Assembly: GCF_000328685.1 (NCBI RefSeq)
Contig: NC_019974.1
Location: 425,001-489,000, forward strand
Source of the DNA: Natronococcus occultus SP4
GTDB taxonomy: Archaea > Halobacteriota > Halobacteria > Halobacteriales > Natrialbaceae
DNA length: 64,000 nucleotides
Direction of reading: 5' to 3'
Part shown: one piece after another, positions 1 through 64,000 of the stretch
Numbering within the stretch: position 1 is the first letter of the stretch
Layout of the letters: the number at the start of each line of letters is the position of its first letter
Program-made: the position numbers and the translations under genes
The notes under the pieces: model-generated
Seen by the model: only the letters and a program-made list of their open reading frames with translations
Database searches by the model: none
What the model was told of the DNA's origin: nothing

Positions 1-311
1 AGATCCTCGATCTGGTTCATCTTCGTCTTCTTCTTCTCGAGGGCGCGCCGGGCCAGATCTTCCCGGTCCTGCTGGACGGCCGTTCGGGCCTGTTCGTTGT
101 GTTTCTCGACGTTCTCCTCGAGGCGCTTCTTTTGCATCTCCAGGCGCTTCTTCTGGGTCGTCAGGTCGGCGATACCCCGTTTGACCTCCTGGAGCTGATC
201 GCGCATCTGCTCGTAGGAGTAGTCGAGCGTCTCGGTCGGGTCCTCGGCCCGGTTGAGCACCGAGTTGATCTTCGAGCGGATGACGTAGGAGGTCCGAGAG
301 AGGATGCCCAT
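1..311 (-). CDS. PspA/IM30 family protein (5' part only)
   Basis: This is the first 103 residues of a gene that runs off the left edge. The start ATG is at 311 and the protein opens MGILSRTSYVIRSKINSVLN, the typical start of the PspA/IM30 (ESCRT-III-like) family. It continues as an uninterrupted Lys/Arg/Glu/Gln-rich coiled coil, with a QMRDQLQEVKRGIADL-type stretch at about residues 35-55. Family members are peripheral membrane proteins that bind and stabilise stressed membranes. The C-terminal half is outside the window, so length and completeness cannot be judged. The gene is divergent from the hydrolase at 492. Confidence 0.85.
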   Translation of the reverse strand, partial: MGILSRTSYVIRSKINSVLNRAEDPTETLDYSYEQMRDQLQEVKRGIADLTTQKKRLEMQKKRLEENVEKHNEQARTAVQQDREDLARRALEKKKTKMNQIED

Positions 312-491
312 ACGGCTACGTATGGTTCCCCGGCCTTAAAAACATCACATCGGCGACAGTCGAGCCGCATATCGCCGCCGTCGAACGGATGACGGCAGCG
401 ATTTTCGCCCTCGACGGCCGACCGTTCGGCCCGGGGCTTCCGACGGGTGAACTGCAGTAGCTACTATACCGTTCGGACACAACGGGCGACC

Positions 492-1097
492 GTGACCGAC
501 GTCCTCGTTCCCGGCGGTCGCGACGTCCGGGGTCGACTCGACGAACCCGACGAAGCGCCCGCGGGCGTCGTCGTTGCCTGCCCACCCCACCCCCAGCACG
601 GCGGCTCCCGTAGCGATCAGCGACTGGTCGCAGTAAGCGAGACGCTTCGCGAGGCGGGGGTCGCCTGTCTGCGGTTCGACTACGGCGAGTGGGACGAGGG
701 CCGCGGCGAGCGCGAGGACGTCCGGAACGCGGTCCGGTGGGCCGACGACCGGTACGACCGGGTCGGGCTCTTCGGCTACAGCTTCGGTGCCTCCCAGGCG
801 CTGCTGGCAGCCGCCGACGTCGACCGACCGCTCGCAGGCGTGGCCGCGCTGGCACCGACCGAGTCGCTGGGACCGGAGCTCGACGCGACCGCCGCGCTGG
901 CCCACGTCGACGCGCCGACGCTCGTGCTGTACGGCGAGCGGGATACGACCGTCAACTGGGGGCCGGTCGTTGAGCGGGTCCGCGAGCGAGGCGACGAGAC
1001 CGTCGCGCTGCCGGCCGACCATTTCTTCCTCGGAACCCGCGAGGAGATCGCCAGGAACGTCCGGACGTTCTTCGCGGAGCGGCTCGGGACGGGCTAA
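492..1097 (+). CDS. Alpha/beta hydrolase (dienelactone-hydrolase-like)
   Basis: A 201-residue alpha/beta hydrolase. The likely catalytic triad is visible: Ser97 in the nucleophile elbow GYSFGAS, Asp151 in GERDTTVNW and His177 in ADHFFLG. An oxyanion-hole-like PPHPQHGG segment lies at about residues 33-40. The GTG at 492 (VTDVLVPGGRDVRG) is preferred, because the frame upstream of it has no family-like sequence. The fold resembles the short esterase/dienelactone hydrolase group (COG2945-like). The substrate cannot be deduced. It stands alone between PspA (divergent) and an empty 300-base gap. Confidence 0.82.
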   Translation: MTDVLVPGGRDVRGRLDEPDEAPAGVVVACPPHPQHGGSRSDQRLVAVSETLREAGVACLRFDYGEWDEGRGEREDVRNAVRWADDRYDRVGLFGYSFGASQALLAAADVDRPLAGVAALAPTESLGPELDATAALAHVDAPTLVLYGERDTTVNWGPVVERVRERGDETVALPADHFFLGTREEIARNVRTFFAERLGTG

Positions 1098-1401
1098 TCG
1101 ACCCGAGAAACCACCGGTTACACCGGCGTAGTCTCGGCCTGATACGTTCGCGGCCTGGCCGCAGGTCGAGTGCTTGCCCCGTCGTCCGATTCCCGTCCCG
1201 CCATCGCCCGGATCCGCGTTACGCAGTGACATCCGTCGACGGCCGCGTCTTTCTCGAGCGCTTAACAATGGTTCCGGGACCGTTCGGATCGACCGACGTA
1301 TCAATGAGATCGGAAACGTCTCGGGACCGTCACCCGTTCGGACGCGACGGCAGACGTCGTGACGGAGCCGTCCCGGGAAGGGAACGGTGGGGTGGTGTAC
1401 C
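1098..1401. other. Intergenic region, no gene recognised
   Basis: About 300 bases between the hydrolase and the WbqC-like gene. Short frames cross it but none has a haloarchaeal composition or a recognisable domain. A GGTGG stretch at 1386-1390 lies 11 bases before the GTG at 1402 and could serve as a ribosome binding site. No tRNA, terminator hairpin or repeat was seen. Confidence 0.5.
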
Positions 1402-2163
1402 GTGAGCGAATCGACCGACCGACCGCTGCGAGTAGCCGAGTCGGGCGCTGCGGGATCGGCAGCCGACGAGGACGATCGCACCGTCGCGATCCACCAGCCC
1501 AACTACCTGCCCTGGCTGGGCTACTTCGAGAAGATCCGCCGGAGCGACGTCTTCGTCCTCCTCGACGACGCCGAGTACTCCTCGGACTCCTGGATCAACC
1601 GGAACAGGATCAAGACGCCACACGGATGGACGTGGCTCACCGTCCCGGTCCGGGGATCGAGCAGGCCGATCGAGGACGTCGAGATCGTCGACGATGGGTG
1701 GCGCGAGACCCACCGCAAGAGCCTGCAGGCGAGCTACGGCGGCGCGGCCCACTACGACGAGTTCGGGGCCTTCTTCGCGGCGACCTACGCGCGCTCCTGG
1801 GAGTCGCTGTGCGAGCTGAACGTCCACCTGGTTCGGCAGCTCGCCGATCGGCTCGAACTCGACTGCGAGTTCGTCCGCGCGTCGACGCTCGAGGTCGACG
1901 CGACGGGCAGCGAGCGGATCGTCCGGCTCTGCGAGGCACTCGCGGCCGATCGGTACTACTCGGGCGAGGGCGCCCGCTCGTACAACGACCCCGAGCTGTT
2001 CGAGGACGCGGGGATCGTCCTCGAGTACCAGTCGTTCGACCCGCCCCGGTACGACCAGCGGTTCGGCGAGTTCCTGCCGAACCTCTCGGTCGTCGACCCG
2101 CTGTTGAACGTCGGGGCCGAGCGGACGCGGGAGCTGTTGGGGGTGGGAAGCGACGATGGGTAG
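1402..2163 (+). CDS. WbqC-like family protein
   Basis: A 253-residue protein of the WbqC-like family, whose members sit in surface-polysaccharide and sugar-modification loci; their reaction is not firmly established. The family signature AIHQPNYLPWLGYFEKI lies at about residues 27-43, followed by FVLLDDAEYSSDSWINRN. Other typical blocks are WLTVPV, the SYNDPELFEDAGI segment and FLPNLSVVDPLLNVG near the C terminus. GTG 1402 is chosen over GTG 1387 because it follows a GGTGG element and starts an ordinary VSESTDRP leader. It overlaps the downstream deacetylase-like gene by 8 bases, so the two are probably co-translated. Confidence 0.85.
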   Translation: MSESTDRPLRVAESGAAGSAADEDDRTVAIHQPNYLPWLGYFEKIRRSDVFVLLDDAEYSSDSWINRNRIKTPHGWTWLTVPVRGSSRPIEDVEIVDDGWRETHRKSLQASYGGAAHYDEFGAFFAATYARSWESLCELNVHLVRQLADRLELDCEFVRASTLEVDATGSERIVRLCEALAADRYYSGEGARSYNDPELFEDAGIVLEYQSFDPPRYDQRFGEFLPNLSVVDPLLNVGAERTRELLGVGSDDG

Positions 2164-2950
2164 TGCCGACCTCGAGGGGTGGGCCGAGGACTTCAGCTAC
2201 GACTACTACCGGGCGCTGATCGGAGCGGTCCGGACGAACTTCGAGCTGCGGACGCTCTCGGAGTACCGCCCGGACCGCTCGCCGGACGAGCCCGTCGCGT
2301 TCCTGCGTCACGACGTCGACGTCTGTCTCGAACGCGCGGTCGAACTGGCAGAACTCGAGTACGAGCTCGGGGTGGAGGCGACGTACATGATCCTGCCCGA
2401 CTCGCCGCTGTACGACCTCGAGTACGAACGGGATCTGGTCCACCTCATCCACGAGTTCGGCCACGAGATCGCGCTGCACTGCGATCTCTCCGGCGCCGAT
2501 CCCGCCGATCCCGGCGGCGAGAACGGGCTGGTACCCGCCGAGCGCCGTCGGATCGACGCCGCCAGACGATACCTGGCGGAGCTGGGGATCGACCCGGTGG
2601 CGTCCATCTCGTTTCATCGGCCCTCCGAGCGCGTCCTCAGGGGGCCCCGAATGATCGACGGGATGACCAATGCCTACAATCCCGACCTGCTGGCGGCGTA
2701 CCTCTCGGACTCCAGCGGGCGGTGGCGGGAGGGGGACCCGCTCGAGTCGATCCTCGAGCGCGCCGGCGCCGACCGGCTGCAGGTGCTCACCCACCCGGTC
2801 TGGTGGGGCGAGCGCCACGCGCCGCCCCTCGAGCGGTTCGCCGCGGTCGCCGCGGAGCTCGACGCGATCGATACCCGAACGTACGAGGAGCTGGTCTCGA
2901 TCTACCCGCCCTACGGCGAGCGGATCGACGCGGATCGCGTCCTCGCCTGA
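2156..2950 (+). CDS. Polysaccharide deacetylase-like (NodB-fold) protein
   Basis: A 264-residue protein resembling the glycoside hydrolase/deacetylase superfamily. The first-strand motif is FLRHDVDVCLERAVELAELE (residues 49-68), with the HDVD aspartates expected to bind metal or act in catalysis. Further blocks are ATYMILPDSPLYDL, FGHEIALHCDLS (the second histidine region), ASISFHRPS and LTHPVWWG (a late His). The start overlaps the end of the WbqC-like gene by 8 bases, so the pair likely acts on the same glycan or nucleotide-linked sugar. The exact substrate is unknown. No signal peptide is present, so a cytoplasmic role is likely. Confidence 0.75.
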   Translation: MGSADLEGWAEDFSYDYYRALIGAVRTNFELRTLSEYRPDRSPDEPVAFLRHDVDVCLERAVELAELEYELGVEATYMILPDSPLYDLEYERDLVHLIHEFGHEIALHCDLSGADPADPGGENGLVPAERRRIDAARRYLAELGIDPVASISFHRPSERVLRGPRMIDGMTNAYNPDLLAAYLSDSSGRWREGDPLESILERAGADRLQVLTHPVWWGERHAPPLERFAAVAAELDAIDTRTYEELVSIYPPYGERIDADRVLA

Positions 2951-3014
2951 GACGCCGACGGAGGGCCCGTCCCGTCTTCGGCGCGGCCCGCGTCCGCGGC
3001 CGAAGCCCGAGCGG

Positions 3015-4802
3015 TCAGTCCCGGCCGTGTCGAGTCACGCACTTCGGGAGCCCGATCAGTTCGACGGGTTCCGAGTTGTCCGGCGAGTAGACGACCATCT
3101 GGCCTTTCTCCATGTAGGGCACCTTCGACTCGAGGTTCGAGGGGATGTTGACGCTCTTGATCGCGTCCTCGTCGCCCAGGTTGAGGACGACGGTGGTGTT
3201 GATCTGCTTGAAGACGGCGTCGTCGATGTCCTGGGGGTCCTGCGTGATGAGAAAGAGCCCGAGCCGCTCCTTGCGGCCCTGCTTTGCGGCCTCGGTGAAC
3301 TTCGTGATGACCTTCCCGGCCTGGACGCTGTCGGCGTCAGTGAGAAAGTTGTGGGCCTCGTCCATCCCCAAGATTAGCGGCGTCTCCTTGATCCGCTCGT
3401 AGGTCGGATCGTTCGAGAGCTTCTGGTCGATCAGCAGCGAGGACAGCGCGAGGACGACCGTCTCGGTCGCTCGCGAGTCCGAGACGTGGTAGGTCGGGAC
3501 GACGGTCAGTCCGCCGGGGCGGACGAACTCGTGGACGAGGTCGGTGATCGGGCGGGCGTCCTGATCGAAGACGTGGCCGAACCCGAGGACGCGACGGCGG
3601 ACGGCGTCGAAGGTGGCCTCATGGACCCGCCCCGACTCGTCGAGTTCCTCGCGCAGGGCGGGATCGTCCAGAAACGAGGTGAACTGCTCGTAGCTGCCGT
3701 CGGCGCCGTACTGCTGGCGGAACCGGGGAAGAAGGACGCTCACGAGCGCGCCGTACTGGTTGTCGTTGAGCCCGCTGCCGGCGACGAGAAACGGGTTGTC
3801 GTGGACCATCGAGAACGGAATGGTGAACTCGACCTGCTCGGCGCGGTGGTGGCCCGCCGAGTAGCTGGCGTCGCCGACCTTCGGGACGAACGCCGTGGTG
3901 TCCGCGACGCCGCCGTGGGCGACACCCTCGCGCTCGAGACGGCGGGCGAACTCGTCGTCCAGCTCGGGGTTGTCGTCGTGCATCTGGGCGTACTCGTCCT
4001 GGGGGTCGAACTGGACGACGGCCGGCCCCACGGTGCGGCCGTCCTCCATCGGATACTGGCGCTCGTCGGCGAGATACTGCCGCAGGACGTTCTTCGCGGC
4101 GTGGGTCTTCCCCGAGCCGGTGCCGCCCGCGACCAGCGTGTGTCGGAAGACGAGCGGATCGCCCGCGGCGTAATCGTCCTTCAGTCGATAGTCGATCGTC
4201 GGCGGCGTCGCCGCCGTCCGCACCTTCTCGCCCCCGACCGAGAGGTGGCCGAGGAAGACGCCGTCCTCGGGCATCTTCAGCCCCGTCTTGATCTCGGTCG
4301 TGTCGTTTGCCTGCCGGACGACCGTCTGAGGTTTGGGGACGCGGTCGGTCATCCGACGCTTGAGTTCACCGCCCTCCTCGTAGAGGACGGCAACGGGTTC
4401 GAGCGAGGCGACGAACTTGTAGTCGGCCTCGTCGACGTCGTCCCGGCGCATCGCGCGGCGGGCGTGGATCTCCGTCGCGTCGTCGGCGTGGTACTGCTGG
4501 GCGTACTCGAGGCCGGTGATCCGACAGAACAGCGTCTCGCCATCGGGGTAGGGCGCGACCAGGTAGCTGCCGATCCGGACCGCCGAGCGGTTGCCGCTGG
4601 TGACGTAGGCCCGCAGCGACGTCTCCTCGGCGTCCTCGGCGATGCGCAGCCCCTGGGAGACACAGATCGTTCCGATGCCGACGTCCTCGCCACGGGGGGC
4701 AACACGCGTGGACTCGAACTCGTCTATGTCCTCGGTCGACGACGTGTTCGAGTCCGCCGGGTCGGCGGCGTCGAACTCGCTGAAATCACCCAGATCCGTC
4801 AT
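3015..4802 (-). CDS. herA: HerA-like DNA translocase ATPase (DUF87)
   Basis: A 595-residue ATPase of the HerA/FtsK group. The N-terminal region (about 35-160) resembles the HerA beta-barrel (HAS-barrel). Walker A is GGTGSGKT at residues 226-233, and Walker B is ILGMDEAHNFL near residue 480. The FDPQDEYAQM segment and the late GRKERLGLFLITQDPQDI block are typical of DUF87 ATPases. HerA hexamers load onto NurA nuclease to resect DNA ends. The acidic Ser/Asp N terminus (1-30) is a haloarchaeal feature. A NurA-like gene lies at 8028-9299, which supports the assignment. Haloarchaea carry several HerA paralogues, so the symbol is tentative. Confidence 0.82.
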   Translation of the reverse strand: MTDLGDFSEFDAADPADSNTSSTEDIDEFESTRVAPRGEDVGIGTICVSQGLRIAEDAEETSLRAYVTSGNRSAVRIGSYLVAPYPDGETLFCRITGLEYAQQYHADDATEIHARRAMRRDDVDEADYKFVASLEPVAVLYEEGGELKRRMTDRVPKPQTVVRQANDTTEIKTGLKMPEDGVFLGHLSVGGEKVRTAATPPTIDYRLKDDYAAGDPLVFRHTLVAGGTGSGKTHAAKNVLRQYLADERQYPMEDGRTVGPAVVQFDPQDEYAQMHDDNPELDDEFARRLEREGVAHGGVADTTAFVPKVGDASYSAGHHRAEQVEFTIPFSMVHDNPFLVAGSGLNDNQYGALVSVLLPRFRQQYGADGSYEQFTSFLDDPALREELDESGRVHEATFDAVRRRVLGFGHVFDQDARPITDLVHEFVRPGGLTVVPTYHVSDSRATETVVLALSSLLIDQKLSNDPTYERIKETPLILGMDEAHNFLTDADSVQAGKVITKFTEAAKQGRKERLGLFLITQDPQDIDDAVFKQINTTVVLNLGDEDAIKSVNIPSNLESKVPYMEKGQMVVYSPDNSEPVELIGLPKCVTRHGRD

Positions 4803-4880
4803 ATCACGCCCATGAGGGGCCGTCTACAAACGCGTTTCCCTCCGGGGCAAACAGCGGAGTCGGACGTGTCTCGGAGGGCG

Positions 4881-5465
4881 TTATCGGCCCGGGCCCCGTA
4901 CCGTCCCGGTGCGGGGATCGAACTCGACGGCGCCGACGTCGGCCATCGCGGGGAGATGCACGTGGTGAAGCGCGATCCGCGCCTCCGACCGGTCAGCGAA
5001 CGAGCCGACCTCGTGATCGAGGAGCTCCGCGGCAAGCGCCTCGATCGAGACTGGCCGGTCGAATTCCGAGAGAATTACGTACAGCCGCGTTCGAACCGGG
5101 TGGACGAGCGTTTCGAGCGTTCGCTCGTCGGCGCGATCGCCGTCCGCGAACAGCGCCGAGAGGTCGTCGACCGGCAGCGGTCGGTCGACGCTTCGAGAGA
5201 CGGTCTCGCCGTCCCACTCGAGGATCCCGTAGTCGGACAACCGCGGCAGGTGGTTGTGGACGAGCCCGATCCGGATCGTCTCCCGGTCGGTTGCCTCCCG
5301 CGACGCGATCGCGTCGACGAGCTCCTCGAGGGTGGACGCGCCGTCCTCGAGAGCTGCAAGCAGATGGAGTCGTTCGGGATGGCGGAGTACGTCGTACCAT
5401 TCCCGCGAAGCAGTTGCTGTCCCCCCTCGTGACCCATCACCGCTGATCTGTGCGTCCGAACTCAT
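4881..5465 (-). CDS. Tandem winged-helix protein (DUF7344-type regulator)
   Basis: A 194-residue probable transcription regulator with two similar winged-helix segments. The first (about 20-85) reads EWYDVLRHPERLHLLAALED and IGLVHNHLPRLSDYGILEWD. The second (about 108-190) reads LETLVHPVRTRLYVILSEF and ALHHVHLPAMADVGAVEFD. The 'HNHLPRL...G' and 'HHVHLPAM...G' pair is characteristic of the haloarchaeal DUF7344 domain duplicated in one chain. The gene is co-directional with the HerA-like gene, 78 bases upstream of it. No cognate target can be read from the sequence. Confidence 0.78.
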   Translation of the reverse strand: MSSDAQISGDGSRGGTATASREWYDVLRHPERLHLLAALEDGASTLEELVDAIASREATDRETIRIGLVHNHLPRLSDYGILEWDGETVSRSVDRPLPVDDLSALFADGDRADERTLETLVHPVRTRLYVILSEFDRPVSIEALAAELLDHEVGSFADRSEARIALHHVHLPAMADVGAVEFDPRTGTVRGPGR

Positions 5466-5693
5466 TAACGAAAGGCAGCACTGCTAGGGGAATAAACCCG
5501 GCCCCGAAACAGTTTGGGTTGAATTTCTTATACGTATTCGGTACGTTCGGAGAAGCAGCCGTTGACGGTTGGAAACGGCTAACCAGATGGGTAGCGTCGT
5601 TGCGAACGGGTCGGCGCTAGGTCACCCACAGCTCGGACGCGTGGAAGCGTTCGGTTCGGATATTTTTTGCGTCTCGGCGCCGTAGTTAGACAC

Positions 5694-6023
5694 ATGTTTA
5701 TCGTACGCGGTCGTGCGGGCGGAACCGAACTCACCGGAACGGTGTACGAACGTGGGGAACGCCCCCCGACGTTCCGTGGCGCACCCGACGAGGACGCCGC
5801 GTACGTCTGGATCTGTGACGAGTTCTACGAGGTCGACAGCGGCGGCAGCGTCCAGATCATCGACGGCCGGGAGGTCAACCTCGCCTTCGAGTCGCCGATG
5901 CCCCGCGGGTTCGACACTCGCGAGCAGGCCCTCGAGGCGGCCAGAGAGCACGTCCGTACGCAGTTCGCCAGGATCGGCGTCGACCGCCACGCCGTCGAGA
6001 TCGAGATCGAACAGGAGCCGTAG
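5694..6023 (+). CDS. Conserved haloarchaeal hypothetical protein
   Basis: A 109-residue soluble acidic protein starting MFIVRGRAGGTELTGTVYER. The ATG at 5694 is preferred to an upstream in-frame start at 5667, because an AT-rich promoter-like stretch (ATTTTTTGC, about 5662-5670) would place transcription just before 5694. The middle carries AYVWICDEFYEVDSGGS and a C-terminal helix EQALEAAREHVRTQFARIGV. I do not recognise a characterised family. Composition matches the host, so this is likely a real conserved haloarchaeal gene. Confidence 0.7.
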   Translation: MFIVRGRAGGTELTGTVYERGERPPTFRGAPDEDAAYVWICDEFYEVDSGGSVQIIDGREVNLAFESPMPRGFDTREQALEAAREHVRTQFARIGVDRHAVEIEIEQEP

Positions 6024-6060
6024 CGCCAGTGGATCCGTAGCTTGTGGACTCGTGCGTCTG

Positions 6061-6627
6061 CTACGTACTGTTTTCTGGAAACGGGGGACACGCCTGCATG
6101 GCTTGCCTGATATGATAGTCCTTTTCGGAGGGATCGTCACATCGTAACGCCGTTTCGAGATTGGCAGTACACGTTTCTCGCAAACCGAGCATGGTGTCTC
6201 TCATCGAAGTACCCAGTTCTCGCCCGGAAACCATCTCGGGAGTTAACCGATAGAGTCTGCAAGAGAGCTCCGCTGTGGGGGTGTCCGGACTGACGTTTAG
6301 CGTTGGAATCGTCGCGTTCTCTGCGATAACAGCCATCGCATCGGTTTCCTCGTCTTCTGGCACGGGGTCGAGTTTCCCTCTTACGATGACGCTTTTCGTC
6401 GGACGTTCGGTATAGACAGTGAACGTGGCAATGTCGGTCGTTTCGATAAACGCTACCTTCGTACTGTCTGCCGTACAGACGAGTTGAAAGTACAGCGAAC
6501 TCCCATCGTAGCCGAATGATTGCGGGATAGCGTACGTTTCTGTCCCATCAGTTAACGACAGCACACCCGAATTTGCGTTGCGGAGCAACTCGGCGGTCTC
6601 GCTCTCTGTCAGCTCGCTGGTAGCCAT
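6061..6627 (-). CDS. Pyridoxamine 5'-phosphate oxidase-like flavin-binding fold protein
   Basis: A 188-residue split-barrel protein resembling the PNPOx/flavin-nucleotide-binding family. The opening LTESETAELLRNANSGVLSLTDGTETYAIPQSFGYDG and YFQLVCTADSTKVAFIETT correspond to the first barrel strands that bind FMN in relatives. The FTVYTERPTKSVIVRGKLDPV strand pair follows. The C terminus (about 150-188) is longer than the minimal fold. Its DNA has visibly lower GC and less G/C at third positions than neighbours, and it sits beside an IS605-type hairpin, which together suggest transfer. A TATA-like GTATATTC lies about 20-25 bases upstream of the start. Confidence 0.72.
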   Translation of the reverse strand: MATSELTESETAELLRNANSGVLSLTDGTETYAIPQSFGYDGSSLYFQLVCTADSTKVAFIETTDIATFTVYTERPTKSVIVRGKLDPVPEDEETDAMAVIAENATIPTLNVSPDTPTAELSCRLYRLTPEMVSGRELGTSMRDTMLGLRETCTANLETALRCDDPSEKDYHIRQAMQACPPFPENST

Positions 6628-6800
6628 ATCTAACAGTTCCCTCTCCGAGAATATACCACTGAGGAGAATTATTGGAGAATGGGAACAACAATTCGTATTG
6701 AAGGCTGCTCTAGCAGCGGTCGAAAGAAGATAAGCAACCCGGCCAGACGATAGCGCACGAATCTCGAAGACGATCTGTTGTCTGATTACAGATACTACAG

Positions 6801-6842
<42 letters not shown>

Positions 6843-7040
6843 ACGCTACCCGTGCCTGCAACTCCCCCTATCCGTCCAGTAATCGAAATCGACTGCTCCG
6901 AAACGGCTCGTCGTCGGTGCCTCCTAAAGGTGTTATTTCGCTCGACCACCGAGGATGTGTATGCAGTGGTGTGACCAGCCGACGGGATCGCTCGGGAGCG
7001 AGGACGGACGGTTCCGGACCCGACGCCGGAGGGAAAAAGC

Positions 7041-7694
7041 GTGACCGACGACCGTCTCCCGGCCGAACATCTCTCGCCGCTTGCCACGCTCGTCGACCGC
7101 GTCCTCGCGGGCGTCGGCTACGAGGTGGCGACCGCCACCGACGCCGTCGACGACGCCGTCCCCGGCTACGGCGGACTGTTCGACCCCGCGACCACCCGGG
7201 ACGAGTTGCGTTCCGCACTCGAGGAGCTGCTGGCGTCGGATCTCTCCCGGCCGCCCGCTCCCGAGCCCACGGGCGACGCTTTCGTCCTCTACGTCGACGG
7301 CAGTTCGCGCGGCAACCCTGGCCCCGCAGGTGCTGGTGCCGTCATCATGGACGCTGCGGAGGACCAACTTGCCCGTCTCGGCCGTCCCGTCGGCTCCCGG
7401 ACGGGGAACAACACCGCCGAGTACGTCGCCCTCCAGCTCGGGCTCTCCGAACTGCTGGCCCGCTACGAGCCACGCAGGCTGGAGGTACGCATCGATTCGA
7501 GGACGGTCATCCGAGACGTCTGGGGTGGCGAGGACCCGACGGAGCCGGGCGTCGAGGTCTACAGCGAGGCCGTCGCAACGGCGCTGTCGAGCGTCCCGGA
7601 CCACCGGTACACGCACCTGGCCGACAGCGACCCGAACCCCGCCGACGCGCTGGCGACGGTGGGGGCCGATATCGCGGCGTTCGGGCCGGGGTAG
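7041..7694 (+). CDS. rnhA: Ribonuclease HI family protein
   Basis: A 217-residue protein with an N-terminal helical extension (1-75) followed by an RNase H fold. The first motif is FVLYVDGSSRGNPGPAGAG with Asp86. The second is GNNTAEYVAL with Glu127, and the third is VRIDSRTVI with Asp152. A late NPADALA Asp (about 202) could complete the metal site. The family cleaves the RNA strand of RNA-DNA hybrids and is widespread in haloarchaea. The start codon is GTG at 7041 (AAAGC-GTG). It converges on the NurA-like gene across a strongly structured terminator region. Confidence 0.85.
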   Translation: MTDDRLPAEHLSPLATLVDRVLAGVGYEVATATDAVDDAVPGYGGLFDPATTRDELRSALEELLASDLSRPPAPEPTGDAFVLYVDGSSRGNPGPAGAGAVIMDAAEDQLARLGRPVGSRTGNNTAEYVALQLGLSELLARYEPRRLEVRIDSRTVIRDVWGGEDPTEPGVEVYSEAVATALSSVPDHRYTHLADSDPNPADALATVGADIAAFGPG

Positions 7695-7824
7695 CAACCG
7701 ATGGACTCGATTGCCGTTCCGTTACTCCTCGTTTGGCGGAGCGATTTCGTTATGCAAAACGTCGTGTGAAACTCGTGCTACGTACAGATGTGTATGGAAC
7801 GGAGCGGGTCGGAGAAGCGTACGC

Positions 7825-7884
7825 CGAGCGAAGCGAGGCGTTTCACCGACGGCGAGCCCGACGGGCGAGCTGTCGGCCTTTTTT
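7825..7884 (+). terminator. GCGA-repeat segment ending in a terminator-like hairpin and T6 tract
   Basis: Downstream of rnhA, the 13-mer CGAGCGAAGCGAG (7825-7837) is followed by a CCGAC...GCCC-GA-CGGGC...GTCGG stem and then TTTTTT at 7879-7884. A second T6 tract follows at 7893-7898. Archaeal termination relies on T tracts, so this probably ends the rnhA transcript. The same 13-mer occurs inside gpmI at 10552-10564. Confidence 0.55.
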
Positions 7885-7889
7885 CATCG

Positions 7890-7954
7890 AAGTTTTTTGC
7901 CGGGGGTTGAGGCTGACGCCTTCGGCGTCAGCCGATGCCCTCGGTAAAAAAGTT
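7890..7954. terminator. 65-base imperfect palindrome between convergent rnhA and nurA
   Basis: Two 31-base arms (7890-7920 and 7924-7954) pair around a 3-base loop. The inner 10 bp, GGCTGACGCC against GGCGTCAGCC, are perfect, and the outer part holds TTTTTT on one side and AAAAAA on the other. Overall 24 of 31 positions pair by Watson-Crick, plus two wobbles. It lies between two convergent genes, so it reads as a bidirectional terminator, although its length exceeds what archaeal termination needs. The 333-base gap 7695-8027 holds only this and the preceding hairpin. Confidence 0.6.
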
Positions 7955-8027
7955 CGCTGTACGTAACGATCCAACGACTCAGATTCACGACCCAAACTGG
8001 ATACCGAAACCGGACTACCAACTGCTG

Positions 8028-9299
8028 TTAGGCGTCCTCGATCCAGCGGTGCTCGTCGTAACTGCGGTCCTGACTCGTCTCGAATCGGCCCTCGAGGGTC
8101 TCGCGGAGCGAGCGCTTCTCGGGGGCGCTGATCCGGGCGAGTTCGTCGGCCTTGCCGACGATCGTGGGTGGACCGTGGGCGACCGCGACGTCCTGGAGCA
8201 GCTGCCGGGTGAGCCGCTCGCGGGTCTCCGGGTCGCGGGTAACGGCGTAGGGAGCCTCGACCCGGTACAGCAGGTCGTCACGGGGGTCGTAGACGACAAA
8301 GAAGGTGACCTCGTAGGCCTCGCGGGGGAGCTCGCGGTCGATTCCGAGCGCGTCGCCCTCCGCGGAGAGGGGGCGATCGACCCCGGCCCGCGAGCGAAAC
8401 CAGTTCGTGTAGGTCAACGCCGAGGTGTCTCGCACCCAGCGTTCGCCGTCGACGTCCTCGACGTACTCGCCGCGCTCGAGCAGCCGGGTGAACATCGCGG
8501 CGTCGTTCGTCCAGGGGGCGCTCGCGTCGGTCGTCCCCCGCACCGCCCGGGTGATCGCCTTCGTCGCCGGGTTCTTGACGAACCCGACGAGAGGAACCTC
8601 GCGCTCGACGAACCGTTCGACCAGCCGGACGTAGTTTTCCAGCACCGTGGTCGGTCGCGGGTCCTCGAGCAGGAAGTCGGCGAGGTCGGGGTGCTGGTCG
8701 GCCCAGCGAAGCAGACCGCGCGGGTACAGCGGCCCGTCGAGGACGAGCAGATCCGAGACCTTGTCGGCGTGCTCGTGAGCGTGTTCGCTCTCGGCGAGAT
8801 AGAGCGCCAGCGCGTGGACGACCCCCTCGGCGAACCGATCGAGCCGGCCGATCTGGATCACCCGTCGCTTGCTCGTCCCCTCGTCGAAGCGGTCCCAGTC
8901 GTCGTTCTCGACGCGGGCGGTCGCGTCGCTCGAGTGGACCGTCATCACGGCGGTCCGCGAGCGGTGGAGCTCGAGATCACTGGGGGTCGCGCTCATCGCC
9001 GCCTGGGCGACGTCGATGACGAGGCCGTTCTTGAACGTCGTCGGGTTGATCGTCCCCGCGTCGAGGCCGTGCTCGGTCGGGAACGGCGGATCGATCAGGG
9101 CGACGTCCTCGCAGTCGACCAGCCGTCGGGACTGCTCGTCGATCGGCTCGAGGACGACCCGTCCATCCTGGCGGAGCGGGTCGAGAAACTGTTCCCAGAC
9201 GGTTTCGGCGAACGCGCGGCGGTCGCGCTCGTCGGCGCCGTGGTCGATCCGTCCCGCGAGCTGAGCGATGCCGTCGAAGTGGACGGGATCGAGGGTCAT
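8028..9299 (-). CDS. nurA: NurA-like DNA end-processing nuclease
   Basis: A 423-residue protein with NurA-domain features. The N-terminal acidic residues of IDPPFPTEHGLDAGTINPTTFKNGLVIDVAQAAMS and the later LLVLDGPLYPRGLL aspartate fit the metal-binding strands of the NurA RNase H-like core. The segment VPLVGFVKNPATKAI resembles the NurA 'V-GFVKRP' block. NurA is the 5'-3' nuclease partner of HerA. The ATG at 9299 (MTLDPVHFDG) is taken as the start instead of 9344, because it begins the conserved region. HerA is not adjacent but lies about 3 kb away on the same strand. Confidence 0.75.
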   Translation of the reverse strand: MTLDPVHFDGIAQLAGRIDHGADERDRRAFAETVWEQFLDPLRQDGRVVLEPIDEQSRRLVDCEDVALIDPPFPTEHGLDAGTINPTTFKNGLVIDVAQAAMSATPSDLELHRSRTAVMTVHSSDATARVENDDWDRFDEGTSKRRVIQIGRLDRFAEGVVHALALYLAESEHAHEHADKVSDLLVLDGPLYPRGLLRWADQHPDLADFLLEDPRPTTVLENYVRLVERFVEREVPLVGFVKNPATKAITRAVRGTTDASAPWTNDAAMFTRLLERGEYVEDVDGERWVRDTSALTYTNWFRSRAGVDRPLSAEGDALGIDRELPREAYEVTFFVVYDPRDDLLYRVEAPYAVTRDPETRERLTRQLLQDVAVAHGPPTIVGKADELARISAPEKRSLRETLEGRFETSQDRSYDEHRWIEDA

Positions 9300-9399
9300 G
9301 CCAGTGGCGTTCCGCCCCACTGTCAAATATCCCGCGGTCGGCACCGCGACGTTGGCCGACAGCGACAGCTAGTTACGCCAGGCGGCGCAGCCCTCGGGT

Positions 9400-10986
9400 A
9401 TGGACGCTGCGCTGATCATCCTCGATGGCTGGGGGCTCGGCGACGACACCGGACGCGACGCAGTGAAAGCGGCGGAGACGCCGGCGTTCGACCGCCTCTC
9501 GGCGGCGGGCGCCAGCGGCCGCCTCGAGGTCGCGGGCCGACGGGTCGGCCTGCCGGACGGCCAGATGGGCAACAGCGAGGTCGGCCACCTGAACATCGGC
9601 GCCGGGCGGGTCGTCTACCAGGAGTACACCCGCGTCTCGGATTCGATCGCCGACGGCTCGTTCCGCGAGAACGCCGCGATCGAGGACGCCTTCGAGAACG
9701 CCCGCGAGAACGATGGGCGCGTTCACTTCGTCGGGCTTGTCAGCGACGGCGGGGTCCACGCCGACCACGAGCACCTCCACTCGCTGATCGAGCTGGCCGG
9801 CGACCGCGAGGTCGAGGCCGTTACCCACGCGATCACCGACGGTCGCGACACCTCCCCGACCGGGGGCCGAGAGTACCTCGCGACCCTCGAGGACGTCGTC
9901 GACGAACATGGCACCGGCGACGTGGCGACCGTCACGGGCCGGTACTACGCGATGGACCGAGACCAGAACTGGGAGCGCACGAAGCGGGCCTACGACGCGA
10001 TCGTCGAGCGCGAGGCCGACTTCGCGGCCGACTCGGCCGTCGAGGCCGTCGAGGAGTCCTACGACCGGGGCGAGACCGACGAGTTCGTCGAGCCCACGGT
10101 GATAACGGGCCAGCCTGCACTCGATGACGGCGACTCGGTCGTCTGGTTCAACTTCCGGTCCGACCGGGCGCGCCAGCTCACGCGGATGCTCGCGGACATC
10201 CGAAGCGAGGACTGGACCGACGAGTTCCAGACCAGTCCGCCCGACGCCGAGGTCGTCATGCTGACCCAGTATGACAAGACCTTCGACCTCCCCGTCGCCT
10301 ACCCGCCGAACCAGCCCGAGAACGTGCTGGGCGAGGTGCTGGCCGACGCCGGGCGGAGCCAGCTTCGGATCGCCGAGTCCGAGAAGTACGCCCACGTCAC
10401 CTACTTCCTCAACGGCGGCCGCGAGGTCGAGTTCGACGGCGAGATCCGCAAGATCGTCGAGAGTCCGGACGTTCCAACCTACGACCGCCAGCCCGAGATG
10501 AGCGCGCCCGCGGTGACCGACACGGCGATCGGGGCGATCGAAGGCGAGGGGCGAGCGAAGCGAGCGCCTCGAGAAAGCGAGCGGGGAGGAACGACCCGCG
10601 AGCAGTCCGACGATCCGGACGTCCTCGTGCTCAACTACGCCAACCCCGACATGGTCGGCCACACGGGCGACTACGAGGCCGCGATCGAGGCCGTCGAAGC
10701 CGTCGACACCCAGCTGGGTCGGCTCGTCGACGCCCTCGAGGACGCTGGCGCCCACGTCCTCATCACCGCCGACCACGGCAACGCCGACGATATGGGGACC
10801 GAGGAGGACCCCCACACCGCCCACACCTACAACGAGGTGCCGTTCGTCTACGTCGCCCCCGACGGCACCGGGGACGGACGGACGGTTCGGCCGGCCGGCA
10901 CCCTCGCCGACATCGCGCCGACGATCCTCGAACTGATCGGGCTCGATCAGCCCCCCGAGATGACCGGCGAGCCGCTGCTCGAGTAG
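9400..10986 (+). CDS. gpmI: 2,3-bisphosphoglycerate-independent phosphoglycerate mutase
   Basis: A 528-residue glycolytic enzyme interconverting 3- and 2-phosphoglycerate. It opens MDAALIILDGWGLGDD (first metal-binding Asp), has the phosphoserine region GQMGNSEVGHLNIGAGRVVYQ (about 52-72), the THAITDGRDTSP block and a GRYYAMDRDQNWERT motif. The second metal cluster is NYANPDMVGHTGDY and ITADHGNADDM near residue 460. A segment at about residues 381-403 is Arg/Glu-rich (EGEGRAKRAPRESERGG) and coded by a GCGA-type repeat, unlike the rest of the protein. It probably lengthens a surface loop, since the reading frame stays open and the active-site motifs are intact. Confidence 0.95.
   Translation: MDAALIILDGWGLGDDTGRDAVKAAETPAFDRLSAAGASGRLEVAGRRVGLPDGQMGNSEVGHLNIGAGRVVYQEYTRVSDSIADGSFRENAAIEDAFENARENDGRVHFVGLVSDGGVHADHEHLHSLIELAGDREVEAVTHAITDGRDTSPTGGREYLATLEDVVDEHGTGDVATVTGRYYAMDRDQNWERTKRAYDAIVEREADFAADSAVEAVEESYDRGETDEFVEPTVITGQPALDDGDSVVWFNFRSDRARQLTRMLADIRSEDWTDEFQTSPPDAEVVMLTQYDKTFDLPVAYPPNQPENVLGEVLADAGRSQLRIAESEKYAHVTYFLNGGREVEFDGEIRKIVESPDVPTYDRQPEMSAPAVTDTAIGAIEGEGRAKRAPRESERGGTTREQSDDPDVLVLNYANPDMVGHTGDYEAAIEAVEAVDTQLGRLVDALEDAGAHVLITADHGNADDMGTEEDPHTAHTYNEVPFVYVAPDGTGDGRTVRPAGTLADIAPTILELIGLDQPPEMTGEPLLE
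10551..10566 (+). repeat. GCGA-type repeat inside gpmI
   Basis: The stretch GCGAGCGAAGCGAGCG lies in frame in gpmI and encodes RAKRA, a basic segment in an otherwise acidic protein. It shares the 13-mer CGAGCGAAGCGAG with the rnhA-nurA intergenic region (7825-7837). It looks like a small dispersed repeat inserted or expanded in a loop between conserved blocks (VTDTAIGAIEG and DDPDVLVLNYANPDM). Confidence 0.55.
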
Positions 10987-11078
10987 TCCACTGTCCCCCT
11001 ACGAGCCGTTCGCGTCCGTTGATTTCCCGAACATAATCGACTGGTGACTTTATTAGCTACGGGGCAGAGGTCACAGCC

Positions 11079-12365
11079 ATGAGCGACGAGCAGGACGACC
11101 ACCGATTCGCGACCGACAGCGTTCACGCGGGTCAGGAATCCGACCCGACCACGGGCGCGCGAGCGCCGCCGCTCTACCAGACCACCTCCTACGAGTTCGA
11201 GGACACCGACCACGCCGCCGCGCTGTTCGGGCTCGAGGAGGTCGGCAACATCTACTCGCGGATCATGAACCCGACCAACGCGATGCTCGAGGAGCGGATC
11301 GCGACGCTAGAGGGCGGCGCCGGCGCGCTCGCGACGTCCTCGGGGATGGCCGCGTTCGATCTGGCGACGTTTATCCTCGCGGACGTCGGGGACAACATCG
11401 TCTCCGCGTCGTCGCTGTACGGCGGCACCTACACCTACCTCACACACACCGTCGCGAAACGCGGTATCGAGACGAAGTTCGTCGACACGCTCGATTACGA
11501 CGCCTACGCCGAGGCGATCGACGACGACACCGCCTTCGTCCACCTCGAGACGATCGGCAACCCCGCGCTCGTGACCCCGGATATCGAGCGCATCGCGGAT
11601 ATCGCCCACGAGCACGACGTCCCGCTGTTCGTCGACAACACCTTCGCGACGCCGTATCTGTGTCGCCCGCTCGAGCATGGCGCCGACCTCGTCTGGAACT
11701 CCACGACCAAGTGGCTCCACGGCGCGGGCTCGACGGTGGGGGGCGTCCTCGTCGACGGCGGTTCGTTTCCGTGGCCGGAGGGCGACTACCCCGAGATCAC
11801 CGAGCCAAACCCCGCCTACCACGGAATCAACTTCTCCGAGACGTTCGGCGAAGGGGCATTCGCGGCCGTCGCCCGCACCCGGGGACTACGGGACCTGGGC
11901 AACCAGCAGTCGCCGTTCGACGCCTGGGTGACCCTCCAGAAACTCGAGTCGTTGCCCCTTCGGATGGAGAAACACTGCGAGAACGCGATGGCCGTCGCGG
12001 AGTATCTCGATGGTCACCCCGAGGTCGACTGGGTTACGTATCCGGGACTCGAGAGCCACGAGACCCACGACAACGCAAGCGAGTACCTCGAGGGCGGGTA
12101 CGGCGGGATAATCACCTTCGGGCTCGAGGGCGGGTACGACGCAGCCGAGACCGTCTGTAACGAGGTCGAGCTGACGAGCCTGCTGGCGAACGTCGGCGAC
12201 GCGAAGACCCTGATCATCCACCCCGGGAGCACGACCCATCAGCAGCTCTCCGAGGAGGAGAAACTCGCCAGCGGCGTCACTGACGACCTCGTTCGCATCT
12301 CGGTCGGGATCGAGGACGTCGAGGACGTGATCGCCGATCTGGACCGGGCGATCGAGTCGGTCTGA
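11079..12365 (+). CDS. metY: O-acetylhomoserine aminocarboxypropyltransferase (sulfhydrylase)
   Basis: A 428-residue PLP enzyme of the Cys/Met metabolism family. It shows the N-terminal [29 protein letters not shown] signature, the [10 protein letters not shown] substrate loop, [18 protein letters not shown] and the PLP lysine Lys211 in NSTTKWLHG. Length and the [11 protein letters not shown] insert fit OAH sulfhydrylase (MetY) rather than cystathionine gamma-synthase. The role is homocysteine formation from O-acetylhomoserine and sulfide. The partner metX usually lies just downstream in haloarchaea, but here an unrelated gene follows. A TATA-like TTTATTAG lies at 11049-11056, about 25-30 bases upstream of the ATG. 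Confidence 0.93.
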
Positions 12366-12548
12366 CGACGATGGGGACGCGGCCGCGACGCAATATTTAT
12401 CCTCCGCCCTGAACAACCGTTCGGTCAGTACCGTTCCGACCGACGCCCTCCCGAGAGCTACTCACGTGACTGACACACTGGAACCACCCGTCGTCGAACG
12501 CGGAGCCGCGTGCGCCCGTCGACCGGCGATGGATCGACGAGAACTGCC

Positions 12549-13307
12549 ATGAGACGGACGATAACGCGGCGACGAACGACGATCGAGAGCGCGCTCCGGA
12601 CCCACCTGCCCGAGGCGTTCGATCGATCGCCCGAGGAGTTGCTGGAGCTGGACCGTCCGCGACTCCAGGGTCAGGTCTTTCTGGCGCTGGTCGACGGGTT
12701 CGGCCACGACCGACCGCTCGAGGACGTCGTCCCGATCGCGGCCGCGCTGGAGCTGGTCTCCCTGCAGCGCCGTCTCCACCGGGTCGCGGTCGACCAGTCT
12801 CGTCGGACCGGCGACCATCCCACGGACGACGTGCTGGTCGGCGACCTCCTCGAGTCGAAGGCATTCGAACTGACCACCGGGTTCGACGCCGAACCGGAGC
12901 TGGTCGAGCGCTGTTTTGCCGTCCTCGTCGAGGCGACCCGGTCGACCCAGGAGGGGGAGTGGGTGCTTACGGCCCCGAAAGCGGAATCCGAGACGCCCGA
13001 TCGCGTCGACGATCGACGCCTCGGTGCGGTGACCGGCTGTGCGGCCGAGATAGCGGCGCTAATCGCCGATATCGATTCGCACCGGGAGCTGGCCAGGAAA
13101 GCGAGTGCGCTCGGCGTTCGCGTGCGGCGATACCGCGACGACGGCCGACTCCCGGCCGACCGGGAGCGGTTTCCCGCGGATCGGTCCGCGTGGATCGAGC
13201 CGATCCTCGAGTCGTGTCCGCCGACCGCCCGAGCGCCGGTTCGCGACCAGCTGTCGGCGATACTCGCAGAGAGCCTCGATCGGGAGCCGACTGATCCGAT
13301 CGCGTAG
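12549..13307 (+). CDS. Polyprenyl synthetase-like protein lacking Asp-rich motifs
   Basis: A 252-residue all-helical protein that follows the polyprenyl diphosphate synthase plan. It has 'PIAAALELVSLQRRLHRVAVDQSRRTGDHPTDDVLVGDLLESKAFELTT'-type order at about residues 65-115, where active enzymes have AAALELLH...DDxxD...RRG.PT...GD.LL..A. The first DDxxD is absent (LHRVAVDQ instead), and no second DDxxD is seen in the C-terminal half. The C terminus resembles 'LARKASALGVRVRRYRDDG'. Catalysis is therefore doubtful, and a structural or regulatory paralogue is the likely reading. The ATG at 12549 is used, as an upstream in-frame start only adds a short arginine-containing leader. Confidence 0.65.
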   Translation: MRRTITRRRTTIESALRTHLPEAFDRSPEELLELDRPRLQGQVFLALVDGFGHDRPLEDVVPIAAALELVSLQRRLHRVAVDQSRRTGDHPTDDVLVGDLLESKAFELTTGFDAEPELVERCFAVLVEATRSTQEGEWVLTAPKAESETPDRVDDRRLGAVTGCAAEIAALIADIDSHRELARKASALGVRVRRYRDDGRLPADRERFPADRSAWIEPILESCPPTARAPVRDQLSAILAESLDREPTDPIA

Positions 13308-13346
13308 CTGTCCGGCACCGCTGGTTCGTCGTCGTTCCGCCGACTG

Positions 13347-13360
13347 ACTGAACGTTCAGT
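13347..13360. promoter_or_regulatory. Palindromic operator (likely TetR-type) overlapping a promoter
   Basis: The sequence ACTGAACGTTCAGT is a perfect 14-bp palindrome immediately followed by TTTAAG, a haloarchaeal TATA-like box, about 30 bases before the ATG at 13395. A repressor bound here would block TBP/TFB access. A TetR-family gene lies 85 bases beyond the controlled gene. The half-site GAACGTTCAGTT recurs at 34696-34707 upstream of a zinc-finger gene. Confidence 0.68.
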
Positions 13361-13394
13361 TTAAGCGTGTGCGGCACGAAGAAACACTCGTCCC

Positions 13395-13643
13395 ATGAGC
13401 AACCAACGGATCTCCCTGTCGGACGACCTCCGGAACGCACACGAGCAATCGCGGTTCCACGTCTGGAACGGGATCGGCGCGGCGATCATCTCGCTGTTCG
13501 TGCCGATCTTCGGTCCGCTGGCGGCCTACAGTGGGTACAACCTCGTCCAGTTGATGGAACGGCAGTGGTTCGGCGTTCTGCTTGGCGTGTTCGGTGTCGT
13601 CAACTTCGCTCTGTGGATCGTCGCCGTCCTGTTTCTGCTCTGA
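13395..13643 (+). CDS. Small two-helix membrane protein
   Basis: An 82-residue protein with a short soluble N terminus (MSNQRISLSDDLRNAHEQS) and two hydrophobic segments, about residues 25-48 (WNGIGAAIISLFVPIFGPLAAY) and 56-81 (FGVLLGVFGVVNFALWIVAVLFLL). I do not recognise a characterised family. Its promoter carries the 14-bp palindrome at 13347, and the nearby TetR gene faces it tail to tail. A repressed membrane protein beside a TetR regulator often serves in drug or lipid stress, but that is inference. Confidence 0.72.
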   Translation: MSNQRISLSDDLRNAHEQSRFHVWNGIGAAIISLFVPIFGPLAAYSGYNLVQLMERQWFGVLLGVFGVVNFALWIVAVLFLL

Positions 13644-13727
13644 GTCCCGGAGCCGTCCGAGGACGAACTGTCGGTCCGGCGTCGGTTTTGGATCGCCGTT
13701 ATCAGTTCGTCCGCTCGGCCGTCCCGA

Positions 13728-14357
13728 TCACTCGGCCTCGAGCAGCCACCGCTCGATTCGGTCGTAAAGCGTGGCCCTGTTGCGTTCGATGAGCGACCGA
13801 TCCTCGAGCGCGACGCCACGCTCCATGATCCCGTAGCTCGTCGAAAAGAGGAGTTCGGCCTCCCGCTCGGGATCGACGTCGACGAACCGTCCCTCCTCGA
13901 CGCCCCGGCGGATCGTCTCGGTCAGGGCCTCGAGGACGATCTCGTCGGAGCGCTTGATCTGTTCGTGGTAGGACTGGTTGTGGGGTGCCTGCGAGCGGAT
14001 CTCGAAGAAGGCCCGCCGGAATCGGAGCGCCTCGTTGTCCATCTCGGCGGGGAGCAGTCGATCGATCAGCGCCAGCAGCTGCTCGTAGGGATCGTCCGGG
14101 GCGTCCTCAACGAGCGTCGCTTCGAGGTGTTCACAGAGGTGGGCGAAAAAGTCGTTCAGAATCTCTTCTTTGCTCTCGTAGTGGTAGTACAGCAGGGACT
14201 TGCTCTTCTCGAACTCCGCGGCGATCTCGGACATCGTCGTCTCCGGATACCCGTTTCGTGACAGCGCCCGATACACCGCGTCCATGATCGCCGCAGTCGT
14301 CTCGTCGAGATCTTCGCCGAGCGTCATCGACCGTTTCCCACCGGAGGTTCCGCCCAT
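13728..14357 (-). CDS. TetR/AcrR family transcriptional regulator
   Basis: A 209-residue regulator. The N-terminal helix-turn-helix spans about residues 17-65, with ALSRNGYPETTMSEIAAEFEKSKSLLYYHYESKEEIL, the classic TetR 'T...IA...S...LY.H...KE.L' pattern. The rest is the helical ligand-binding and dimer domain, with FFEIRSQAPHNQSYHEQI in the middle. The start at 14357 adds a MGGTSGGKRS leader; an ATG at 14327 is an alternative. The palindrome at 13347 upstream of the convergent membrane protein gene is the best candidate binding site. No clear palindrome was seen at its own promoter. Confidence 0.88.
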   Translation of the reverse strand: MGGTSGGKRSMTLGEDLDETTAAIMDAVYRALSRNGYPETTMSEIAAEFEKSKSLLYYHYESKEEILNDFFAHLCEHLEATLVEDAPDDPYEQLLALIDRLLPAEMDNEALRFRRAFFEIRSQAPHNQSYHEQIKRSDEIVLEALTETIRRGVEEGRFVDVDPEREAELLFSTSYGIMERGVALEDRSLIERNRATLYDRIERWLLEAE

Positions 14358-14515
14358 AGCGAACGAATCGTCGATGACCCATAAATACTTCAGGATCTCT
14401 CGACTGCGCTCGCAAGCGGTACGGCGGCTCCGTCACCCCTTCGGTATCGAGCTCGGCGTGACTCTCACCGAAACGACGATAATTGTTAACACCGGTGTAG
14501 CGCCAAGCCCAGTCT

Positions 14516-15532
14516 ATGTCGAACGCCGCCGCGGTGCTTACCCGGTTGCGGTCGGCCTCGTCGCTGGCCGTGGTCTGTCACGATGATCCGGATCCGGACT
14601 CGCTGGCGTCGGCGATCGCACTCGAGTCACTCGCAAGGACGTGTGGCGTCGAGACCGTCGACATCCTGTACGGGGGGTCGATCGTCCACCAGCAGAACCG
14701 CGCCTTCGTCGACCTGTTCGACGTCACGCCCCGTCGCTACAGCGACGCGAGGCTCGAGGCCAACGAGCTCGTCGCGTTCGTCGACCACTCGGTGCCCGGC
14801 GAACACAACCAGGTTCCACGGGGGACGCCGATCGATATCGTGATCGATCACCACCCCTCGGAACGGACGGTTCCGAGCGACGTGATCGACGTTCGTGAGT
14901 CCTACGGGGCGACTGCAACGATCCTCGCGGAGTACTTCCTCGAGTCAGAGCTCGAACTCACGCCCCGGATCGCCTCGGCGCTGTTGTTCGGGCTTCACCG
15001 CGAACGGCTCGATTTCTACCGCCAGCCGACCGACCGGGAGTACGCGGCTGCGGCCGCCCTCCACGAGCGTACGGACCCCGAGCGGCTTCGCGAGCTGTAC
15101 GGCGTTTCCTTCCTGCCCGGCAGCGTCGACGCGTTCGGCGACGTGATCCACAACCGGATCCGTCAGGGTTCGTGTCTGGTCTCCTGTATCGGTCGCCTGG
15201 AAAACAGGGTCGCGCTCGCACAGGGAGCCGACTTCCTCCTCAACATCGACGGCGTCGACACCGTCCTGGTCGGCGGCGTGATCCGGGACGAGGTCCATCT
15301 GAGCGGTCGGACCACCAGACCGGATCTCGACCTCGGCGAGTCGTTCGGTCGACTGTTCGGCGATCGGGGCTCCGTCGGCGGCCACGACGATATGGCCGGC
15401 GGACAGCTCCCCCTCGAGGACGTCGCCGGCACGACCGACGCCGAGGACGTCCTCGTCGAGCGACTCCGGGACCGAGTCGGCCGTCGGTTCCTCGATGCGG
15501 TCGCAGGCGACGCCGCCGAACCGGACGCCTGA
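14516..15532 (+). CDS. DHH/DHHA1 family phosphoesterase
   Basis: A 338-residue DHH-superfamily protein. The first motif is VVCHDDPDPDSLASAIALE (residues 19-37), the second VAFVDHSVPGEHNQ, and the DHH signature is IVIDHHPSERTV. A DHHA1-type C-terminal domain contains the expected glycine-rich block, here VGGVIRDEVHLSGRTTRPDLDLGESFGRLFG..GSVGGHDDMAGGQLP (about 250-300). This arrangement is typical of NrnA-like oligoribonucleotide and pAp phosphatases or cyclic-dinucleotide hydrolases, so the substrate is not certain. The ATG at 14516 follows an AT-rich promoter stretch, ATAATTGTTAAC, about 30 bases upstream. Confidence 0.85.
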   Translation: MSNAAAVLTRLRSASSLAVVCHDDPDPDSLASAIALESLARTCGVETVDILYGGSIVHQQNRAFVDLFDVTPRRYSDARLEANELVAFVDHSVPGEHNQVPRGTPIDIVIDHHPSERTVPSDVIDVRESYGATATILAEYFLESELELTPRIASALLFGLHRERLDFYRQPTDREYAAAAALHERTDPERLRELYGVSFLPGSVDAFGDVIHNRIRQGSCLVSCIGRLENRVALAQGADFLLNIDGVDTVLVGGVIRDEVHLSGRTTRPDLDLGESFGRLFGDRGSVGGHDDMAGGQLPLEDVAGTTDAEDVLVERLRDRVGRRFLDAVAGDAAEPDA

Positions 15533-15601
15533 TTCGTCAGGCGTGTCGTCTGGAGGCGAGAAACCACACACTACAGTGACGACGACCGCCCGGGATGGGA
15601 C

Positions 15602-15772
15602 TCAGCGCTCGCGCGCGCTCGCGGCGTCCCGATCCTCACCCTGCGGGTCGGGCTCGTCCCCGTCGGGGTCGCGGCGGTCAAGGCCGATCGGCAGGCCGAG
15701 CCCGTCGCTTCCGTCCGTGCCGAGCAGGCGAGCGAACCGTCGTCGGTCCGCGGCGTGTCTGTCGAGACTCAT
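15602..15772 (-). CDS. Candidate small basic/acidic protein (56 residues)
   Basis: A frame starting MSLDRHAADRRRFARLLGTD and ending in an acidic PDGDEPDPQGEDRD tail. The N-terminal amphipathic helix followed by an acidic tail resembles small conserved haloarchaeal proteins, but no family is recognised. It lies in an otherwise gene-free 375-base gap (15533-15907), divergent from the gene at 15908. Longer readings that extend this frame into 15908-16438 are antisense to a better gene and are rejected. Confidence 0.42.
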   Translation of the reverse strand: MSLDRHAADRRRFARLLGTDGSDGLGLPIGLDRRDPDGDEPDPQGEDRDAASARER

Positions 15773-15907
15773 GCCGTTCGAAGACGGGAGCGTCCCCGAT
15801 AGTAATGCGGCCCGTTTTCGAGGAAATATCGGACTTCGTCGCGAAACGAACCGTCCGGTCCACGCGAAGCGCAACACCCTTTCGGCGCAGGCCCGTCTAC
15901 GACGGTA

Positions 15908-16438
15908 ATGAGCGAGCTTCCCCGGTCCGTCGAGCGCGAGCTCGAGGACCACGACGCCTTCGCCGAGCGCGAGAACGGCTACGAGCTGACGACGACGGTG
16001 TTCGAGACGACGGTGACCGCGACCGACGCGGACGGCAAACGCGACGGTCGGTTCCGTGTCGTCGTCTCGCTGCCCGGCCTGGACGCCGCGGTCGCCGACG
16101 AAACGGTCGCTCCCGTCGTCGAGGACGGCTGGTTCGAGACTCTCGAACGACGCCTCGCGGACACGTTCACCGTCGCCCACACGAGCACCCACGAGGAGCC
16201 GACCGTCGAGCGCGACGGCGAGACGGTGCGTGTCACCCTCGAGTACGTCGCCTGGGACGCCGGCGAGGGCGTCGCGGACGCCAAGGCGCTCATCGAGTAC
16301 GTCGAGGGAACGTACGCCCAGGGGTTGATCCCCGGCTACGAGTACCGCGGTCCGGCCGCGACGCTGCTCGAGAACGCCCAGGGCCGCGGCCAGGAGGCCG
16401 CGGAGGGTGGCGGCGAGAGCGGCGGGATGCCGATGTAG
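15908..16438 (+). CDS. DUF5813-like haloarchaeal protein
   Basis: A 176-residue acidic protein, MSELPRSVERELEDHDAFAE, with beta-rich segments ENGYELTTTVFETTVTATDADG and GRFRVVVSLPGLDAAVAD. The C terminus has LEYVAWDAGEGVADAKALIEYVEGTYAQGLIPGYEYRGPAATLLENAQ, which I associate with the uncharacterised haloarchaeal family DUF5813. It ends in a Gly/Ser-rich tail. The function is unknown. It is a monocistronic unit between the small candidate gene and the Lrp/TrkA pair. Confidence 0.72.
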   Translation: MSELPRSVERELEDHDAFAERENGYELTTTVFETTVTATDADGKRDGRFRVVVSLPGLDAAVADETVAPVVEDGWFETLERRLADTFTVAHTSTHEEPTVERDGETVRVTLEYVAWDAGEGVADAKALIEYVEGTYAQGLIPGYEYRGPAATLLENAQGRGQEAAEGGGESGGMPM

Positions 16439-16526
16439 CGACGACGACACGCGAGCGCCACAGAAGAGCGTCGCTACGCTCGAGGGTCTCACGAACGCCG
16501 ACGGTGCCGGTTCGGCCGTGGAACCG

Positions 16527-16757
16527 TCAGTCCATCGCGATGTAGGTCTGGGTGTCCTCGACGCCGTTGATCCCCTGGATCTCCGTCGCCGCGATCTTCT
16601 TGACCGCGGCGGGAGTGTCGACGGTCGCCTTCGCGATGATGTCGACGTCGCCCGCGACGATATGGGCCGTCTCGACGCCGTCGATCGACTCCACGCTGTT
16701 TTTCAGCCGGTCCGCCTCGCCCGTGTTCGCCTTGATCATGACGTACGCTGTGACCAT
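16527..16757 (-). CDS. Lrp/AsnC ligand-binding (RAM) domain protein
   Basis: A 76-residue stand-alone RAM domain with no DNA-binding part: MVTAYVMIKANTGEADRLKN, the central GVETAHIVAGDVDIIAKATVD and GINGVEDTQTYIAMD. In full Lrp regulators this domain senses amino acids and forms oligomers. Its start overlaps the stop of trkA by one base (TGATG), so the two are translated together. A paralogue with the same ends sits divergently at 17570-17800. Together they bracket TrkA, which suggests a ligand-sensing role in potassium transport. Confidence 0.87.
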   Translation of the reverse strand: MVTAYVMIKANTGEADRLKNSVESIDGVETAHIVAGDVDIIAKATVDTPAAVKKIAATEIQGINGVEDTQTYIAMD

Positions 16758-17458
16758 CAGTTGACACCTCCCGTGCCCGCGTTCGCCGCCGCGCGAGTCG
16801 CCGATTCGCCGACGATCAGCTGTCTGACCTCGCTCAACACCTCGTAATCCGCCAGCACGACGATCCGATCGCCGGTCTCGAGGGACTCGTCCTCGGAGGG
16901 GATGCCGAGTGGATCATCGCGCTTGCCGAAGGCGACGACGGTCGCGTCGGCCGGTAGCTCGAACTCGCTGATCGAGTAACCGTTGATCGGAGCCTCCTCC
17001 GTGAAGGTGAGTTCGACGATCTGGAGGCTCGGCGCGATGTCGGCGATCGCCCGGATCGTCCCGCCCAGCAGGGCGTTTTTCGCGCCGATCGCGCCCAGCC
17101 GTTCGGGGTAGATGATCTCGTCGACCTCCTCGGCGTACTTGCGGTAGATCCCCTCGCGGTAGGCCTCGTCGATGCGCATGACCGTCCGACAGCCGTGGTG
17201 TTTGGCGATCATACAGGCCGTGAAGTTGACGTTCATGTCGCCTGTCAGCGCGCCCACGGCGTCGGCGTCGCCGACGCCGGCGTCCTCGAGGATCGTCTCG
17301 CGGGAGCCGTCGCCCTCGACGGCGGGAAACTCCTGGTTTCGGGCGCGTCGTACCTTCGTCTCGTCGCGTTCGATGACGGTCACCTCGTGTCCCTCCTCGC
17401 GCAAGACACGCGCTGTGCGCAGGCCGACTCGTCCGGCACCGATGATCACGAACCGCAT
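16757..17458 (-). CDS. trkA: TrkA-type potassium uptake regulatory subunit
   Basis: A 233-residue cytosolic RCK protein. The N-terminal Rossmann domain starts MRFVIIGAGRVGLRTARVLREEGHEV (GxGxxG) with the acidic ribose-binding IERDE, then GDGSRETILEDAGVGDADAV and the TACMIAKHHGCRTVMRI strand. The C-terminal TrkA_C domain covers about 140-220 (IVELTFTEEAPINGYSISEFELPADATVVAFGKRD). It gates a Trk-type K+ channel by NAD(H), ATP or c-di-AMP-like ligands. The start is ATG at 17458, as an upstream extension runs antisense to the divergent gene. No TrkH channel gene is in the window. Confidence 0.92.
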   Translation of the reverse strand: MRFVIIGAGRVGLRTARVLREEGHEVTVIERDETKVRRARNQEFPAVEGDGSRETILEDAGVGDADAVGALTGDMNVNFTACMIAKHHGCRTVMRIDEAYREGIYRKYAEEVDEIIYPERLGAIGAKNALLGGTIRAIADIAPSLQIVELTFTEEAPINGYSISEFELPADATVVAFGKRDDPLGIPSEDESLETGDRIVVLADYEVLSEVRQLIVGESATRAAANAGTGGVN

Positions 17459-17569
17459 GAACGGAGGGTACGCCCGCCCCCGCCAATAAGTTTGCCCTGG
17501 TGACTCATACCATTCGGCTCTCCGCCGACAAAAGGCTTTAGTCATGTCACGGTGTACCACACCAGCGAG

Positions 17570-17800
17570 ATGGTTCACGCCTTCATCATGGTGAAGACGG
17601 CCGCCGGAAAGTCCGAGGGGCTGCTCGAGTCGATCAGGGAGCTCGGCTCGGTCGCCGAGGCCCACATCGTCGCGGGCAACTACGACATCATCGTCGAGGT
17701 CGAAACGGAGGAGGTCTACGAGATTCTCAAGGCCGTCTCGTCGGACGTACAGGGGCTGGAGGGCGTGACCGATACCAAGACCTACATCGCGATGGACTGA
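17570..17800 (+). CDS. Lrp/AsnC ligand-binding (RAM) domain protein, second copy
   Basis: A 76-residue paralogue of the protein at 16527-16757: MVHAFIMVKTAAGKSEGLLE, then SVAEAHIVAGNYDIIVEVET and GLEGVTDTKTYIAMD. Both share the AHIVAG.(Y/V)DII core and the identical TYIAMD end, which indicates an old duplication. It is divergent from trkA across a 111-base spacer. The ATG at 17570 is used; an upstream in-frame start at 17552 only adds MYHTSE. Confidence 0.87.
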   Translation: MVHAFIMVKTAAGKSEGLLESIRELGSVAEAHIVAGNYDIIVEVETEEVYEILKAVSSDVQGLEGVTDTKTYIAMD

Positions 17801-17913
17801 TCGCCGCTTCGCGAGGCCGTTCCGTTCGCTCGCGCTGTTTCGTTTGCTCCCGCAGCTTCGAGCCTGCGTGTTGTGGCCGCGAACCTTTCGGACAGCGAGT
17901 GGGACGCCTGGCC

Positions 17914-18279
17914 ATGACAGACGATCGTCCCGACTTCCTCGAGGACGCACCCGACGTCGAGTGGCCGGAGGAGGGGGATTCCGACGGCCCCGACGACCTC
18001 GGTCCCGCCTCCGAGGACGACGTCGAACTGATCGGGATGGCGAGTACGGGGACCCCGGTGTTACACGGCGCCGAGTCGAGCATGCTCTACCACGGCGAGG
18101 TCACCGAGGACGGCCGCGTCACGCCCCGGTTCGACGACGAGGGCGACGTCGATCTGGGCGACGATGACGACGGCTCGCTGTCGGACGCGATCGCCGAGAT
18201 CGGCGAGCGGCTCGGCTGGGACTCGCTGACCGAGTACGGCCGCGACCACTGGGACGGGTCGGAGTCGCCGAAGGAGTGA
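17914..18279 (+). CDS. Acidic hypothetical protein
   Basis: A 121-residue very acidic protein (MTDDRPDFLEDAPDVEWPEEGDS). Its central part holds LIGMASTGTPVLHGAESSMLYHGEVTEDG and its end a short helix, LSDAIAEIGERLGWDSLTEYGRDH. It is likely soluble and partly disordered. I recognise no family beyond conserved haloarchaeal proteins. It is convergent with the E1-alpha gene, 21 bases from that gene's stop. Confidence 0.68.
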   Translation: MTDDRPDFLEDAPDVEWPEEGDSDGPDDLGPASEDDVELIGMASTGTPVLHGAESSMLYHGEVTEDGRVTPRFDDEGDVDLGDDDDGSLSDAIAEIGERLGWDSLTEYGRDHWDGSESPKE

Positions 18280-18300
18280 GGATCTCCCTCGCGGGACGGC

Positions 18301-19347
18301 TCAGCGGTCGAGTCCCCGCAGCTCCTCGCGCTCGGCAAACGCCTCGAGCCACGCCCGCTGGTCGTCGAGTCGCGGCGTCGGCTCCTCGTAGACCGGCTCG
18401 AAGACCGCTTCGGGGTCGGGCTCGGGCGCCGACTCGGCGATCTCGACCGCCTCCTCGAGCTCCGCCTCGGCTTCCGCCTCGACGTCCTCGACGAACGCGT
18501 CGTCGAGGACGCCCTCCTCGCGGAGGTAGTCCTCGTAGCGCTCGAGGGGGTCGGCTGTGCGCCAGTCGGGGAGGTCGTCGGGCTCGTCGCGGTACCGCGA
18601 GGGGTCGTCGCTGGTCGTGTGGGCCCCCTGTCGGTAGGTCAGGCTCTCGACGAGGACGGGATGGCCCTCGCGGGCCCGGTCGAGGGCGGCCGCGACGAGC
18701 TCGCGCACGGCGAGGGGGTCGTTGCCGTCGACCCGAACGCCTTCGAAGCCGTAGGCCTCGGCCTTCCGCGCGATGGTGTCGCTCGCGGTCTGGCGCTCTC
18801 GGGGCGTCGAGATCGCCCACCCGTTGTTCTCACAGAAGAAGACGACGGGTGCCTCGAAGACGCCCGCGAAGTTCAGCCCCTCGTGGAAGTCCCCCTCCGA
18901 GGTCGCCCCGTCACCGAGATAACAGCAGATCGCCCGGTCGTCGCCCGCGTAGTTGGCGGCCATCCCCAGCCCGGCGGCGTGGGGGATCTGGGTCGCGATC
19001 GGCACCGCCTGCGGGAAGACGTTCAGCTCGTGGCCGGAGGCGTACTCGGGGTACCCCCGACGGAACAGCAGGATGTCGCTCATCGGAACCCCGTGGGCGA
19101 GTTGCATCGCGTTCGAGCGGTAGGTCGGCACGAACCAGTCCTCGTTCGCGAGGGCGTGGGCGGCGCCGACCTGGGAGCCCTCCTGGCCCCTGTAGGGTGG
19201 GTAGCCGCTCATCCAGCCACGGCGCTGCAGGGCCAGCGCCCGCTCGTCGAACCGACGCGCTCGCACCATGTCGCGGTAGATCTCCAGGGCCTCCTCGACG
19301 GAAACGCGACTCTCCTCGAGGACGGTGTCGCCGATCACGCGGTGCAT
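18301..19347 (-). CDS. Thiamine-diphosphate-dependent 2-oxoacid dehydrogenase E1 alpha subunit
   Basis: A 348-residue E1-alpha-type protein. The ThDP/Mg2+ motif is CYLGDGATSEGDFHEGLNFAGVFEAPVVFFCENNGWAIS (GDG...NN, residues ~142-180). The N-terminal block is MVRARRFDERALALQRRGWMSGYPPYRGQEGSQVG, and a C-terminal HTTSDDPSRYR segment is present as in branched-chain or acetoin-type E1 alphas. It oxidatively decarboxylates a 2-oxoacid with an E1-beta partner and a lipoyl E2. Neither E1-beta, E2 nor E3 is encoded next to it, so the partner must be elsewhere. Its C terminus is unusually acidic. Confidence 0.88.
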   Translation of the reverse strand: MHRVIGDTVLEESRVSVEEALEIYRDMVRARRFDERALALQRRGWMSGYPPYRGQEGSQVGAAHALANEDWFVPTYRSNAMQLAHGVPMSDILLFRRGYPEYASGHELNVFPQAVPIATQIPHAAGLGMAANYAGDDRAICCYLGDGATSEGDFHEGLNFAGVFEAPVVFFCENNGWAISTPRERQTASDTIARKAEAYGFEGVRVDGNDPLAVRELVAAALDRAREGHPVLVESLTYRQGAHTTSDDPSRYRDEPDDLPDWRTADPLERYEDYLREEGVLDDAFVEDVEAEAEAELEEAVEIAESAPEPDPEAVFEPVYEEPTPRLDDQRAWLEAFAEREELRGLDR

Positions 19348-19446
19348 GCGAGTTTCCTCGAAGCAGACCCTGAAAGCAATTGTGGTGAGTGGCGACGCGG
19401 CGGGATCGGCCGCGGGCCAGGACTGGGTGGCGGCGACCGCGAACGG

Positions 19447-20061
19447 TCACCCCTTCCGGTGAGCGTCGAGCCGGCTCTCGAGGACGTCCTCGACGCGCTC
19501 GAGGACGACCTCCGGCGGCTGGGTAGCGTCGATCCGAACGAACCGGTTGGGATAGCGCTCGATCAGGCGCTCGTAGTTGTCTCTGACCTTCGAGAGATAT
19601 TCGACGCGCTCGAACTTGTTGGTCGCTCCCGCCCGCGCCGCGGCCGTCTCCGGATCGACATCGAGGTAGATCGTCAGATCGGGCTCGATCGAAAACGCGG
19701 TGTGGATCCCGACGACGTACTCCAGCGGACGGGTGATTCGGCCGTCCTCGGCCAGCGTCGCCCCCTGGTAGGCGTACCGGGAGTCCGAGTAACGATCCGA
19801 GATCACCAGCTCGCCGCGCTCGAGGGCGGGCTCGATCACCCGCGTGAGGTGGTCGGCGTGGTCGGCGGTGTACAGGAACAGCTCCGCGAGGGGGTCGGCG
19901 TCCTCGTCTTGAATCGATCGGTAGACCGCCTCGCCGTACCACGATCCCGTCTCGCCGGAGGTCGGTTCGGTCGTAAACGTCGCGTCGGGGTAGACGTCCC
20001 GCAGGGCCTCCCAGACCGTCGTCTTCCCGCTCCCGTCCAGTCCCTCGAGGGTCACGAGCAT
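19447..20061 (-). CDS. tmk: Thymidylate kinase (dTMP kinase)
   Basis: A 204-residue P-loop kinase that phosphorylates dTMP. It begins [20 protein letters not shown] (Walker A), then [12 protein letters not shown], the DRY motif [14 protein letters not shown] and the '[16 protein letters not shown]' strand. [19 protein letters not shown] helix follows. ATG 20061 directly precedes the first strand, so the nine extra residues of a longer start are not used. It is divergent from the NDUFA9-like gene, with about 100 bases between start codons. Confidence 0.92.
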
Positions 20062-20165
20062 ACCCGCACGTCGCTCGGGCGAATACAAGACGCCATCGGC
20101 ATCGTTCCGACGACCCTACCAATGTCGCCGTCCATTATTTGTCCGTCGAGAGACCTAGTACAGCT

Positions 20166-21071
20166 ATGAACGTTCTCGTCGCCGGCGGCACGGGCTTCAT
20201 CGGAACGCACCTCTGTACGGAACTCCACGAGCGAGGCCACGACGTGACTGCGCTCTCACGGAACCCCGACGACGCCGACCTCCCGTCGGGGATCGACCTG
20301 GCGATGGGCGACGCCAGCGCCTACGACTCGATCGTCGAGGACGTCGACGGCCACGACGTCGTCGTCAACCTCGTCTCGCTGTCGCCGCTGTACGAACCCC
20401 CCGAGGGAACCAGCCACCACGAGGTTCACCTCGGCGGGACCGAGAACCTCGTCCGGGCCTGCGAGGAACGCGGCGTCGACCGGTTCGTCCAGATGAGCGC
20501 GCTCGGGGCCGATTCCGACGGCACGACCGACTACATCCGCGCGAAAGGCGACTCCGAGACGGCCGTCCGGGAGTCCGACCTCGACTGGACGATCGTTCGC
20601 CCCTCCGTCGTCTTCGGGGAGGGTGGCGAGTTCGTCGAGTTCACGAAGGAGCTGACGACGCCGTACGTGACGGGGCTCCCCGGGGGCGGGAAGACCCGGT
20701 TCCAGCCGATCTGGGTCGGCGACCTCGTTCCGATGCTGGCCGATATCGTCGAGGACGACGCCCACGTCGGCGAAACCTACGAGTTCGCGGGACCGCAGGT
20801 CGCGACGCTGGCCGACGTCACCGAGCTGGCTTACGAGGCCGAGGGGAAGTCGGTCACCATCGTTCCGATCCCGATGGAGCTGACGAAGCTCGGGCTGACG
20901 GCCGCCAAACCGGTCCCGTTCATCCCGTTCGGTCCCGACCAGGCCCGGTCGCTCGAGATGGACAACACCCTCGCGGACAACGACGTCACCGCCTTCGGCT
21001 TCGATCGCGAGGAGTTGACGACGCTCCGGACGTACCTCGAACTCGAGGTCGAGGCGCCGGCGGCGGACTGA
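20166..21071 (+). CDS. Complex I NDUFA9-like NAD(P)-binding reductase/epimerase
   Basis: A 301-residue atypical short-chain dehydrogenase. It starts MNVLVAGGTGFIGTHLCTEL (GxxGxxG) followed by VTALSRNPDDADLPSGIDLAMGDASAYDSI, then the VVNLVSLSP block and VDRFVQMSALGADSDGTTDYIRAKGDSE (Tyr-x3-Lys). WTIVRPSVVFGEGGEFVEF and FQPIWVGDLVPMLADI are typical of the NDUFA9/YwnB group. Archaeal relatives may act on ubiquinone-like lipids or sugar nucleotides, so the substrate is unknown. The short leader contains no clear Shine-Dalgarno, so a near-leaderless transcript is likely. Confidence 0.85.
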   Translation: MNVLVAGGTGFIGTHLCTELHERGHDVTALSRNPDDADLPSGIDLAMGDASAYDSIVEDVDGHDVVVNLVSLSPLYEPPEGTSHHEVHLGGTENLVRACEERGVDRFVQMSALGADSDGTTDYIRAKGDSETAVRESDLDWTIVRPSVVFGEGGEFVEFTKELTTPYVTGLPGGGKTRFQPIWVGDLVPMLADIVEDDAHVGETYEFAGPQVATLADVTELAYEAEGKSVTIVPIPMELTKLGLTAAKPVPFIPFGPDQARSLEMDNTLADNDVTAFGFDREELTTLRTYLELEVEAPAAD

Positions 21072-21160
21072 GCGCTCGGGGAAGCACGGGTTAGCGGGAA
21101 ATATAGACGATTCTGAAATTCATCTTTGACACAAAACTTATGCCCGCGATCGCACTCGTT

Positions 21161-21179
21161 GGGAGCGAACGGAGCTCCC
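21161..21179 (+). promoter_or_regulatory. 5'-leader hairpin upstream of cetZ
   Basis: GGGAGC (21161-21166) pairs with GCTCCC (21174-21179) around a 7-base loop and ends 10 bases before the cetZ ATG. A TATA-like ACAAAACTTATGC lies about 21131-21143, so transcription could begin close to 21165. In that case the hairpin would be at or near the 5' end of the mRNA. A role in translation control is possible but only inferred. Confidence 0.4.
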
Positions 21180-21188
21180 TGATATCAA

Positions 21189-22364
21189 ATGAAACTGGCG
21201 ATGATCGGATTCGGGCAGGCTGGCGGCAAGATCGTCGATCGCTTCCTGGAGTACGACGATCGGACCGGCAGCGGGATCGTCCGGGCCGCGGTCGCGGTCA
21301 ACTCCGCGAAGACCGACCTGATGGGCCTCGAGCGGATCCCCGAGGAGAACCGCGTCCTCATCGGACAGGCCGAGGTCAACGGCCACGGCGTGGGCGCCGA
21401 CAACGAGCTCGGCGCGGAGATCGCCGAGAACAACGTCGACGAGATCCAACACGCGATCGACTCGATCCCGACCCACGAGGTCGACGCCTTCCTGATCGTC
21501 GCCGGGATGGGCGGAGGAACCGGCTCCGGCGGCGCGCCGGTGCTAGCCGACCACCTCAAGCGGATCTACACGATCCCGGTCTACGGGCTCGGCGTGTTGC
21601 CCGGCGCCGACGAGGGCGGGATCTACACGCTCAACGCTGCCCGCTCGTTCCAGACGTTCGTCCGCGAGACGGACAACCTGCTGGTTTTCGACAACGACTC
21701 CTGGCGCCAGACCGGCGAGTCCGTCGAGGGGAGCTACGAACAGATCAACGGCGAGATCGTCCGTCGCTTCGGCATCCTCTTCGGCGCCGGCGAGGTCCGC
21801 AAGGGCCAGGAGGTCGCGGAAAGCGTCGTCGACTCCTCGGAGATCATCAACACCCTCGCCGGCGGGGGCGTCTCCACGATCGGCTTTGCCAGCGAGGACG
21901 TCGATGTCGACGCCGGCGGCGGCCTCCTCTCGCGGTTCACCGGGGGCGACCCCGGCGACGAGCTCGACACCGCCGAGACGACCAACCGCATCACGAGCCT
22001 CGTCCGCAAGGCGACCCTCGGGCGGCTCACCCTCCCCTGCGAGGTCGAGGGCACCGAGCGGGCGCTACTGGTACTGGCCGGTCCCTCGGCCTACCTCAAC
22101 CGCAAGGGGATCGAGCGGGGCCGAACCTGGCTCGAAGACGAGACCGGGAGCATGGAGGTCCGGGGTGGGGACTACCCGCGCCGGGAGAGTGAGGTCGCCG
22201 CGGCCGTGCTCCTCTCGGGCGTGACGAACGTCCCGCGGATCAAGCGCCTCCAGGAGGTCGCGATCGAGGCCCAGGACCGGATCGACGACATCGAGGCCGA
22301 ACGCGAGCAGAACCTCGAGGACCTCGTCGAGGACGAGGAAGACGAGCTCGAGCCGCTGTTTTGA
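21189..22364 (+). CDS. cetZ: CetZ tubulin/FtsZ-superfamily cytoskeletal GTPase
   Basis: A 391-residue tubulin-superfamily GTPase. The N terminus MKLAMIGFGQAGGKIVDRFLEY is the signature of archaeal CetZ, and the GTP-binding loop GGGTGSG is at residues 108-114. T3-T5 loops are seen in AVAVNSAKTDL and VYGLGVLPGADEGG, and the T7 catalytic region as FDNDSW/YEQINGEIVRRFGILFGAGE. A long acidic tail (EAEREQNLEDLVEDEEDELE) resembles tubulin C-terminal tails. CetZ1 proteins control cell shape and motility, and this sequence and its cofC/cofG context fit the CetZ1 type, though the number is tentative. Confidence 0.92.
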   Translation: MKLAMIGFGQAGGKIVDRFLEYDDRTGSGIVRAAVAVNSAKTDLMGLERIPEENRVLIGQAEVNGHGVGADNELGAEIAENNVDEIQHAIDSIPTHEVDAFLIVAGMGGGTGSGGAPVLADHLKRIYTIPVYGLGVLPGADEGGIYTLNAARSFQTFVRETDNLLVFDNDSWRQTGESVEGSYEQINGEIVRRFGILFGAGEVRKGQEVAESVVDSSEIINTLAGGGVSTIGFASEDVDVDAGGGLLSRFTGGDPGDELDTAETTNRITSLVRKATLGRLTLPCEVEGTERALLVLAGPSAYLNRKGIERGRTWLEDETGSMEVRGGDYPRRESEVAAAVLLSGVTNVPRIKRLQEVAIEAQDRIDDIEAEREQNLEDLVEDEEDELEPLF

Positions 22365-22406
22365 GCTCCGACGCGTTTTTGGGCGCGTGCCGGCAACGGT
22401 AGCCGA

Positions 22407-23051
22407 ATGCGCGTCCTCGTTCCGTTCGCTGCCGACGAGCCGAAAACGCGCCTCGAGGGCGTCCTCTCGCCCGCCGAGCGGACGGCGTTCGCACGGGCGA
22501 TGTTGTGCGACGTCGTGGCCGCGACCGACGCCGCGGGCGGCGAGCCGACGGTTCTCTCGACGGCACCGCTGGAGTTCGAGCTCCCGCGGGCGACCGTCGT
22601 CGTCGACGACCGCCCGCTCACTCCGGCCGTCGACGCCCGGCTGCCGACCGCCCCGGGCGACGAGCCCGTCGCCGTCGTGATGGCCGATCTCGCGCTGGCG
22701 ACACCCGACGTCCTCGCGGAGCTGTTCGACACCGCGGGAGACGTCGCGATCGCCCCCGGTCGCGGCGCAGGGACCAACGCCCTCGTCGTGCGCCACTCCG
22801 AGTTTCGCGTCGACTACCACGGCGGTTCCTTCCTCGATCACCGCGAGATCGCCGCCGAGATCGGGGCCGAGCTCGCGGTCGTCGACTCCTTCCGGCTGGC
22901 CACAGACATCGACGAGCCGGCCGACCTCGTCGAGGTGCTGGTCCACGGCACCGACCGCGCGCCCGCCACCCTCCGGGAGCTGGGGTTCGAGCTCGACGCC
23001 GACGACGGACGGGTCGGCGTCGCCCGGGTCGGGAACGCGTCCTCGGGCTGA
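22407..23051 (+). CDS. cofC: 2-phospho-L-lactate guanylyltransferase (CofC)
   Basis: A 214-residue nucleotidyltransferase of F420 biosynthesis. It opens MRVLVPFAADEPKTRLEGVLSPAERTAFARAML, the 'PF...KTRL...L...ER..F...ML' pattern of CofC. VAVVMADLALATPDVLAELF carries the metal-binding Asp, and IAPGRGAGTNALVVR is the conserved GTNAL loop. It guanylates phospholactate or phosphoenolpyruvate for transfer to the deazaflavin FO. It lies 42 bases after cetZ and 82 bases before cofG. Confidence 0.92.
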   Translation: MRVLVPFAADEPKTRLEGVLSPAERTAFARAMLCDVVAATDAAGGEPTVLSTAPLEFELPRATVVVDDRPLTPAVDARLPTAPGDEPVAVVMADLALATPDVLAELFDTAGDVAIAPGRGAGTNALVVRHSEFRVDYHGGSFLDHREIAAEIGAELAVVDSFRLATDIDEPADLVEVLVHGTDRAPATLRELGFELDADDGRVGVARVGNASSG

Positions 23052-23132
23052 GTTCGGACGCTGCGGTACGCGCCACCGTGAGGCCGAGGCAACGTGAAGT
23101 CCTTATGTACTCGGGCCGGACAGTTCCGGGTG

Positions 23133-24296
23133 ATGATCCCCGGCGCGAACGAGTACGGCGTCGCCCTCGAGATCGACGAGACGGCCGTCGAGCGACTGCT
23201 CGCGGTTACCCCCGAGGACGTCGCCGCGCCGCCGGAACTGCGCTTCGCGCGGAACGTCTTCGTCCCGCTGACGACGGCCTGCCGGTATACCTGCACCTAC
23301 TGTACGTACTTCGACCCGCCGGGGGAAGCCTCGCTGCTTACCCTCGAGGAGGTCCGTGAGATCTGCCGGCGGGGCGCCGACGCCGGCTGCACGGAGGCGC
23401 TGTTTACGTTCGGCGATGATCCCGACGACCGCTACACCGAGATCCACGCCCGGCTCGACGAGTGGGGGTACGACTCGATCCACGACTACCTGCGGGCGGC
23501 CTGCGAGGTTGCCCTCGAGGAGGGGCTGCTTCCCCACGCCAACCCCGGCGATCAGACCCGCGAGCAGATGGAGACGGTGGCGGATGTCAACGCCAGCATG
23601 GGCGTGATGCTCGAGACGACCGCCGAGGTCGACGCCCACGCGGGTCCCAGGCAGAAGGAACCGGGCCAGCGGCTGCGGACGATCGCGAACGCCGGAGAGC
23701 TCGATATCGCCTTTACTACGGGGATCCTGGTCGGCGTCGGCGAGGACTGGCGCGATCGGGCGCGGAGCCTGCTCGCGATCCGCGAGCTCCACGAGCGCTA
23801 CGACCACGTCCAGGAGGTGATCGTGCAACCGGTCGTCGAGAACGAGCGCTGGTCCGACGGGAGCCCGGACCTCGAGACGATGCGCCGAGTGACGGCGATG
23901 GCCCGCGTCGCCCTGCCCGATGTGATCTCGGTGCAGGTCCCACCCAATCTCGCCCCGGCCCGCGAGCTGATCGACTGCGGCGTCGATGACCTGGGCGGGG
24001 TCTCGCCGATCACCGACGACCACATCAACCCCGATTACAAGTGGCCCGCGCTGCGGGAGCTCAAGGAGATCGCCGACGCCGCGGACGTCCCGCTTCGCGA
24101 GCGGCTGCCGGTGTACGAGCGGTTCCTGCCCGACGACCTGCGCACGGCGGCGTTCGACGGCGTTCCGGCGGACGGAGCCGACGCCGGAACGGCCGACCGC
24201 GAATGGATCTCGCCGCGGATACGGGACGCCCTCGAGGCCGAGGACGCATCCGGCGAACGGTACCGACGCGTACTCCGGGGCGCCGCACCCGAGTGA
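23133..24296 (+). CDS. cofG: 7,8-didemethyl-8-hydroxy-5-deazariboflavin synthase subunit CofG
   Basis: A 387-residue radical SAM enzyme. The 4Fe-4S motif is C50-x3-C54-x2-C57 in LTTACRYTCTYCTYFDPP. CofG-type blocks follow: LFTFGDDPDDRYTEIHARLDEWGY, LLPHANPGDQTREQM, SMGVMLETTAEVDAHAGPRQKEPGQRLRTI and FTTGILVGVGE. It joins the ring systems of FO with CofH. The ATG at 23133 (MIPGANEYGV) is used, since the 13-residue upstream extension is not family-like. It is probably co-transcribed with cofC. Confidence 0.94.
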   Translation: MIPGANEYGVALEIDETAVERLLAVTPEDVAAPPELRFARNVFVPLTTACRYTCTYCTYFDPPGEASLLTLEEVREICRRGADAGCTEALFTFGDDPDDRYTEIHARLDEWGYDSIHDYLRAACEVALEEGLLPHANPGDQTREQMETVADVNASMGVMLETTAEVDAHAGPRQKEPGQRLRTIANAGELDIAFTTGILVGVGEDWRDRARSLLAIRELHERYDHVQEVIVQPVVENERWSDGSPDLETMRRVTAMARVALPDVISVQVPPNLAPARELIDCGVDDLGGVSPITDDHINPDYKWPALRELKEIADAADVPLRERLPVYERFLPDDLRTAAFDGVPADGADAGTADREWISPRIRDALEAEDASGERYRRVLRGAAPE

Positions 24297-24419
24297 CGAC
24301 GCGGGAGTCCGGCGACGCCTTCTCGATTCCGGGACCGCCAGCGACGGGAACCACCCCACGGCGTTCCCGTGGCCGTTGCAACGCGATCCGTTTTCCCCGT
24401 TCGTCCCGAACGCGGACTC

Positions 24420-25487
24420 ATGGGGGGCGCCGACGCCGACGAAACGCTGGAGTCGTACGGTACGACCGTCGACAAGCGGGAGCGGCCCCTGTACGCGATC
24501 CTCGACTGGATACTCCTCAGAGGGGATCGGCTCTTCATCGCCGTTGCGCTCACCCTCGTCGCGTTTCTGCTCCTGCTGACGGGACGCGTCCTCGGCGTCG
24601 TCTCGTTCGTCAGTGACGACTCGCTCACGCGACTCGTCGACGGGATGATCGCGGGAACGATCTCCGTTACCACGCTCGTCGTCACCGTCAACCAGCTGAT
24701 CCTCTCGCGGCAGTTTCAATCGACCGGCGAGTTCCGAGACAGGGTCACGGGCGTCATGGAGTTCCGCGAGGACGTCGAGGCCAGCACGGGCGTTGCGGCG
24801 GCGCCGGCGGCGCCGAGCGGACAGTTCGCGCTGCTCGTCGACGAGATCGAGGCGCGGGCGAACCGCCTCGGGGAGACGGTCGCCGACGCTCCCGACGGAG
24901 CGGCCCGAGAGCGAGTCGAGGCGTTCGTCGCGAGCGTCCGGGCGGACACCGATCGGGCCAGCGAGACGCTCGATCGAGCGCGGTTCGAGTCGCCGACCGT
25001 CCTCACCGCGGCGATAGCCTACGACGACGCCTGGCAGACCTACGCCGCGGGATTCCTGCGCGACCGACACGACGACGAGCTGTCCGCGGACGCCCGCGAA
25101 GCGCTCGACGAGCTGGTCGACGCGATCGAACTGTTCGCCACCGCTCGCGAACACTTCAAGACGACCTACCTCCAGCGAGAGCTGACTCGGCTCTCGCAGC
25201 TGACGATCCTGTTCGGGATCCCGGCGGTAGTGGCGGCGCTGCTCCTGGGACTGCTGTACGGCGGGATCGGCGGCCCGACGATCAGCCACACGTACGCGCC
25301 GTTCGTCGCGAGCGGGCTAATCGCGATCGTCTTCTCACCAGTCGCCCTGCTGTCGGCGTACGTTCTCCGGGCCGCGGCGATCGCATACCGAACCACCTCG
25401 ATCGGGCCGATGCTCCCACAGAAGGGTCCCGACGAGGGCCCGTTCGAGGTCGACCACGAGACGGACCTCGACGAGCGGGCGGACTGA
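24420..25487 (+). CDS. Multi-pass membrane protein of unknown function
   Basis: A 355-residue protein with four predicted transmembrane segments: about 38-65 (LFIAVALTLVAFLLLLTG), 72-98 (MIAGTISVTTLVVTVNQLIL), 260-285 (LTILFGIPAVVAALLLGLLYG) and 294-325 (FVASGLIAIVFSPVALLSAYVLRAAAIAY). A long helical soluble region (100-255) lies between the second and third. It ends in an acidic tail. I do not recognise the family. The ATG at 24420 is favoured, because the first upstream extension is Arg/Pro-rich and atypical. Confidence 0.72.
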   Translation: MGGADADETLESYGTTVDKRERPLYAILDWILLRGDRLFIAVALTLVAFLLLLTGRVLGVVSFVSDDSLTRLVDGMIAGTISVTTLVVTVNQLILSRQFQSTGEFRDRVTGVMEFREDVEASTGVAAAPAAPSGQFALLVDEIEARANRLGETVADAPDGAARERVEAFVASVRADTDRASETLDRARFESPTVLTAAIAYDDAWQTYAAGFLRDRHDDELSADAREALDELVDAIELFATAREHFKTTYLQRELTRLSQLTILFGIPAVVAALLLGLLYGGIGGPTISHTYAPFVASGLIAIVFSPVALLSAYVLRAAAIAYRTTSIGPMLPQKGPDEGPFEVDHETDLDERAD

Positions 25488-25520
25488 GAGGTATATGTTG
25501 ACTCGGCACGTACCACTCGT

Positions 25521-25760
25521 ATGCACAGCGAAACCATCGCGTTCGGCGGCCCACTGGCCGGACTCGTCGTCGGCGCTGCGATCCTCGTCGGAAGCCTCTT
25601 CCTGAGCGGGCTGTCGGTCGTCTCGGTTATCGGCGGCGCGATCGGCCTGCTGGCCATCGCCGTCCTCGCGCTCGCGGTCGCCCGTTCACCGGCGGACGCC
25701 ACGGTCGAACTCGAGGAGCGCGAGGACGAGGAGTCGCGGCTCGCTCGGGGCGCGAAGTAG
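25521..25760 (+). CDS. Small two-helix membrane protein
   Basis: A 79-residue protein with two hydrophobic helices, residues 7-29 (AFGGPLAGLVVGAAILVGSLF) and 31-54 (SGLSVVSVIGGAIGLLAIAVLALAVA), joined by a short turn. The C terminus is charged (VELEEREDEESRLARGAK) and likely cytosolic. It follows the preceding membrane protein gene by 33 bases in the same direction, and a TATA-like TATATG lies between them. Its function is unknown. Confidence 0.7.
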   Translation: MHSETIAFGGPLAGLVVGAAILVGSLFLSGLSVVSVIGGAIGLLAIAVLALAVARSPADATVELEEREDEESRLARGAK

Positions 25761-25761
25761 C

Positions 25762-26076
25762 TCAGACGATCCGGTACCGGTCCTCGGCGATCCGTTCGAG
25801 GGTCGCCGCCTCGCGGAGACTCACGACCTGCCCGGTCGGGGTCGGCTCGATTACGGCGTCGGCCGCGACGTCCGCGAGCGTCCCCAGGAGCTGTGCTTTC
25901 GGTGGCCCCTGGGTCGCGCCACAGTCGTAGATCGTGAGCAGCCCGCGATCGCTCCTCTCACGCTCGTAGACGACGAGGTGGGCGTGGTTCGGGAGCCGCC
26001 AGGCACCGTCGTTGGTCGGAACGAGGTGGTTCACGGCCGTCCGAACGATCGGCGGGCGGAAAAAGCTACGCGGCAC
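25762..26076 (-). CDS. Hypothetical protein
   Basis: A 104-residue soluble protein, MPRSFFRPPIVRTAVNHLVP, with a LPNHAHLVVYERERSDRGLLTIYDCGATQGPPKAQ core and a C-terminal VSLREAATLERIAEDRYRIV. The composition is only mildly acidic. I do not recognise the family. It ends one base after the stop of the convergent small membrane protein and lies 43 bases downstream of cofH, on the same strand. Confidence 0.62.
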   Translation of the reverse strand: MPRSFFRPPIVRTAVNHLVPTNDGAWRLPNHAHLVVYERERSDRGLLTIYDCGATQGPPKAQLLGTLADVAADAVIEPTPTGQVVSLREAATLERIAEDRYRIV

Positions 26077-26119
26077 TCGCCGACCGGAGTCTCGTCCTCG
26101 GGTGACGCCGCCGACCGAC

Positions 26120-27493
26120 TCAGTCGTCGGCCGGAGCCGTCCGTTCCGCCTCGGCGAGCAGCGGCGTCCCGTCGGCCTTCGGCCCCAGTTCGGGGCCGAA
26201 CGGCGCGTCCTCGGGGTCGATCACGCGGCGACGTTCGTAGTCGGTCGAGCGCTCGACCGGAGTTCGGCCGACCGAGGAGATCAGGTCGACGTAGTCCGCG
26301 AACGAACGGAACTCGCCGTACTCGCCGCCCGCGCGCTTGGTGATCTCCTCCGAAAGGATCGTCCCCATGAAGTCGTCGGCGCCACAGGAGAGCATCTTCA
26401 GCCCCTGCTGGTCGCCGTACTTGACCCACGAGGACTGGATGTGATCGACGTTGTCGAGGAACAGTCGCGAGACGGCGATCAGGAGTTCGTCCTCGTCGTC
26501 GCTGGGGCCGCTGGAGACGACGTCGTGCTCGAAAAGCGGCGTGTTCTGGTGGACAAAGGAGAGGGGAACGAACTCCGTGATCGCGCCGTCGACCCGTTCC
26601 TGGAGCTCCCGTACCCGCTGCAGGTGCATCGCGCGGTGGGCCTCGTTCTCGACGTGGCCGTACATGATCGTCGCGGTGAGCCCGAGCCCGACGTCCGCGG
26701 CGGCCTCCATCGCCTCGAGCCACCCCTCCGTGCCGATCTTGCCCGGACAGATGACCTCACGGACCTCGTCGACGAGGATCTCGGCGGCCGTGCCGGGGAC
26801 CGTGTCCAGTCCTGCCTCCTTGAGCCGTCGGTAGACCTCCTCGTAGGACCAGTCGGTACCCCGCCGGGCGTGGTAGGCCTCCTCGGGAGTCATCGAGTGG
26901 ACGTGAACCCCGTCGACGCTCATCGCTTCGAGCTGTTCAGCGTAGGTGCCGGGATCGGTCGCGTACCGCTCGGGCGGTTTGAAGTTGACCGCCTTCGGGT
27001 CGGGGTGGTCCCGGAGGATCTCGAGGTGTTCGTCGTCGAGCGCGAACGCGGGGTGGAGCCCCGACACCGAGGTAACCTCGTAGATCCCCCGTTCGACGGC
27101 GTCGGCGACGATCTCGCGGGACTCCGCGGGCGTCTTGGTAAAGCCCTGGGTCTCGACGTCGGCGTCGTTCTCGAACGTGTGAGCCGCGTCTTTGAAATTA
27201 CAGAACAGACAGCCGACGTTGCAGGCGGTGGTGACGTTGTTGTTCAGGTTCGCGACGAAGGTGACCTCCTCGCCGACGTCCTCGGCCCGACGGCGGTCGG
27301 CGGCCTCCAGCACCTGCTCCTTGCGCCGGCGATCGATCCCCTCACTCCCCGTCCCAGTCGTCAGCAGTTCGATCGCGTCCTCGACCGCGAGTCGGTCGCC
27401 GTCGCGGGCCTTCGCGAGCGCGTTCTCGAAGGACTGGTCGGTCTCGGGAACGTGATCGAACGTGAGGTCGTCTTCGGTCACCGGTCGCTCCAT
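26120..27493 (-). CDS. cofH: FO synthase subunit CofH
   Basis: A 457-residue radical SAM enzyme, partner of CofG. The cluster motif C91-x3-C95-x2-C98 is in TTACNVGCLFCNFKDAAHTFE. Other CofH blocks are GIYEVTSVSGLHPAFALDDEHLEILR, SVDGVHVHSMTPEEAYHARRGTDWSYEEVYRRLKEAGLDTVPGTAAEILVDEVREVICPGKI and LGLTATIMYGHVE. It makes 5-amino-5-(4-hydroxybenzyl)-6-ribitylaminouracil. ATG 27493 (MERPVTEDD) is used. It lies 1.8 kb from cofG on the other strand, so the two subunits are not in one operon. Confidence 0.94.
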   Translation of the reverse strand: MERPVTEDDLTFDHVPETDQSFENALAKARDGDRLAVEDAIELLTTGTGSEGIDRRRKEQVLEAADRRRAEDVGEEVTFVANLNNNVTTACNVGCLFCNFKDAAHTFENDADVETQGFTKTPAESREIVADAVERGIYEVTSVSGLHPAFALDDEHLEILRDHPDPKAVNFKPPERYATDPGTYAEQLEAMSVDGVHVHSMTPEEAYHARRGTDWSYEEVYRRLKEAGLDTVPGTAAEILVDEVREVICPGKIGTEGWLEAMEAAADVGLGLTATIMYGHVENEAHRAMHLQRVRELQERVDGAITEFVPLSFVHQNTPLFEHDVVSSGPSDDEDELLIAVSRLFLDNVDHIQSSWVKYGDQQGLKMLSCGADDFMGTILSEEITKRAGGEYGEFRSFADYVDLISSVGRTPVERSTDYERRRVIDPEDAPFGPELGPKADGTPLLAEAERTAPADD

Positions 27494-27686
27494 CGGCGTA
27501 TCGATGCCCGTACAGCGAGAAAAGGATGGTGATCGCCGGGAGCGAACGCGCCGAGCGAACCGCCGGGGGTCCCGACGGCGGGTGCCGACCGTCCGGGAAC
27601 CGGCCGGATACTGAAACCTTCTTACCGTCCGGCCTCCGCAACTGATATATGAACTGCGGCCGCCCGGCTGCCCAGAGGTGTCTCGG

Positions 27687-28706
27687 ATGACGAGCGTCAA
27701 GGAGTTTCACGTCCAGGAGGAGGCAACCGCCGACAGCCTCGGAAAGGGCTCGTTCGTCTTTACCGACGACTACTCGGTGTTCGACTGGGGGAAGATGCCC
27801 GACCAGATCCCCGACAAGGGCGCCAGCCTCTGTACGATGGGCGCGTTCAACTTCGAGCTGCTCGAGGACGCGGGGATCCCGACCCACTACCGCGGCGTCG
27901 TCGAGAACGGCGAGGTGTGCTCGCTCTCGGAAGCGTCCCGCCCGCCCTGGCAGATGGCGATCGATCTGACCCAGGTGCCGGACCTGCCCAACGAGGGCCG
28001 GGAGTACGACTACGACAGCTACCACGAGGACGCGGGCGAGAACTATCTGGTTCCCCTCGAGATCGTCTTCCGGAACCGCGTTCCGATCGGCTCGAGTCTG
28101 CGCCGTCGCACCGAGCCCGCCGACCACGGGCTCGAGTTCGAGCAGTGGCCAGACGAGCCCGTCGACCTCCCGGAGCCGATCGTCGAGTTCACGACGAAGT
28201 ACGAGGAAACTGACCGCCAGCTCGACCGCCAGGAGGCCGACGCGATCGCCGGGAAGGCCGATCTCGAGACGCTCGAGGAGCTCGCCCTCGAGGTCAACGA
28301 GGTCATCACCGAGCAGGCCGCCGAGACCGAGCTGGTCCACCAGGACGGGAAGATCGAGTGTCTCTACTACGAGGGTGACGTCGGCGTCGCCGACGTCGTC
28401 GGCACGTTCGACGAGAACCGCTTCAGCTACGGGGAGACCCAGCTTTCGAAGGAGGTGCTTCGCCAGTACCACAAGCGGACCCAGCCAGAGTGGGTCCAGG
28501 CCGTCGAGGCCGCAAAGGCCGAGGCGAAACAGGAGGACGTCGCCGACTGGAAGGCACTCTGTGACATCGAGCCGAACCCCCTCGACGACCGGGTTCTAAA
28601 GACCGCCCGGAACATGTACTGTGCCGGCACCAACACCTACACCGGGATGGACGTCTTCGACGCACCGCCGCTGTCGAGCGCGATCGGCTCCGTGCAGGGG
28701 CTGTAG
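27687..28706 (+). CDS. purC: Phosphoribosylaminoimidazole-succinocarboxamide synthase
   Basis: A 339-residue SAICAR synthase, step 7 of purine synthesis. The ATP-binding N terminus is DSLGKGSFVFTDDYSVFDWGKMPDQIPDKG, followed by IVFRNRVPIGSSLRRR and FTTKYEETDRQL. The C-terminal half holds DGKIECLYYEGDVGVADVVGTFDENRFSYGETQLSKEVLRQYHK, where bacterial SAICAR synthases have the substrate-binding 'D..KFE.G' block. The haloarchaeal form is longer (about 340 vs 240). The ATG at 27687 is preferred over a GTG at 27678. It is divergent from cofH. Confidence 0.93.
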   Translation: MTSVKEFHVQEEATADSLGKGSFVFTDDYSVFDWGKMPDQIPDKGASLCTMGAFNFELLEDAGIPTHYRGVVENGEVCSLSEASRPPWQMAIDLTQVPDLPNEGREYDYDSYHEDAGENYLVPLEIVFRNRVPIGSSLRRRTEPADHGLEFEQWPDEPVDLPEPIVEFTTKYEETDRQLDRQEADAIAGKADLETLEELALEVNEVITEQAAETELVHQDGKIECLYYEGDVGVADVVGTFDENRFSYGETQLSKEVLRQYHKRTQPEWVQAVEAAKAEAKQEDVADWKALCDIEPNPLDDRVLKTARNMYCAGTNTYTGMDVFDAPPLSSAIGSVQGL

Positions 28707-28731
28707 TCGGCTGCTTTTTCCGTCTCGTCTC

Positions 28732-29046
28732 TCACCCGAACGCCAGGAGACTCGCTGTCCGGCCAACGGCCCAGAGCGCGGCGACTGCGACCAGCACCGG
28801 CACGACCACGTTCGAGCGCCAGCCACTGGCGGTCGAGTCGCGTCCTCGGGTCAGATTGGTTCCGATCCAGACGAGGTATCCGCCGCCCACCGCGAGGACG
28901 GTGCCGATCGGGGCGCCCACGCCGAACGCGAGGGCCACCTGACACGCGCCGATAACCGCCAGGCCGATCCCAACGACGCGGTCCCGATCGACGTCTCGAA
29001 GCGATCGCTCGCCGCCCGCGAACCGGAACGGGTCGGTTCGACTCAT
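28732..29046 (-). CDS. Small three-helix membrane protein
   Basis: A 104-residue protein starting MSRTDPFRFAGGERSLRDVD with three hydrophobic segments: about 23-43 (RVVGIGLAVIGACQVALAFGV), 46-64 (PIGTVLAVGGGYLVWIGTN) and 80-103 (VVVPVLVAVAALWAVGRTASLLAF). It converges on purC, 25 bases away. No characterised family was recognised. Confidence 0.65.
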   Translation of the reverse strand: MSRTDPFRFAGGERSLRDVDRDRVVGIGLAVIGACQVALAFGVGAPIGTVLAVGGGYLVWIGTNLTRGRDSTASGWRSNVVVPVLVAVAALWAVGRTASLLAFG

Positions 29047-29134
29047 ACGAAATACTATCGCTGAGATGACATAACCGTTCCGCCGTGCTCTCGGGCCACG
29101 GGTCGCGCTTTCGACGTCCGAGGACGTCCGACGA

Positions 29135-30337
29135 TCAGTCCGCCGCCGGGGCGGTCCGTCCGCGCTCGGCGATCGGTTCCGCCAGCCGGTCCGCGGCCCG
29201 GCGGGCGCCGGCGACGTTGCCCGCGAACGGGCCGACGGTGCCCGCCGCCAGCGCGCCGGTGACGAACACCGGTGAGCGACTCCCGTCCTCGCGGCGCCAC
29301 GCCAGCGTCCCGTCGTCGAGGACGGGCATCCCTCGATGACCGCGCTCGAGGTCGAGCGTTGTGGCGACGCGGTCGACGAACGGGTGGTCGAACACCGGGT
29401 CGAACCCGGTCGCGAGGACGATCCGGTTGGCCGAACAGCAGCCCCCGTCGGCGAGCAGGAGCCGGACCTCGCCGTCGACCGCGCGGGCTGACGCGACGTC
29501 GCCGACTCGGGTCCGTAGCTCGCCCGCGTCGACGGCGTCCTCGAGGCGGTCGAGCAGGGTCGGGGGGACGGTGGCGTCATTGCGCGCCTCGCGGACGACC
29601 TCGAGGCGACGCCGGGAGCCCGGCGGATGGCGGTGGAGCTCGCGCTCGATGTGCGACCAGTTGATCCACTGCGGGTCGGCCTCGATGGCCGCGTCCTCGA
29701 GTTCGCGTCGCGAGAGCAACGTTACGGGCTCGCGATCGGCGAGACAGGTCGCCAGCTGGGCTGCGGTGACCCCGCCGCCGACGACGATCGTTCCCTCGGT
29801 TCGGCGATCGGGGTCGAACCCGTCCCAGACGTGGGTGAGCCGATCGACTCCCGTCGCCCAGTCGGGAGTCCGGTACCGTCCCCCGTGACCGATCGCCAGC
29901 ACGCAGCTTCGGGTCCGGATCGGGCCCGCGTCGGTCTCGAGGACGAGCCCGTCGCCGTCCTCGGCGATCGTGTCGACGGTCGCCCGTCGGTGCAGCGATC
30001 GGAGCTCTTTGCGCTCGATAACGCGGTCGGCGTAGTCCAGAAACAGCGACAGCGACGGCCGACGGGGGTACCCCGGCGTCGGCAGAAGTTCCTCCTCGCG
30101 GCCGCGGGCCTCGGCGAAGTTCTCGAGGCCGAACGGTTCGGTGCCGACGTGGTGGACGAACGTCGAGCGCATCGCGTCCATCTCGCAGGCCCGGGCCTTC
30201 CGCCGGAACGAGGCCAGCAGCCGCTCGTTGGGGTCGACGATCCGGACGTCCTCGCGCTCGAGAGCGACGTCCTCGAGCAGCCGCTGTGCGAGGTTGGTGC
30301 CGTGGATCCCGCCGCCGACGATGACACACTCGTACAC
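29135..30337 (-). CDS. FAD/NAD(P)-binding flavoprotein
   Basis: A 400-residue two-dinucleotide-fold flavoprotein. The FAD fold starts MYECVIVGGGIHGTNLAQRLL (GxGxxG variant), the NAD(P) fold is GTIVVGGGVTAAQLATCLAD (about 180-200), and the FAD-closing strand is IVLATGFDPVF. The sequence resembles SidA/CzcO-type flavin monooxygenase-like proteins with a divergent active site (LAIGHGGRYRTPDWA). The start is GTG at 30337. An upstream TAATAATAG element on the minus strand (about 30353-30365) resembles the dyad before the CobW gene. A role in metal homeostasis is suggested by location only. Confidence 0.78.
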   Translation of the reverse strand: MYECVIVGGGIHGTNLAQRLLEDVALEREDVRIVDPNERLLASFRRKARACEMDAMRSTFVHHVGTEPFGLENFAEARGREEELLPTPGYPRRPSLSLFLDYADRVIERKELRSLHRRATVDTIAEDGDGLVLETDAGPIRTRSCVLAIGHGGRYRTPDWATGVDRLTHVWDGFDPDRRTEGTIVVGGGVTAAQLATCLADREPVTLLSRRELEDAAIEADPQWINWSHIERELHRHPPGSRRRLEVVREARNDATVPPTLLDRLEDAVDAGELRTRVGDVASARAVDGEVRLLLADGGCCSANRIVLATGFDPVFDHPFVDRVATTLDLERGHRGMPVLDDGTLAWRREDGSRSPVFVTGALAAGTVGPFAGNVAGARRAADRLAEPIAERGRTAPAAD

Positions 30338-30436
30338 GGATCCCGGTACGCGCTATTATTACTTTAGACATTCGACTTAACAACCATTGGGTGGGTAGTC
30401 GAGAGAGGATAATATCTCAACCGACCCCGTGCCGGC

Positions 30437-30943
30437 ATGAGGGTTTTCGTCCGTGCGACGCGTATCGGTACTATGCCGGACGGAACTTTCGGCGACCGAC
30501 TCGGGACGTACCAACAGCGCTTCGACAGCCTCGACGCGACCGTCGCCGCGTATATGGATCGGTGGGGGATACCCGTGTTACGGGCTGCGATCGCCGTCGT
30601 GTTCATCTGGTTCGGCGCGCTCAAGGTGGTCGGCGTCTCGCCGGCCGGCGAACTCGTCGCGGCGACCGTCTATCTCGTCCCTCCCGATCTGTTCATCCCC
30701 GTCCTCGGCGTCTGGGAGGTGCTTATCGGGGTCTGTCTGCTCTATCGACCGCTGATCCGGCTCGGGATCTTCCTGCTCTTTCTCCAGCTACCCGGTACTT
30801 TTCTGCCGCTTGTCATCCTTCCCGAGGCGGTGTACGTGTCGTTCCCGTACGCGCTGACGGTCGAGGGACAGTACATCATCAAGAACCTCGTCATCATCGG
30901 CGCCGCGCTCGTGATCGGCGGCTCCGTCAGAGAAGACGTGTAG
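30437..30943 (+). CDS. DoxX-like membrane protein
   Basis: A 168-residue integral membrane protein with four hydrophobic helices: about 50-72 (VLRAAIAVVFIWFGALKVVG), 76-100, 103-127 (LIGVCLLYRPLIRLGIFLLFL) and 148-165 (IKNLVIIGAALVIGGSV). The 'RAAIAVVFIWFGALK' segment and size resemble DoxX/DUF417-type oxidoreductase-associated membrane proteins. It overlaps the 3' end of the FeoB-like gene by 17 bases on the opposite strand. An AT-rich GGATAATATCTC lies about 25 bases before ATG 30437, which would give a nearly leaderless mRNA; ATG 30473 is the alternative. Confidence 0.7.
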   Translation: MRVFVRATRIGTMPDGTFGDRLGTYQQRFDSLDATVAAYMDRWGIPVLRAAIAVVFIWFGALKVVGVSPAGELVAATVYLVPPDLFIPVLGVWEVLIGVCLLYRPLIRLGIFLLFLQLPGTFLPLVILPEAVYVSFPYALTVEGQYIIKNLVIIGAALVIGGSVREDV

Positions 30944-32615
30944 TTAGCCGGCCGATCCACGCGAGCGCGAGCGCGAACCCGATCGCCGCCGTGGCCTGAC
31001 GGGCGAGCATCTTCGTCACGAACCGGGTCGAGACCTCGCGGGCGACCGTAATCGCGGTGACGAGACAGGGCAGGAGTACGCCCGCGAGGTAGACCGCCAC
31101 GAGTACCTGGATCGGCGAGAGCGCGGCGATCCCGCTCGTGTCGGCGGTCAACAGCGCGATCCCGTCTTTGCGAATCGAGGCGAGGACGATCGGCAGGGCG
31201 GCCTCGGCCGGCAGCCCGAACGCGCTCATCGCCGGCGCCAGGGCGCCGCCGAGTCGCTCGAGGACGCCGGCGTGGTCGAGCAACGCGGCGACGACACAGA
31301 TCGCCGCGAAGACGGGCAGCGCCGTGGTGAGGAAGCTCGCGAGCGAGGATCGCGCCTCCCGCCAGATCGCGCGCGGGCGGGGCCACTCGAGGAATGTGCG
31401 CCGATCGACCGCGAGCGACGCCGTCCGGGCCTCCCGCGGCGCGACGAGACGAACGTACAACAGCGTCGTCACGACGAGCACCACGAGGTAGGGAACGACG
31501 AGCCAGCTCATTCCGACGGCGGCAAGCACCGCGAGCGTGGCCGGGAACTGGTAGGAGCAGGCCGCGCCGAAGGAGATCGCCGAGATGGTGGTACAGCGGG
31601 TGCAGTCCGAGCAGCTCCGGGTGCTGGTCACGGCGGGGACGTTACAGCCAAACCCCATCACGACCCGGACGAGATCCCGCCCCGTCAACCCAACGCGGCG
31701 CATGACGGGGTGGAGCGCGGTCGTCACCCGCGTGACGAGCCCGCTGGCCTTGTACGCACCCATGAACAGGGCGAAGATCAGCATCGTCGGCAGCGCCCAG
31801 ACGAACAGGAACGGCCCCATCGCGAGCAGGCCGTAGTCGCTTACGAGAACGGCCGTTATCGGCTCCGGCAGCGCCGCCGTCTCGGCCCACGCGACGGCGG
31901 GCTCGAGGGTCGCGCCGACGACCGGGTCGAGTTCGCCAGCGACGGTGTTTGCGAACCAGACGGCGACGACGGCGGGAAGGAGGAGGACGAGCGTGCTCGC
32001 GATCGGACCCAGGTACGGGCGCTCGAGGATCGTCTCGGCCGGCTCGATCTCCCAGCCCGCGCGGGTCGTCATCTCGGCGGGAAACGAGCCCGCGTAGCGA
32101 AGCGCTTCCAGGACCGCCCCCGCGTCGGCCCCCGTCGGCGAGCCGGTATCGGGAGCGACCCCACCGTCGGCCGCGACCCGCGTCAGCCGACGGGCGTCGA
32201 CGGGGACGACCGGAACGCCGAGATCCGACTCGAGGGAAGCGACCCGCTCTCTGGCCGCCGAGCTATCGTCGATCCTGTCCCAGTGGGTGACGACCACCGC
32301 GCCGGGACGCCCCTCGACGAGCGGCAGCAGGTCCGCGAGATCCCGATCGAGGTCGGTCGCCGGAACGACGAGGACGACCCGGTCGGTCGCCTCCAGTTCC
32401 GCCAGCGCCTCGCGGGTCGTCTCGGTGTCGGCCTCGAGGGTGATCCCGGGCGTGTCGACCAGCTCGAACCCGTCGGTCCGATAGACCTCGCTCGAAACGG
32501 TCGACCCACCCAGCTTCTCGTCGGCCGGGCGCGAGCCGGTGAGACCGGCCGTGAGCGCGGATTTACCAACGCTTTCCTTCCCGATCAGGACGAGACGCTC
32601 GCGGTCCGAGCTCAT
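30927..32615 (-). CDS. FeoB-like ferrous iron transport GTPase
   Basis: A 562-residue protein with an N-terminal small G domain and a polytopic C-terminal half. G1 is GKESVGKS (12-19) and G3 is DTPG (54-57). The G4 position reads THWD (110-113) instead of the usual NKxD. The membrane part carries the FeoB signature GFGCNVPAVTSTRSCSD and Gate-type helices (MGPFLFVWALPTMLIFALFMGAY; FLTTALPVFAAICVVAALLDHAG). It is shorter than bacterial FeoB. No FeoA is adjacent. The altered G4 makes guanine specificity questionable, so substrate and nucleotide remain open. The gene is divergent from the CobW GTPase. Confidence 0.82.
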   Translation of the reverse strand: MSSDRERLVLIGKESVGKSALTAGLTGSRPADEKLGGSTVSSEVYRTDGFELVDTPGITLEADTETTREALAELEATDRVVLVVPATDLDRDLADLLPLVEGRPGAVVVTHWDRIDDSSAARERVASLESDLGVPVVPVDARRLTRVAADGGVAPDTGSPTGADAGAVLEALRYAGSFPAEMTTRAGWEIEPAETILERPYLGPIASTLVLLLPAVVAVWFANTVAGELDPVVGATLEPAVAWAETAALPEPITAVLVSDYGLLAMGPFLFVWALPTMLIFALFMGAYKASGLVTRVTTALHPVMRRVGLTGRDLVRVVMGFGCNVPAVTSTRSCSDCTRCTTISAISFGAACSYQFPATLAVLAAVGMSWLVVPYLVVLVVTTLLYVRLVAPREARTASLAVDRRTFLEWPRPRAIWREARSSLASFLTTALPVFAAICVVAALLDHAGVLERLGGALAPAMSAFGLPAEAALPIVLASIRKDGIALLTADTSGIAALSPIQVLVAVYLAGVLLPCLVTAITVAREVSTRFVTKMLARQATAAIGFALALAWIGRLTTRLL

Positions 32616-32731
32616 GTGTCCGTCCTCCGATCGGTCCCGCCTCGATACTCCTCGTCGAGTCCTCGAGCCGCCGTGACAGCGGCGCGCCGGAATCGGTGTC
32701 TCACTGGCGCGTCACTCGGCAGCCACAATTA

Positions 32732-32766
32732 ATAATAGTACTGATTAATATAATAACTACTATTAT
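32732..32766. promoter_or_regulatory. AT-rich inverted repeat between feoB-like and CobW genes
   Basis: ATAATAGTA (32732-32740) and TACTATTAT (32758-32766) form a perfect 9-bp inverted repeat around a 17-base AT-rich spacer. It lies 24 bases before the CobW ATG and about 117 bases before the FeoB-like start, in the shared promoter region. TATTATTA-type elements also occur upstream of the flavoprotein genes ending at 30337 and 36124. A metal-sensing regulator site is a reasonable inference. Confidence 0.5.
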
Positions 32767-32790
32767 CTCCGAGACCGTATTCACAATCGA

Positions 32791-34056
32791 ATGCGCGACA
32801 ACTCGACACCGGTTACGGTACTGTCCGGAACGCTTGGCGCCGGCAAGACGACCGTTCTGAACCGCCTCCTGCGGGAAACCGACGACCAAATCGCCGTGCT
32901 GGTCAACGACATGGGAGAGGTCAACGTCGACGCCGAACACGTCGCCGAATCCTCCGACATCGCCGACGAGGACGAGGAGCTGATCGAGCTCTCGGACGGC
33001 TGTATCTGCTGTGAACTCCGCGGGGACCTCCTCGAGGCGATCGACGAGCTCACCCGCGAACGGGCGTTCGACGCCGTCGTCGTCGAGTCGACCGGCGTCG
33101 CCGAACCGCTCCCGGTCGCCCAGACACTGACGATCGGGTTCGACCAGAGCGACCTCGAGCCCACCGAGTTCTACGCGGAGACCGGGATGGAGCCCCTGGA
33201 GGACTGCCACCTCGATACGACCGTCACCGTCGTCGACGCCCACCAGTTCGACGCGGCGATGCGCTCCGACGAGATCCTCGACGACGACGGCACCGAGAAA
33301 CACCTCGGCGACCTGCTCGTCGAGCAGGTGGAGTTCTGCGACGTCCTCCTGCTCAACAAGTGTGACCTCGTCGACAAGGCGACCCTTGAGCGGATCGAGT
33401 CGACCCTCGAGGCGCTCCAGCCCCGCGCGGAGATCGTTCGCACCGAGCACGGCCGCGTCGACCCCGACGTCCTCGTCGACACGGGGCGGTTCGACTTCGA
33501 GGACGCGAGCCAGTCGGCGGGCTGGATCCGGGAGCTGCATGAACCCCACGAGTCAGCCGAGGAGGAACACGGCGTCACCTCGTTCGTCTTCGGCGCCCGC
33601 CGCCCGTTCCATCCCGAACGCTTCGCGGAGCTGCTCGACTCGTTTCCCGACGAGGTCGTCCGCGCGAAGGGCCACTTCTGGCTCGCCGGCCGTGGGGACG
33701 AGGCGCTGACGATCAACGTCGCTGGCCGATCGATCCGTGTCGGTCCCGGCGGGCCGTGGACCGACGCGCTGCCCGAACCCGAGCGCAGCGAACGCCTCGA
33801 GGAAAACCCCGAGATCGAGGACAACTGGCACGACCGGTGGGGCGACCGCAGCGTCCGTCTGGTCGTGATCGGCACCGAGATGGACCACGAGCCGCTGCGG
33901 GCCGCCCTCGAGGACTGCCTGCTCACTGATTCGGAGCTCGACGAGGACTGGTCGACCTACGAGGACCGGTTCCCGACGTTCGAGCTCCCCGAAGACGAGC
34001 CGACGGCGGAGCCCGAGGACGACTCGAACCAGGAAGAGATCGGGATCGCGGACTGA
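32791..34056 (+). CDS. CobW/G3E-family GTP-binding metallochaperone
   Basis: A 421-residue G3E GTPase. Walker A is GTLGAGKTT (13-21), the metal-binding CxCC motif is CICC (71-74) within LSDGCICCELRGDLL, G3 is in VVVESTGVAEPLPVAQ, and the NKCD motif is near residue 190. A CobW C-terminal domain (about 270-380) starts VTSFVFGARRPFHPERFAELLDSFPDEVVRAKGHFWLAGR. Members such as COG0523/ZNG1 hand zinc to client proteins. The tail is acidic. Its promoter has the AT-rich dyad at 32732. The gene is followed by two small genes, and co-transcription with the first (11-base gap) is likely. Confidence 0.9.
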   Translation: MRDNSTPVTVLSGTLGAGKTTVLNRLLRETDDQIAVLVNDMGEVNVDAEHVAESSDIADEDEELIELSDGCICCELRGDLLEAIDELTRERAFDAVVVESTGVAEPLPVAQTLTIGFDQSDLEPTEFYAETGMEPLEDCHLDTTVTVVDAHQFDAAMRSDEILDDDGTEKHLGDLLVEQVEFCDVLLLNKCDLVDKATLERIESTLEALQPRAEIVRTEHGRVDPDVLVDTGRFDFEDASQSAGWIRELHEPHESAEEEHGVTSFVFGARRPFHPERFAELLDSFPDEVVRAKGHFWLAGRGDEALTINVAGRSIRVGPGGPWTDALPEPERSERLEENPEIEDNWHDRWGDRSVRLVVIGTEMDHEPLRAALEDCLLTDSELDEDWSTYEDRFPTFELPEDEPTAEPEDDSNQEEIGIAD

Positions 34057-34066
34057 GAACGAACCA

Positions 34067-34279
34067 GTGACCGAGCACGATACCGACGCCGATCCGTTCG
34101 CCGACGCGCGGGCCGAGGCCGACGGCGACGTCTCGCCGTGTTACGAGGCGTACGTCGCGCGTCGCGACCACCGGCCCGACAGCTGCACGATCTACTGTGC
34201 GCTCGACGGTGAATCGATCGAGGACACCTGGATCCGCGCGAAAGGCGACGCGTTCGTCTCCCGCGAGGACGCCAGGTAA
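34067..34279 (+). CDS. Small DUF7511-like protein
   Basis: A 70-residue protein, GTG start, with the core SPCYEAYVARRDHRPDSCTIYCALDGESIEDTWIRAKGDAFVSREDAR. The 'DSCTIYC...TWI.A.GDAFVS.EDAR' pattern matches the small haloarchaeal DUF7511 family as I know it. The function is unknown. It begins 11 bases after the CobW gene. Three cysteines (in SPCYE and SCTIYC) are present but no complete metal-binding motif. Confidence 0.65.
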   Translation: MTEHDTDADPFADARAEADGDVSPCYEAYVARRDHRPDSCTIYCALDGESIEDTWIRAKGDAFVSREDAR

Positions 34280-34328
34280 GGACTCGCTCACGCCCCAACG
34301 ACGTAGTATACCGACACACCACACGACG

Positions 34329-34586
34329 ATGTCAACCCACTTCCAGACCGCAGTCAGATCCAACGTCTCGCACGCGACCCGACGCGAAGCCATCGACCGC
34401 CTCGTCGCGGAGGACGAGCAGCGCAATCTCGCGCTCCTCGTCGAGATGGGCGGGCTCCGCGGGGAGTTCCGTCGCCGAGCCCTCGAGGGACTCGGCGAGT
34501 GCAACGCGGCCAACCACCTCGAGGAGCTTGCCGACGATACGACGGTCGACCCGTCGCTGCGGCGTCGTGCGGCCGAGCTGTCCTAG
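34329..34586 (+). CDS. Small helical (HEAT-like) hypothetical protein
   Basis: An 85-residue all-helical protein, MSTHFQTAVRSNVSHATRRE, with three predicted helices, including IDRLVAEDEQRNLALLVEMG and FRRRALEGLGECNAANHLEEL. The pattern of paired helices resembles a single HEAT or armadillo-like repeat. It begins 50 bases after the DUF7511-like gene. Its function is unknown. The ATG at 34329 is chosen; an upstream in-frame reading is Arg-rich and runs over the neighbour. Confidence 0.65.
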   Translation: MSTHFQTAVRSNVSHATRREAIDRLVAEDEQRNLALLVEMGGLRGEFRRRALEGLGECNAANHLEELADDTTVDPSLRRRAAELS

Positions 34587-34683
34587 TTCCGCCGACGCCG
34601 CCGGGAGTCCCGATTCGGTTAGCAGCGAATCGGCCGGCGTTGTTAAATTACAGCCGGCTCGATTACCTATTTACTAGCAACTC

Positions 34684-34707
34684 TTTTTAAGTATCGAACG
34701 TTCAGTT
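34684..34707 (+). promoter_or_regulatory. TATA-like box with GAACGTTC site upstream of the zinc-finger gene
   Basis: TTTTTAAG (34684-34691) lies about 30 bases before ATG 34717, and GAACGTTCAGTT (34696-34707) sits just downstream of it. The 12-mer is identical to the half of the palindromic operator at 13350-13361. Here only the central 8 bp GAACGTTC (34696-34703) are self-complementary. It could be a weaker site for the same TetR-type repressor. Confidence 0.45.
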
Positions 34708-34716
34708 AACAACGCT

Positions 34717-34869
34717 ATGGCATACAGCTGCTCCACCTGCGACGAGTCGTTCCAGTCCGCGGCAGGCGTCACGCAACACGTCGCGCTCCACCACAACACC
34801 TGTGCCGTCTGCGACGACGAGTTCGACGACGCGGACGGCCTCCGCGAGCACGTTCACGCGAGCCACTGA
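34717..34869 (+). CDS. Tiny protein with two C2H2 zinc fingers
   Basis: A 50-residue protein. Finger one is C5-x2-C8 with H21-x3-H25, in YSCSTCDESFQSAAGVTQHVALHH. Finger two is C29-x2-C32 with H45/H47 and H50, in NTCAVCDDEFDDADGLREHVHASH. Both have the Cys2His2 layout of classical fingers, with short linkers. Haloarchaea carry many such small zinc-finger proteins. It has its own TATA-like box about 30 bases upstream and follows the HEAT-like gene by 130 bases. DNA, RNA or protein binding is possible. Confidence 0.78.
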   Translation: MAYSCSTCDESFQSAAGVTQHVALHHNTCAVCDDEFDDADGLREHVHASH

Positions 34870-34927
34870 CGACGAACGACAGCTTCGTTTTTAACGGTCG
34901 AGGCCGCCGAGAGCGAAACGCCCGCGA

Positions 34928-36124
34928 TCAGCAGTCGCAGTAGTCCGGCTCGCAACACTCGAGGTCCTCGACGATCATCCGTTTCTCCCGGTACTCCTCG
35001 AGCGGCCCCGTCTCGACCCCGAGTCGGTCGCCGAGCTCCTCGGCGACGACGGCGAAGCGCTGGCGGAACTTGTAGATAAAACAGAACTGCTGGCCGTTGT
35101 GTGCGACCTGCGGCCCGGCGAGGAACAGGCCTGGCGTCTCGGTCGATTCGTCCCGGTCAGTAAGCGCTGGGAACGAACCGTCGAACGCGAACAGATCCTC
35201 GACGACCGCGAGGCTTCCTTCGAACCCGGTCGCCAGGATCGGCGACACCCGGGAGCGGTAGCGGTCGCCGTCGCTCGCCGTCACCGCGTACCCCTCGTCG
35301 TCGCGTCCGATCTCCTCGATGCGAGCGTCGGCGACGAGCTCGATCGGCGCGCCGTCCTCGAGAGCCGTCTCGAGGCGCTCGCTCGTCCGCGGCGAAAGCA
35401 CCTCGCTCGGGTCGGGACTGCGGAACTGCCAGGTCCCCTCGTCGTCCAGCACCGTCACCGAGCGTCCCGCTTCGGCGAGTCCCAGCGCCGCGTCGATCCC
35501 GCTCTCTGCGCCCCCGACAACCACGACGTCGGCCGCGCCGTCGACCGCTGCGCCGGCGCCGTCGGCGGCAACCCGAGCCGCCGACCCGTCCTCGTTCGCG
35601 ACGCGATCCGCGTACCCCGCCCACGAGTCGACGGCCGCGACGTGAGTGCCGTGGACGGCGCCGTCGATCCCGGCATTCGAGGGGTACTGGTACTGGCCGG
35701 CGGCCCAGACGACGTAGCGGGCGCGGATCGGTCCCTCGTCGGTCTCGAGGACGAACCCATCGGTTTCGTCGGCCCCTTCGCGGACGACCGAGTCGACGTC
35801 GACGCCCGTCTCGACGGGCAGCTCGTGGAACTCCGCGACGGCCTCGAGGTACTCGGCGTACTGCTCGCCCGTGGGGTGTTCCCGATCGAGCGCCAGCGCG
35901 GGGGAGGTGTCGACCGTGATCGCGTTCAGATCGCGCACGCCGAAGGCGTTAGCGGGGAACGACGGCGTCAGCAGTCGCATCTCCTCGGGCCAGCTTCGGA
36001 AGGAGGCGCCGATCCGATCACGTTCGAGGACGGCGTACTCGACGTCGAGCCGTTCGAGCGCGACCGCGGTTCCGAGCCCGGCCGGGCCGGCCCCGACGAT
36101 CGCCACCTCGAGGGAGTCGTTCAT
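34928..36124 (-). CDS. FAD/NAD(P)-binding oxidoreductase with a Cys-rich C-terminal tail
   Basis: A 398-residue flavoprotein similar to CzcO/flavin-monooxygenase-type enzymes. The FAD fold is EVAIVGAGPAGLGTAVALERL (6-26) followed by the acidic VLERDRIGASFRSWPEEMRLLTPSFPANAFG, and the NAD(P) fold is VVVVGGAESGIDAALGLAEAG (about 212-232). The C terminus ends CCEPDYCDC, giving four cysteines in nine residues. Such a tail could bind zinc, iron or copper, which is unusual for this family. Upstream is an AT-rich element like that before the CobW gene. Confidence 0.8.
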   Translation of the reverse strand: MNDSLEVAIVGAGPAGLGTAVALERLDVEYAVLERDRIGASFRSWPEEMRLLTPSFPANAFGVRDLNAITVDTSPALALDREHPTGEQYAEYLEAVAEFHELPVETGVDVDSVVREGADETDGFVLETDEGPIRARYVVWAAGQYQYPSNAGIDGAVHGTHVAAVDSWAGYADRVANEDGSAARVAADGAGAAVDGAADVVVVGGAESGIDAALGLAEAGRSVTVLDDEGTWQFRSPDPSEVLSPRTSERLETALEDGAPIELVADARIEEIGRDDEGYAVTASDGDRYRSRVSPILATGFEGSLAVVEDLFAFDGSFPALTDRDESTETPGLFLAGPQVAHNGQQFCFIYKFRQRFAVVAEELGDRLGVETGPLEEYREKRMIVEDLECCEPDYCDC

Positions 36125-36304
36125 ACTGGATCGGTGAGTGTCGAGGTTTAATAATATTGTGTGAGAAGTTACTAAGAGATAGTATTATATCTGGACCGAA
36201 TAGCAAGGCTGGCTCGTGGAGCACCGATTCGCGGAGCTTTTAGCCGACCGGGGACTGGGATCGATATCGATGACTCGACAACCGCTCGAGCGGAGGTGGC
36301 TTCG

Positions 36305-37345
36305 ATGACGACCGACCTGACCGAGATCACCGTGATCGGAGACGACGACACCGGACTGGTCGCCCGCGTGACCAGCCTCCTGTTCGAGCGCGGAGCCAAT
36401 ATCGAGGACATAGACCAGGCGGTTCGGGACGATGTCTTCCGGATGAACCTCGCCGTCGACACCGCGGAAATGGTCTGTACCGAGGCGACGCTTCGGGAGG
36501 ACCTCCACGAGCTCGGCGAGGACCTCGGGCTCGACGTGCAGGTCCGGTTTCCCGCCGACCGTGAGACCCAGCGGATCGCGGTGCTCGGTACCAGCGAGAG
36601 CCACTGTCTGGAGGCGCTGTTCGAGGCCTGGGCGAACGACGAGCTCGGCGCCGACATCGGCGTGGTCATCGGCAACCACGACGACCTCGAACCCCTCGCC
36701 CAGCGGTACGACGTGCCGTTCCACGACATCGGCGACGAGAACGGCCAACAGAACGAGGCGCGGCTGCTCGAGCTGCTGGCGGAGTACGACGCCGACCTGA
36801 TCGTCCTCGCGCGGTACATGCGCATCCTCAGCCCGAACGTTGTCTTCCGCTACGAGGACCGGATTATCAACGTCCACCCCTCGCTGCTGCCCGCCTTCCC
36901 CGGCGCCGAGGCCTACCGCCAGGCCCTCGAGGAGGGTGTCCGGGTGGCGGGCGTCACCGCCCACTACGTCACTACGGATCTCGACCAGGGGCCGATCATC
37001 ACCCAGCGCGCGTTCAACGTCCCCGACGACGCCGACCTCGCGGAGATCAAGCGGCGGGGCCAGCCCCTCGAGGCCGACGCCCTGCTCGAGGCGGTGCGGC
37101 TCCACCTGAACGGCGACGTCTCGGTCCACCGCGGCCGAACGAGCGTCCGCGAGAACGAGCGTGATTACCAGCTGGGGCTGCCCGACGAGATGGACGAGCT
37201 CACCCCGGATCGACCGGTCGACGGGATCGCCGACGCCGTCACCGACGCCGACCCTATCACTGACGGCGACGCCGACGCGGCACCAGAAGAGAACGACGAG
37301 GACGACGCCGACCGGGAGACCGAGCCGGAACCGCCGGCGAGCTAA
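36305..37345 (+). CDS. purU: Formyltetrahydrofolate deformylase
   Basis: A 346-residue enzyme that splits 10-formyl-THF to THF and formate. The N-terminal ACT domain is EITVIGDDDTGLVARVTSLLFERGANIEDIDQAV (residues 7-41). The formyltransferase domain has VLARYMRILSPNVVFRYEDRIINVHPSLLPAFPG (including the catalytic N-H-D set), VAGVTAHYVTTDLDQGPIITQ and IKRRGQPLEADALLEAV. A 60-residue acidic tail follows. GGAGG at 36292-36296 sits 8 bases before ATG 36305, which decides that start. The gene is near a formamidase that also makes formate. Confidence 0.9.
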   Translation: MTTDLTEITVIGDDDTGLVARVTSLLFERGANIEDIDQAVRDDVFRMNLAVDTAEMVCTEATLREDLHELGEDLGLDVQVRFPADRETQRIAVLGTSESHCLEALFEAWANDELGADIGVVIGNHDDLEPLAQRYDVPFHDIGDENGQQNEARLLELLAEYDADLIVLARYMRILSPNVVFRYEDRIINVHPSLLPAFPGAEAYRQALEEGVRVAGVTAHYVTTDLDQGPIITQRAFNVPDDADLAEIKRRGQPLEADALLEAVRLHLNGDVSVHRGRTSVRENERDYQLGLPDEMDELTPDRPVDGIADAVTDADPITDGDADAAPEENDEDDADRETEPEPPAS

Positions 37346-37482
37346 CGCCGCCAGGTCTCGGGAGACAGTATCCGTTGCGGACGGTCTCGCGGTTTTCGAC
37401 GCCGCCGCTACTCACCGACGTTCGATCAGCTTCGGCGCGACCGCGACTCGCGTCGATCGCGCCGCGAGTTCGTTGGGACAGT

Positions 37483-37890
37483 CTAGACGTCGTTCGGATC
37501 GATCGTCACGCCCTCGAACAGCGGGTGGAGATCGTCGTCCAGCTGTGCCTTCAGGTCCTGAAGCTCGCCCTGGGTGAGCGTGGCCGCGATCGCGTCGGTG
37601 ACGCCGTCGGCAAACTGCTCGGCGTCGCCATCCTCGACGTCGGTTCCCTGGAGGTGGTTGCTGACGCGGTCGACGAACGCCTCGCGATCGTAGCCGGCGC
37701 CGTCGTGGTCGGCGTCCTCGACGATCGAGGCCAGCTCCGAGGGGAGCTGGGCGGCGACGTCCTCGGCCTCACCGCCCGTCAGCGTCTCGCCCAGCGTCTC
37801 GAGGACGGCCTCGCTGGCGATCTGTGCGCGATCGATCGTCTCGAGGTGACTCGCCTCCTGTACGAGCTTGTAGAATTCGTTTTCCTGCAT
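37483..37890 (-). CDS. DUF2267 family protein
   Basis: A 135-residue helical protein: MQENEFYKLVQEASHLETIDRAQIASEAVLETLGETLTGGEAEDVAAQLPSELASIVED, a pattern known from DUF2267. It then has a second, related half around RVSNHLQGTDVEDGDAEQFADGVTDAIAATLTQGELQDLKAQLDDDLHPLF. Two tandem DUF2267-like repeats fit the family. The function is unknown but the family is stress-associated in some prokaryotes. It converges on purU. Confidence 0.8.
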   Translation of the reverse strand: MQENEFYKLVQEASHLETIDRAQIASEAVLETLGETLTGGEAEDVAAQLPSELASIVEDADHDGAGYDREAFVDRVSNHLQGTDVEDGDAEQFADGVTDAIAATLTQGELQDLKAQLDDDLHPLFEGVTIDPNDV

Positions 37891-37930
37891 AGACGAGGAT
37901 TACACGGTGAGCAGTATCGGGGTTCGGCCC

Positions 37931-38077
37931 TCAGATGCAAGTCGCCTCATGATCGTTCTCGCCGTCGGCAAACGGCGACTCGGCGTCACCGGATGTCGCG
38001 GTATCGCCGCCGTGCCGGTCGTCGACATCCTCGAGGAACGCGCCGAGGTCGATCCGATCTACTGGCGCGAGCGTCAC
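37931..38077 (-). CDS. Candidate small acidic protein (48 residues)
   Basis: A minus-strand frame with the acidic, haloarchaeal-looking sequence LAPVDRIDLGAFLEDVDDRH...ESPFADGENDHEATCI. GTG 38077 would give 48 residues and an ATG at 38116 would give 61. The latter start shares the CCATGG of the formamidase gene and is unlikely. It fills most of the 224-base gap between the DUF2267 and formamidase genes. No family is recognised and no promoter is obvious. Confidence 0.35.
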   Translation of the reverse strand: MTLAPVDRIDLGAFLEDVDDRHGGDTATSGDAESPFADGENDHEATCI

Positions 38078-38114
38078 TGCGACGCTTATGCTTTCGCAGA
38101 TGGTACTCTTACCC

Positions 38115-39431
38115 ATGGCACAGCGAGAGGTCCAACAGGAGCTGTCGGTCGACCAGTACACGCTCGGGCTCGTCGGCCCCGACCAGGAGTGGGCGGGGAC
38201 CGTCGCCGACGGCGGACGGATCGAGACCTACACACCCCCGGGCTGCTGGGGCCCGATGATCACACCGGAGTTTCGCGGCGGTCACGAGGTCACCCGACCG
38301 ATCCGTGTCGAGAACGCCGAGGTCGGCGACGCCGTCGCGTTGAAGATCCGAGACGTCGAAGTGACGAGCCTCGCGACGAGTACGGGCTCGATGCGCGAGC
38401 GAACCGAGGCGTTCGGCGACGACCCGTTCGTCGACCACCGCTGTCCGGAGTGTGGCACCGAGTGGCCCGAATCGGTCGTCGAGGGTACGGGTGAGGACGC
38501 GATCCGCTGTGCGGAGTGTGGCGCCAACGCCTCCTCGTTTGGCTTCGAGTACGGCTACACCGTCGTCTTCGACGAGGATCACACGGTGGGGATCACGGTC
38601 GACGAGGACGCCGCGACCGACCTCGCCGAAGACGCCGCGGAGCTGATGGACATTCCCGACAACTCCCGGCAGCACCCGATCCTGCTGTACGCGCCCTCGG
38701 AGATGCCCGGCACGCTTGGTCGGCTGCGGCCCTTTATCGGCAACGTCGGAACGACGCCATCCGTGGAGCTGCCCGACTCCCACAACGCGGGCGACTTCGG
38801 CCAGTTCCTCCTCGAGACCGACCACGACTGGGGGCTCGAGAGCGAGGACGAACTCGAGGCTCGCACCGACGGCCACATGGATATCCCGCAGGTTCGCGCG
38901 GGCGCGACGCTGATCTGCCCGGTGAAAGTCGACGGCGGGGGCGTCTACGTCGGCGACCTCCACGCCAACCAGGGCGACGGCGAACTCTCCTTGCACACGA
39001 CCGACGTCAGCGGCACGGTGCGGATGGACGTCGAGGTGATCAAGGACCTCGAGATCGACGGCCCCGTCCTGCTGCCCAACGAGGAGGACCTGCCGTTCAT
39101 CAGCAAACCGTACAGCGAGGACGAGCTCGCGGCGGGACGCGAGCTGGCCGCCGACCACGACGTCGACCTGCTCGAGGAGACGGGACCGATCCAGGTCGTC
39201 GGGACAGGCGCGACGATCAACGACGCCACCGAGAACGCCTTCGACCGCGCCGGCACACTGCTCGGGATGAGCGAGGGCGAGGTGCGCTCGCGGTGTACGT
39301 TCACCGGCGGGGTCCAGATCGGTCGACTGCCCGGCGTCGTCCAGCTCGACATGCTCGCGCCGATGGACGTCCTTGAGGACCGCGGGATCGCCCACCTCGT
39401 TCGGGACCAGTACGACGTCCTCGACGCATAG
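38115..39431 (+). CDS. Acetamidase/formamidase family amidohydrolase with zinc-ribbon insert
   Basis: A 438-residue enzyme that hydrolyses formamide or short amides to ammonia and the acid. Family blocks are LGLVGPDQEWAGTVADGGRIETYTPPGCWGPMITPE, NSRQHPILLYAPSEMPGTLGRLRPFIGNVGTTPS, DIPQVRAGATLICPVKVDGGGVYVGDLHANQGDGE and PGVVQLDMLAPMDVLEDRGIAHLVRDQYDVL. A zinc-ribbon-like insert HRCPECGTEWPESVVEG...RCAECGANAS lies at about residues 110-140 and is not part of the minimal fold. The ATG at 38115 is used. Its product formate links it to purU. Confidence 0.88.
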   Translation: MAQREVQQELSVDQYTLGLVGPDQEWAGTVADGGRIETYTPPGCWGPMITPEFRGGHEVTRPIRVENAEVGDAVALKIRDVEVTSLATSTGSMRERTEAFGDDPFVDHRCPECGTEWPESVVEGTGEDAIRCAECGANASSFGFEYGYTVVFDEDHTVGITVDEDAATDLAEDAAELMDIPDNSRQHPILLYAPSEMPGTLGRLRPFIGNVGTTPSVELPDSHNAGDFGQFLLETDHDWGLESEDELEARTDGHMDIPQVRAGATLICPVKVDGGGVYVGDLHANQGDGELSLHTTDVSGTVRMDVEVIKDLEIDGPVLLPNEEDLPFISKPYSEDELAAGRELAADHDVDLLEETGPIQVVGTGATINDATENAFDRAGTLLGMSEGEVRSRCTFTGGVQIGRLPGVVQLDMLAPMDVLEDRGIAHLVRDQYDVLDA

Positions 39432-39460
39432 TCGACCCCGTGCTCGGTCGTCGAGCGTGA

Positions 39461-39691
39461 TCAGTCGGCTTCGTTGGTCTCGATGGTCGCGCGGTCCTCG
39501 CTCGAGACCGTGCCCAGCTGTGCGGATCGGTTCTCCGAGAGCAGCGGCGTGACGGCCAGTATCAGCATCGCGATCATAAACACCGCCAGCATCGAGAGAA
39601 CGACCGCCGTGACGCCGAACGGAACGATACTGGCGAGGAGACTGCCGGACGCGATACCCGCGAGGGATCCACCGAAACTGACGAGACTCAT
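39461..39691 (-). CDS. Small two-helix membrane protein
   Basis: A 76-residue protein with a small Gly/Ser-rich hydrophobic stretch (residues 3-25, LVSFGGSLAGIASGSLLASIVPFG) and a second helix (26-51, VTAVVLSMLAVFMIAMLILAVTPLL), then an acidic tail. The family is not recognised. It is convergent with the formamidase gene and divergent from the histidine kinase. Confidence 0.68.
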   Translation of the reverse strand: MSLVSFGGSLAGIASGSLLASIVPFGVTAVVLSMLAVFMIAMLILAVTPLLSENRSAQLGTVSSEDRATIETNEAD

Positions 39692-39825
39692 CGCTTTCGA
39701 CCACCCGTTTCGTATCGAGTGGCATGAGTGTTACTTTTCCGTGACCGACCTGCTGGAACCGCCGCCTGGCGTCGGACGGGTGGTGCGATCGAACGGCATT
39801 TACTCACGCAGCCGGACGTATTCGT

Positions 39826-40902
39826 ATGGAGATACCCGAGGGGCTGGGGTCACACGTCCTCGATACTCTCGCGCCGAACATCGCGGTGCTGGACGACGAG
39901 GGCACGATCCTGAGTACGAACGACGCGTGGAAGTCCTTCGCCGAGGAGAACGAACTCCAGCCACCGGTCGGCAGCGTCGGCGTCAACTACCTGGAGATCT
40001 GTGAGCACAGCGACAGTCCGCACGCCGAACAGGCGGCCGAAGGGGCTCGGGCCGTCCTCGATGGCGACCGGGAGACGTTCACCCTCGAGTACCCATGTCA
40101 CTCGACGGGTTCCCAGCGGTGGTTCCAGCTGACCGTCAGGCGCACGCGCTACGAGGACGAGCTGTACGCGATCGTCTCTTACCGGAACATCACCGAGCGC
40201 AAGTTGAGCGAACAGCGCGTCGAGGAGTCGAACGAACGCCTCCAGCAGTTCGCCTACGCCGTCAGCCACGACCTTCAGGAACCGCTGCGGATGATCACGA
40301 GCTACCTCGGGCTGATCGAGCGCCGCTACGAGGACGAACTCGACGAGGACGGCCAGGAGTTCATCGAGTTCGCCGTCGACGGCGCCGAACGGATGCGGGA
40401 CATGATCGAGGGGCTGCTCGAGTACTCCCGGGTCGAGACCCGCGGAGATCCGTTCGCGCCCGTCGACCTCGAGGCCGTCCTCGAAGAGGTCAGCACGGAC
40501 CTCCAGATGGCCGTCGACGACGAGGCCGGCGAGATCACGATCGAATCGCTGCCGACGGTCGAGGGCGACCGCAGCCAGCTCCGGCGGCTGTTCCAGAACC
40601 TGCTCGAGAACGGGATCACGTACTCCGGGGAGGAGCCCCCGCGGATCCGCGTCGAGGCCGAGGCAAGCGACGGCGAGTGGATCGTCGCGGTCAGCGACAA
40701 CGGGATCGGGATCGACCCGGAGGACCAGGACCGGATCTTCGACGTCTTCGATCGGCTCCACAGCCGCGAGGAGTACGAGGGGACGGGGATTGGGCTGGCG
40801 CTCTGTCAGCGGATCGCCGAACGCCACGGCGGGACCGTCGACGTCGAGTCCGAACCCGGCGAGGGGTCGACGTTTTTCGTGACGCTACCCGACGCCGAGT
40901 AA
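39826..40902 (+). CDS. PAS-type sensor histidine kinase
   Basis: A 358-residue soluble kinase. A PAS-like sensor spans about 12-125, followed by the H box YAVSHDLQEPLRMI with His148. The N box is LFQNLLENGITYSG, G1 is DNGIGID and G2 is GTGIGLAL near the end. The ELER...YEDELDEDGQEFIEFAVDGAERMRDMIEGLLEYSRV region is the usual phytochrome-type dimerisation and X box. No transmembrane helix is present, so it senses an internal signal. The 'SHDLQEPLR' sequence is the form common in light- and oxygen-responsive kinases. No response regulator is adjacent. Confidence 0.88.
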   Translation: MEIPEGLGSHVLDTLAPNIAVLDDEGTILSTNDAWKSFAEENELQPPVGSVGVNYLEICEHSDSPHAEQAAEGARAVLDGDRETFTLEYPCHSTGSQRWFQLTVRRTRYEDELYAIVSYRNITERKLSEQRVEESNERLQQFAYAVSHDLQEPLRMITSYLGLIERRYEDELDEDGQEFIEFAVDGAERMRDMIEGLLEYSRVETRGDPFAPVDLEAVLEEVSTDLQMAVDDEAGEITIESLPTVEGDRSQLRRLFQNLLENGITYSGEEPPRIRVEAEASDGEWIVAVSDNGIGIDPEDQDRIFDVFDRLHSREEYEGTGIGLALCQRIAERHGGTVDVESEPGEGSTFFVTLPDAE

Positions 40903-40943
40903 CGCCGACGGTCGCGACGCCGGGCTCGCCCCGTTCGGCGTGA

Positions 40944-41263
40944 CCCCAGTTCGTCCAGTGTCTTCGAGAACGAGACACCCCACCGTGTCCGGTGTCTCGA
41001 ATCTATCATCTCCGCGACCCGGTGTACCCCATCGTGTCCAGTGTCTCCCGAACCGGTTCGCGTGGCCTCACGTTGCTCTCCTCCCCACTACGTCCAGTGT
41101 CCGAGCTCGATCGAGTGTGGGTGAGAAGGAGCGGGTGTCGCGTCCTCGGAGTCGACTGATGGCTCGAACCGAGCAGACGCCACGATCGCCGTCGTCGCCG
41201 ATTAGGCGCCGCGATCGAGGTGGTGTTCGATCGCCTCGGTCATCCCCACCACGTCCACTGTCT
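40944..41263 (+). repeat. Five direct 20-base ORB-like repeats
   Basis: Five copies of CCCCANNNNGTCCAGTGTCT occur in one orientation, at 40944-40963, 40978-40997, 41027-41046, 41083-41102 and 41244-41263. Spacings are 34, 49, 56 and 161 bases. Read on the minus strand, each is ACACTGGAC plus a 4-base spacer plus TGGGG, the layout of a haloarchaeal origin recognition box (a dyad core with an adjacent G string). The fifth copy lies in the 3' part of the truncated orc1 gene. Spacings are not multiples of three, so this is DNA-level repetition, not protein coding. Confidence 0.7.
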
Positions 41264-41729
41264 CGTCGAGCGCCTCGAGCAACAGGTCGGGGTTCGTATC
41301 GAGGGAGTACTCGTAGTACCGCCCGCCGACCTCGCCTTTGTTCCGTTCCACCCGGCTCGCGATTCCGAGCATCGCAAGCTCGTTGAGGTGATCCCGCATC
41401 CGGCGCAGAACCAGCGAGTCGGCCGCCGCCCGATCGCAGACGATCTCGTAGCGATCCTGGATATTCCGGGCCCGCGTCGGCGTGTCGCCCTCCTCGTGGA
41501 GCATCACCAGCGCGTAGAGAACGAGATGACCCTGCTGGGTGAGCCCCGCAACGCCGTCGACGATACGACTCCGTTCGAGCGACGCCCGCGCCTCGTCGAC
41601 GTGGGCCTCCGTGATCTGCTCGACCCCGCGAGTCGTCGAGCGGTAACCGACCCTTTCAATTTTGAAAGTCGACCGCCGATCCGGAGCGGTCCCGGCCCGC
41701 TGTGCAGCCGTCTCGTTTTCGATTCTTCC
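41202..41729 (-). pseudogene. C-terminal fragment of orc1/cdc6 replication initiator
   Basis: The frame encodes the winged-helix part of Orc1/Cdc6. It reads EQITEAHVDEARASLERSR, then GLTQQGHLVLYALVMLHEEGD, then RARNIQDRYEIVCDRAAADSLVLRRMRDHLNELAMLGIASRVERNKGEVGGRYYEYSLD. The AAA+ ATPase domain is missing. Upstream the frame stays open to about 41729, but it holds no Orc ATPase sequence and no ATG. A GTG-ATG at 41507 could give a 101-residue wHTH product. Five ORB-like repeats lie at its 3' side. It is a remnant or a possible DNA-binding decoy. Confidence 0.72.
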
Positions 41730-41798
41730 CTATCCACGAACGTGGATTCAAAACGAAAGCCGAAAGCGTTTTTGAGCACGGATACGGGGTAACGGATA

Positions 41799-42050
41799 AT
41801 GACGGCCTACACCGCGACGGTGACCGTTCGACTCAAACGCGGCGTCCTCGACCCCGAGGCCGAGACCACGAAACAGGCCCTCAAGCGGCTGGGATTCGAA
41901 CTCGAGGCGCTGCGATCGGCCGACCGCTTCGAGATCGATCTCGAGGCCGACTCCGACGAGGACGCCCGCGAGCGCGCCGACGAGATGGCCGAACGACTGC
42001 TCGCGAACCCGACCATCCACGACTACGACGTGGAGGTCGACGAGCGGTAG
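41799..42050 (+). CDS. purS: Phosphoribosylformylglycinamidine synthase subunit PurS
   Basis: An 83-residue PurS subunit, MTAYTATVTVRLKRGVLDPEAETTKQALKRLGF, with the SADRFEIDLEADSDEDARERADEMAERLLANPTIHDYDVEV ending. It links PurQ and PurL in the three-part FGAM synthase. The ATG at 41799 is about 20 bases after a TTTTTGAGC promoter-like stretch. Its stop TAG is followed at once by an ATG (42051) of a 20-codon frame that overlaps the purQ start. Confidence 0.93.
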   Translation: MTAYTATVTVRLKRGVLDPEAETTKQALKRLGFELEALRSADRFEIDLEADSDEDARERADEMAERLLANPTIHDYDVEVDER

Positions 42051-42124
42051 ATGACGGTCTCGATCACGACGACCGAGACCGTCGGTCGCAACACCGCGGG
42101 GTGGCGACTGTGACGGTCTCGATC
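42051..42124 (+). repeat. Duplicated purQ start and 20-codon spacer frame
   Basis: The 14-mer TGACGGTCTCGATC appears at 42052-42065 and again at 42111-42124, the latter being the start of purQ. The first copy begins an ATG frame (42051-42113, MTVSITTTETVGRNTAGWRL) that starts directly after the purS stop and ends in a TGA overlapping the purQ GTG. It looks like a local duplication of the purQ start that may still couple translation of purS and purQ. Confidence 0.5.
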
Positions 42125-42790
42125 GTCAGATTCGGCGGTTCGAACTGCGACCGCGACGCCGAGCGCGCACTGGCTCACCTGGGGATCGACGCCGAGATCG
42201 TCTGGCACGAGGACGGCCTCCCTGCCGACACGACCGGGATCGTCCTCCCGGGCGGGTTCTCCTACGGCGACTACCTCCGTGCGGGAGCGATGGCCGCGCG
42301 CTCGCCGATCATGGCCGAGGTTCGGGAAGCTGCCGCCGACGGAACGCCCGTTCTGGGAATCTGTAACGGCGCCCAGATCGGCTGCGAGTCGGGGCTGACC
42401 GAGGGAGCGTTCACGACCAACGAGAGCGCCCGGTTCCAGTGTGAACCGGTGTTCCTTCGCGTCGAACGTACGGATACGCCCTGGACGGCCGCCTACGAGG
42501 AAGGTGAGGTCATCGAGGTGCCGATCGCCCACGGGGAGGGACGCTACGAGATTCCCGACGATCGCCTGGCCGAACTCGAGGACGACGACCGCGTCCTCTT
42601 TCGGTACTGCGACGCCGACGGCGACGTGAGCGCGGGCGCGAATCCGAACGGCTCGAAGGGCGGCGTCGCCGGCCTGCTCGGCGAGCGGGAGACGGTCGCG
42701 GTGTTGATGCCCCATCCCGAGCGTGCGACCCTCCCCGACGTCGGTCCGACTGACGGGCAGGGGATCCTTCGCGGATTCGCCGACGCCTGA
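42110..42790 (+). CDS. purQ: Phosphoribosylformylglycinamidine synthase subunit PurQ
   Basis: A 226-residue glutamine amidotransferase subunit of FGAM synthase. It has VSIVRFGGSNCDRDAERALAHLG, the oxyanion segment GIVLPGGFSYGDYLRAGAMA, the nucleophile Cys in VLGICNGAQIG and the late His-Glu pair in MPHPERA. It supplies ammonia to PurL. GTG 42110 is preferred to GTG 42101, as GGGGTGG at 42098-42104 has good spacing and the protein then begins VTVSIVRFGG. PurL is not in the window. Confidence 0.93.
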   Translation: MTVSIVRFGGSNCDRDAERALAHLGIDAEIVWHEDGLPADTTGIVLPGGFSYGDYLRAGAMAARSPIMAEVREAAADGTPVLGICNGAQIGCESGLTEGAFTTNESARFQCEPVFLRVERTDTPWTAAYEEGEVIEVPIAHGEGRYEIPDDRLAELEDDDRVLFRYCDADGDVSAGANPNGSKGGVAGLLGERETVAVLMPHPERATLPDVGPTDGQGILRGFADA

Positions 42791-42914
42791 ACTGGCCGAT
42801 AGCTTTATCGGCATACTGGTCTGTCTTCTGAACAGTATCGCGATAGTATAGGTCGACGCCGACTCGCCCGTGATCGACCGGGCGGGCGATATCGGCCAGT
42901 CGCGGGAACGGGTT

Positions 42915-45900
42915 ATGGGTACGGCAACGCACGTCGTCTGTGTCGGGACGCCCCTCCCGCCGAACGTCGAGGACGTGCTCGAAGACGTCACCGACGCGGT
43001 CACGGTCGCCGTCGCCGAGACGGCCGCCGACTGTCTGGCGGGACTCGAGAGCGCCGACTGCGTCGTCGCGACCGACGCGGTCCCCGACACGACCTGTCCG
43101 GAACTCTGTTCGCAGATCGCGCGTCGTCGTCCCGAACTCCCGGTCGTCGTCTTTCCGGCGACCGGCAGCGAGGAGCTAGCGGGCGAAGTAATCGCGGCCG
43201 GCGCCGACGGCTACGTCCCGCGATCCCAGGGGCTCGAAACGCTTCGGTCCCGTCTCGACGGGCTGATCGGGGACGGCTCGAACGAACGCCACGAGGACGG
43301 GGCCGGCCGGAACGCCGCGGACGACCGGGACGAGAGCGGCGATCGAGCGCAGTGTCGGGACTCGAGCCCGAACGGCGGCTCGAGCCGTCTCGAGTTGCTC
43401 GTCGAACAGTCCCCGCTCGCGATCGTCGAGTGGAACCGCGAGTTCGAGGCGGCGAGCTGGAACCCGGCTGCCACCGAGCTGTTCGGCTACGCGCCGGCCG
43501 AGGCGCTCGGCGAGTCCGCGTTCGATCTGGTCGTCGCCGAACGGGATCGAACCGAGGTTGCGAACCACTGGGAACTGCTCGTCGAGGCCGACCTCGAGGA
43601 GTCGTTCCGGACGGTGAACCGGAACGTTCGAGCCGACGGCACCGAGCTCACCTGCGAGTGGATCAACACGCCGCTGATCGAGGACGGCGAGGTCGTCCGC
43701 GTTCTCTCTTTCGTTCGGGACGTGACGGACGACCTCGAGCGGGCGAACGCGCTCGAGGCGCTCCAGGAGACGACGCGGCGGCTTGTCGGAACGTCCTCTC
43801 CCGACGAGGTCGCCGAGATCATCATGGAGGCGATCGAGCGCGTCCTCGATCGGTCGCTTGCGGGGGTCTGGTTCGCCGCCGAGGACACGGACCGACTCGA
43901 ACTCGAGGCGACAGCCTCCCGGCTCGCTGACGACAGCATCGCCCGGCGACCGATCGACCCTGGGAGCGGACTCCTCTGGGAGGCCTACGACCGTGGGGAG
44001 CCGATCGTGGTCGACGACGCCACGACCGAACGGCTCCCGTACTTCCTCGAGTACCCCCTCGGAAACGCTGTCGTCTACCCGCTCGGCGATCACGGCGTCG
44101 TCTCCGTCTGTTCGGTCGCGGGCCGGGAGCTTGAGGCCGCGGACGTCTCTCTCGTCCAGGTCCTCGCCGCGGCGGCTGAAACGGCCCTCGATCGGACGGC
44201 CCGGCGACGCGAGCTCGAACGTGCGAAGACGATCGTCGAGGCCGTCGGCGACAGTATCTACGCGGTCGACCGCGACGGTCGGTTCGTCGCCGTCAACGAC
44301 ATGCTTGCGTCGGTGACGGGGTACGACAGGGAGGCGCTTCTCGGTCGGCACTTCTCGTCGGTGCTGACCGACGAGAGCGTCGCTCGAGTTCGCGAGCGAG
44401 TCGACGAGTTCGAGCCGGGCGCTGCGGACACTGCGACCGACGAGGTGACTGTCTCGACTCGAACCGGAGAGCGAATCCCCTGTGAGGCGACGACGCGGCT
44501 GCTGTGTCGGGACGGCGACCCCGAAGGAGCGGTCGGCGTCGTCCGCGACATCAGCGACCGCAAGCGAATGGAACGCGAGCTCCGTGACCGACGCGCGAAA
44601 ATCGAGAGCCTCCACGAGGTCGCCTCCCGACTGGACGACTGTGACTCCCCCGAGGAGATCTACGAGCTGGTCGTCGAAACGGCCGAGGACGTCCTGAACT
44701 TCGACGTCTGTGTCGTCGATCGGATCGTCGGGAACTCTCTCGAGAAGGTCGCGCTATCCTCACAGCTCGACGACGCGGACTACGTCGAGCGGATCGACGT
44801 CGAGAGGGGAGTCGCGGGACGGACCTACCGGGAACAACGGACCTACCGGATCGACGACGTCGATCGGTGTGACGACGCCATGGAGGACGCGAACGCCTAC
44901 AGCTCGATTCTGAGCGCCCCGGTCGGCGACCACGGCGTCTTCCAGGCGGCCGCGAGGGAGCGGGGGGCGTTCGACCGCCACGACGAGGAACTGGTCGAGC
45001 TGTTGCTCTCACACGCCGTGGACCAGCTGGATCAGCTCGAGTCCGAAGAGAAGCTCCGCAGCGAGCGCGACCGGTTCGCCGCGCTGTTCGAGAACGTGCC
45101 CGACGCGGTCGTGAGTCTGCGCCACTGTGACGGCGAACCGATAATCGAGGCGGTCAACCCCGCGTTCGAACGCGTCTTCGGCTACGCGGAGGCGGAGCTG
45201 GTCGGGGAACCACTCGACGAGTTCGTCGTTCCGCCCGGAACGAGCGACACGCCCGCCGAGCGGGACCCTCGCGTCGACGAGGGGACGGTCGTCGAGACCG
45301 AGGTCAGACGACGCACCGCCGACGGCTTTCGCGAGTTCGTCCTCCAGCTCGTGCCGATCGAGCTCGAGGAGTCGGACGGCCGATCGTTCGGCCTCTACAC
45401 CGACGTCACCGAGCAGAACCGGCGTCGCAAGCGCCTCGAGATCCTCAACCGGGTGTTGCGCCACGATCTGCGAAACGGGATGAACGTCATCGACGGCTGT
45501 GCGGAGCTGCTCGCCGAAAGCCTCGAGGGGACGGACGCGGCTCGGGTCCGGACCATCCGCGAGCGGTCGCGGGATCTCACCTCGCTCGCCGAGAAGAGCC
45601 GCACCGCAGAGTGCGTCCTCGATCGCGACGCCAATAGCCGCCCGGTCAACGCCGCGGCGCTCGCCGAGCGGGCAGCCGACCGCCTCGAGGACGTCCATCC
45701 CGACGTCGACCTCGGGCGGTCGCTTCCCACGTCGGCGCCGGTCATCGCAAGCGCGGACCTGCGAACGGCGATCTACCAGCTCCTCGAGAACGCGGTCGAA
45801 CACCACGACGGGGTGCCGTCGGTCGACCTCGAGCTCCGGGAGCGACCCGAGGAGGACCTGGTCGTGCTGTCGGTCGTCGACGACGGACCGGGAATCCCCC

Positions 45901-46118
45901 CGGAGGAACGGGCACTGCTCAGCGACGACCGGGAGATCACGCAGCTGCGACACGCGAGCGGGCTGGGGCTCTGGTTAGCTAACTGGGTCGTCTCGCAGGC
46001 GGGCGGACGGCTTGCGTTCGCCGACAACGAGCCCCGGGGGACCGTCGTCAGGATCGAACTACCGCGGGCCGATCCGGAGGCGATCGGACCGGCGTCGGAT
46101 CGGTCCGCGTCCGAGTAG
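42915..46118 (+). CDS. Multi-domain PAS/GAF sensor histidine kinase
   Basis: A 1067-residue cytoplasmic sensor kinase. Order: receiver-like N terminus (1-120, HVVCVGTPLPPNVEDVLEDV), PAS (about 155-270), GAF (about 275-425), PAS (about 430-540), GAF (about 545-695), PAS (about 705-825), then HisKA with RHDLRNGM (His850) and an HATPase domain (NAVEHHDG, DDGPGIPPE, ASGLGLWLA). There is no membrane helix. The N-terminal receiver keeps no clear phosphoacceptor Asp. The RHDLRN box is the haloarchaeal type. ATG 42915 (MGTATHVVC) is taken, as the longer GTG start adds a non-conserved leader. Confidence 0.88.
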   Translation: MGTATHVVCVGTPLPPNVEDVLEDVTDAVTVAVAETAADCLAGLESADCVVATDAVPDTTCPELCSQIARRRPELPVVVFPATGSEELAGEVIAAGADGYVPRSQGLETLRSRLDGLIGDGSNERHEDGAGRNAADDRDESGDRAQCRDSSPNGGSSRLELLVEQSPLAIVEWNREFEAASWNPAATELFGYAPAEALGESAFDLVVAERDRTEVANHWELLVEADLEESFRTVNRNVRADGTELTCEWINTPLIEDGEVVRVLSFVRDVTDDLERANALEALQETTRRLVGTSSPDEVAEIIMEAIERVLDRSLAGVWFAAEDTDRLELEATASRLADDSIARRPIDPGSGLLWEAYDRGEPIVVDDATTERLPYFLEYPLGNAVVYPLGDHGVVSVCSVAGRELEAADVSLVQVLAAAAETALDRTARRRELERAKTIVEAVGDSIYAVDRDGRFVAVNDMLASVTGYDREALLGRHFSSVLTDESVARVRERVDEFEPGAADTATDEVTVSTRTGERIPCEATTRLLCRDGDPEGAVGVVRDISDRKRMERELRDRRAKIESLHEVASRLDDCDSPEEIYELVVETAEDVLNFDVCVVDRIVGNSLEKVALSSQLDDADYVERIDVERGVAGRTYREQRTYRIDDVDRCDDAMEDANAYSSILSAPVGDHGVFQAAARERGAFDRHDEELVELLLSHAVDQLDQLESEEKLRSERDRFAALFENVPDAVVSLRHCDGEPIIEAVNPAFERVFGYAEAELVGEPLDEFVVPPGTSDTPAERDPRVDEGTVVETEVRRRTADGFREFVLQLVPIELEESDGRSFGLYTDVTEQNRRRKRLEILNRVLRHDLRNGMNVIDGCAELLAESLEGTDAARVRTIRERSRDLTSLAEKSRTAECVLDRDANSRPVNAAALAERAADRLEDVHPDVDLGRSLPTSAPVIASADLRTAIYQLLENAVEHHDGVPSVDLELRERPEEDLVVLSVVDDGPGIPPEERALLSDDREITQLRHASGLGLWLANWVVSQAGGRLAFADNEPRGTVVRIELPRADPEAIGPASDRSASE

Positions 46119-46164
46119 TCCGGCCGTCGCCGCTCCAGGCGACGGGGCGATCGGAAAACAGGCG

Positions 46165-47262
46165 CTATCGGGTCAGCGGCTGGTTGAAGCTCCGCTCGCG
46201 TTCCATCACGACCTCCCAGGTCCGTTCACACTCGCAGGAGACCTGCTCGAACACCGAGGGGTCCTGGCGCAGATCGAAGTCCTTGATCGCCTTCTGGACG
46301 AGGTCGTCACACTCTTGGCAGTTGTGTGGGCCCCGGTCGGAGCCGTGGCCGACCGGGTCCGAGACGACGATGGCGTCGACGTCAACGGTCTCGCGGAGGA
46401 CGTGGGCGACCGACCAGAGCCACGGCGGCCGGTAGCCGTCCTCGAAGTAGAGGTCGTCGACCATCGTGTACCGCTGGACGTTACAGGGGTTCATTGAGAC
46501 GGTGTGACAGCCCTCGACGGCGGCACAACGCTCGACCGAGGCGATCATGTCCGTGACCGCCTCGGACTCGGTGAGGAAGGGCGGCTTCATCAGCAGGTAG
46601 GCCTTGATCCCTGCGGCGGCCTCGCTCGCCTCGGTGTCGGCCGCGGCGGCCTCGGCACAGGCGTCCTCGAAGTCCGCGAAGTCGAAGTACTTGTTCACGC
46701 AGTCGTGGCGGACGCGGTCGGTCGCGGTCTCGAGCCCGATCGCGACGTCGGTGTCGACGCCGTGACGGGTGAAGTCGGCGATCTTCTCGCGGTCGACGAA
46801 ATCCGGCAGCGACTCGACGACCATCCGTTCGCGGTCGGCGAACGTATCGGCGATCGCCTGTCGGGTTTCGGCCCCGACCTCACGCTCGTCGAGGAAGGAG
46901 CCGGAGGTGTAGATCTTGATGAGGTCGGCGGGCTCGTCGGCCTCGTCGGCCTCGTGGTCGAGACAGATGTCGATCTGGTCCATCAGTGCCTCGTGAGAGA
47001 CGCTGCCGCCGTCGACGCTCTCGGCGACGTAGCCACACATCGTACAGCCGCCGGCGCGGGCCCACCGACAGCCGCCGGTGTTCAGGATGATCGTCAGACT
47101 CTGCTTGACGCCGTCGGGAGTGTTGTCCTCGTCCACCCAGACACGGGTGGGCTCGTGGGGGTCGTAGCTGGCCTCCTTCCGGGAGCGGATCTCCCGCATG
47201 ACCTGGTTGTGGGCGTCCATGCCCTTGCCCTGCTCGTAGACCTCGGGCGTGGGGTGACTCAT
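46165..47262 (-). CDS. Archaeosine biosynthesis radical SAM protein RaSEA
   Basis: A 365-residue radical SAM enzyme of tRNA archaeosine synthesis. Its cluster cysteines are C65-x7-C73-x2-C76 in NTGGCRWARAGGCTMCGYVAES, an unusual spacing typical of RaSEA and its Elp3-like relatives. Other blocks are KIYTSGSFLDEREV, VVESLPDFVDREKIADF, VAIGLETATDRVR and YLLMKPPFLTESEA. It converts lysine-linked preQ0 in tRNA with ArcS. A CQECDD and a final SCECERTW pair may bind zinc. ATG 47262 (MSHPTPEVYEQGKG) starts the conserved part. The arcS and tgt genes are elsewhere. Confidence 0.88.
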   Translation of the reverse strand: MSHPTPEVYEQGKGMDAHNQVMREIRSRKEASYDPHEPTRVWVDEDNTPDGVKQSLTIILNTGGCRWARAGGCTMCGYVAESVDGGSVSHEALMDQIDICLDHEADEADEPADLIKIYTSGSFLDEREVGAETRQAIADTFADRERMVVESLPDFVDREKIADFTRHGVDTDVAIGLETATDRVRHDCVNKYFDFADFEDACAEAAAADTEASEAAAGIKAYLLMKPPFLTESEAVTDMIASVERCAAVEGCHTVSMNPCNVQRYTMVDDLYFEDGYRPPWLWSVAHVLRETVDVDAIVVSDPVGHGSDRGPHNCQECDDLVQKAIKDFDLRQDPSVFEQVSCECERTWEVVMERERSFNQPLTR

Positions 47263-47377
47263 TATCGGAGAAAGCGGCCCGGTGCCTAAAGCGCCTTCGT
47301 CTGGACCGTCGACAGGCACATGACAACGCCGTGCCCGGACCGAACAGTTACACCGTCGGTCTCACAACGAACGGACG

Positions 47378-49258
47378 ATGCCCATCGGACCGACACAGGT
47401 CGCTCTCGGGGCGCTCGTTCTCGTCGCGATCGGGTTCACGTGGCGCTACGGGGGACGTGACCGCTGGCGGGCGCTCGTCGCCGACAGGTTCGTTTACGGC
47501 GTTCCGTGGGGAACGCTTCTCACCGTCGGAATCGTTGTCGCGTTCTACCTGTTTGCCCAGGGCGGGCTCCGACACTGGAGCGAGCCGCTGACCTACCCGT
47601 TCATTACCTGGTCGTATCTTTACCCGCTCGGCTGGCTTACCGCCGGTATCGCCCACGGCTCGCCCGAGCACCTGGTGGCGAACATGACCGGGACGCTCGC
47701 GTTCGCCCCGATCGCGGAGTACGCGTGGGGACACGACCCCACACGTCGAACTGCAACCGACGCGAACGGCGACGACACTGGGCTGTTGGGGCGGCCCTGG
47801 TTCCGTGCGGTCGTCGCGTTTCCGGCCGCGTTGCTCGCCGCCGCGTATCTGACGGCGTTCTTCTCGCTCGGACCCGGACTCGGCTTCTCCGGAGCGGTCT
47901 TCGCCATCGCCGGCTTTGCCCTCGTCACGTACCCGCTCGCTACTATCGTCGCAGTACTTGCATCCAGCGGGCTCCAGTTGCTGTACGACGCCCTGACACA
48001 GCCGGTGGTTCGCGAGGCCGTTGAACGAGGACCCCCAGCGCCGCCCGAGTGGGCCGGGATCGGCTTTCAGGCCCACCTGCTGGGATTCCTGGTCGGGGTG
48101 CTCCTCGGTATCGCTCTCCTGCGGCGTCGGTCCCGTCGCCCAACCCCCGCACGTCTCGTCCTCGCGACGGCTCTGTTCGGACTCGTCCAGTCGCTCTGGC
48201 TGCTCGTCTTGCCCGCCGCCGAGGACGTGTTCACCCTCTATCGGGGTGCCGGCGTCGTGCTCGTCTTCTCGCTCGCGATCGGCACCACCGTCGCCGTCAC
48301 GGGTAGCGATCGCCCGCTCCCGCGGGTGGTGCCGATCGAGCGGGCGACCCGGCGTCGACTCGCCGGCGCGTGGCTCGCCGTCCTCGTGCTCGCCGTTCTG
48401 GTCGGTACCGTGGGGCTTCTCGTGGGCGACCAGCCGGTACTCTTCGGGCTGGGAGTGGTGCTGCTGGTCGCGACGCTGCTCGCGCTGCCGGCGCTGCCGT
48501 CGGTCGTTCCCGACCGGATGCTCTCGAGTCCGCTCTCCCGGCGCCAGACGGCGATCGCCTGTCTGGGCGTGCTGACGCTGCTGGTCGCCGTGCCGAGCAT
48601 CCCGTTCGGTCTGACGGTCGTCGACGACGCCGTTCCGGGAACCGGCGAGGTCGAGGTCGAGGGGTACGCCGTGACCTACGAGCAAAACGTGACGGTTGGC
48701 CAGGACTCGGTCGTCGACGTCGACACGAACGAGTCCGAAACCCGGCGGGACGGGGTGGTCCTCGTCAACGCCGATCGCGAGATTTCGACCGTCTCCGTCC
48801 GATCCGATCTGCTCGAGTACGCCGGCGAGGGCAGCGTCGACGTCGGCGGGTTCGGCTGGCGCGAAACGGTCGACGTCGAGCGAACCGGCTGGGAGGTCGT
48901 CGGAAACGAGACGGCCTACGCCGTCGACCTCGAGATCGACGACGAGACGACACGGTCGTTCGCCTCCGACCCGGTTCGAGCCCACGCAACGGTCGACGAG
49001 CAGACGTTCCACGTCGTGCCCGACGAGGAGACGTTCCTGCTCCGCGTCACCGAGGACGGTGCCGACGTCGGCGAAACGGCGATTCCGTCGGCCAACGAGA
49101 CGGCGACGGTTGGCGATCTCCAGGTCTCGACCGAGGAACTCGACGGGGTCGAACGGGTGGTCGTCGAAACCGACGAAACGGAAGTACAGATCGCCACGCA
49201 GGAACGGTACGCGGCCGAGACAGCGGCGGAAGAACTGGACGAAATCGAGGAGCCGTAA
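47378..49258 (+). CDS. Rhomboid-family intramembrane protease with C-terminal exodomain
   Basis: A 626-residue polytopic protein. The first half holds about a dozen hydrophobic helices. Rhomboid signature residues are H98/N102 (PEHLVANMTG), Ser171 in GLGFSGAVFAIAGF and His233 in GFQAHLLGFLVG, so the Ser-His dyad is intact. After the rhomboid core, four more helices (about 260-430) precede a soluble domain of about 200 residues (435-626) rich in beta strands and Glu/Asp/Thr. Such an added domain is not part of the minimal rhomboid and could select substrates outside the membrane. It is divergent from RaSEA. Confidence 0.82.
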   Translation: MPIGPTQVALGALVLVAIGFTWRYGGRDRWRALVADRFVYGVPWGTLLTVGIVVAFYLFAQGGLRHWSEPLTYPFITWSYLYPLGWLTAGIAHGSPEHLVANMTGTLAFAPIAEYAWGHDPTRRTATDANGDDTGLLGRPWFRAVVAFPAALLAAAYLTAFFSLGPGLGFSGAVFAIAGFALVTYPLATIVAVLASSGLQLLYDALTQPVVREAVERGPPAPPEWAGIGFQAHLLGFLVGVLLGIALLRRRSRRPTPARLVLATALFGLVQSLWLLVLPAAEDVFTLYRGAGVVLVFSLAIGTTVAVTGSDRPLPRVVPIERATRRRLAGAWLAVLVLAVLVGTVGLLVGDQPVLFGLGVVLLVATLLALPALPSVVPDRMLSSPLSRRQTAIACLGVLTLLVAVPSIPFGLTVVDDAVPGTGEVEVEGYAVTYEQNVTVGQDSVVDVDTNESETRRDGVVLVNADREISTVSVRSDLLEYAGEGSVDVGGFGWRETVDVERTGWEVVGNETAYAVDLEIDDETTRSFASDPVRAHATVDEQTFHVVPDEETFLLRVTEDGADVGETAIPSANETATVGDLQVSTEELDGVERVVVETDETEVQIATQERYAAETAAEELDEIEEP

Positions 49259-49324
49259 CCCGTCGAACGGTGTCGTCTAGGGCCCGCGGCGGGAGCGCTG
49301 ACGACCCGGTGCCGACCGAGAGGA

Positions 49325-49510
49325 TCAGAGCCGCATCTCTCTGGTTTCGACGGCATCGCAGGACGAACAGACGAACCGATACTCCACCCAATCGCCGCTC
49401 GTCGAGACGTTCCAGCCGCTGTCGTCGCGGTAGCCGCAGTGCCGACATCGCAGCTCCGAGTCGTCGAACTTCTTCCGCAGCCGTTCGAACGGTGACTGGT
49501 GTGGTGACAT
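49325..49510 (-). CDS. HVO_0649-type small zinc-finger protein
   Basis: A 61-residue protein, MSPHQSPFERLRKKFDDSEL, with two CxxC pairs, RCRHCGYRDDSG and VCSSCDAVETR, typical of the haloarchaeal zinc-finger family named after HVO_0649. The 'PFERLRK..D..E..C..CG' opening matches that family. The ATG at 49510 is preferred over 49546. An AT-rich stretch, ATACCATTTATCGC (49513-49526), lies upstream as promoter. Its role is unknown; relatives are regulators of gene expression. Confidence 0.75.
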   Translation of the reverse strand: MSPHQSPFERLRKKFDDSELRCRHCGYRDDSGWNVSTSGDWVEYRFVCSSCDAVETREMRL

Positions 49511-49615
49511 ATGATACCATTTATCGCGGTATGCTATAACATTCATTACGATTTCGCTGATAGATCCGCGGCTTCGACGGCATGGTTCTTAGGGATCGCC
49601 TCCGTACGGGAGAGC

Positions 49616-51466
49616 ATGGATAGTGTCAGCGGGACGCACGAGCCCGGGAACGGGACGGCCGTCCTCGAGCGGTTCGTCGATCCGGTGGTGGCTGTGACCG
49701 ACGGGGTGATTACGTTCGCGAACGGAGCCGCCCGGACCGAGTTCGGGTTTCCGGCGGAGTCACTTCCCCGGGAGCCGGAGTCGGTCCTCGGTGCCTACTG
49801 GAGCCGAATCGAGGACGCACTGACCGAGACGACGGTCGGGACGGCTCGGCACGTCTCTCTCGAAACCGCGGCGTACGACGCCCGCGTTCACCGGGGGGCG
49901 GAGGGGGCGACGATCGTGTTCGAACCGCCCGAGGATCAGGATCCGCCCGCGAGCGATCGGTCGGTCAAGGATCGAGCGATCAACGAGGCCCCGGTGGGGA
50001 TCACGATCTCCGATCCGAGCCGCGAGGACAACCCGCTGGTCTACATCAACGAGGCCTACGAGGAAATCACGGGCTACGACTACGAGGACGTCGTCGGCCG
50101 CAACTGTCGGCTCCTGCAGGGCGAGGACTCCGATCCCGACGCGGTCGCGGAGATGCGGGCGGGAATCGAGGAGGAACGTCCGGTCACCGTCGAGATCGTC
50201 AACTACCGCAAGGACGACACCCGGTTCTGGAACGAGGTGACGATCGCGCCGGTCCGTAACGACGCAGGCGAACTGACCCATTACGTCGGCTTCCAGAACG
50301 ACGTTACCGCCCGCAAGGAGGCCGAGCTCGAACTCGAACGTCGAACCGAAGAGCTCGAGTACATCCTCGAGCGGATCGAGGGACTGATCCAGGACGTCAC
50401 CGACGTCGTCGCGGGCTCGACCTCTCGCCGGGAGCTCGAGGCTGTGGTCTGTGAGCGCATCGTTACGGAGGAGGCCTACGAGGGCGCCTGGATCGGCGAA
50501 CGAGATCCGGCGACCGAGCGCATCGAGGTCCGTGAACGGGCGGGCGTCTCCCTCGATGCGTCCTCGATCGACGACGACCACCCGGCCGCGGTGGCCCTCG
50601 AGAGCCACGCCGTCGCCGTCGACGGTGACGGCGAGACGACCCGCGCCTCGTTCCCCTTGCGGTACAACGGGATCGATTACGGCGTGTTGACGGTCCGGAC
50701 CGACTGCGGCCGGACCATCGACGACCGGGAGTCGGTGATTCTCTCGGCGCTCGCCCGAACGATCGCGAGCGGTGTCAACGCCCGCGAAACCAGTCGCACG
50801 CTCGCGACTGACGCCGTCGTCGCCGTCGACGTCGATCTCACCGATCCGGCGCTTGCGCCGGTTGCGCTGTCGGCGGCGACGGACGCCCGCTTCGAGTATC
50901 GGCGGTCGGTCCACCGAACCGGCGACGGAACGGCGTCGCTGTTCACGGTCGAGGGAACGACCGCCGAGGCGCTCCGGACGGCGGCGGCCGAGCTCCCGGC
51001 CGTTTCCCTCGAGGTGCTGGTCGAACACGAGGGAAGCTGTCTGGTCGAACTCCACGACGAGGACGATCCGGTCGGCTGGCTCTCGGACCGCGGTGTCCGG
51101 ACCATCTCGATCGAGAGCGAGGACGGCAGCGCCCGCCTCTCGCTCGAGATTCCGCGGTCGGCGAACGTCCGCTCGGTCGTCGAAGCGATCGAAGACCGGT
51201 ACGACGGGACCGACGTTGTCTCCTTTCACCAGCGCGAGGGCGAGGGCCGGTCCCGACAGGAGTTCGCCTCGCGGCTCGAGGAGTCGCTCACGGACCGTCA
51301 GTTCACCGCGTTACAGCGGGCGTATCTGGCGGGCTACTTCGAGTGGCCCCGTCCGACGACCGGCGAGGAGCTCGCCCGGACGATGGACGTCTCGCGGCCG
51401 ACCTTCCACGAACACCTCCGGGGCGCGGAGGCGAAGCTCTGTCGGGCCTTCTTCGGCGACGACTAG
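49616..51466 (+). CDS. LOV-GAF bacterio-opsin activator-like (Bat) regulator
   Basis: A 616-residue regulator of the Bat type. A first PAS-like segment (20-110) is followed by a LOV domain (about 125-240), whose photoactive cysteine motif VGRNCRLLQGEDSD has Cys164, with EIVNYRKDDTRFWNEVTIAPVRNDAGELTHYVGFQ. A helix (ELERRTEELEYILERIEGLIQDV), a GAF domain (about 275-390), a Bat core and a C-terminal HTH_10 (ALQRAYLAGYFEWPRPTTGEELARTMDVSRPTFHEHLR) follow. It should respond to blue light or redox state. ATG 49616 (MDSVSG) is chosen, as the upstream extension is Tyr/Phe-rich and non-typical. Confidence 0.87.
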   Translation: MDSVSGTHEPGNGTAVLERFVDPVVAVTDGVITFANGAARTEFGFPAESLPREPESVLGAYWSRIEDALTETTVGTARHVSLETAAYDARVHRGAEGATIVFEPPEDQDPPASDRSVKDRAINEAPVGITISDPSREDNPLVYINEAYEEITGYDYEDVVGRNCRLLQGEDSDPDAVAEMRAGIEEERPVTVEIVNYRKDDTRFWNEVTIAPVRNDAGELTHYVGFQNDVTARKEAELELERRTEELEYILERIEGLIQDVTDVVAGSTSRRELEAVVCERIVTEEAYEGAWIGERDPATERIEVRERAGVSLDASSIDDDHPAAVALESHAVAVDGDGETTRASFPLRYNGIDYGVLTVRTDCGRTIDDRESVILSALARTIASGVNARETSRTLATDAVVAVDVDLTDPALAPVALSAATDARFEYRRSVHRTGDGTASLFTVEGTTAEALRTAAAELPAVSLEVLVEHEGSCLVELHDEDDPVGWLSDRGVRTISIESEDGSARLSLEIPRSANVRSVVEAIEDRYDGTDVVSFHQREGEGRSRQEFASRLEESLTDRQFTALQRAYLAGYFEWPRPTTGEELARTMDVSRPTFHEHLRGAEAKLCRAFFGDD

Positions 51467-51541
51467 CGCGAGCGGTCGTTATGGTCCGAATCGGCACATG
51501 CTGCACCGACGTTTATGCGGGTCGGCGTCGAGACGACTGCT

Positions 51542-51736
51542 ATGTACGAGTTCGCAACCGCGGTTCCGCTCCAGCTCGGCGGCGTCGACTTCCTCTACTG
51601 GGCAGTCATCTTCATGGTTCTGGCGCTCGTCGCCGCCGCGGTCGGCGCCGGCGGCGTCGCGGGGGTCTCGATGGAGATCGCGCGGATCTTCGTGCTGATC
51701 TTCATCGTCCTCGCGGTGATCGCACTCCTGTTGTGA
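51542..51736 (+). CDS. DUF1328 family small membrane protein
   Basis: A 64-residue protein with two helices, LYWAVIFMVLALVAAAVGAGG (about 18-39) and IARIFVLIFIVLAVIALLL (45-64), separated by VAGVSMEIA. The 'YWAVIFMVLALVAA..G.GGVAG' motif matches DUF1328, widespread stress-linked small membrane proteins. It follows the Bat gene by 75 bases. The ATG at 51542 is used. Confidence 0.82.
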   Translation: MYEFATAVPLQLGGVDFLYWAVIFMVLALVAAAVGAGGVAGVSMEIARIFVLIFIVLAVIALLL

Positions 51737-51792
51737 GGACGGCGCCGGCGATCGTCGCCGGTGACGAGGGAGACACAGAAGCGAGTGTCGGG

Positions 51793-52155
51793 CTACCGGT
51801 CGGTTCCGATCACAACCGGCTCGCGGATCTCGAGGGCGGTCTCGAACTCGTCCTCGCGGTCCGTTCGACGGCCGATACGCAGTAGTTGCTCCTCGTGGGC
51901 GCGCTCGACGGCCGAGAGATCGCGGTCGTCGATCCCCAACTCGTCGCCGAGCTCCGCCCAGTGGCCCGTCTCGACGGCGAACGCCTCGAGGTCGTCGTCC
52001 TCGTACAGCCGTTCGTACCGGCGACGGTAGCGCTCGCGCTCTTTCGCCAGCCGCTTCTGGACGATATCGACCAGATCGGGAAGCTGGGTGGGTGTGACGC
52101 TTGACTTCGCGGCGGCGAGCAACAGGATCTGTCCCTCGATTGGCTCCCCCGCCAT
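51793..52155 (-). CDS. Hypothetical helical protein
   Basis: A 120-residue acidic protein, MAGEPIEGQILLLAAAKSSV, followed by a charged helix IVQKRLAKERERYRRRYERLYEDDD and an end ALEIREPVVIGTDR. The start overlaps the stop of the next gene upstream (52155) by one base, so they are translationally coupled. The family is not recognised. Its basic-acidic helix suggests protein-protein contact. Confidence 0.65.
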   Translation of the reverse strand: MAGEPIEGQILLLAAAKSSVTPTQLPDLVDIVQKRLAKERERYRRRYERLYEDDDLEAFAVETGHWAELGDELGIDDRDLSAVERAHEEQLLRIGRRTDREDEFETALEIREPVVIGTDR

Positions 52156-52421
52156 CAGCCACCCGCGCGCATCGCCTTCTGGGCGAAGTCCTCGACCAGG
52201 CCGTCGAGCGCGTCGGGGTCGCCCTCGAAGACGACCGTCACCTCGGTCAGCGTCAACGACGGGCCGACGCCGACGGTCTCGGAGGAGATCGTCGCCGTCC
52301 AGTCCTCGCCCGCAACGGTCTCCTCGTCGACCCGCTCTCCGCCGAGGTTCGTCAGGTATCGTCTCGCGAGTCGCTCGGAGATGCCCCGGAAGGAGCGTTC
52401 GACCCGCGTTCGTTCTGCCAT
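52155..52421 (-). CDS. Hypothetical protein coupled to 51793-52155
   Basis: An 88-residue alpha/beta protein, MAERTRVERSFRGISERLAR, with VAGEDWTATISSETVGVGPSLTLTEVTVVFEGDPDALDGLVEDFAQKAMRAGG. The last part resembles a split ferredoxin-like fold. It overlaps the downstream gene by one base (TGATG). I do not recognise it beyond a conserved haloarchaeal protein. It lies 59 bases downstream of azlD, on the same strand. Confidence 0.65.
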   Translation of the reverse strand: MAERTRVERSFRGISERLARRYLTNLGGERVDEETVAGEDWTATISSETVGVGPSLTLTEVTVVFEGDPDALDGLVEDFAQKAMRAGG

Positions 52422-52480
52422 ACCTCCCGTTGGACCGCCGGGAAAATAAACCTCGTCGGTCAGACGGACAGGAGTCCGTC

Positions 52481-52804
52481 TCAGAGTAGCCCTCTGAGCA
52501 GGACGACCGAGACGACGCCGGTACACAGCGCAAGCAGGATGCTTTCGGTGCGCCACATCACGGCGACGACGAGGACACCGGCGCCCCACTCGGCGGGGCC
52601 GCCCGAGGCGAGCTCCGGTCCGAGGACGGCGATCACGATCGCGCCGGGCAACACCGAGAGGGCGGCCTCGAGGCGTTCGCTCGCCTCGATCCGGTTGAGC
52701 AGCCAGAGGCCGCCGGTCTTGGTGGCGTAGGTGACGACCGCCATCACGAGGATGACGCCGACGACGACTGGGTCGAGCGAGAGTGCGAGTGTGTCACCGA
52801 TCAT
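52481..52804 (-). CDS. azlD: AzlD-family branched-chain amino acid exporter small subunit
   Basis: A 107-residue membrane protein with three or four helices: SLDPVVVGVILVMAVVTYATKTGG, LPGAIVIAVLGPELASGG and WGAGVLVVAVMWRTESILLALCTGVVSVVLLRGLL. The VTYATK and LP.A..AVL motifs fit AzlD. Its start overlaps the azlC stop by 11 bases. AzlC and AzlD form the two-part branched-chain amino acid exporter BrnFE/AzlCD. Confidence 0.85.
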   Translation of the reverse strand: MIGDTLALSLDPVVVGVILVMAVVTYATKTGGLWLLNRIEASERLEAALSVLPGAIVIAVLGPELASGGPAEWGAGVLVVAVMWRTESILLALCTGVVSVVLLRGLL

Positions 52805-53582
52805 GGCGGATCACCTCCACGAGCGCGGCGGCGAACCCGCCAAGCAGGATGTACCACTGGCCCGGGAGCAGTTCCGCGGCGACGAGGGCGACGCCCAGCG
52901 AGGCCAGCCAGGGGACGAGCGTCGACTGCCCCTCCCAGAGCTCGGCTGCCAGCGCGAGGAACACGGCCGCGAGGACGAAGTCGAACCCGTACTGTGCGGG
53001 ATCGCCGATCGCCTCGCCCGCGACGGCGCCGACGATCGTCGAACCGACCCAGAAGGTCCAGATCGCGATCCCGCTGCCCAGCAGGAAGGCGCCGCGTCCG
53101 TTGCCCGACCGGAAGTCCCGCATCGTCAGCGCCCAGTTCTCGTCGGCCATGAAAAACAGGCTGCCGTAGGCCTTCCCGGGCGAGAGCCGCTTGAACCAGG
53201 GCTGGAGCGCCGCGCCCATCAGCGAGTACCGCAGGTTGATCGCGAACGTCGTGATCACGATCGCCGCGATCGGGATCGGATCGGCCCACAGCTCGACGGC
53301 GACGATCTGGGAGGCGCCGGCGACGACGACGGCGCTCATCAGCGTCGCCTCCGCGACGCTCAACCCGACCTGGCTCGCCAGCACGCCGAAGGCCACGCCG
53401 TAGCCGCCGACGCCGACGGCGACGGGCAGACAGGTCAGCAGCCCCTCGCGGATCCCCTCTCGACCGAAGGTCACCGGTTCGGTGCCGTCGGTCTGGCCGG
53501 TCGCTCCCTCGGGATCTTCGACGGCGTCGCCATCGCTGTCGCCGTCGCTCACGTTCGTCTCTGACTCGATCTCCATCACCAT
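52794..53582 (-). CDS. azlC: AzlC-family branched-chain amino acid exporter large subunit
   Basis: A 262-residue membrane protein with about seven helices. The core is FGREGIREGLLTCLPVAVGVGGYGVAFGVLASQVGLSVAEATLMSAVVVAGASQIVAVELW and ITTFAINLRYSLMGAALQPWFKRLSPGKAYGSLFFMADENWALT, typical of AzlC/BrnF. An acidic 40-residue N-terminal extension is present. GGAG upstream gives good spacing to ATG 53582; ATG 53576 is an alternative. The pair exports leucine, isoleucine, valine or related substrates in other organisms. Confidence 0.87.
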   Translation of the reverse strand: MVMEIESETNVSDGDSDGDAVEDPEGATGQTDGTEPVTFGREGIREGLLTCLPVAVGVGGYGVAFGVLASQVGLSVAEATLMSAVVVAGASQIVAVELWADPIPIAAIVITTFAINLRYSLMGAALQPWFKRLSPGKAYGSLFFMADENWALTMRDFRSGNGRGAFLLGSGIAIWTFWVGSTIVGAVAGEAIGDPAQYGFDFVLAAVFLALAAELWEGQSTLVPWLASLGVALVAAELLPGQWYILLGGFAAALVEVIRHDR

Positions 53583-53642
53583 CGGAGACTCCGGGAACGA
53601 TCTATAAGTCCCTCTCGAAACCGGTCCCGATCATCGCGTCGC

Positions 53643-53921
53643 TCAACCGCCCGCGACCGGCGGGAACACCGACAGCGTGTCGCCGTCCTCGAGGATCGTG
53701 TCGGGGCCCTCCATGTGGACGACGTCGCGACCGTTTTTCAGCACGCTCAGCTGGGCTCGGATCGCTCCGTCCTCGAGCAGCTGGTCCTCGAGGTCGTCGT
53801 ACTCGGCCTCGAGTTCGCCCAGGACGTCCCCGACCGTCGCGCCGTCTTCGAACGAGGACGTCAGCTCCTTCTGCCCGACCGCCTCGCGAAAGGTGGCGAA
53901 GAACCGTAGATCGAGTTCCAT
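53643..53921 (-). CDS. MoaD/ubiquitin-like small archaeal modifier (SAMP-type) protein
   Basis: A 92-residue beta-grasp protein, MELDLRFFATFREAVGQKELTSSFEDGATVGDVLGELE, that ends VFPPVAGG. The C-terminal Gly-Gly is needed for adenylation and for thiocarboxylate or isopeptide formation. It could work as a SAMP-type protein tag, as MoaD in molybdopterin synthesis, or in both. The length and LSVLKNGRDVV...GDTLSVFPPVAGG match SAMP1/MoaD. It is co-directional with the gene at 53959, 37 bases away. Confidence 0.86.
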   Translation of the reverse strand: MELDLRFFATFREAVGQKELTSSFEDGATVGDVLGELEAEYDDLEDQLLEDGAIRAQLSVLKNGRDVVHMEGPDTILEDGDTLSVFPPVAGG

Positions 53922-53958
53922 ACCGCATGGTTGGAGGCCGACACCATAAGTCCGGCTC

Positions 53959-54306
53959 TCAGGCCGACGCCGTCGGCGAGGACCGGTAGGTGACCGAGTC
54001 GACGCCCGCGTCGGTCAACGCCGCGTCGATCGCCTCGGCGCCGCGCTCGCCCGCTTCGTCGGCGTCGTCGGCCTCGACGGTGACGACGACGTCGAACTCG
54101 ACCGCGATCGTGTACGGGTCGAACGGCGCGGTCGGATGCTCGCGGACCGCCGCATCCTCGATCGCCCAGTCGACGAGGACGTCCTCGGCCGCGAGCGATT
54201 CGAACGTTTCCTCGAGTTTCGCGACCGCGTCCTCGCGGGCGGTCGTATCGCTTCCTCCGTGTAGTGTCACGAGCGTCGTTCCCTCGCGCGAGACGGCGAA
54301 CTCCAT
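53959..54306 (-). CDS. Conserved haloarchaeal hypothetical protein
   Basis: A 115-residue acidic alpha/beta protein, MEFAVSREGTTLVTLHGGSD, with VLVDWAIEDAAVREHPTAPFDPYTIAVEFDVVVTVEADDADEAGERGAEAIDAALTDAGVDSVTYR. The pattern suggests two beta-alpha-beta units and possible dimerisation, but no family is named with confidence. It is 37 bases upstream of the SAMP-like gene on the same strand, so they may be co-transcribed. Confidence 0.65.
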   Translation of the reverse strand: MEFAVSREGTTLVTLHGGSDTTAREDAVAKLEETFESLAAEDVLVDWAIEDAAVREHPTAPFDPYTIAVEFDVVVTVEADDADEAGERGAEAIDAALTDAGVDSVTYRSSPTASA

Positions 54307-54401
54307 ACCCGTTCTAGCAAGTCACGGGATTTGAACGCTTGGGATGCGTTCGCGTACCGATCACGACCCTCACGGTGGCGACACCGTTCGTACCAGCGGT
54401 C

Positions 54402-54450
54402 GACCGTGCTGATAACGCCGGTTCGTGGGGAACGACCGGCGAGCACGGTC
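54402..54450. other. Long stem-loop in an intergenic region
   Basis: GACCGTGCT (54402-54410) and AGCACGGTC (54442-54450) pair perfectly. Inside, CGCCGGTTCG (54416-54425) pairs with CGACCGGCG (54433-54441) apart from one bulge. GATAA forms a one-sided internal loop and TGGGGAA is the end loop. It lies between the 3' end of the gene at 54523 and the start of 53959, both on the minus strand. It has no T tract, so it may be an RNA processing site or part of a noncoding RNA, not a simple terminator. Confidence 0.5.
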
Positions 54451-54522
54451 AGCTATCGGTCGAGGCGTTCGCTCGTCGATCAGCAACGCTTCGATCCGCG
54501 ATCGCGAGAACGTGACGCGCCC

Positions 54523-54909
54523 TCAGAGATCCTGGAGACGGATCCCGTCCTCGACCAGCCGCACGTTTCGCTCCTGTTCTAGGTGCTCGCCGAGCTCGTC
54601 GTGTTCGTACAGCTGGGCGACGACGTCGGCATACAGCGTCCGCCACGCGATCGCGTAGATCGGCGACTGTCCCCACGCCCGTAGCTCGGGCACCAGCTCG
54701 TCGTAGGTCTGGTAGCGTTCCTCGAAGCGGTCGACTGCCTCGAGGACGCGGCTCGCGGCCTCGCGTTCGTCCTCGGACTCCTCGAGAACGCGGTTGAGCT
54801 GTTGCTCCCAGCCACCGACGGCCTCTTGCATATCGGCCGCGGCGGCGTCGTCCTCTTCCGGCAGTCGGTCGAGCAGCGGTTCCGGCACGCCGAGTGAGAT
54901 CTCGTCCAT
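54523..54909 (-). CDS. Hypothetical acidic helical protein
   Basis: A 128-residue acidic protein, MDEISLGVPEPLLDRLPEEDDAAAADMQEAVGGWEQQLNRVLEESEDERE. It then has a helix-rich C terminus, RFEERYQTYDELVPELRAWGQSPIYAIAWRTLYADVVAQLYEHDELGEHLEQERNVRLVED. No known family is recognised. The ATG at 54909 is used. The gene stands alone, with a stem-loop downstream. Confidence 0.66.
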   Translation of the reverse strand: MDEISLGVPEPLLDRLPEEDDAAAADMQEAVGGWEQQLNRVLEESEDEREAASRVLEAVDRFEERYQTYDELVPELRAWGQSPIYAIAWRTLYADVVAQLYEHDELGEHLEQERNVRLVEDGIRLQDL

Positions 54910-55843
54910 GGGCGCCCGTACGAACGGGACCGGTATGAAACCACTAGCCGGGACCGTCGTCCTCGGCGCGCCGAACGTTCTCCCTTCGATTCGATATCGC
55001 GGTATATGATTTACCGCTCCGAACCCTCGCTACCGGGCGTCCTCTCCAAGCATGAGAGGACGGCGATTCGAGCGTGGAACGCGGCGCTCGATTCCGATCG
55101 TCGACGAGCCGAGACTATCGACCGGGACCTCGCCCGCAGCGATCGTATACACGCCACGTCCCATCGCGGCGAGCAACGGACCTGCTTCGAGGATCCCCGG
55201 TTCGTGTGCCAGGACGCTCGGAACGACGAACATCTGCGTGCCGAGCGGGGTAGCAACGTTCCGCAGCGGATCTGACCCACCCATCGGAGATGGTATCGGG
55301 ATCCAGCGGCTGACTCGGGGAGTATCCCTCTTCCGAGAACGGTTCTACATCCGCGTACTCCATCCGCGGTCGCCGCCCCGGTTCTCGATTCGTCGGCGCC
55401 CGCGTTCTCGAAGCTCCGAGCGTCGCCCCGGAGTTGTCTCTCCGTGATCGAAACCGGTGGGGCTGGATATCCCCTGAGGTACCGGTGGAGCAGGTTTCGG
55501 GTGACGAGTCGTGCTAGATGAGAGCCGGTCGGTCGATCCGCTCGATATATATCAGATACCACGATACCGAACTGCCACGATCCTGCTCTCACCGCGAGGA
55601 CGGTGCTCGGGTCGCCATCGAAACCGGAAAAGTCCGCCGCCCATGCAGCCCGCACGTATATCCGTCTCCGTCGACAACGGGAAAGGTAACCTTGTCTCCG
55701 AACAGCCGCGCCCGCTGCGGTTTCGCGGCGGGTTCCGCGACGCCGGACGCCGACCGGTATGGACCGTCGTGGTCCGCGTCGGGTCGCGTCGTCTACCCAC
55801 GAAACCGAAGCAGAGACCAGCCTCGAGGACGAATCGAACAGCA
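54910..55843. other. Large gene-poor region, probably decayed
   Basis: About 930 bases between the acidic hypothetical gene and the response regulator. Frames in all phases are Arg/Ser/Cys-rich, which is unlike haloarchaeal proteins. One minus-strand frame (55030-55284) has a more protein-like composition, and the overlapping frame above it (about 55250-55363) reads MEYADVEPFSEEGYSPSQPL, as if a single gene had been split by a frameshift. No tRNA, repeat array or CRISPR was seen. Confidence 0.5.
55030..55284 (-). CDS. Candidate orphan or broken gene
   Basis: A frame of 84 codons (MGGSDPLRNVATPLGTQMFV) with a natural composition, ALTHOUGH no domain is recognised: it continues VPSVLAHEPGILEAGPLLAAMGRGVYTIAAGEVPVDSLGSS. 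The same frame is open further upstream with a basic SRKRDTPRVSRWIPIPSP leader. Another frame begins MEYADVEPFSEEGYSPSQPLDPDTI just above, so a frameshift inside an older gene is possible. It has no close, obvious promoter. Confidence 0.3.
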   Translation of the reverse strand: MGGSDPLRNVATPLGTQMFVVPSVLAHEPGILEAGPLLAAMGRGVYTIAAGEVPVDSLGSSTIGIERRVPRSNRRPLMLGEDAR

Positions 55844-56308
55844 ATGAGCGAGGCAGGACAGCACACTCCCGAACCGGCCCAGCTGCTTCTGGTCGAGGAC
55901 AACCCGGGCGACGTCCGACTGACCCGAGAGGCGTTCAAGCAGGGTCGGATCGACAACGACCTCCATACTGTCTCGGACGGCAGCGATGCGCTGGATTTTC
56001 TCCGCCAGCGCGGCGAGTACGAGGACGCCCCGCGTCCCGATCTCGTCTTGCTCGATCTCAATCTCCCCCGCAAGGACGGCGAGGAAGTCCTCGCGGAACT
56101 CAAGGACGATCCGGAGCTGCAGTCGATCCCGGTGATCGTTCTGACGAGTTCCCGGGCCGAGGAGGATATCGCCAGATCCTACGAGCTACACGCGAACGCC
56201 TACCTGACGAAACCGGTCGACCCCGACGAGTTCATCGAGACGGTTCGGGCCTTCGAGAAGTTCTGGTTCTCCGTCGTTCGACTCCCGCCGGAGGATGACG
56301 ACCAATGA
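55844..56308 (+). CDS. Stand-alone response regulator (Rcp1-like)
   Basis: A 154-residue receiver domain, [22 protein letters not shown], with phosphoacceptor Asp71 in [14 protein letters not shown], the Thr/Ser [10 protein letters not shown] and the Lys of [12 protein letters not shown]. The [11 protein letters not shown] opening and size match Rcp1-type regulators that pair with phytochrome-like kinases. It has no output domain. Its stop overlaps the start of the next gene by 4 bases (ATGA), so the two are translated together. ATG 55844 is used, since upstream sequence is not receiver-like. Confidence 0.9.
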
Positions 56309-57990
56309 GCGACTCTGTTTCCAGGGCGGGCGACGACACCGACGTCGGCGGGACGCTCGAGCTTCTGTTGATCGAGGACAACCCCGGTGACGCCCGGCTG
56401 ATCCAGGAGATGCTCCGGGACGCGACCGAGCTCACTCAGCGGGTCAACCCAGACGAGTCGACGAATCAGGCACCGACGGTGATTCACGAGGACCGCCTCG
56501 AGGACGGCATCGAGACCCTGGAGTCCTCGCCACCGGACCTCGTCTTGCTCGATCTCAACCTCCCCGACAGCCGCGGGCTCGATACCCTCGAGTCGGTCTC
56601 GACGATCGCCAACGAGACGCCGATCGTCGTCTTCACCGGGGTCAGCGATCAGGAGGTCGGCGTTCAGGCGATTCAAAGCGGCGCCCAGGACTTCCTCGTC
56701 AAAGACGAGGTCACCGACGAGTTGCTGATTCGAACGATCCATCACGCGATCGAGCGGGCCCACCAGGAACGACAGCGCCGCCGCCAGCGCGAGCAGCTCG
56801 AGTCGCTCAACCGGCTCAACCGGATCGGTCACGACATCACCCACGCGGTGATCACGACCGAGACCCGCGCGGAGCTCGAACAGGAGGTCTGTGACCGACT
56901 CGTCGAGGACGACGGCTACCGATTCGCCTGGCTGGGCAGCGTCAACCCCGGCAGCGATCGGATCGAGCCGACGGCTGCGGCCGGCGCCGAAGACGGCTAC
57001 CTCGACGAGATCGAGGTCACGGCCGATCCGGAGGACGAACGGGGGCAGGGACCGTCCGGAACGGCGATCCGGACCGGGGAGGTACAGGTGGCCGACGACA
57101 CGCAGACCGACGAGACGTTTGGCCCCTGGAAAGAAGCTGCGAGCGATCGGGGGTACCGGTCGTCGATCGCGATCCCGATCGTCCACGAAGACCTCGTTTA
57201 CGGCGTGTTGAACGTCTACTCGGAGTCGGTCCGTTCGTTCACGGACGCCGAGGCGACGATCCTCTCGCGGATCGGCGACGTCATCGCCCACGCGATCACC
57301 GCGATCGAACGCAAGGACGCGCTGGTCAGCGACGCCGTCATCGAACTCGAGTTCCGCATCGAGGAGATGGCCCCCGAACTCATCGCCCTCTCCACGGAGG
57401 AATCGTGTACGATCCGGTTCGACCAGATGATCCACGGCGACGAGACGCTGCTGGTCTATGGCTCCGCGACGGATCTCGATCAGGAGACGTTCCTCGAGAC
57501 GATCGAGGAGACCGACGGGCTCGGCGACGCACGAGTTCTCTCGGCCCGAAAGGACTACTTCGAGTTCGAACTCGTCGCGCCGACCGCGGTCTCGCTGTTC
57601 GAAACGATCGCGACCCACGGCGGCCGCGTCGAGTCGGCGACGATCGAAGACGGCGAGTTCCGGTTCGTCGTCGAACTCCCCCGCGGCCGAGACACTCGCC
57701 AGATGATCGAACTGCTCAAGGAGCACCGTTCGGACGTCACCTACCTCGCACAGCGGACCACCGAACGGAGCGAACGCTCGGAGTCGGGCTCGGAGTCCGT
57801 CCTCGAGAGCGATCTCACGGAAAAACAGCGGGCCGCCCTCGAGACGGCCTACTTCGCGGGCTACTTCGACTGGCCCCGCGAGAGCACGGGCGAGGAGATC
57901 GCCGACCGCCTCGGAATCTCGCCGGCGACCTTCAACCAGCACCTGCGGACCTCCGAGCGGAAGTTCTTCGATTCTGTGCTTGGCGAGTAA
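56305..57990 (+). CDS. REC-GAF-Bat (HTH_10) regulator
   Basis: A 561-residue regulator. The receiver (about 18-145) opens [18 protein letters not shown] with Asp83 in [17 protein letters not shown] domain (about 175-340) follows, with [16 protein letters not shown] and [35 protein letters not shown]. The Bat-type core (about 345-480) and the C-terminal HTH_10 ([38 protein letters not shown]) complete it. It thus joins phosphorylation input, ligand sensing and DNA binding in one chain. It is coupled to the preceding receiver; no kinase is adjacent. It is similar in its C terminus to the LOV-Bat protein at 49616. Confidence 0.88.
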
Positions 57991-58033
57991 TCGGTCGATG
58001 GCCGGGCCGATCCCCCGCAGCCGAACACCTTCG

Positions 58034-58073
58034 TGACTTCTCCCACGACTAAAGTCGTGGGCTTCTTCGTGTA
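58034..58073 (-). mobile_element. Solitary IS200/IS605 (TnpB-type) right-end hairpin, second copy
   Basis: CCCACGACTAAAGTCGTGGG (58042-58061) is a perfect 8-bp stem. Read on the minus strand it is preceded by CGAAGAAG and followed by AGAAGTCAC, closely matching the element at 6801-6840 (GAGAAAG-hairpin-ATGAATCCGTCAC). Both end in TCAC after the hairpin. As with the first copy, no transposase or TnpB frame is present, so it is a solo remnant or a PATE-like element. Confidence 0.73.
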
Positions 58074-58119
58074 ATGCAACGGGGACAGTTATGCGGATCG
58101 AACCCTCATGGGAAGGTGA

Positions 58120-58154
58120 GTGTTACCATGAGAGCCCGTTACGGGGGTAAACAC
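58120..58154. other. Inverted repeat upstream of a small membrane protein gene
   Basis: GTGTTACC (58120-58127) and GGTAAACAC (58146-58154) pair with one bulged base around a small CCCG-TTA-CGGG inner hairpin. It ends 5 bases before the ATG at 58160. It may be part of the IS605-type remnant next to it, or a 5' leader structure. Confidence 0.4.
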
Positions 58155-58159
58155 CGACG

Positions 58160-58354
58160 ATGACCGGGACCGAACAGGCGTTCGGAGAGACGACGGCGCT
58201 GCTGGAGGCAGTTTGGCATTCGATGACGTCGGAGGCCTTTCCCGACCGAAGCGTCCGCGATACGCTTCTGGTTGCGTTCGTGTACGCGGCGGTGTTCCTG
58301 TCGCTTCCGTTCGCGATCGGGGCCGACCTGGCTAACCTGCTGGCTCACTGGTAA
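58160..58354 (+). CDS. Small single-helix membrane protein
   Basis: A 64-residue protein. A charged N terminus (MTGTEQAFGETTALLEAVWHS) is followed by one hydrophobic helix (about 37-60, TLLVAFVYAAVFLSLPFAIGADL). No family is recognised. It lies right after a structured IS605-type remnant, so it may be controlled by that DNA. It converges on the LLM oxidoreductase gene. Confidence 0.6.
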   Translation: MTGTEQAFGETTALLEAVWHSMTSEAFPDRSVRDTLLVAFVYAAVFLSLPFAIGADLANLLAHW

Positions 58355-58390
58355 CGAATCCTCGATCCGCCCCCACCGTCGTGAGCGTGG

Positions 58391-59419
58391 CTAGTTCGCT
58401 TCCAGGCCGACCGCCTCGGCGAGCAGTTCGTGCGAGCGGCACACGTCGTCGTGGTCCGCGATGAGGTTCTGGACGATTACGTCGTCGACGCCGACCCGAT
58501 CGGTGAGCTGTTCGAGCAGATCCTGCATCGTCTCCGGACTCCCCGAGATCGATCGGGGCCACTCCCCCTCCGGAAGCGGGGACGGCGTCGGCTCGGGGAC
58601 GCCGCCGAGCTCGTCGATCGCTTCCTCGACAGGTGGCATAGAGCCGACGACCCCCTGCTGCATCCGCTTGTAGGACGCCTCGGCGGTCGCCCGCAGTCGC
58701 GCCGCCTTCTCGTCGGTCTCGGCACAGACCGCGTTCACCGCGAGCATCCCCGACGGCTCGTCGGGGCCGGCGCCGAACGCGGAGGACTCGAAACTGTCCC
58801 GGTAGGTCTCGAAGGCCTGCTCGGCGAGCTGGGGCCTGATGAACGCGGCGAAGCAGTACTGAAGTCCGAGCTTGCCGGCGATCTTCGCGCTCGAGGGGCT
58901 CGAGCCGAGCACCCACAGCTCGGGCGCGTCCTCGGCCGAACGCGGGAGCCGGATATCGGCGTAGGGGTGGTCCTCCTCGAACCCGTCGTAGAGATGGCTC
59001 GCGGCGGCCTCGATCTTCTCGGCGTGGTCCTTGTCGGGGTTGCGCTTGCGCCGTTCGGTACCGAGCGCCCGGTCGACGGCGGGCATTCCCGTCGCCCGAC
59101 CCAGGCCGAGATCGACCCGACCGGGCGCCAGCGCGTCGAGCGAGCTGAACGTCTCGGCGACCTTGAACGGACTGTAGTGGTTCAACAGGACGGTTCCGGA
59201 GCCGACCCGGATCTCGTCAGTCTTCGCGGCGAGGTGGGCGATCAACACCTCGGGCGTTGTGCTGGCAATCGAGTCGGCCAGCCCGTGGTGTTCGGCCATC
59301 CAGTACCGGGAGTAGCCCAGCTCCTCGGCGAGGCGGGCGAGCTCCGTACTGTGTTCGTAGGCCTCGGTCGCACTCTCCCCGTCCCGTACCGGCGCGAGAT
59401 CGACGATCGAGAGATTCAC
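58391..59419 (-). CDS. LLM-class flavin/F420-dependent oxidoreductase
   Basis: A 342-residue bacterial-luciferase-like (LLM) protein, MNLSIVDLAPVRDGESATEAYEHSTELARLAEELGYSRYWMAEHHG, with TPEVLIAHLAAKTDEIRVGSGTVLLNHYSPFKVAETFSSLDALAPGRVDLGLGRATG and a WVLGSSPSSAKIAGKLGL block. LLM enzymes use FMN or F420 for redox reactions. F420 genes in this window make F420 a good guess, but the family alone does not decide. The start is GTG at 59419. The substrate is unknown. Confidence 0.85.
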   Translation of the reverse strand: MNLSIVDLAPVRDGESATEAYEHSTELARLAEELGYSRYWMAEHHGLADSIASTTPEVLIAHLAAKTDEIRVGSGTVLLNHYSPFKVAETFSSLDALAPGRVDLGLGRATGMPAVDRALGTERRKRNPDKDHAEKIEAAASHLYDGFEEDHPYADIRLPRSAEDAPELWVLGSSPSSAKIAGKLGLQYCFAAFIRPQLAEQAFETYRDSFESSAFGAGPDEPSGMLAVNAVCAETDEKAARLRATAEASYKRMQQGVVGSMPPVEEAIDELGGVPEPTPSPLPEGEWPRSISGSPETMQDLLEQLTDRVGVDDVIVQNLIADHDDVCRSHELLAEAVGLEAN

Positions 59420-59498
59420 GACGGACGGTCGGGGCCGCGGGCTGAATAACCGTTCGGTCGGCGGCGAAACGCCCTCGATCGGTGGCGCTTCCGTGACG

Positions 59499-60806
59499 TC
59501 ACTCGAGTTGCTCGGCCCGTCCTCGTAGCCGCTCGAGGACGTCGGGACGACCCCGACAGGCGAGCTCGACGGTTTCGCCCTCGTAGTCGACCGACTCGAC
59601 GGTCGTTCGGTCGTGGGCCGTCGAGACCAGCGACATCGCCGCGTCGGTGTTCGGAAGGGTAAGCGTCGCCCGCTCCTCCGGGAACCGCTCCCGGATCGCG
59701 TCGCGGACGTCCTCGACGTTGGTCCCCGCGAGGACGCTCGCGAGGATCGGCGTCGCCGCGTCCTCGGGGACGAGATCGCTCGCCGTCGAGTACCGTCGTC
59801 GGCGCTCGGCGTCGGACAGCGCGTCGGCCTTGTTCACCACCGGGACGATCCGCTCGGCGTCGACGCCCTGGGCCGCGAGGACGTCGAGCGATACCGAGAG
59901 CCGGTTCCGGAACCGCTCTAGGTCGTCGCTCGCGTCGGCGACGAGGACGACGACGTCGGCCGCGGCCGCCTCCGACAGCGTCGAGCTAAACGACTCGACT
60001 AGCTCGTGGGGGAGCTCGTCGACGAACCCGACCGTGTCGGTGACGAGGGCGGGACGCCCGTCGAGAGTCGCCCGCCGGGTCGTCGTCTCGAGGGTCTCGA
60101 ACAGTCGGTCCTCGATCGCCGCCGTCGCGTCCCCGTCGTCCGCGGGGGCGTCCTCGTCGCGGTCCTCGAGGGACATGTCGTCGGCCAGCCGGTGTAGCAG
60201 CGTCGATTTCCCGGCGTTCGTATACCCCGCCAGTGTGACAAGGTCGAACCCTTCCTCGCGGCGACGCTCTCGGAACTGCTCGGCCGGGTCGGGCAGCTCC
60301 TCGAGTTTGGTCTCGAGACGGTCGATCCGCTCCTCGACGTCGTAGATTCGGGACCCCTTCTCGGTCTGCTGGTTCAACATCCCCTCGTCGGCCGCAGCGA
60401 TCACCCGCGGCAGGTCGTACTGCAGGCGTGCGAGCTCGACCTGGAGCTGGGCGCGCCGGGTGCCCGCCTGGCTCTCGAAGAGCTCGAGGACGAGCCGGTA
60501 GCGATCGACGACGACCGTCTCCGCGGGCATCCGTCGCTCGATGGTGTGGTGCTGGTCGGGTGTGAGCCCGTCGTCGACGACGACGCGATCGGCTTCGCGG
60601 TCCGCGACGACGGTCGCGAGCTCGTCGAGCTTGCCGCTGCCGAGGTAGGTTCCGGAGTCGTTCGGCCCGACCTGGGTGACGGTCGCGACGACGTCGTCCC
60701 CGTTGGCCCGGGCGAGTGACTCGATCTCGTCGGTCTCGACGGGTGCGTTCGGGGCTCGCTTCGCGACGACTGCGCGTGCGGTCTGGCTGGGTGCTGAGCG
60801 TGACAT
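59499..60806 (-). CDS. hflX: Ribosome-associated GTPase HflX
   Basis: A 435-residue GTPase that splits stalled or stressed ribosomes. The N-terminal HflX domain has SGTYLGSGKLDELATVVADREADRVVVDDGLTPDQHHTIERRMPAETVVVDRYRLVLELF. A coiled-coil linker (ARLQYDLPRVIAAADEGMLNQQTEKGSRIYDVEERIDRLETKL) follows. G1 is GYTNAGKS at 194-201, G3 is DTVGFVDELP and G4 is NKAD. An acidic insert (EDRDEDAPADDGDAT) lies in switch I. The gene stands alone, with a 140-base empty gap before the DUF3194 gene. Confidence 0.93.
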   Translation of the reverse strand: MSRSAPSQTARAVVAKRAPNAPVETDEIESLARANGDDVVATVTQVGPNDSGTYLGSGKLDELATVVADREADRVVVDDGLTPDQHHTIERRMPAETVVVDRYRLVLELFESQAGTRRAQLQVELARLQYDLPRVIAAADEGMLNQQTEKGSRIYDVEERIDRLETKLEELPDPAEQFRERRREEGFDLVTLAGYTNAGKSTLLHRLADDMSLEDRDEDAPADDGDATAAIEDRLFETLETTTRRATLDGRPALVTDTVGFVDELPHELVESFSSTLSEAAAADVVVLVADASDDLERFRNRLSVSLDVLAAQGVDAERIVPVVNKADALSDAERRRRYSTASDLVPEDAATPILASVLAGTNVEDVRDAIRERFPEERATLTLPNTDAAMSLVSTAHDRTTVESVDYEGETVELACRGRPDVLERLRGRAEQLE

Positions 60807-60946
60807 GGGTTTCGGTATCGAGGATGGTTCGGTGTCCGACGAGCCGGGCGTTTCGCTACTCGGCTCCGGGTGTGCGATACGGTGACGTAGTGGGTGGGAG
60901 CGCAGGACGCTGTTTCTCGACGGTCGAAAGAATCGGTCCGAACGCC

Positions 60947-61195
60947 TTACTCCGCGAACAGCTCGTCGACGGCCTCACGCGCGGCGAGGGCCGCATCGTC
61001 GGCGACCTGCTCGGGGTCGGCGTCGTCCTCGGGAGCGTTCAGATAGACGTCAACTTCGAGGACGCCGTCCTCGAAGCTGACCGTGACGTCACAGTCGCGG
61101 ACGTCGGACTGTTTGTACCGGGAGAAGATCAGCCCCTCCGCCGCGTCGGAGGCGGTCTGGACGATCTCCTCGTCGGTCGGCTCCTCGCTTGGCAT
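60947..61195 (-). CDS. DUF3194 family protein
   Basis: An 82-residue acidic protein, MPSEEPTDEEIVQTASDAAEGLIFSRYKQSDVRDCDVTVSFEDGVLEVDVYLN. The family DUF3194 is found next to prefoldin beta in archaea, and here it begins right at the stop of pfdB (61196), so the two are coupled. Its role is unknown but translation or protein folding is likely from context. Confidence 0.85.
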   Translation of the reverse strand: MPSEEPTDEEIVQTASDAAEGLIFSRYKQSDVRDCDVTVSFEDGVLEVDVYLNAPEDDADPEQVADDAALAAREAVDELFAE

Positions 61196-61600
61196 CTACG
61201 CGCCGCCGGCACCGGGGCCGCCCGGACCGGCCGGACCGCCGCCCATACCGCCGCCAGCGCCGCCGAGCATCTCCTCGAGCTCGTCCTGAAGCTCCTCGAA
61301 CTGCTCCTGGACGCGCTCTTCCTGTTTCTCGAGGGTCTCGAGTCGGATCTCGAGGGAGTCGACCTTCTCCTCGAGGTCGTCCTCGGCCGTGTCGTAGTCG
61401 GTCTCGACGAACAGCTCGCCGACGTTGCGGTACATCGTCGTCTCCTCGTCGATGTTGTCGAGCTCGTCGAGGGCGCTCTCGGCTTCCTCGAGGTTCGTCT
61501 CGGCCTGCTGTTTCTGGACGGCGACTTCCTGGGCGGTCTCCTGAAGGCCCTGGAGCTGTTCGATTTTCTCCTGTGCTTCCGGCGGCAGGTTTCCTTGCAT
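61196..61600 (-). CDS. pfdB: Prefoldin subunit beta
   Basis: A 134-residue chaperone subunit. It is a two-helix coiled coil: [113 protein letters not shown] Gly-rich tail ([16 protein letters not shown]) follows. Prefoldin holds non-native proteins for the thermosome. ATG 61600 is chosen, as the upstream reading (to 61717) is Arg-rich. It is normally linked with pcc1-rpoP-rpl37ae, which lie 1.8 kb away here. Confidence 0.94.
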
Positions 61601-61755
61601 GTCTCGACCGTCGCCCTCCGGACTGATAAACCCCATCTTTGTTTCCCGTCGGAGCCGACTCCGCCGGATCGCGGGCACAGCCCTCCCGGCGATCCGTGAC
61701 TGTGGCTGAAGCTGCAACCTCGACGCCTATCCGTTCTGCACCCCTCCCTCCGGTA

Positions 61756-62874
61756 ATGCGACGCCGCGACGTCCTCGCAGCCGGCGGGCTCTCGCTGTCG
61801 CTCGCGGGCTGTCTCGACGTCCTCGAGCGCGAGGACGCCTGGCGCGAGCTCGTCGTCGATCCGCCCGGCGGCGTCTACGTCCCGCCGAAAGTCGACGAGA
61901 TGCTCCCGCTGGGCGACGCGACCGTCGACGGCCTTGCAGTCTCGCTGGCGGCGACGCGGCCCCACTCGTTCTGGACGGTCGCGGGCGAGGAGCGGACGCG
62001 CGCGGACGTCCGGGAGCACCACGACGTTCACCTGATGGCGACGGTTGCCGACGCCGAGACCGGGCTCCCCGTTCCGACGTCGGTCGAGACGACGGTCCGA
62101 GGCCCCGAGGAGCGAATCGACGGGCGCGCCCTGTGGCCGATGCTCTCCCAGCGGATGGGGTTTCACTACGGCGACAACGTTCCGCTGGGCGGGGACGGCC
62201 CCCGTACCGTGACGGTCAAGATCGACCCGGCGGACGTCGAGGCGACCGGTGGACTCGCCGATCGACTCGAAACCGCCCGGACCGTCGACGTCGAGTTCGA
62301 GTACGCGGCCGAGGAGATCGAGTCGCTCGAGCGGCGACTGATCGACGAGGACGAGGGGCGAGGCGAGGCCGGGGCGGTCGAGCCGATGGCCCACGACCAC
62401 GGATCGGAGAGCGGCCACGACCACGAGTCGGGGAACGGCCACGGCCAACACGAGAACCACGACGACCACGGAGACGCTCGAGAACCGATCCTCGAGGACG
62501 CCGTCGACGCGTGGCTCGGCACCGCCCGCAGCGGGGATCTCGAGTTCGGCATCGGCCTCGACGACTCGGACGGCGACGAGATCGCCGTGGTCGTGAGCGT
62601 GCACACTCGGCACAACGAGTTCCCGGTTCCGTTCGCGGGACTGTCGGTCGCCCCGGTTCGGGACGGGTCGCCCGGGGAGACGACGGCGCTCACGGAGCGA
62701 CTCGACGCCGAACTGGGTCACCACTACGGCGCCGTCCTCGAGCGCGAGCGGCTCGAGGCGACGGCGGAGCTGGCAGTGGTCCTCGACGCGACGCCACAGC
62801 TCTCACGTCACGAGGGGTACGAGACGGCGTTTTTCGACCGCGAACCCGCGACGCTGGCGATCGACCTCGAGTAG
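61756..62874 (+). CDS. P19/Tp34-like metal-binding lipoprotein with His-rich insert
   Basis: A 372-residue secreted lipoprotein. The signal MRRRDVLAAGGLSLSLAGC has a Tat-like RRR start and lipobox LAGC with Cys19. A P19/Tp34 (Fe2+ transport) type domain includes HDVHLMATVADAETGLPVPTSVETTVRGPEERIDGRALWPMLSQRMGFHYGDNVPLGGDGPRTVTVKIDP. A His/Asp/Gly insert at about 213-238 (HDHGSESGHDHESGNGHG) can bind several metal ions. A second similar domain follows (RHNEFPVPFAGLSVAPVRDG). It faces out of the cell and likely binds iron or copper. Confidence 0.8.
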   Translation: MRRRDVLAAGGLSLSLAGCLDVLEREDAWRELVVDPPGGVYVPPKVDEMLPLGDATVDGLAVSLAATRPHSFWTVAGEERTRADVREHHDVHLMATVADAETGLPVPTSVETTVRGPEERIDGRALWPMLSQRMGFHYGDNVPLGGDGPRTVTVKIDPADVEATGGLADRLETARTVDVEFEYAAEEIESLERRLIDEDEGRGEAGAVEPMAHDHGSESGHDHESGNGHGQHENHDDHGDAREPILEDAVDAWLGTARSGDLEFGIGLDDSDGDEIAVVVSVHTRHNEFPVPFAGLSVAPVRDGSPGETTALTERLDAELGHHYGAVLERERLEATAELAVVLDATPQLSRHEGYETAFFDREPATLAIDLE

Positions 62875-62897
62875 CGAGCCGAGCAAAGCGCGCTCTC

Positions 62898-63383
62898 TCA
62901 GTCGCTCCGGGCCGTGTGGCCGTCGGCGAACCGGAGCACGAGGAGTCCGACGGCGAGCATGAGCACGCTCACCGCGAGCCAGTGGGGGTTCCAGGCTTCC
63001 GTGCCGTGGACGACGTTGTGAAGATCGAGGACGTAGTGGCTGACGACGCCGTCGAAGACGTTGAACGCGCCCGCGCCGACGACGATCGCACCGACGAGGT
63101 ACGTCGTCGAGAGCCGGACGTCGGTGCCGTTGACGAGCCGCCAGGTGAGGCCGAGCCCGACGCCCATAACCCCGAGCATGGCAAACAGGAACAGCCCGTC
63201 GAACATGACGTTCGTGCGCATCCCGTCGAGGCTGTACGGATCGTAGATTCCCGACAGCAGGTGGTGAGTCTGCAGGGTGAGATGGAAGATCACGACGTCG
63301 ATAACCGCACCGAACCCGAACCCGGTCGTTCCGCCCGCGAGCAGGACGCGCCGCGAGCTCGCGGCTCCGGAAGCAGTCGTCAT
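62898..63383 (-). CDS. DUF2243 membrane protein
   Basis: A 161-residue protein with about four helices and many histidines: GFGFGAVIDVVIFHLTLQTHHLLSGIYDP, then FDGLFLFAMLGVMGVGLGLTW and GAIVVGAGAFNVFDGVVSHYVLDLHNVVHG. These HH and H-x-H patterns are typical of DUF2243. The gene is convergent with the lipoprotein, with 23 bases between stops. In membrane His-rich families, metal or heme binding is a common idea, but it is not shown for this one. Confidence 0.85.
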   Translation of the reverse strand: MTTASGAASSRRVLLAGGTTGFGFGAVIDVVIFHLTLQTHHLLSGIYDPYSLDGMRTNVMFDGLFLFAMLGVMGVGLGLTWRLVNGTDVRLSTTYLVGAIVVGAGAFNVFDGVVSHYVLDLHNVVHGTEAWNPHWLAVSVLMLAVGLLVLRFADGHTARSD

Positions 63384-63429
63384 ACGGAACCCTCGACGAG
63401 CGCGGGCAAAAGCGACCTGCCGACGACTG

Positions 63430-63702
63430 CTACGTCCCTGACGACGCGTGCGCCCGGTCGCCGACGTCAGCGACCCGCTCGGCGACCTCGATCAGCGAGA
63501 ACCAGGTGTTCAGCGCCGCGCGGAGCGCAACGGGATCCGCGGCCTCGATCTCGATACGGACGAGGGCGTCCTCGCGATCGATCGTCGTCGCCGAGCGCTC
63601 GTCGTCGATCTCGCCGATCTCGCGGGCGACCGATTCGGCGACGATGCGGGCCCGAGCCGGCTCGTCGTACTCGAACTCGAGGGTCGCGCCGTGGGCGGAC
63701 AC
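63430..63702 (-). CDS. pcc1: KEOPS complex subunit Pcc1
   Basis: A 90-residue KEOPS subunit, starting GTG. The opening HGATLEFEYDEPARARIVAESVAREIGEIDDERSATTIDREDALVRIEIEAADPVALRAALNTWFSLIEVAERV matches Pcc1. KEOPS makes the t6A37 modification of tRNA with Kae1, Bud32 and Cgi121. It begins 6 bases after the rpoP stop, in the conserved archaeal order rpl37ae-rpoP-pcc1. Confidence 0.92.
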   Translation of the reverse strand: MSAHGATLEFEYDEPARARIVAESVAREIGEIDDERSATTIDREDALVRIEIEAADPVALRAALNTWFSLIEVAERVADVGDRAHASSGT

Positions 63703-63708
63703 GGTGCG

Positions 63709-63843
63709 CTATCGGACGTCGACTTCCTTGACGTCGCGGCTGCGTTCCTTCAGGAGGACGCGGTGACCGCAGTAGGGACACCGTACGCCGCCGTACTCGT
63801 CGAGCTGGACGTCGCGTTTACAGCGGGAACACTTGTAGCTCAT
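63709..63843 (-). CDS. rpoP: DNA-directed RNA polymerase subunit P (Rpo12)
   Basis: A 44-residue zinc-binding RNA polymerase subunit: it opens [20 protein letters not shown] and has CxxC at C5/C8 and C22/C25 ([12 protein letters not shown]). Rpb12/RpoP stabilises the assembly platform with D, L, N and other subunits. It starts ATG 63843, 20 bases after the L37Ae stop. It is followed by pcc1. Confidence 0.95.
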
Positions 63844-63863
63844 GCGTAGGGAGTGAGAGAGCG

Positions 63864-64000
63864 TTATTCGTCCTCGGCCAGCGCAGCGCGGATCGAGCGC
63901 TGGACGGTGCGACCTGCGGGGGTCTCCGGCCGGTAGGCACCGCCCGTGAAGACCTCGCCGGTCTCTTCGTTCTTCCAGATACCGGTGCCGACGCGGGTGA
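63864..64000 (-). CDS. rpl37ae: 50S ribosomal protein L37Ae (3' part)
   Basis: The C-terminal 45 residues of a gene that runs off the right edge: [20 protein letters not shown] and [24 protein letters not shown]. The 'GIW.....[13 protein letters not shown]' block matches L37Ae. The zinc finger is mostly outside the window. It is the first visible gene of the rpl37ae-rpoP-pcc1 operon. Confidence 0.93.

Follow-up and report, generated by a model that had tools for sequence, protein, structure and literature searches.

A P19-fold lipoprotein and a DUF2243 membrane protein form a conserved convergent gene pair, possibly for Cu(I) handling, between pcc1 and pfdB in Natronococcus occultus

The window analyzed here is a stretch of 64,000 nucleotides from contig NC_019974.1 of Natronococcus occultus SP4 (positions 425,001 to 489,000), a 4.31 Mb Natrialbaceae genome whose closest named relatives at the locus are Natronococcus, with eight further genomes counted in the same genus. 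Between pcc1 and pfdB, it carries one gene for a lipoprotein and one for a DUF2243 membrane protein (Table 1). The two genes are convergent with stop codons 23 nt apart, and pcc1 and the DUF2243 gene are co-directional with a spacing of 46 nt. Pfam searches assigned the membrane protein to DUF2243 (PF10002; 128.5 bits versus a cut-off of 25) and the lipoprotein to DUF7350 (PF24041; 120.4 bits versus a cut-off of 27). As Natrialbaceae orthologues of both, with 46-73% identity, are found in identical order at 20 named loci, we regard the two as real genes. The coordinates and Pfam matches confirmed the gene positions, strands, and identities given by an earlier sequence-only reading of this DNA.

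Table 1. Features of the pcc1-pfdB locus, with positions numbered along the window.
Feature	Position	Strand	Basis
DUF3194 gene	60947..61195	-	Pfam DUF3194, 26.7 bits
pfdB (prefoldin beta), bordering the slot	61196..61600	-	Pfam Prefoldin_2, 96.7 bits
TTTATC box, candidate own promoter of pfdB-DUF3194	61625..61630	-	25-30 nt upstream of pfdB ATG
DUF7350/P19-like lipoprotein gene, 372 aa	61756..62874	+	Pfam, orthologues
Lipoprotein signal peptide, RRR motif and lipobox (AGC; Cys19)	61756..61812	+	sequence
P19-fold N domain of the lipoprotein (aa 45-195), with candidate Cu site H92, M94, M129, M134, H137	61888..62340	+	model, alignments
Lipoprotein His-rich linker, aa 211-241, low confidence, His content not conserved	62386..62478	+	model, alignment
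DUF7350 domain of the lipoprotein (aa 248-372), probably a degenerate second P19-like domain	62497..62871	+	Pfam, profile comparison
DUF2243 membrane protein of 161 aa with four predicted TM helices; His34/40/41/116/122/126 conserved	62898..63383	-	Pfam, model, alignment
pcc1 (KEOPS subunit), bordering the slot on the other side	63430..63702	-	Pfam Pcc1, 68.3 bits
rpoP	63709..63843	-	gene position

The excerpted text of PMC10450193 describes a frequent association of euryarchaeal rpl37ae-rpoP operons with pcc1 and pfdB, and the sequence-only reading considered an insertion into this essential operon unusual. Among 30 genomes sampled from the same family, pcc1 and pfdB were no more than 400 nt apart and without DUF2243 in nine, flanked a DUF2243 gene in 13 (one of them broken), were separated by a gap of more than 400 nt of another kind in four, and were distant or on separate contigs in four. 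Slots without DUF2243 contained an MFS transporter (G128), a membrane-like protein without a family (G106), or a cadmium-resistance-type transporter (G174), while that of G094 contained no called gene. A TTTATC block was present 25-30 nt before the pfdB ATG in 34 of 38 start regions, whether or not an insert was present, at a spacing that we take to be consistent with a leaderless haloarchaeal promoter; the remaining four (L041, L043, L070, and L073) had T-rich variants, and the set of 38 counts two genomes twice (L041/L073 and L042/L066). As this block is conserved with or without the insert, the cassette appears to sit at the border of a transcription unit. Disruption of an essential operon is rejected in view of pfdB's own TATA-like box, and with other genes filling the slot in relatives, the insertion is not unusual. 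Comparison of the locus across haloarchaea, which the same reading had proposed, showed that the gene order is common to many Natrialbaceae genera and hence not a one-off, but that it is not universal. The cassette can also be lost, since in G071 only the start of the lipoprotein gene is left in the slot, 91% identical over 47 residues to a Natrialba one, and DUF2243 is gone. The other side of pfdB-DUF3194 is variable too, as in many relatives a LUD/LutB-like gene pair (clusters c22 and c18, named from reading the sequences rather than from a family search) lies upstream of DUF3194 in the orientation of the locus, adjoining HflX or DUF3194 (L066, L070-L073, L075-L079, and L102).

The slot DUF2243 genes are of two kinds. 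Those of Natrinema-type genomes and G036 encode proteins only 35-42% identical to that of the window and have no accompanying lipoprotein. In the DUF2243 tree (63 rows), these genes, six in number, form a separate deep subfamily (100/100), and 21 slot genes with a lipoprotein form one clade (99/97). Because the slot genes split in this way, it is likely that one slot was occupied twice by distant members of the family. A single slot DUF2243 that later acquired the lipoprotein is contradicted by the position of the Natrinema-type genes in another deep subfamily. The members of this second subfamily lie in the slots of L046, L047, L048, L056, L057, and L058, and a further one is broken in G159 (L045).

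To define the linkage of the two genes, we searched named relatives (80 loci) and the genomes of the family. The order DUF3194-pfdB-lipoprotein-DUF2243-pcc1-rpoP was found in all 20 close-clade loci other than L069. Among 125 Natrialbaceae genomes, 38 encode a DUF2243 protein at least 65% identical to that of the window, and in 33 of these an intact lipoprotein gene lies tail-to-tail beside it (31 by coordinates, G231 and G232 by inspection). In four, the neighbouring lipoprotein gene is broken or shortened: G201 has a frameshift in the linker, G256 and G284 retain remnants only, and the G257 product (L193:2947-3489) has no P19 domain, its lipobox being followed by the DUF7350 domain, and still adjoins DUF2243. 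G212 has both genes, unlinked and 50 kb apart. The sites in G256 and G257 adjoin cobO- and cobQ-type genes (by family search for G257 only), and that in G201 adjoins a DUF309 gene. In Halalkalicoccaceae, the same tail-to-tail pair was found in six of the seven genomes examined at a different locus, in several of them next to an eIF-1A gene and a UspA-like gene; in the seventh (G089; L167:5772-7139), the gene convergent with DUF2243 codes for another kind of secreted lipoprotein, one whose C-terminus is Cys-rich. In all, four chromosomal sites carry the pair or its traces, and at two of these the lipoprotein is intact. Both gene trees group the pair members together, and in the lipoprotein tree (101 rows, leaving out four short or over-long calls, four duplicates, and loci skipped as repeats) the slot genes, the Halalkalicoccaceae genes, and L069 form one clade (100/99). 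The proposal that the two genes belong together is supported by the intact pairs of the DUF2243 subtype and by the recurrence of the pair at an unrelated locus in a second family.

The conserved convergent order shows linkage rather than interaction, and the two may be neighbours by common descent only, as independent membrane-associated genes with unrelated tasks. Convergent genes are not co-transcribed, and one genome, G212, has the two unlinked. DUF2243 has outlived the lipoprotein in three genomes (G256, G257, and G284) and is undamaged in G201 despite the frameshift of its neighbour, which suggests that it may act without the lipoprotein. At the loci examined, DUF2243 genes outside the pair clade have no DUF7350 neighbour; no metal-related neighbour recurs near them either, with no family appearing more than three times in a Pfam tally of 96 neighbours. 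Set against this are the retention of the convergent pair at an unrelated locus in Halalkalicoccaceae and its traces at the cobO/cobQ and DUF309 loci within Natrialbaceae, and we consider descent alone to be unlikely. The DUF7350 family was present in 165 of 195 genomes sampled, in 72 of 74 with DUF2243 versus 93 of 121 without (Fisher p 5.9e-5), a comparison that ignores kinship and genome completeness and is not used as evidence here. Haloferax volcanii, which served as a control, was positive for DUF7350.

To better assess the lipoprotein, we examined its fold. The lipobox cysteine Cys19 is kept in 75 of 89 aligned rows, 13 being gapped and one having Arg. Its AlphaFold2 model (pLDDT 83.7) consists of two beta domains with a low-confidence linker between them. 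In a Foldseek search with this model, residues 46-190 matched the P19 family, whose structures made up all of the first 23 rows (E 4.4e-7 to 3.0e-5). VIA-align returned FetP 3nrp with a Z of 14.2 and an rmsd of 2.2 over 133 residues, and rows 1-22 (Z 13.0-14.2) were all P19-family proteins or a designed cage that aligns like one (4nwn), with the next row at 10.1. A profile of 89 relatives matched FtrA 8vv5 with an E of 1.5e-8. The Pfam family Iron_transport (P19, PF10634) scored 19.8 bits on the window lipoprotein, just under the cut-off of 21, and 25.7 bits on a DUF7350 paralogue from the same genome, which passes. These computations show that the N-terminal domain has the P19/FetP/FtrA fold, and the earlier description of a P19-like lipoprotein stands on the profile match to FtrA together with the structural matches to FetP and its family.

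H92, M94, M129, M134, and H137 are each present in 89 of 89 aligned relatives; this alignment (A1) covers 89 of the 101 tree rows, and of the 12 left over, eight belong to alignment A3, in which the site residues are invariant (69/69). In the alignment to FtrA 8vv5, M94 takes the position of the HLEAD glutamate, and M134 that of the aspartate in the DGPHYG motif. According to the excerpted part of PMC9174327, an acidic patch of Glu3, Glu44, Asp46, and Asp92 in P19 holds Mn as an iron analogue. The columns aligned to Glu44, Asp46, and Asp92 contain Met, mostly Thr/Ser, and Met, so that the acidic iron patch is not retained. The PDB titles among the fold matches include copper-bound E44Q, D92H, and M88I variants, indicating that E44, D92, and M88 of P19 have been studied as metal-site residues. 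His132, the fourth copper ligand of C. jejuni P19, has no counterpart in the FtrA 8vv5 alignment, which weighs against the copper reading. In PCuAC, the Cu(I) site is formed by two Met and two His, as given in the excerpts of PMC6696091. Because the P19 acidic residues are replaced by invariant Met, and given this Met/His precedent, we infer that H92, M94, M129, M134, and H137 form a candidate 3-Met/2-His site for Cu(I).

The Pfam name Iron_transport suggests a different function, in which the lipoprotein would be an iron-uptake P19 protein, as in FetMP, FtrABCD, or EfeUOB, and DUF2243 its permease or helper. The fold and sequence relation to FtrA and FetP would fit this role, as would the DUF7405 gene, with a Dyp-peroxidase C-terminal match, found beside the DUF7350 lipoprotein in 25 of 101 tree rows. 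Among these is the paralogue in the same genome (L040:7205-9858), a DUF7350 lipoprotein with 16 linker His that adjoins a DUF7405 Dyp-peroxidase-like lipoprotein and a cohesin-domain protein; by analogy, its DUF7405 neighbour may recall iron systems (EfeB) as much as copper. Against iron uptake, the acidic iron-patch residues are replaced by Met in all 89 relatives, and FTR1, the iron permease partner of P19, had no match over the cut-off in 59 haloarchaeal genomes sampled, including this one. We judge this function to be unlikely.

Outside the pair clade, one clade of DUF7350 lipoproteins adjoins SCO1-, TlpA-, and CcdA-like genes, the last named from a sub-threshold match (20.1 bits versus a cut-off of 27.1), and a SCO1-like gene lies within three genes of the lipoprotein in 26 of 101 tree rows, a neighbourhood that speaks for copper. 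The genome studied here has only the one paralogue, beside DUF7405, and, elsewhere, one SCO1 gene. SCO proteins of Haloferax mediterranei are treated as copper chaperones for the oxidase in the excerpted text of PMC9240420.

The remainder of the lipoprotein comprises the linker and the DUF7350 domain. Linker His number 0 to 11 across the 26 pair-clade sequences aligned, with at least three in 13 of these 26 rows versus 13 of 63 others. This variability rules out the His-rich linker as a conserved metal site; the "His-Asp-Gly metal loop" of the sequence-only reading is a variable linker. A profile comparison of the N- and C-terminal domains gave a probability of 96% and an E of 4.4e-9 with their HYG motifs aligned, while in control comparisons with the N domain 14 unrelated families reached at most 4.1%, the reversed C domain reached 10.0%, and none of ten column shuffles exceeded 0.6%. 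The C domain has not retained the three methionines of the site, and its own invariant residues are D261, T284, P347, H352, G354, Y355, and E356, and structure comparison of this domain returned common Ig-like folds with Z near 6 and no P19 relation. Judged by its profile, DUF7350 is probably a second, degenerate P19-like domain that lost the site.

For DUF2243, the model contains four predicted membrane helices (pLDDT 79); a fold search with it found nothing credible (best E 0.92), and a PDB sequence search with alignment A2 gave no match up to E 1. D62, H116, and H122 are conserved in 62 of 62 sequences, H34 and H40 in 61 (one gap), and H41 in 59. Positive charge is concentrated at the N-terminus and in the second loop, with hardly any in the His-bearing loops 1 and 3: the inner segments contain 2.0 and 2.3 Lys plus Arg per sequence, and the outer loops, with two His each, 0.05 and 0.00. 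Since the positive charges lie in the other segments, the His loops are expected on the outer side, to which the lipoprotein is anchored, and the invariant histidines are predicted to lie where helices 1 and 3 end on that side.

Bacterial plasmids also encode DUF2243. A tblastn search matched 169 records, and among the 30 matches listed we obtained 12 regions, one without annotation. In four of the 11 annotated regions, from Sphingobium, Rhodococcus, Deinococcus, and Staphylococcus (four phyla), a cytochrome c oxidase assembly gene follows directly downstream, which we count in favour of copper; in the other seven it does not. Three of the bacterial plasmid copies (L182, L184, and L191) have sulfur-related genes in their vicinity (YeeE/YedE, MBL-fold hydrolase, TauE/SafE, and BigR/Blh). 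As caa3 CtaG had no match over the cut-off in the 59 haloarchaeal genomes sampled, we reject it as a partner of haloarchaeal DUF2243. The bacterial neighbours named cytochrome c oxidase assembly protein, together with the invariant His at the DUF2243 helix ends, could also point to haem handling, with DUF2243 binding haem through its membrane histidines. No haem gene was seen to recur near the pair, and a P19 fold with a Met/His site is not known to bind haem, which makes this role very improbable. The sequence-only reading had left the choice between metal and haem open; because the Met/His site is invariant, metal is favoured and haem less so.

Taken together, the pair can be read as a two-gene extracytoplasmic module for Cu(I) handling, a cassette that has settled at a tolerated site where two transcription units meet; we give this reading as a whole an even chance, with the metal and the direction of transfer inferred. 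The linkage of the two genes, kept in relatives and at more than one chromosomal location, makes joint copper handling probable. In such a module, the N domain of the tethered lipoprotein, its P19 iron patch lost, would bind Cu(I) via the five site residues, and the His-rich linker, where present, may gather metal. The DUF7350 domain would serve docking rather than metal binding. Copper would then be exchanged, in either direction, between the lipoprotein and the outer His cluster of DUF2243 at the outer face of the membrane, and may be destined for copper enzymes, such as a haem-copper oxidase, or for copper balance. More tentatively, and with some doubt, the P19 iron fold may have been converted in haloarchaea into a duplicated lipoprotein specific for Cu(I), the DUF7350 family, acting as an extracytoplasmic copper chaperone. 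In Natrialbaceae and Halalkalicoccaceae, this chaperone would cooperate with DUF2243, a receptor or conduit for copper in the membrane, and the two would replace bacterial PCuAC/CtaG-type factors.

A literature search by family name or identifier found no paper naming DUF2243 or DUF7350 (the matches to PF10002/COG4329 were nearly all Plasmodium by title, and probably gene identifiers), and a role of the pair is therefore apparently not in print among the papers searched. The component families are known; what is new is their combination, a duplicated P19 lipoprotein with Met substitutions that is paired with DUF2243. Two uncharacterized families gain a joint, testable role by this proposal and, if it is true, a protein type labelled "Fe2+ transport" is a copper protein in haloarchaea, whose respiratory copper enzymes must be loaded outside the cytoplasm and in whose 59-genome sample neither FTR1 nor caa3 CtaG was found. 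The locus further illustrates that additional genes can enter a conserved archaeal gene cluster harmlessly where one transcription unit meets the next.

Compared with P19, FetP, FtrA, and Tp34 (PF10634), the lipoprotein is likewise extracytoplasmic, has the same fold over residues 46-190 (Z about 13-14), and shares the H-L-x and P-M...G-x-H-Y-G motifs. It differs from them in its tandem DUF7350 domain, in the Met residues that replace the iron-patch Glu and Asp, in an N-domain score just under the Pfam cut-off, and in that no FTR1 partner was found in the genome. In CopC-CopD copper uptake, an extracytoplasmic copper-binding beta protein acts with a membrane partner; the likeness to our pair lies in this general arrangement and not in any sequence relation shown. 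The DUF2243 protein belongs, by Pfam and tblastn, to the same family (PF10002) as the bacterial proteins preceding a CtaG-type gene, but its neighbour here is the DUF7350 lipoprotein, and caa3 CtaG had no match over the cut-off in the 59 haloarchaea sampled. PCuAC/ECuC copper chaperones, which act with Sco, have a different motif and, in the excerpts of PMC6696091, a cupredoxin-like fold. The lipoprotein, with its putative copper role, resembles these chaperones in its predicted Met/His copper site, its extracytoplasmic location, and the SCO1- and TlpA-like genes that adjoin its relatives.
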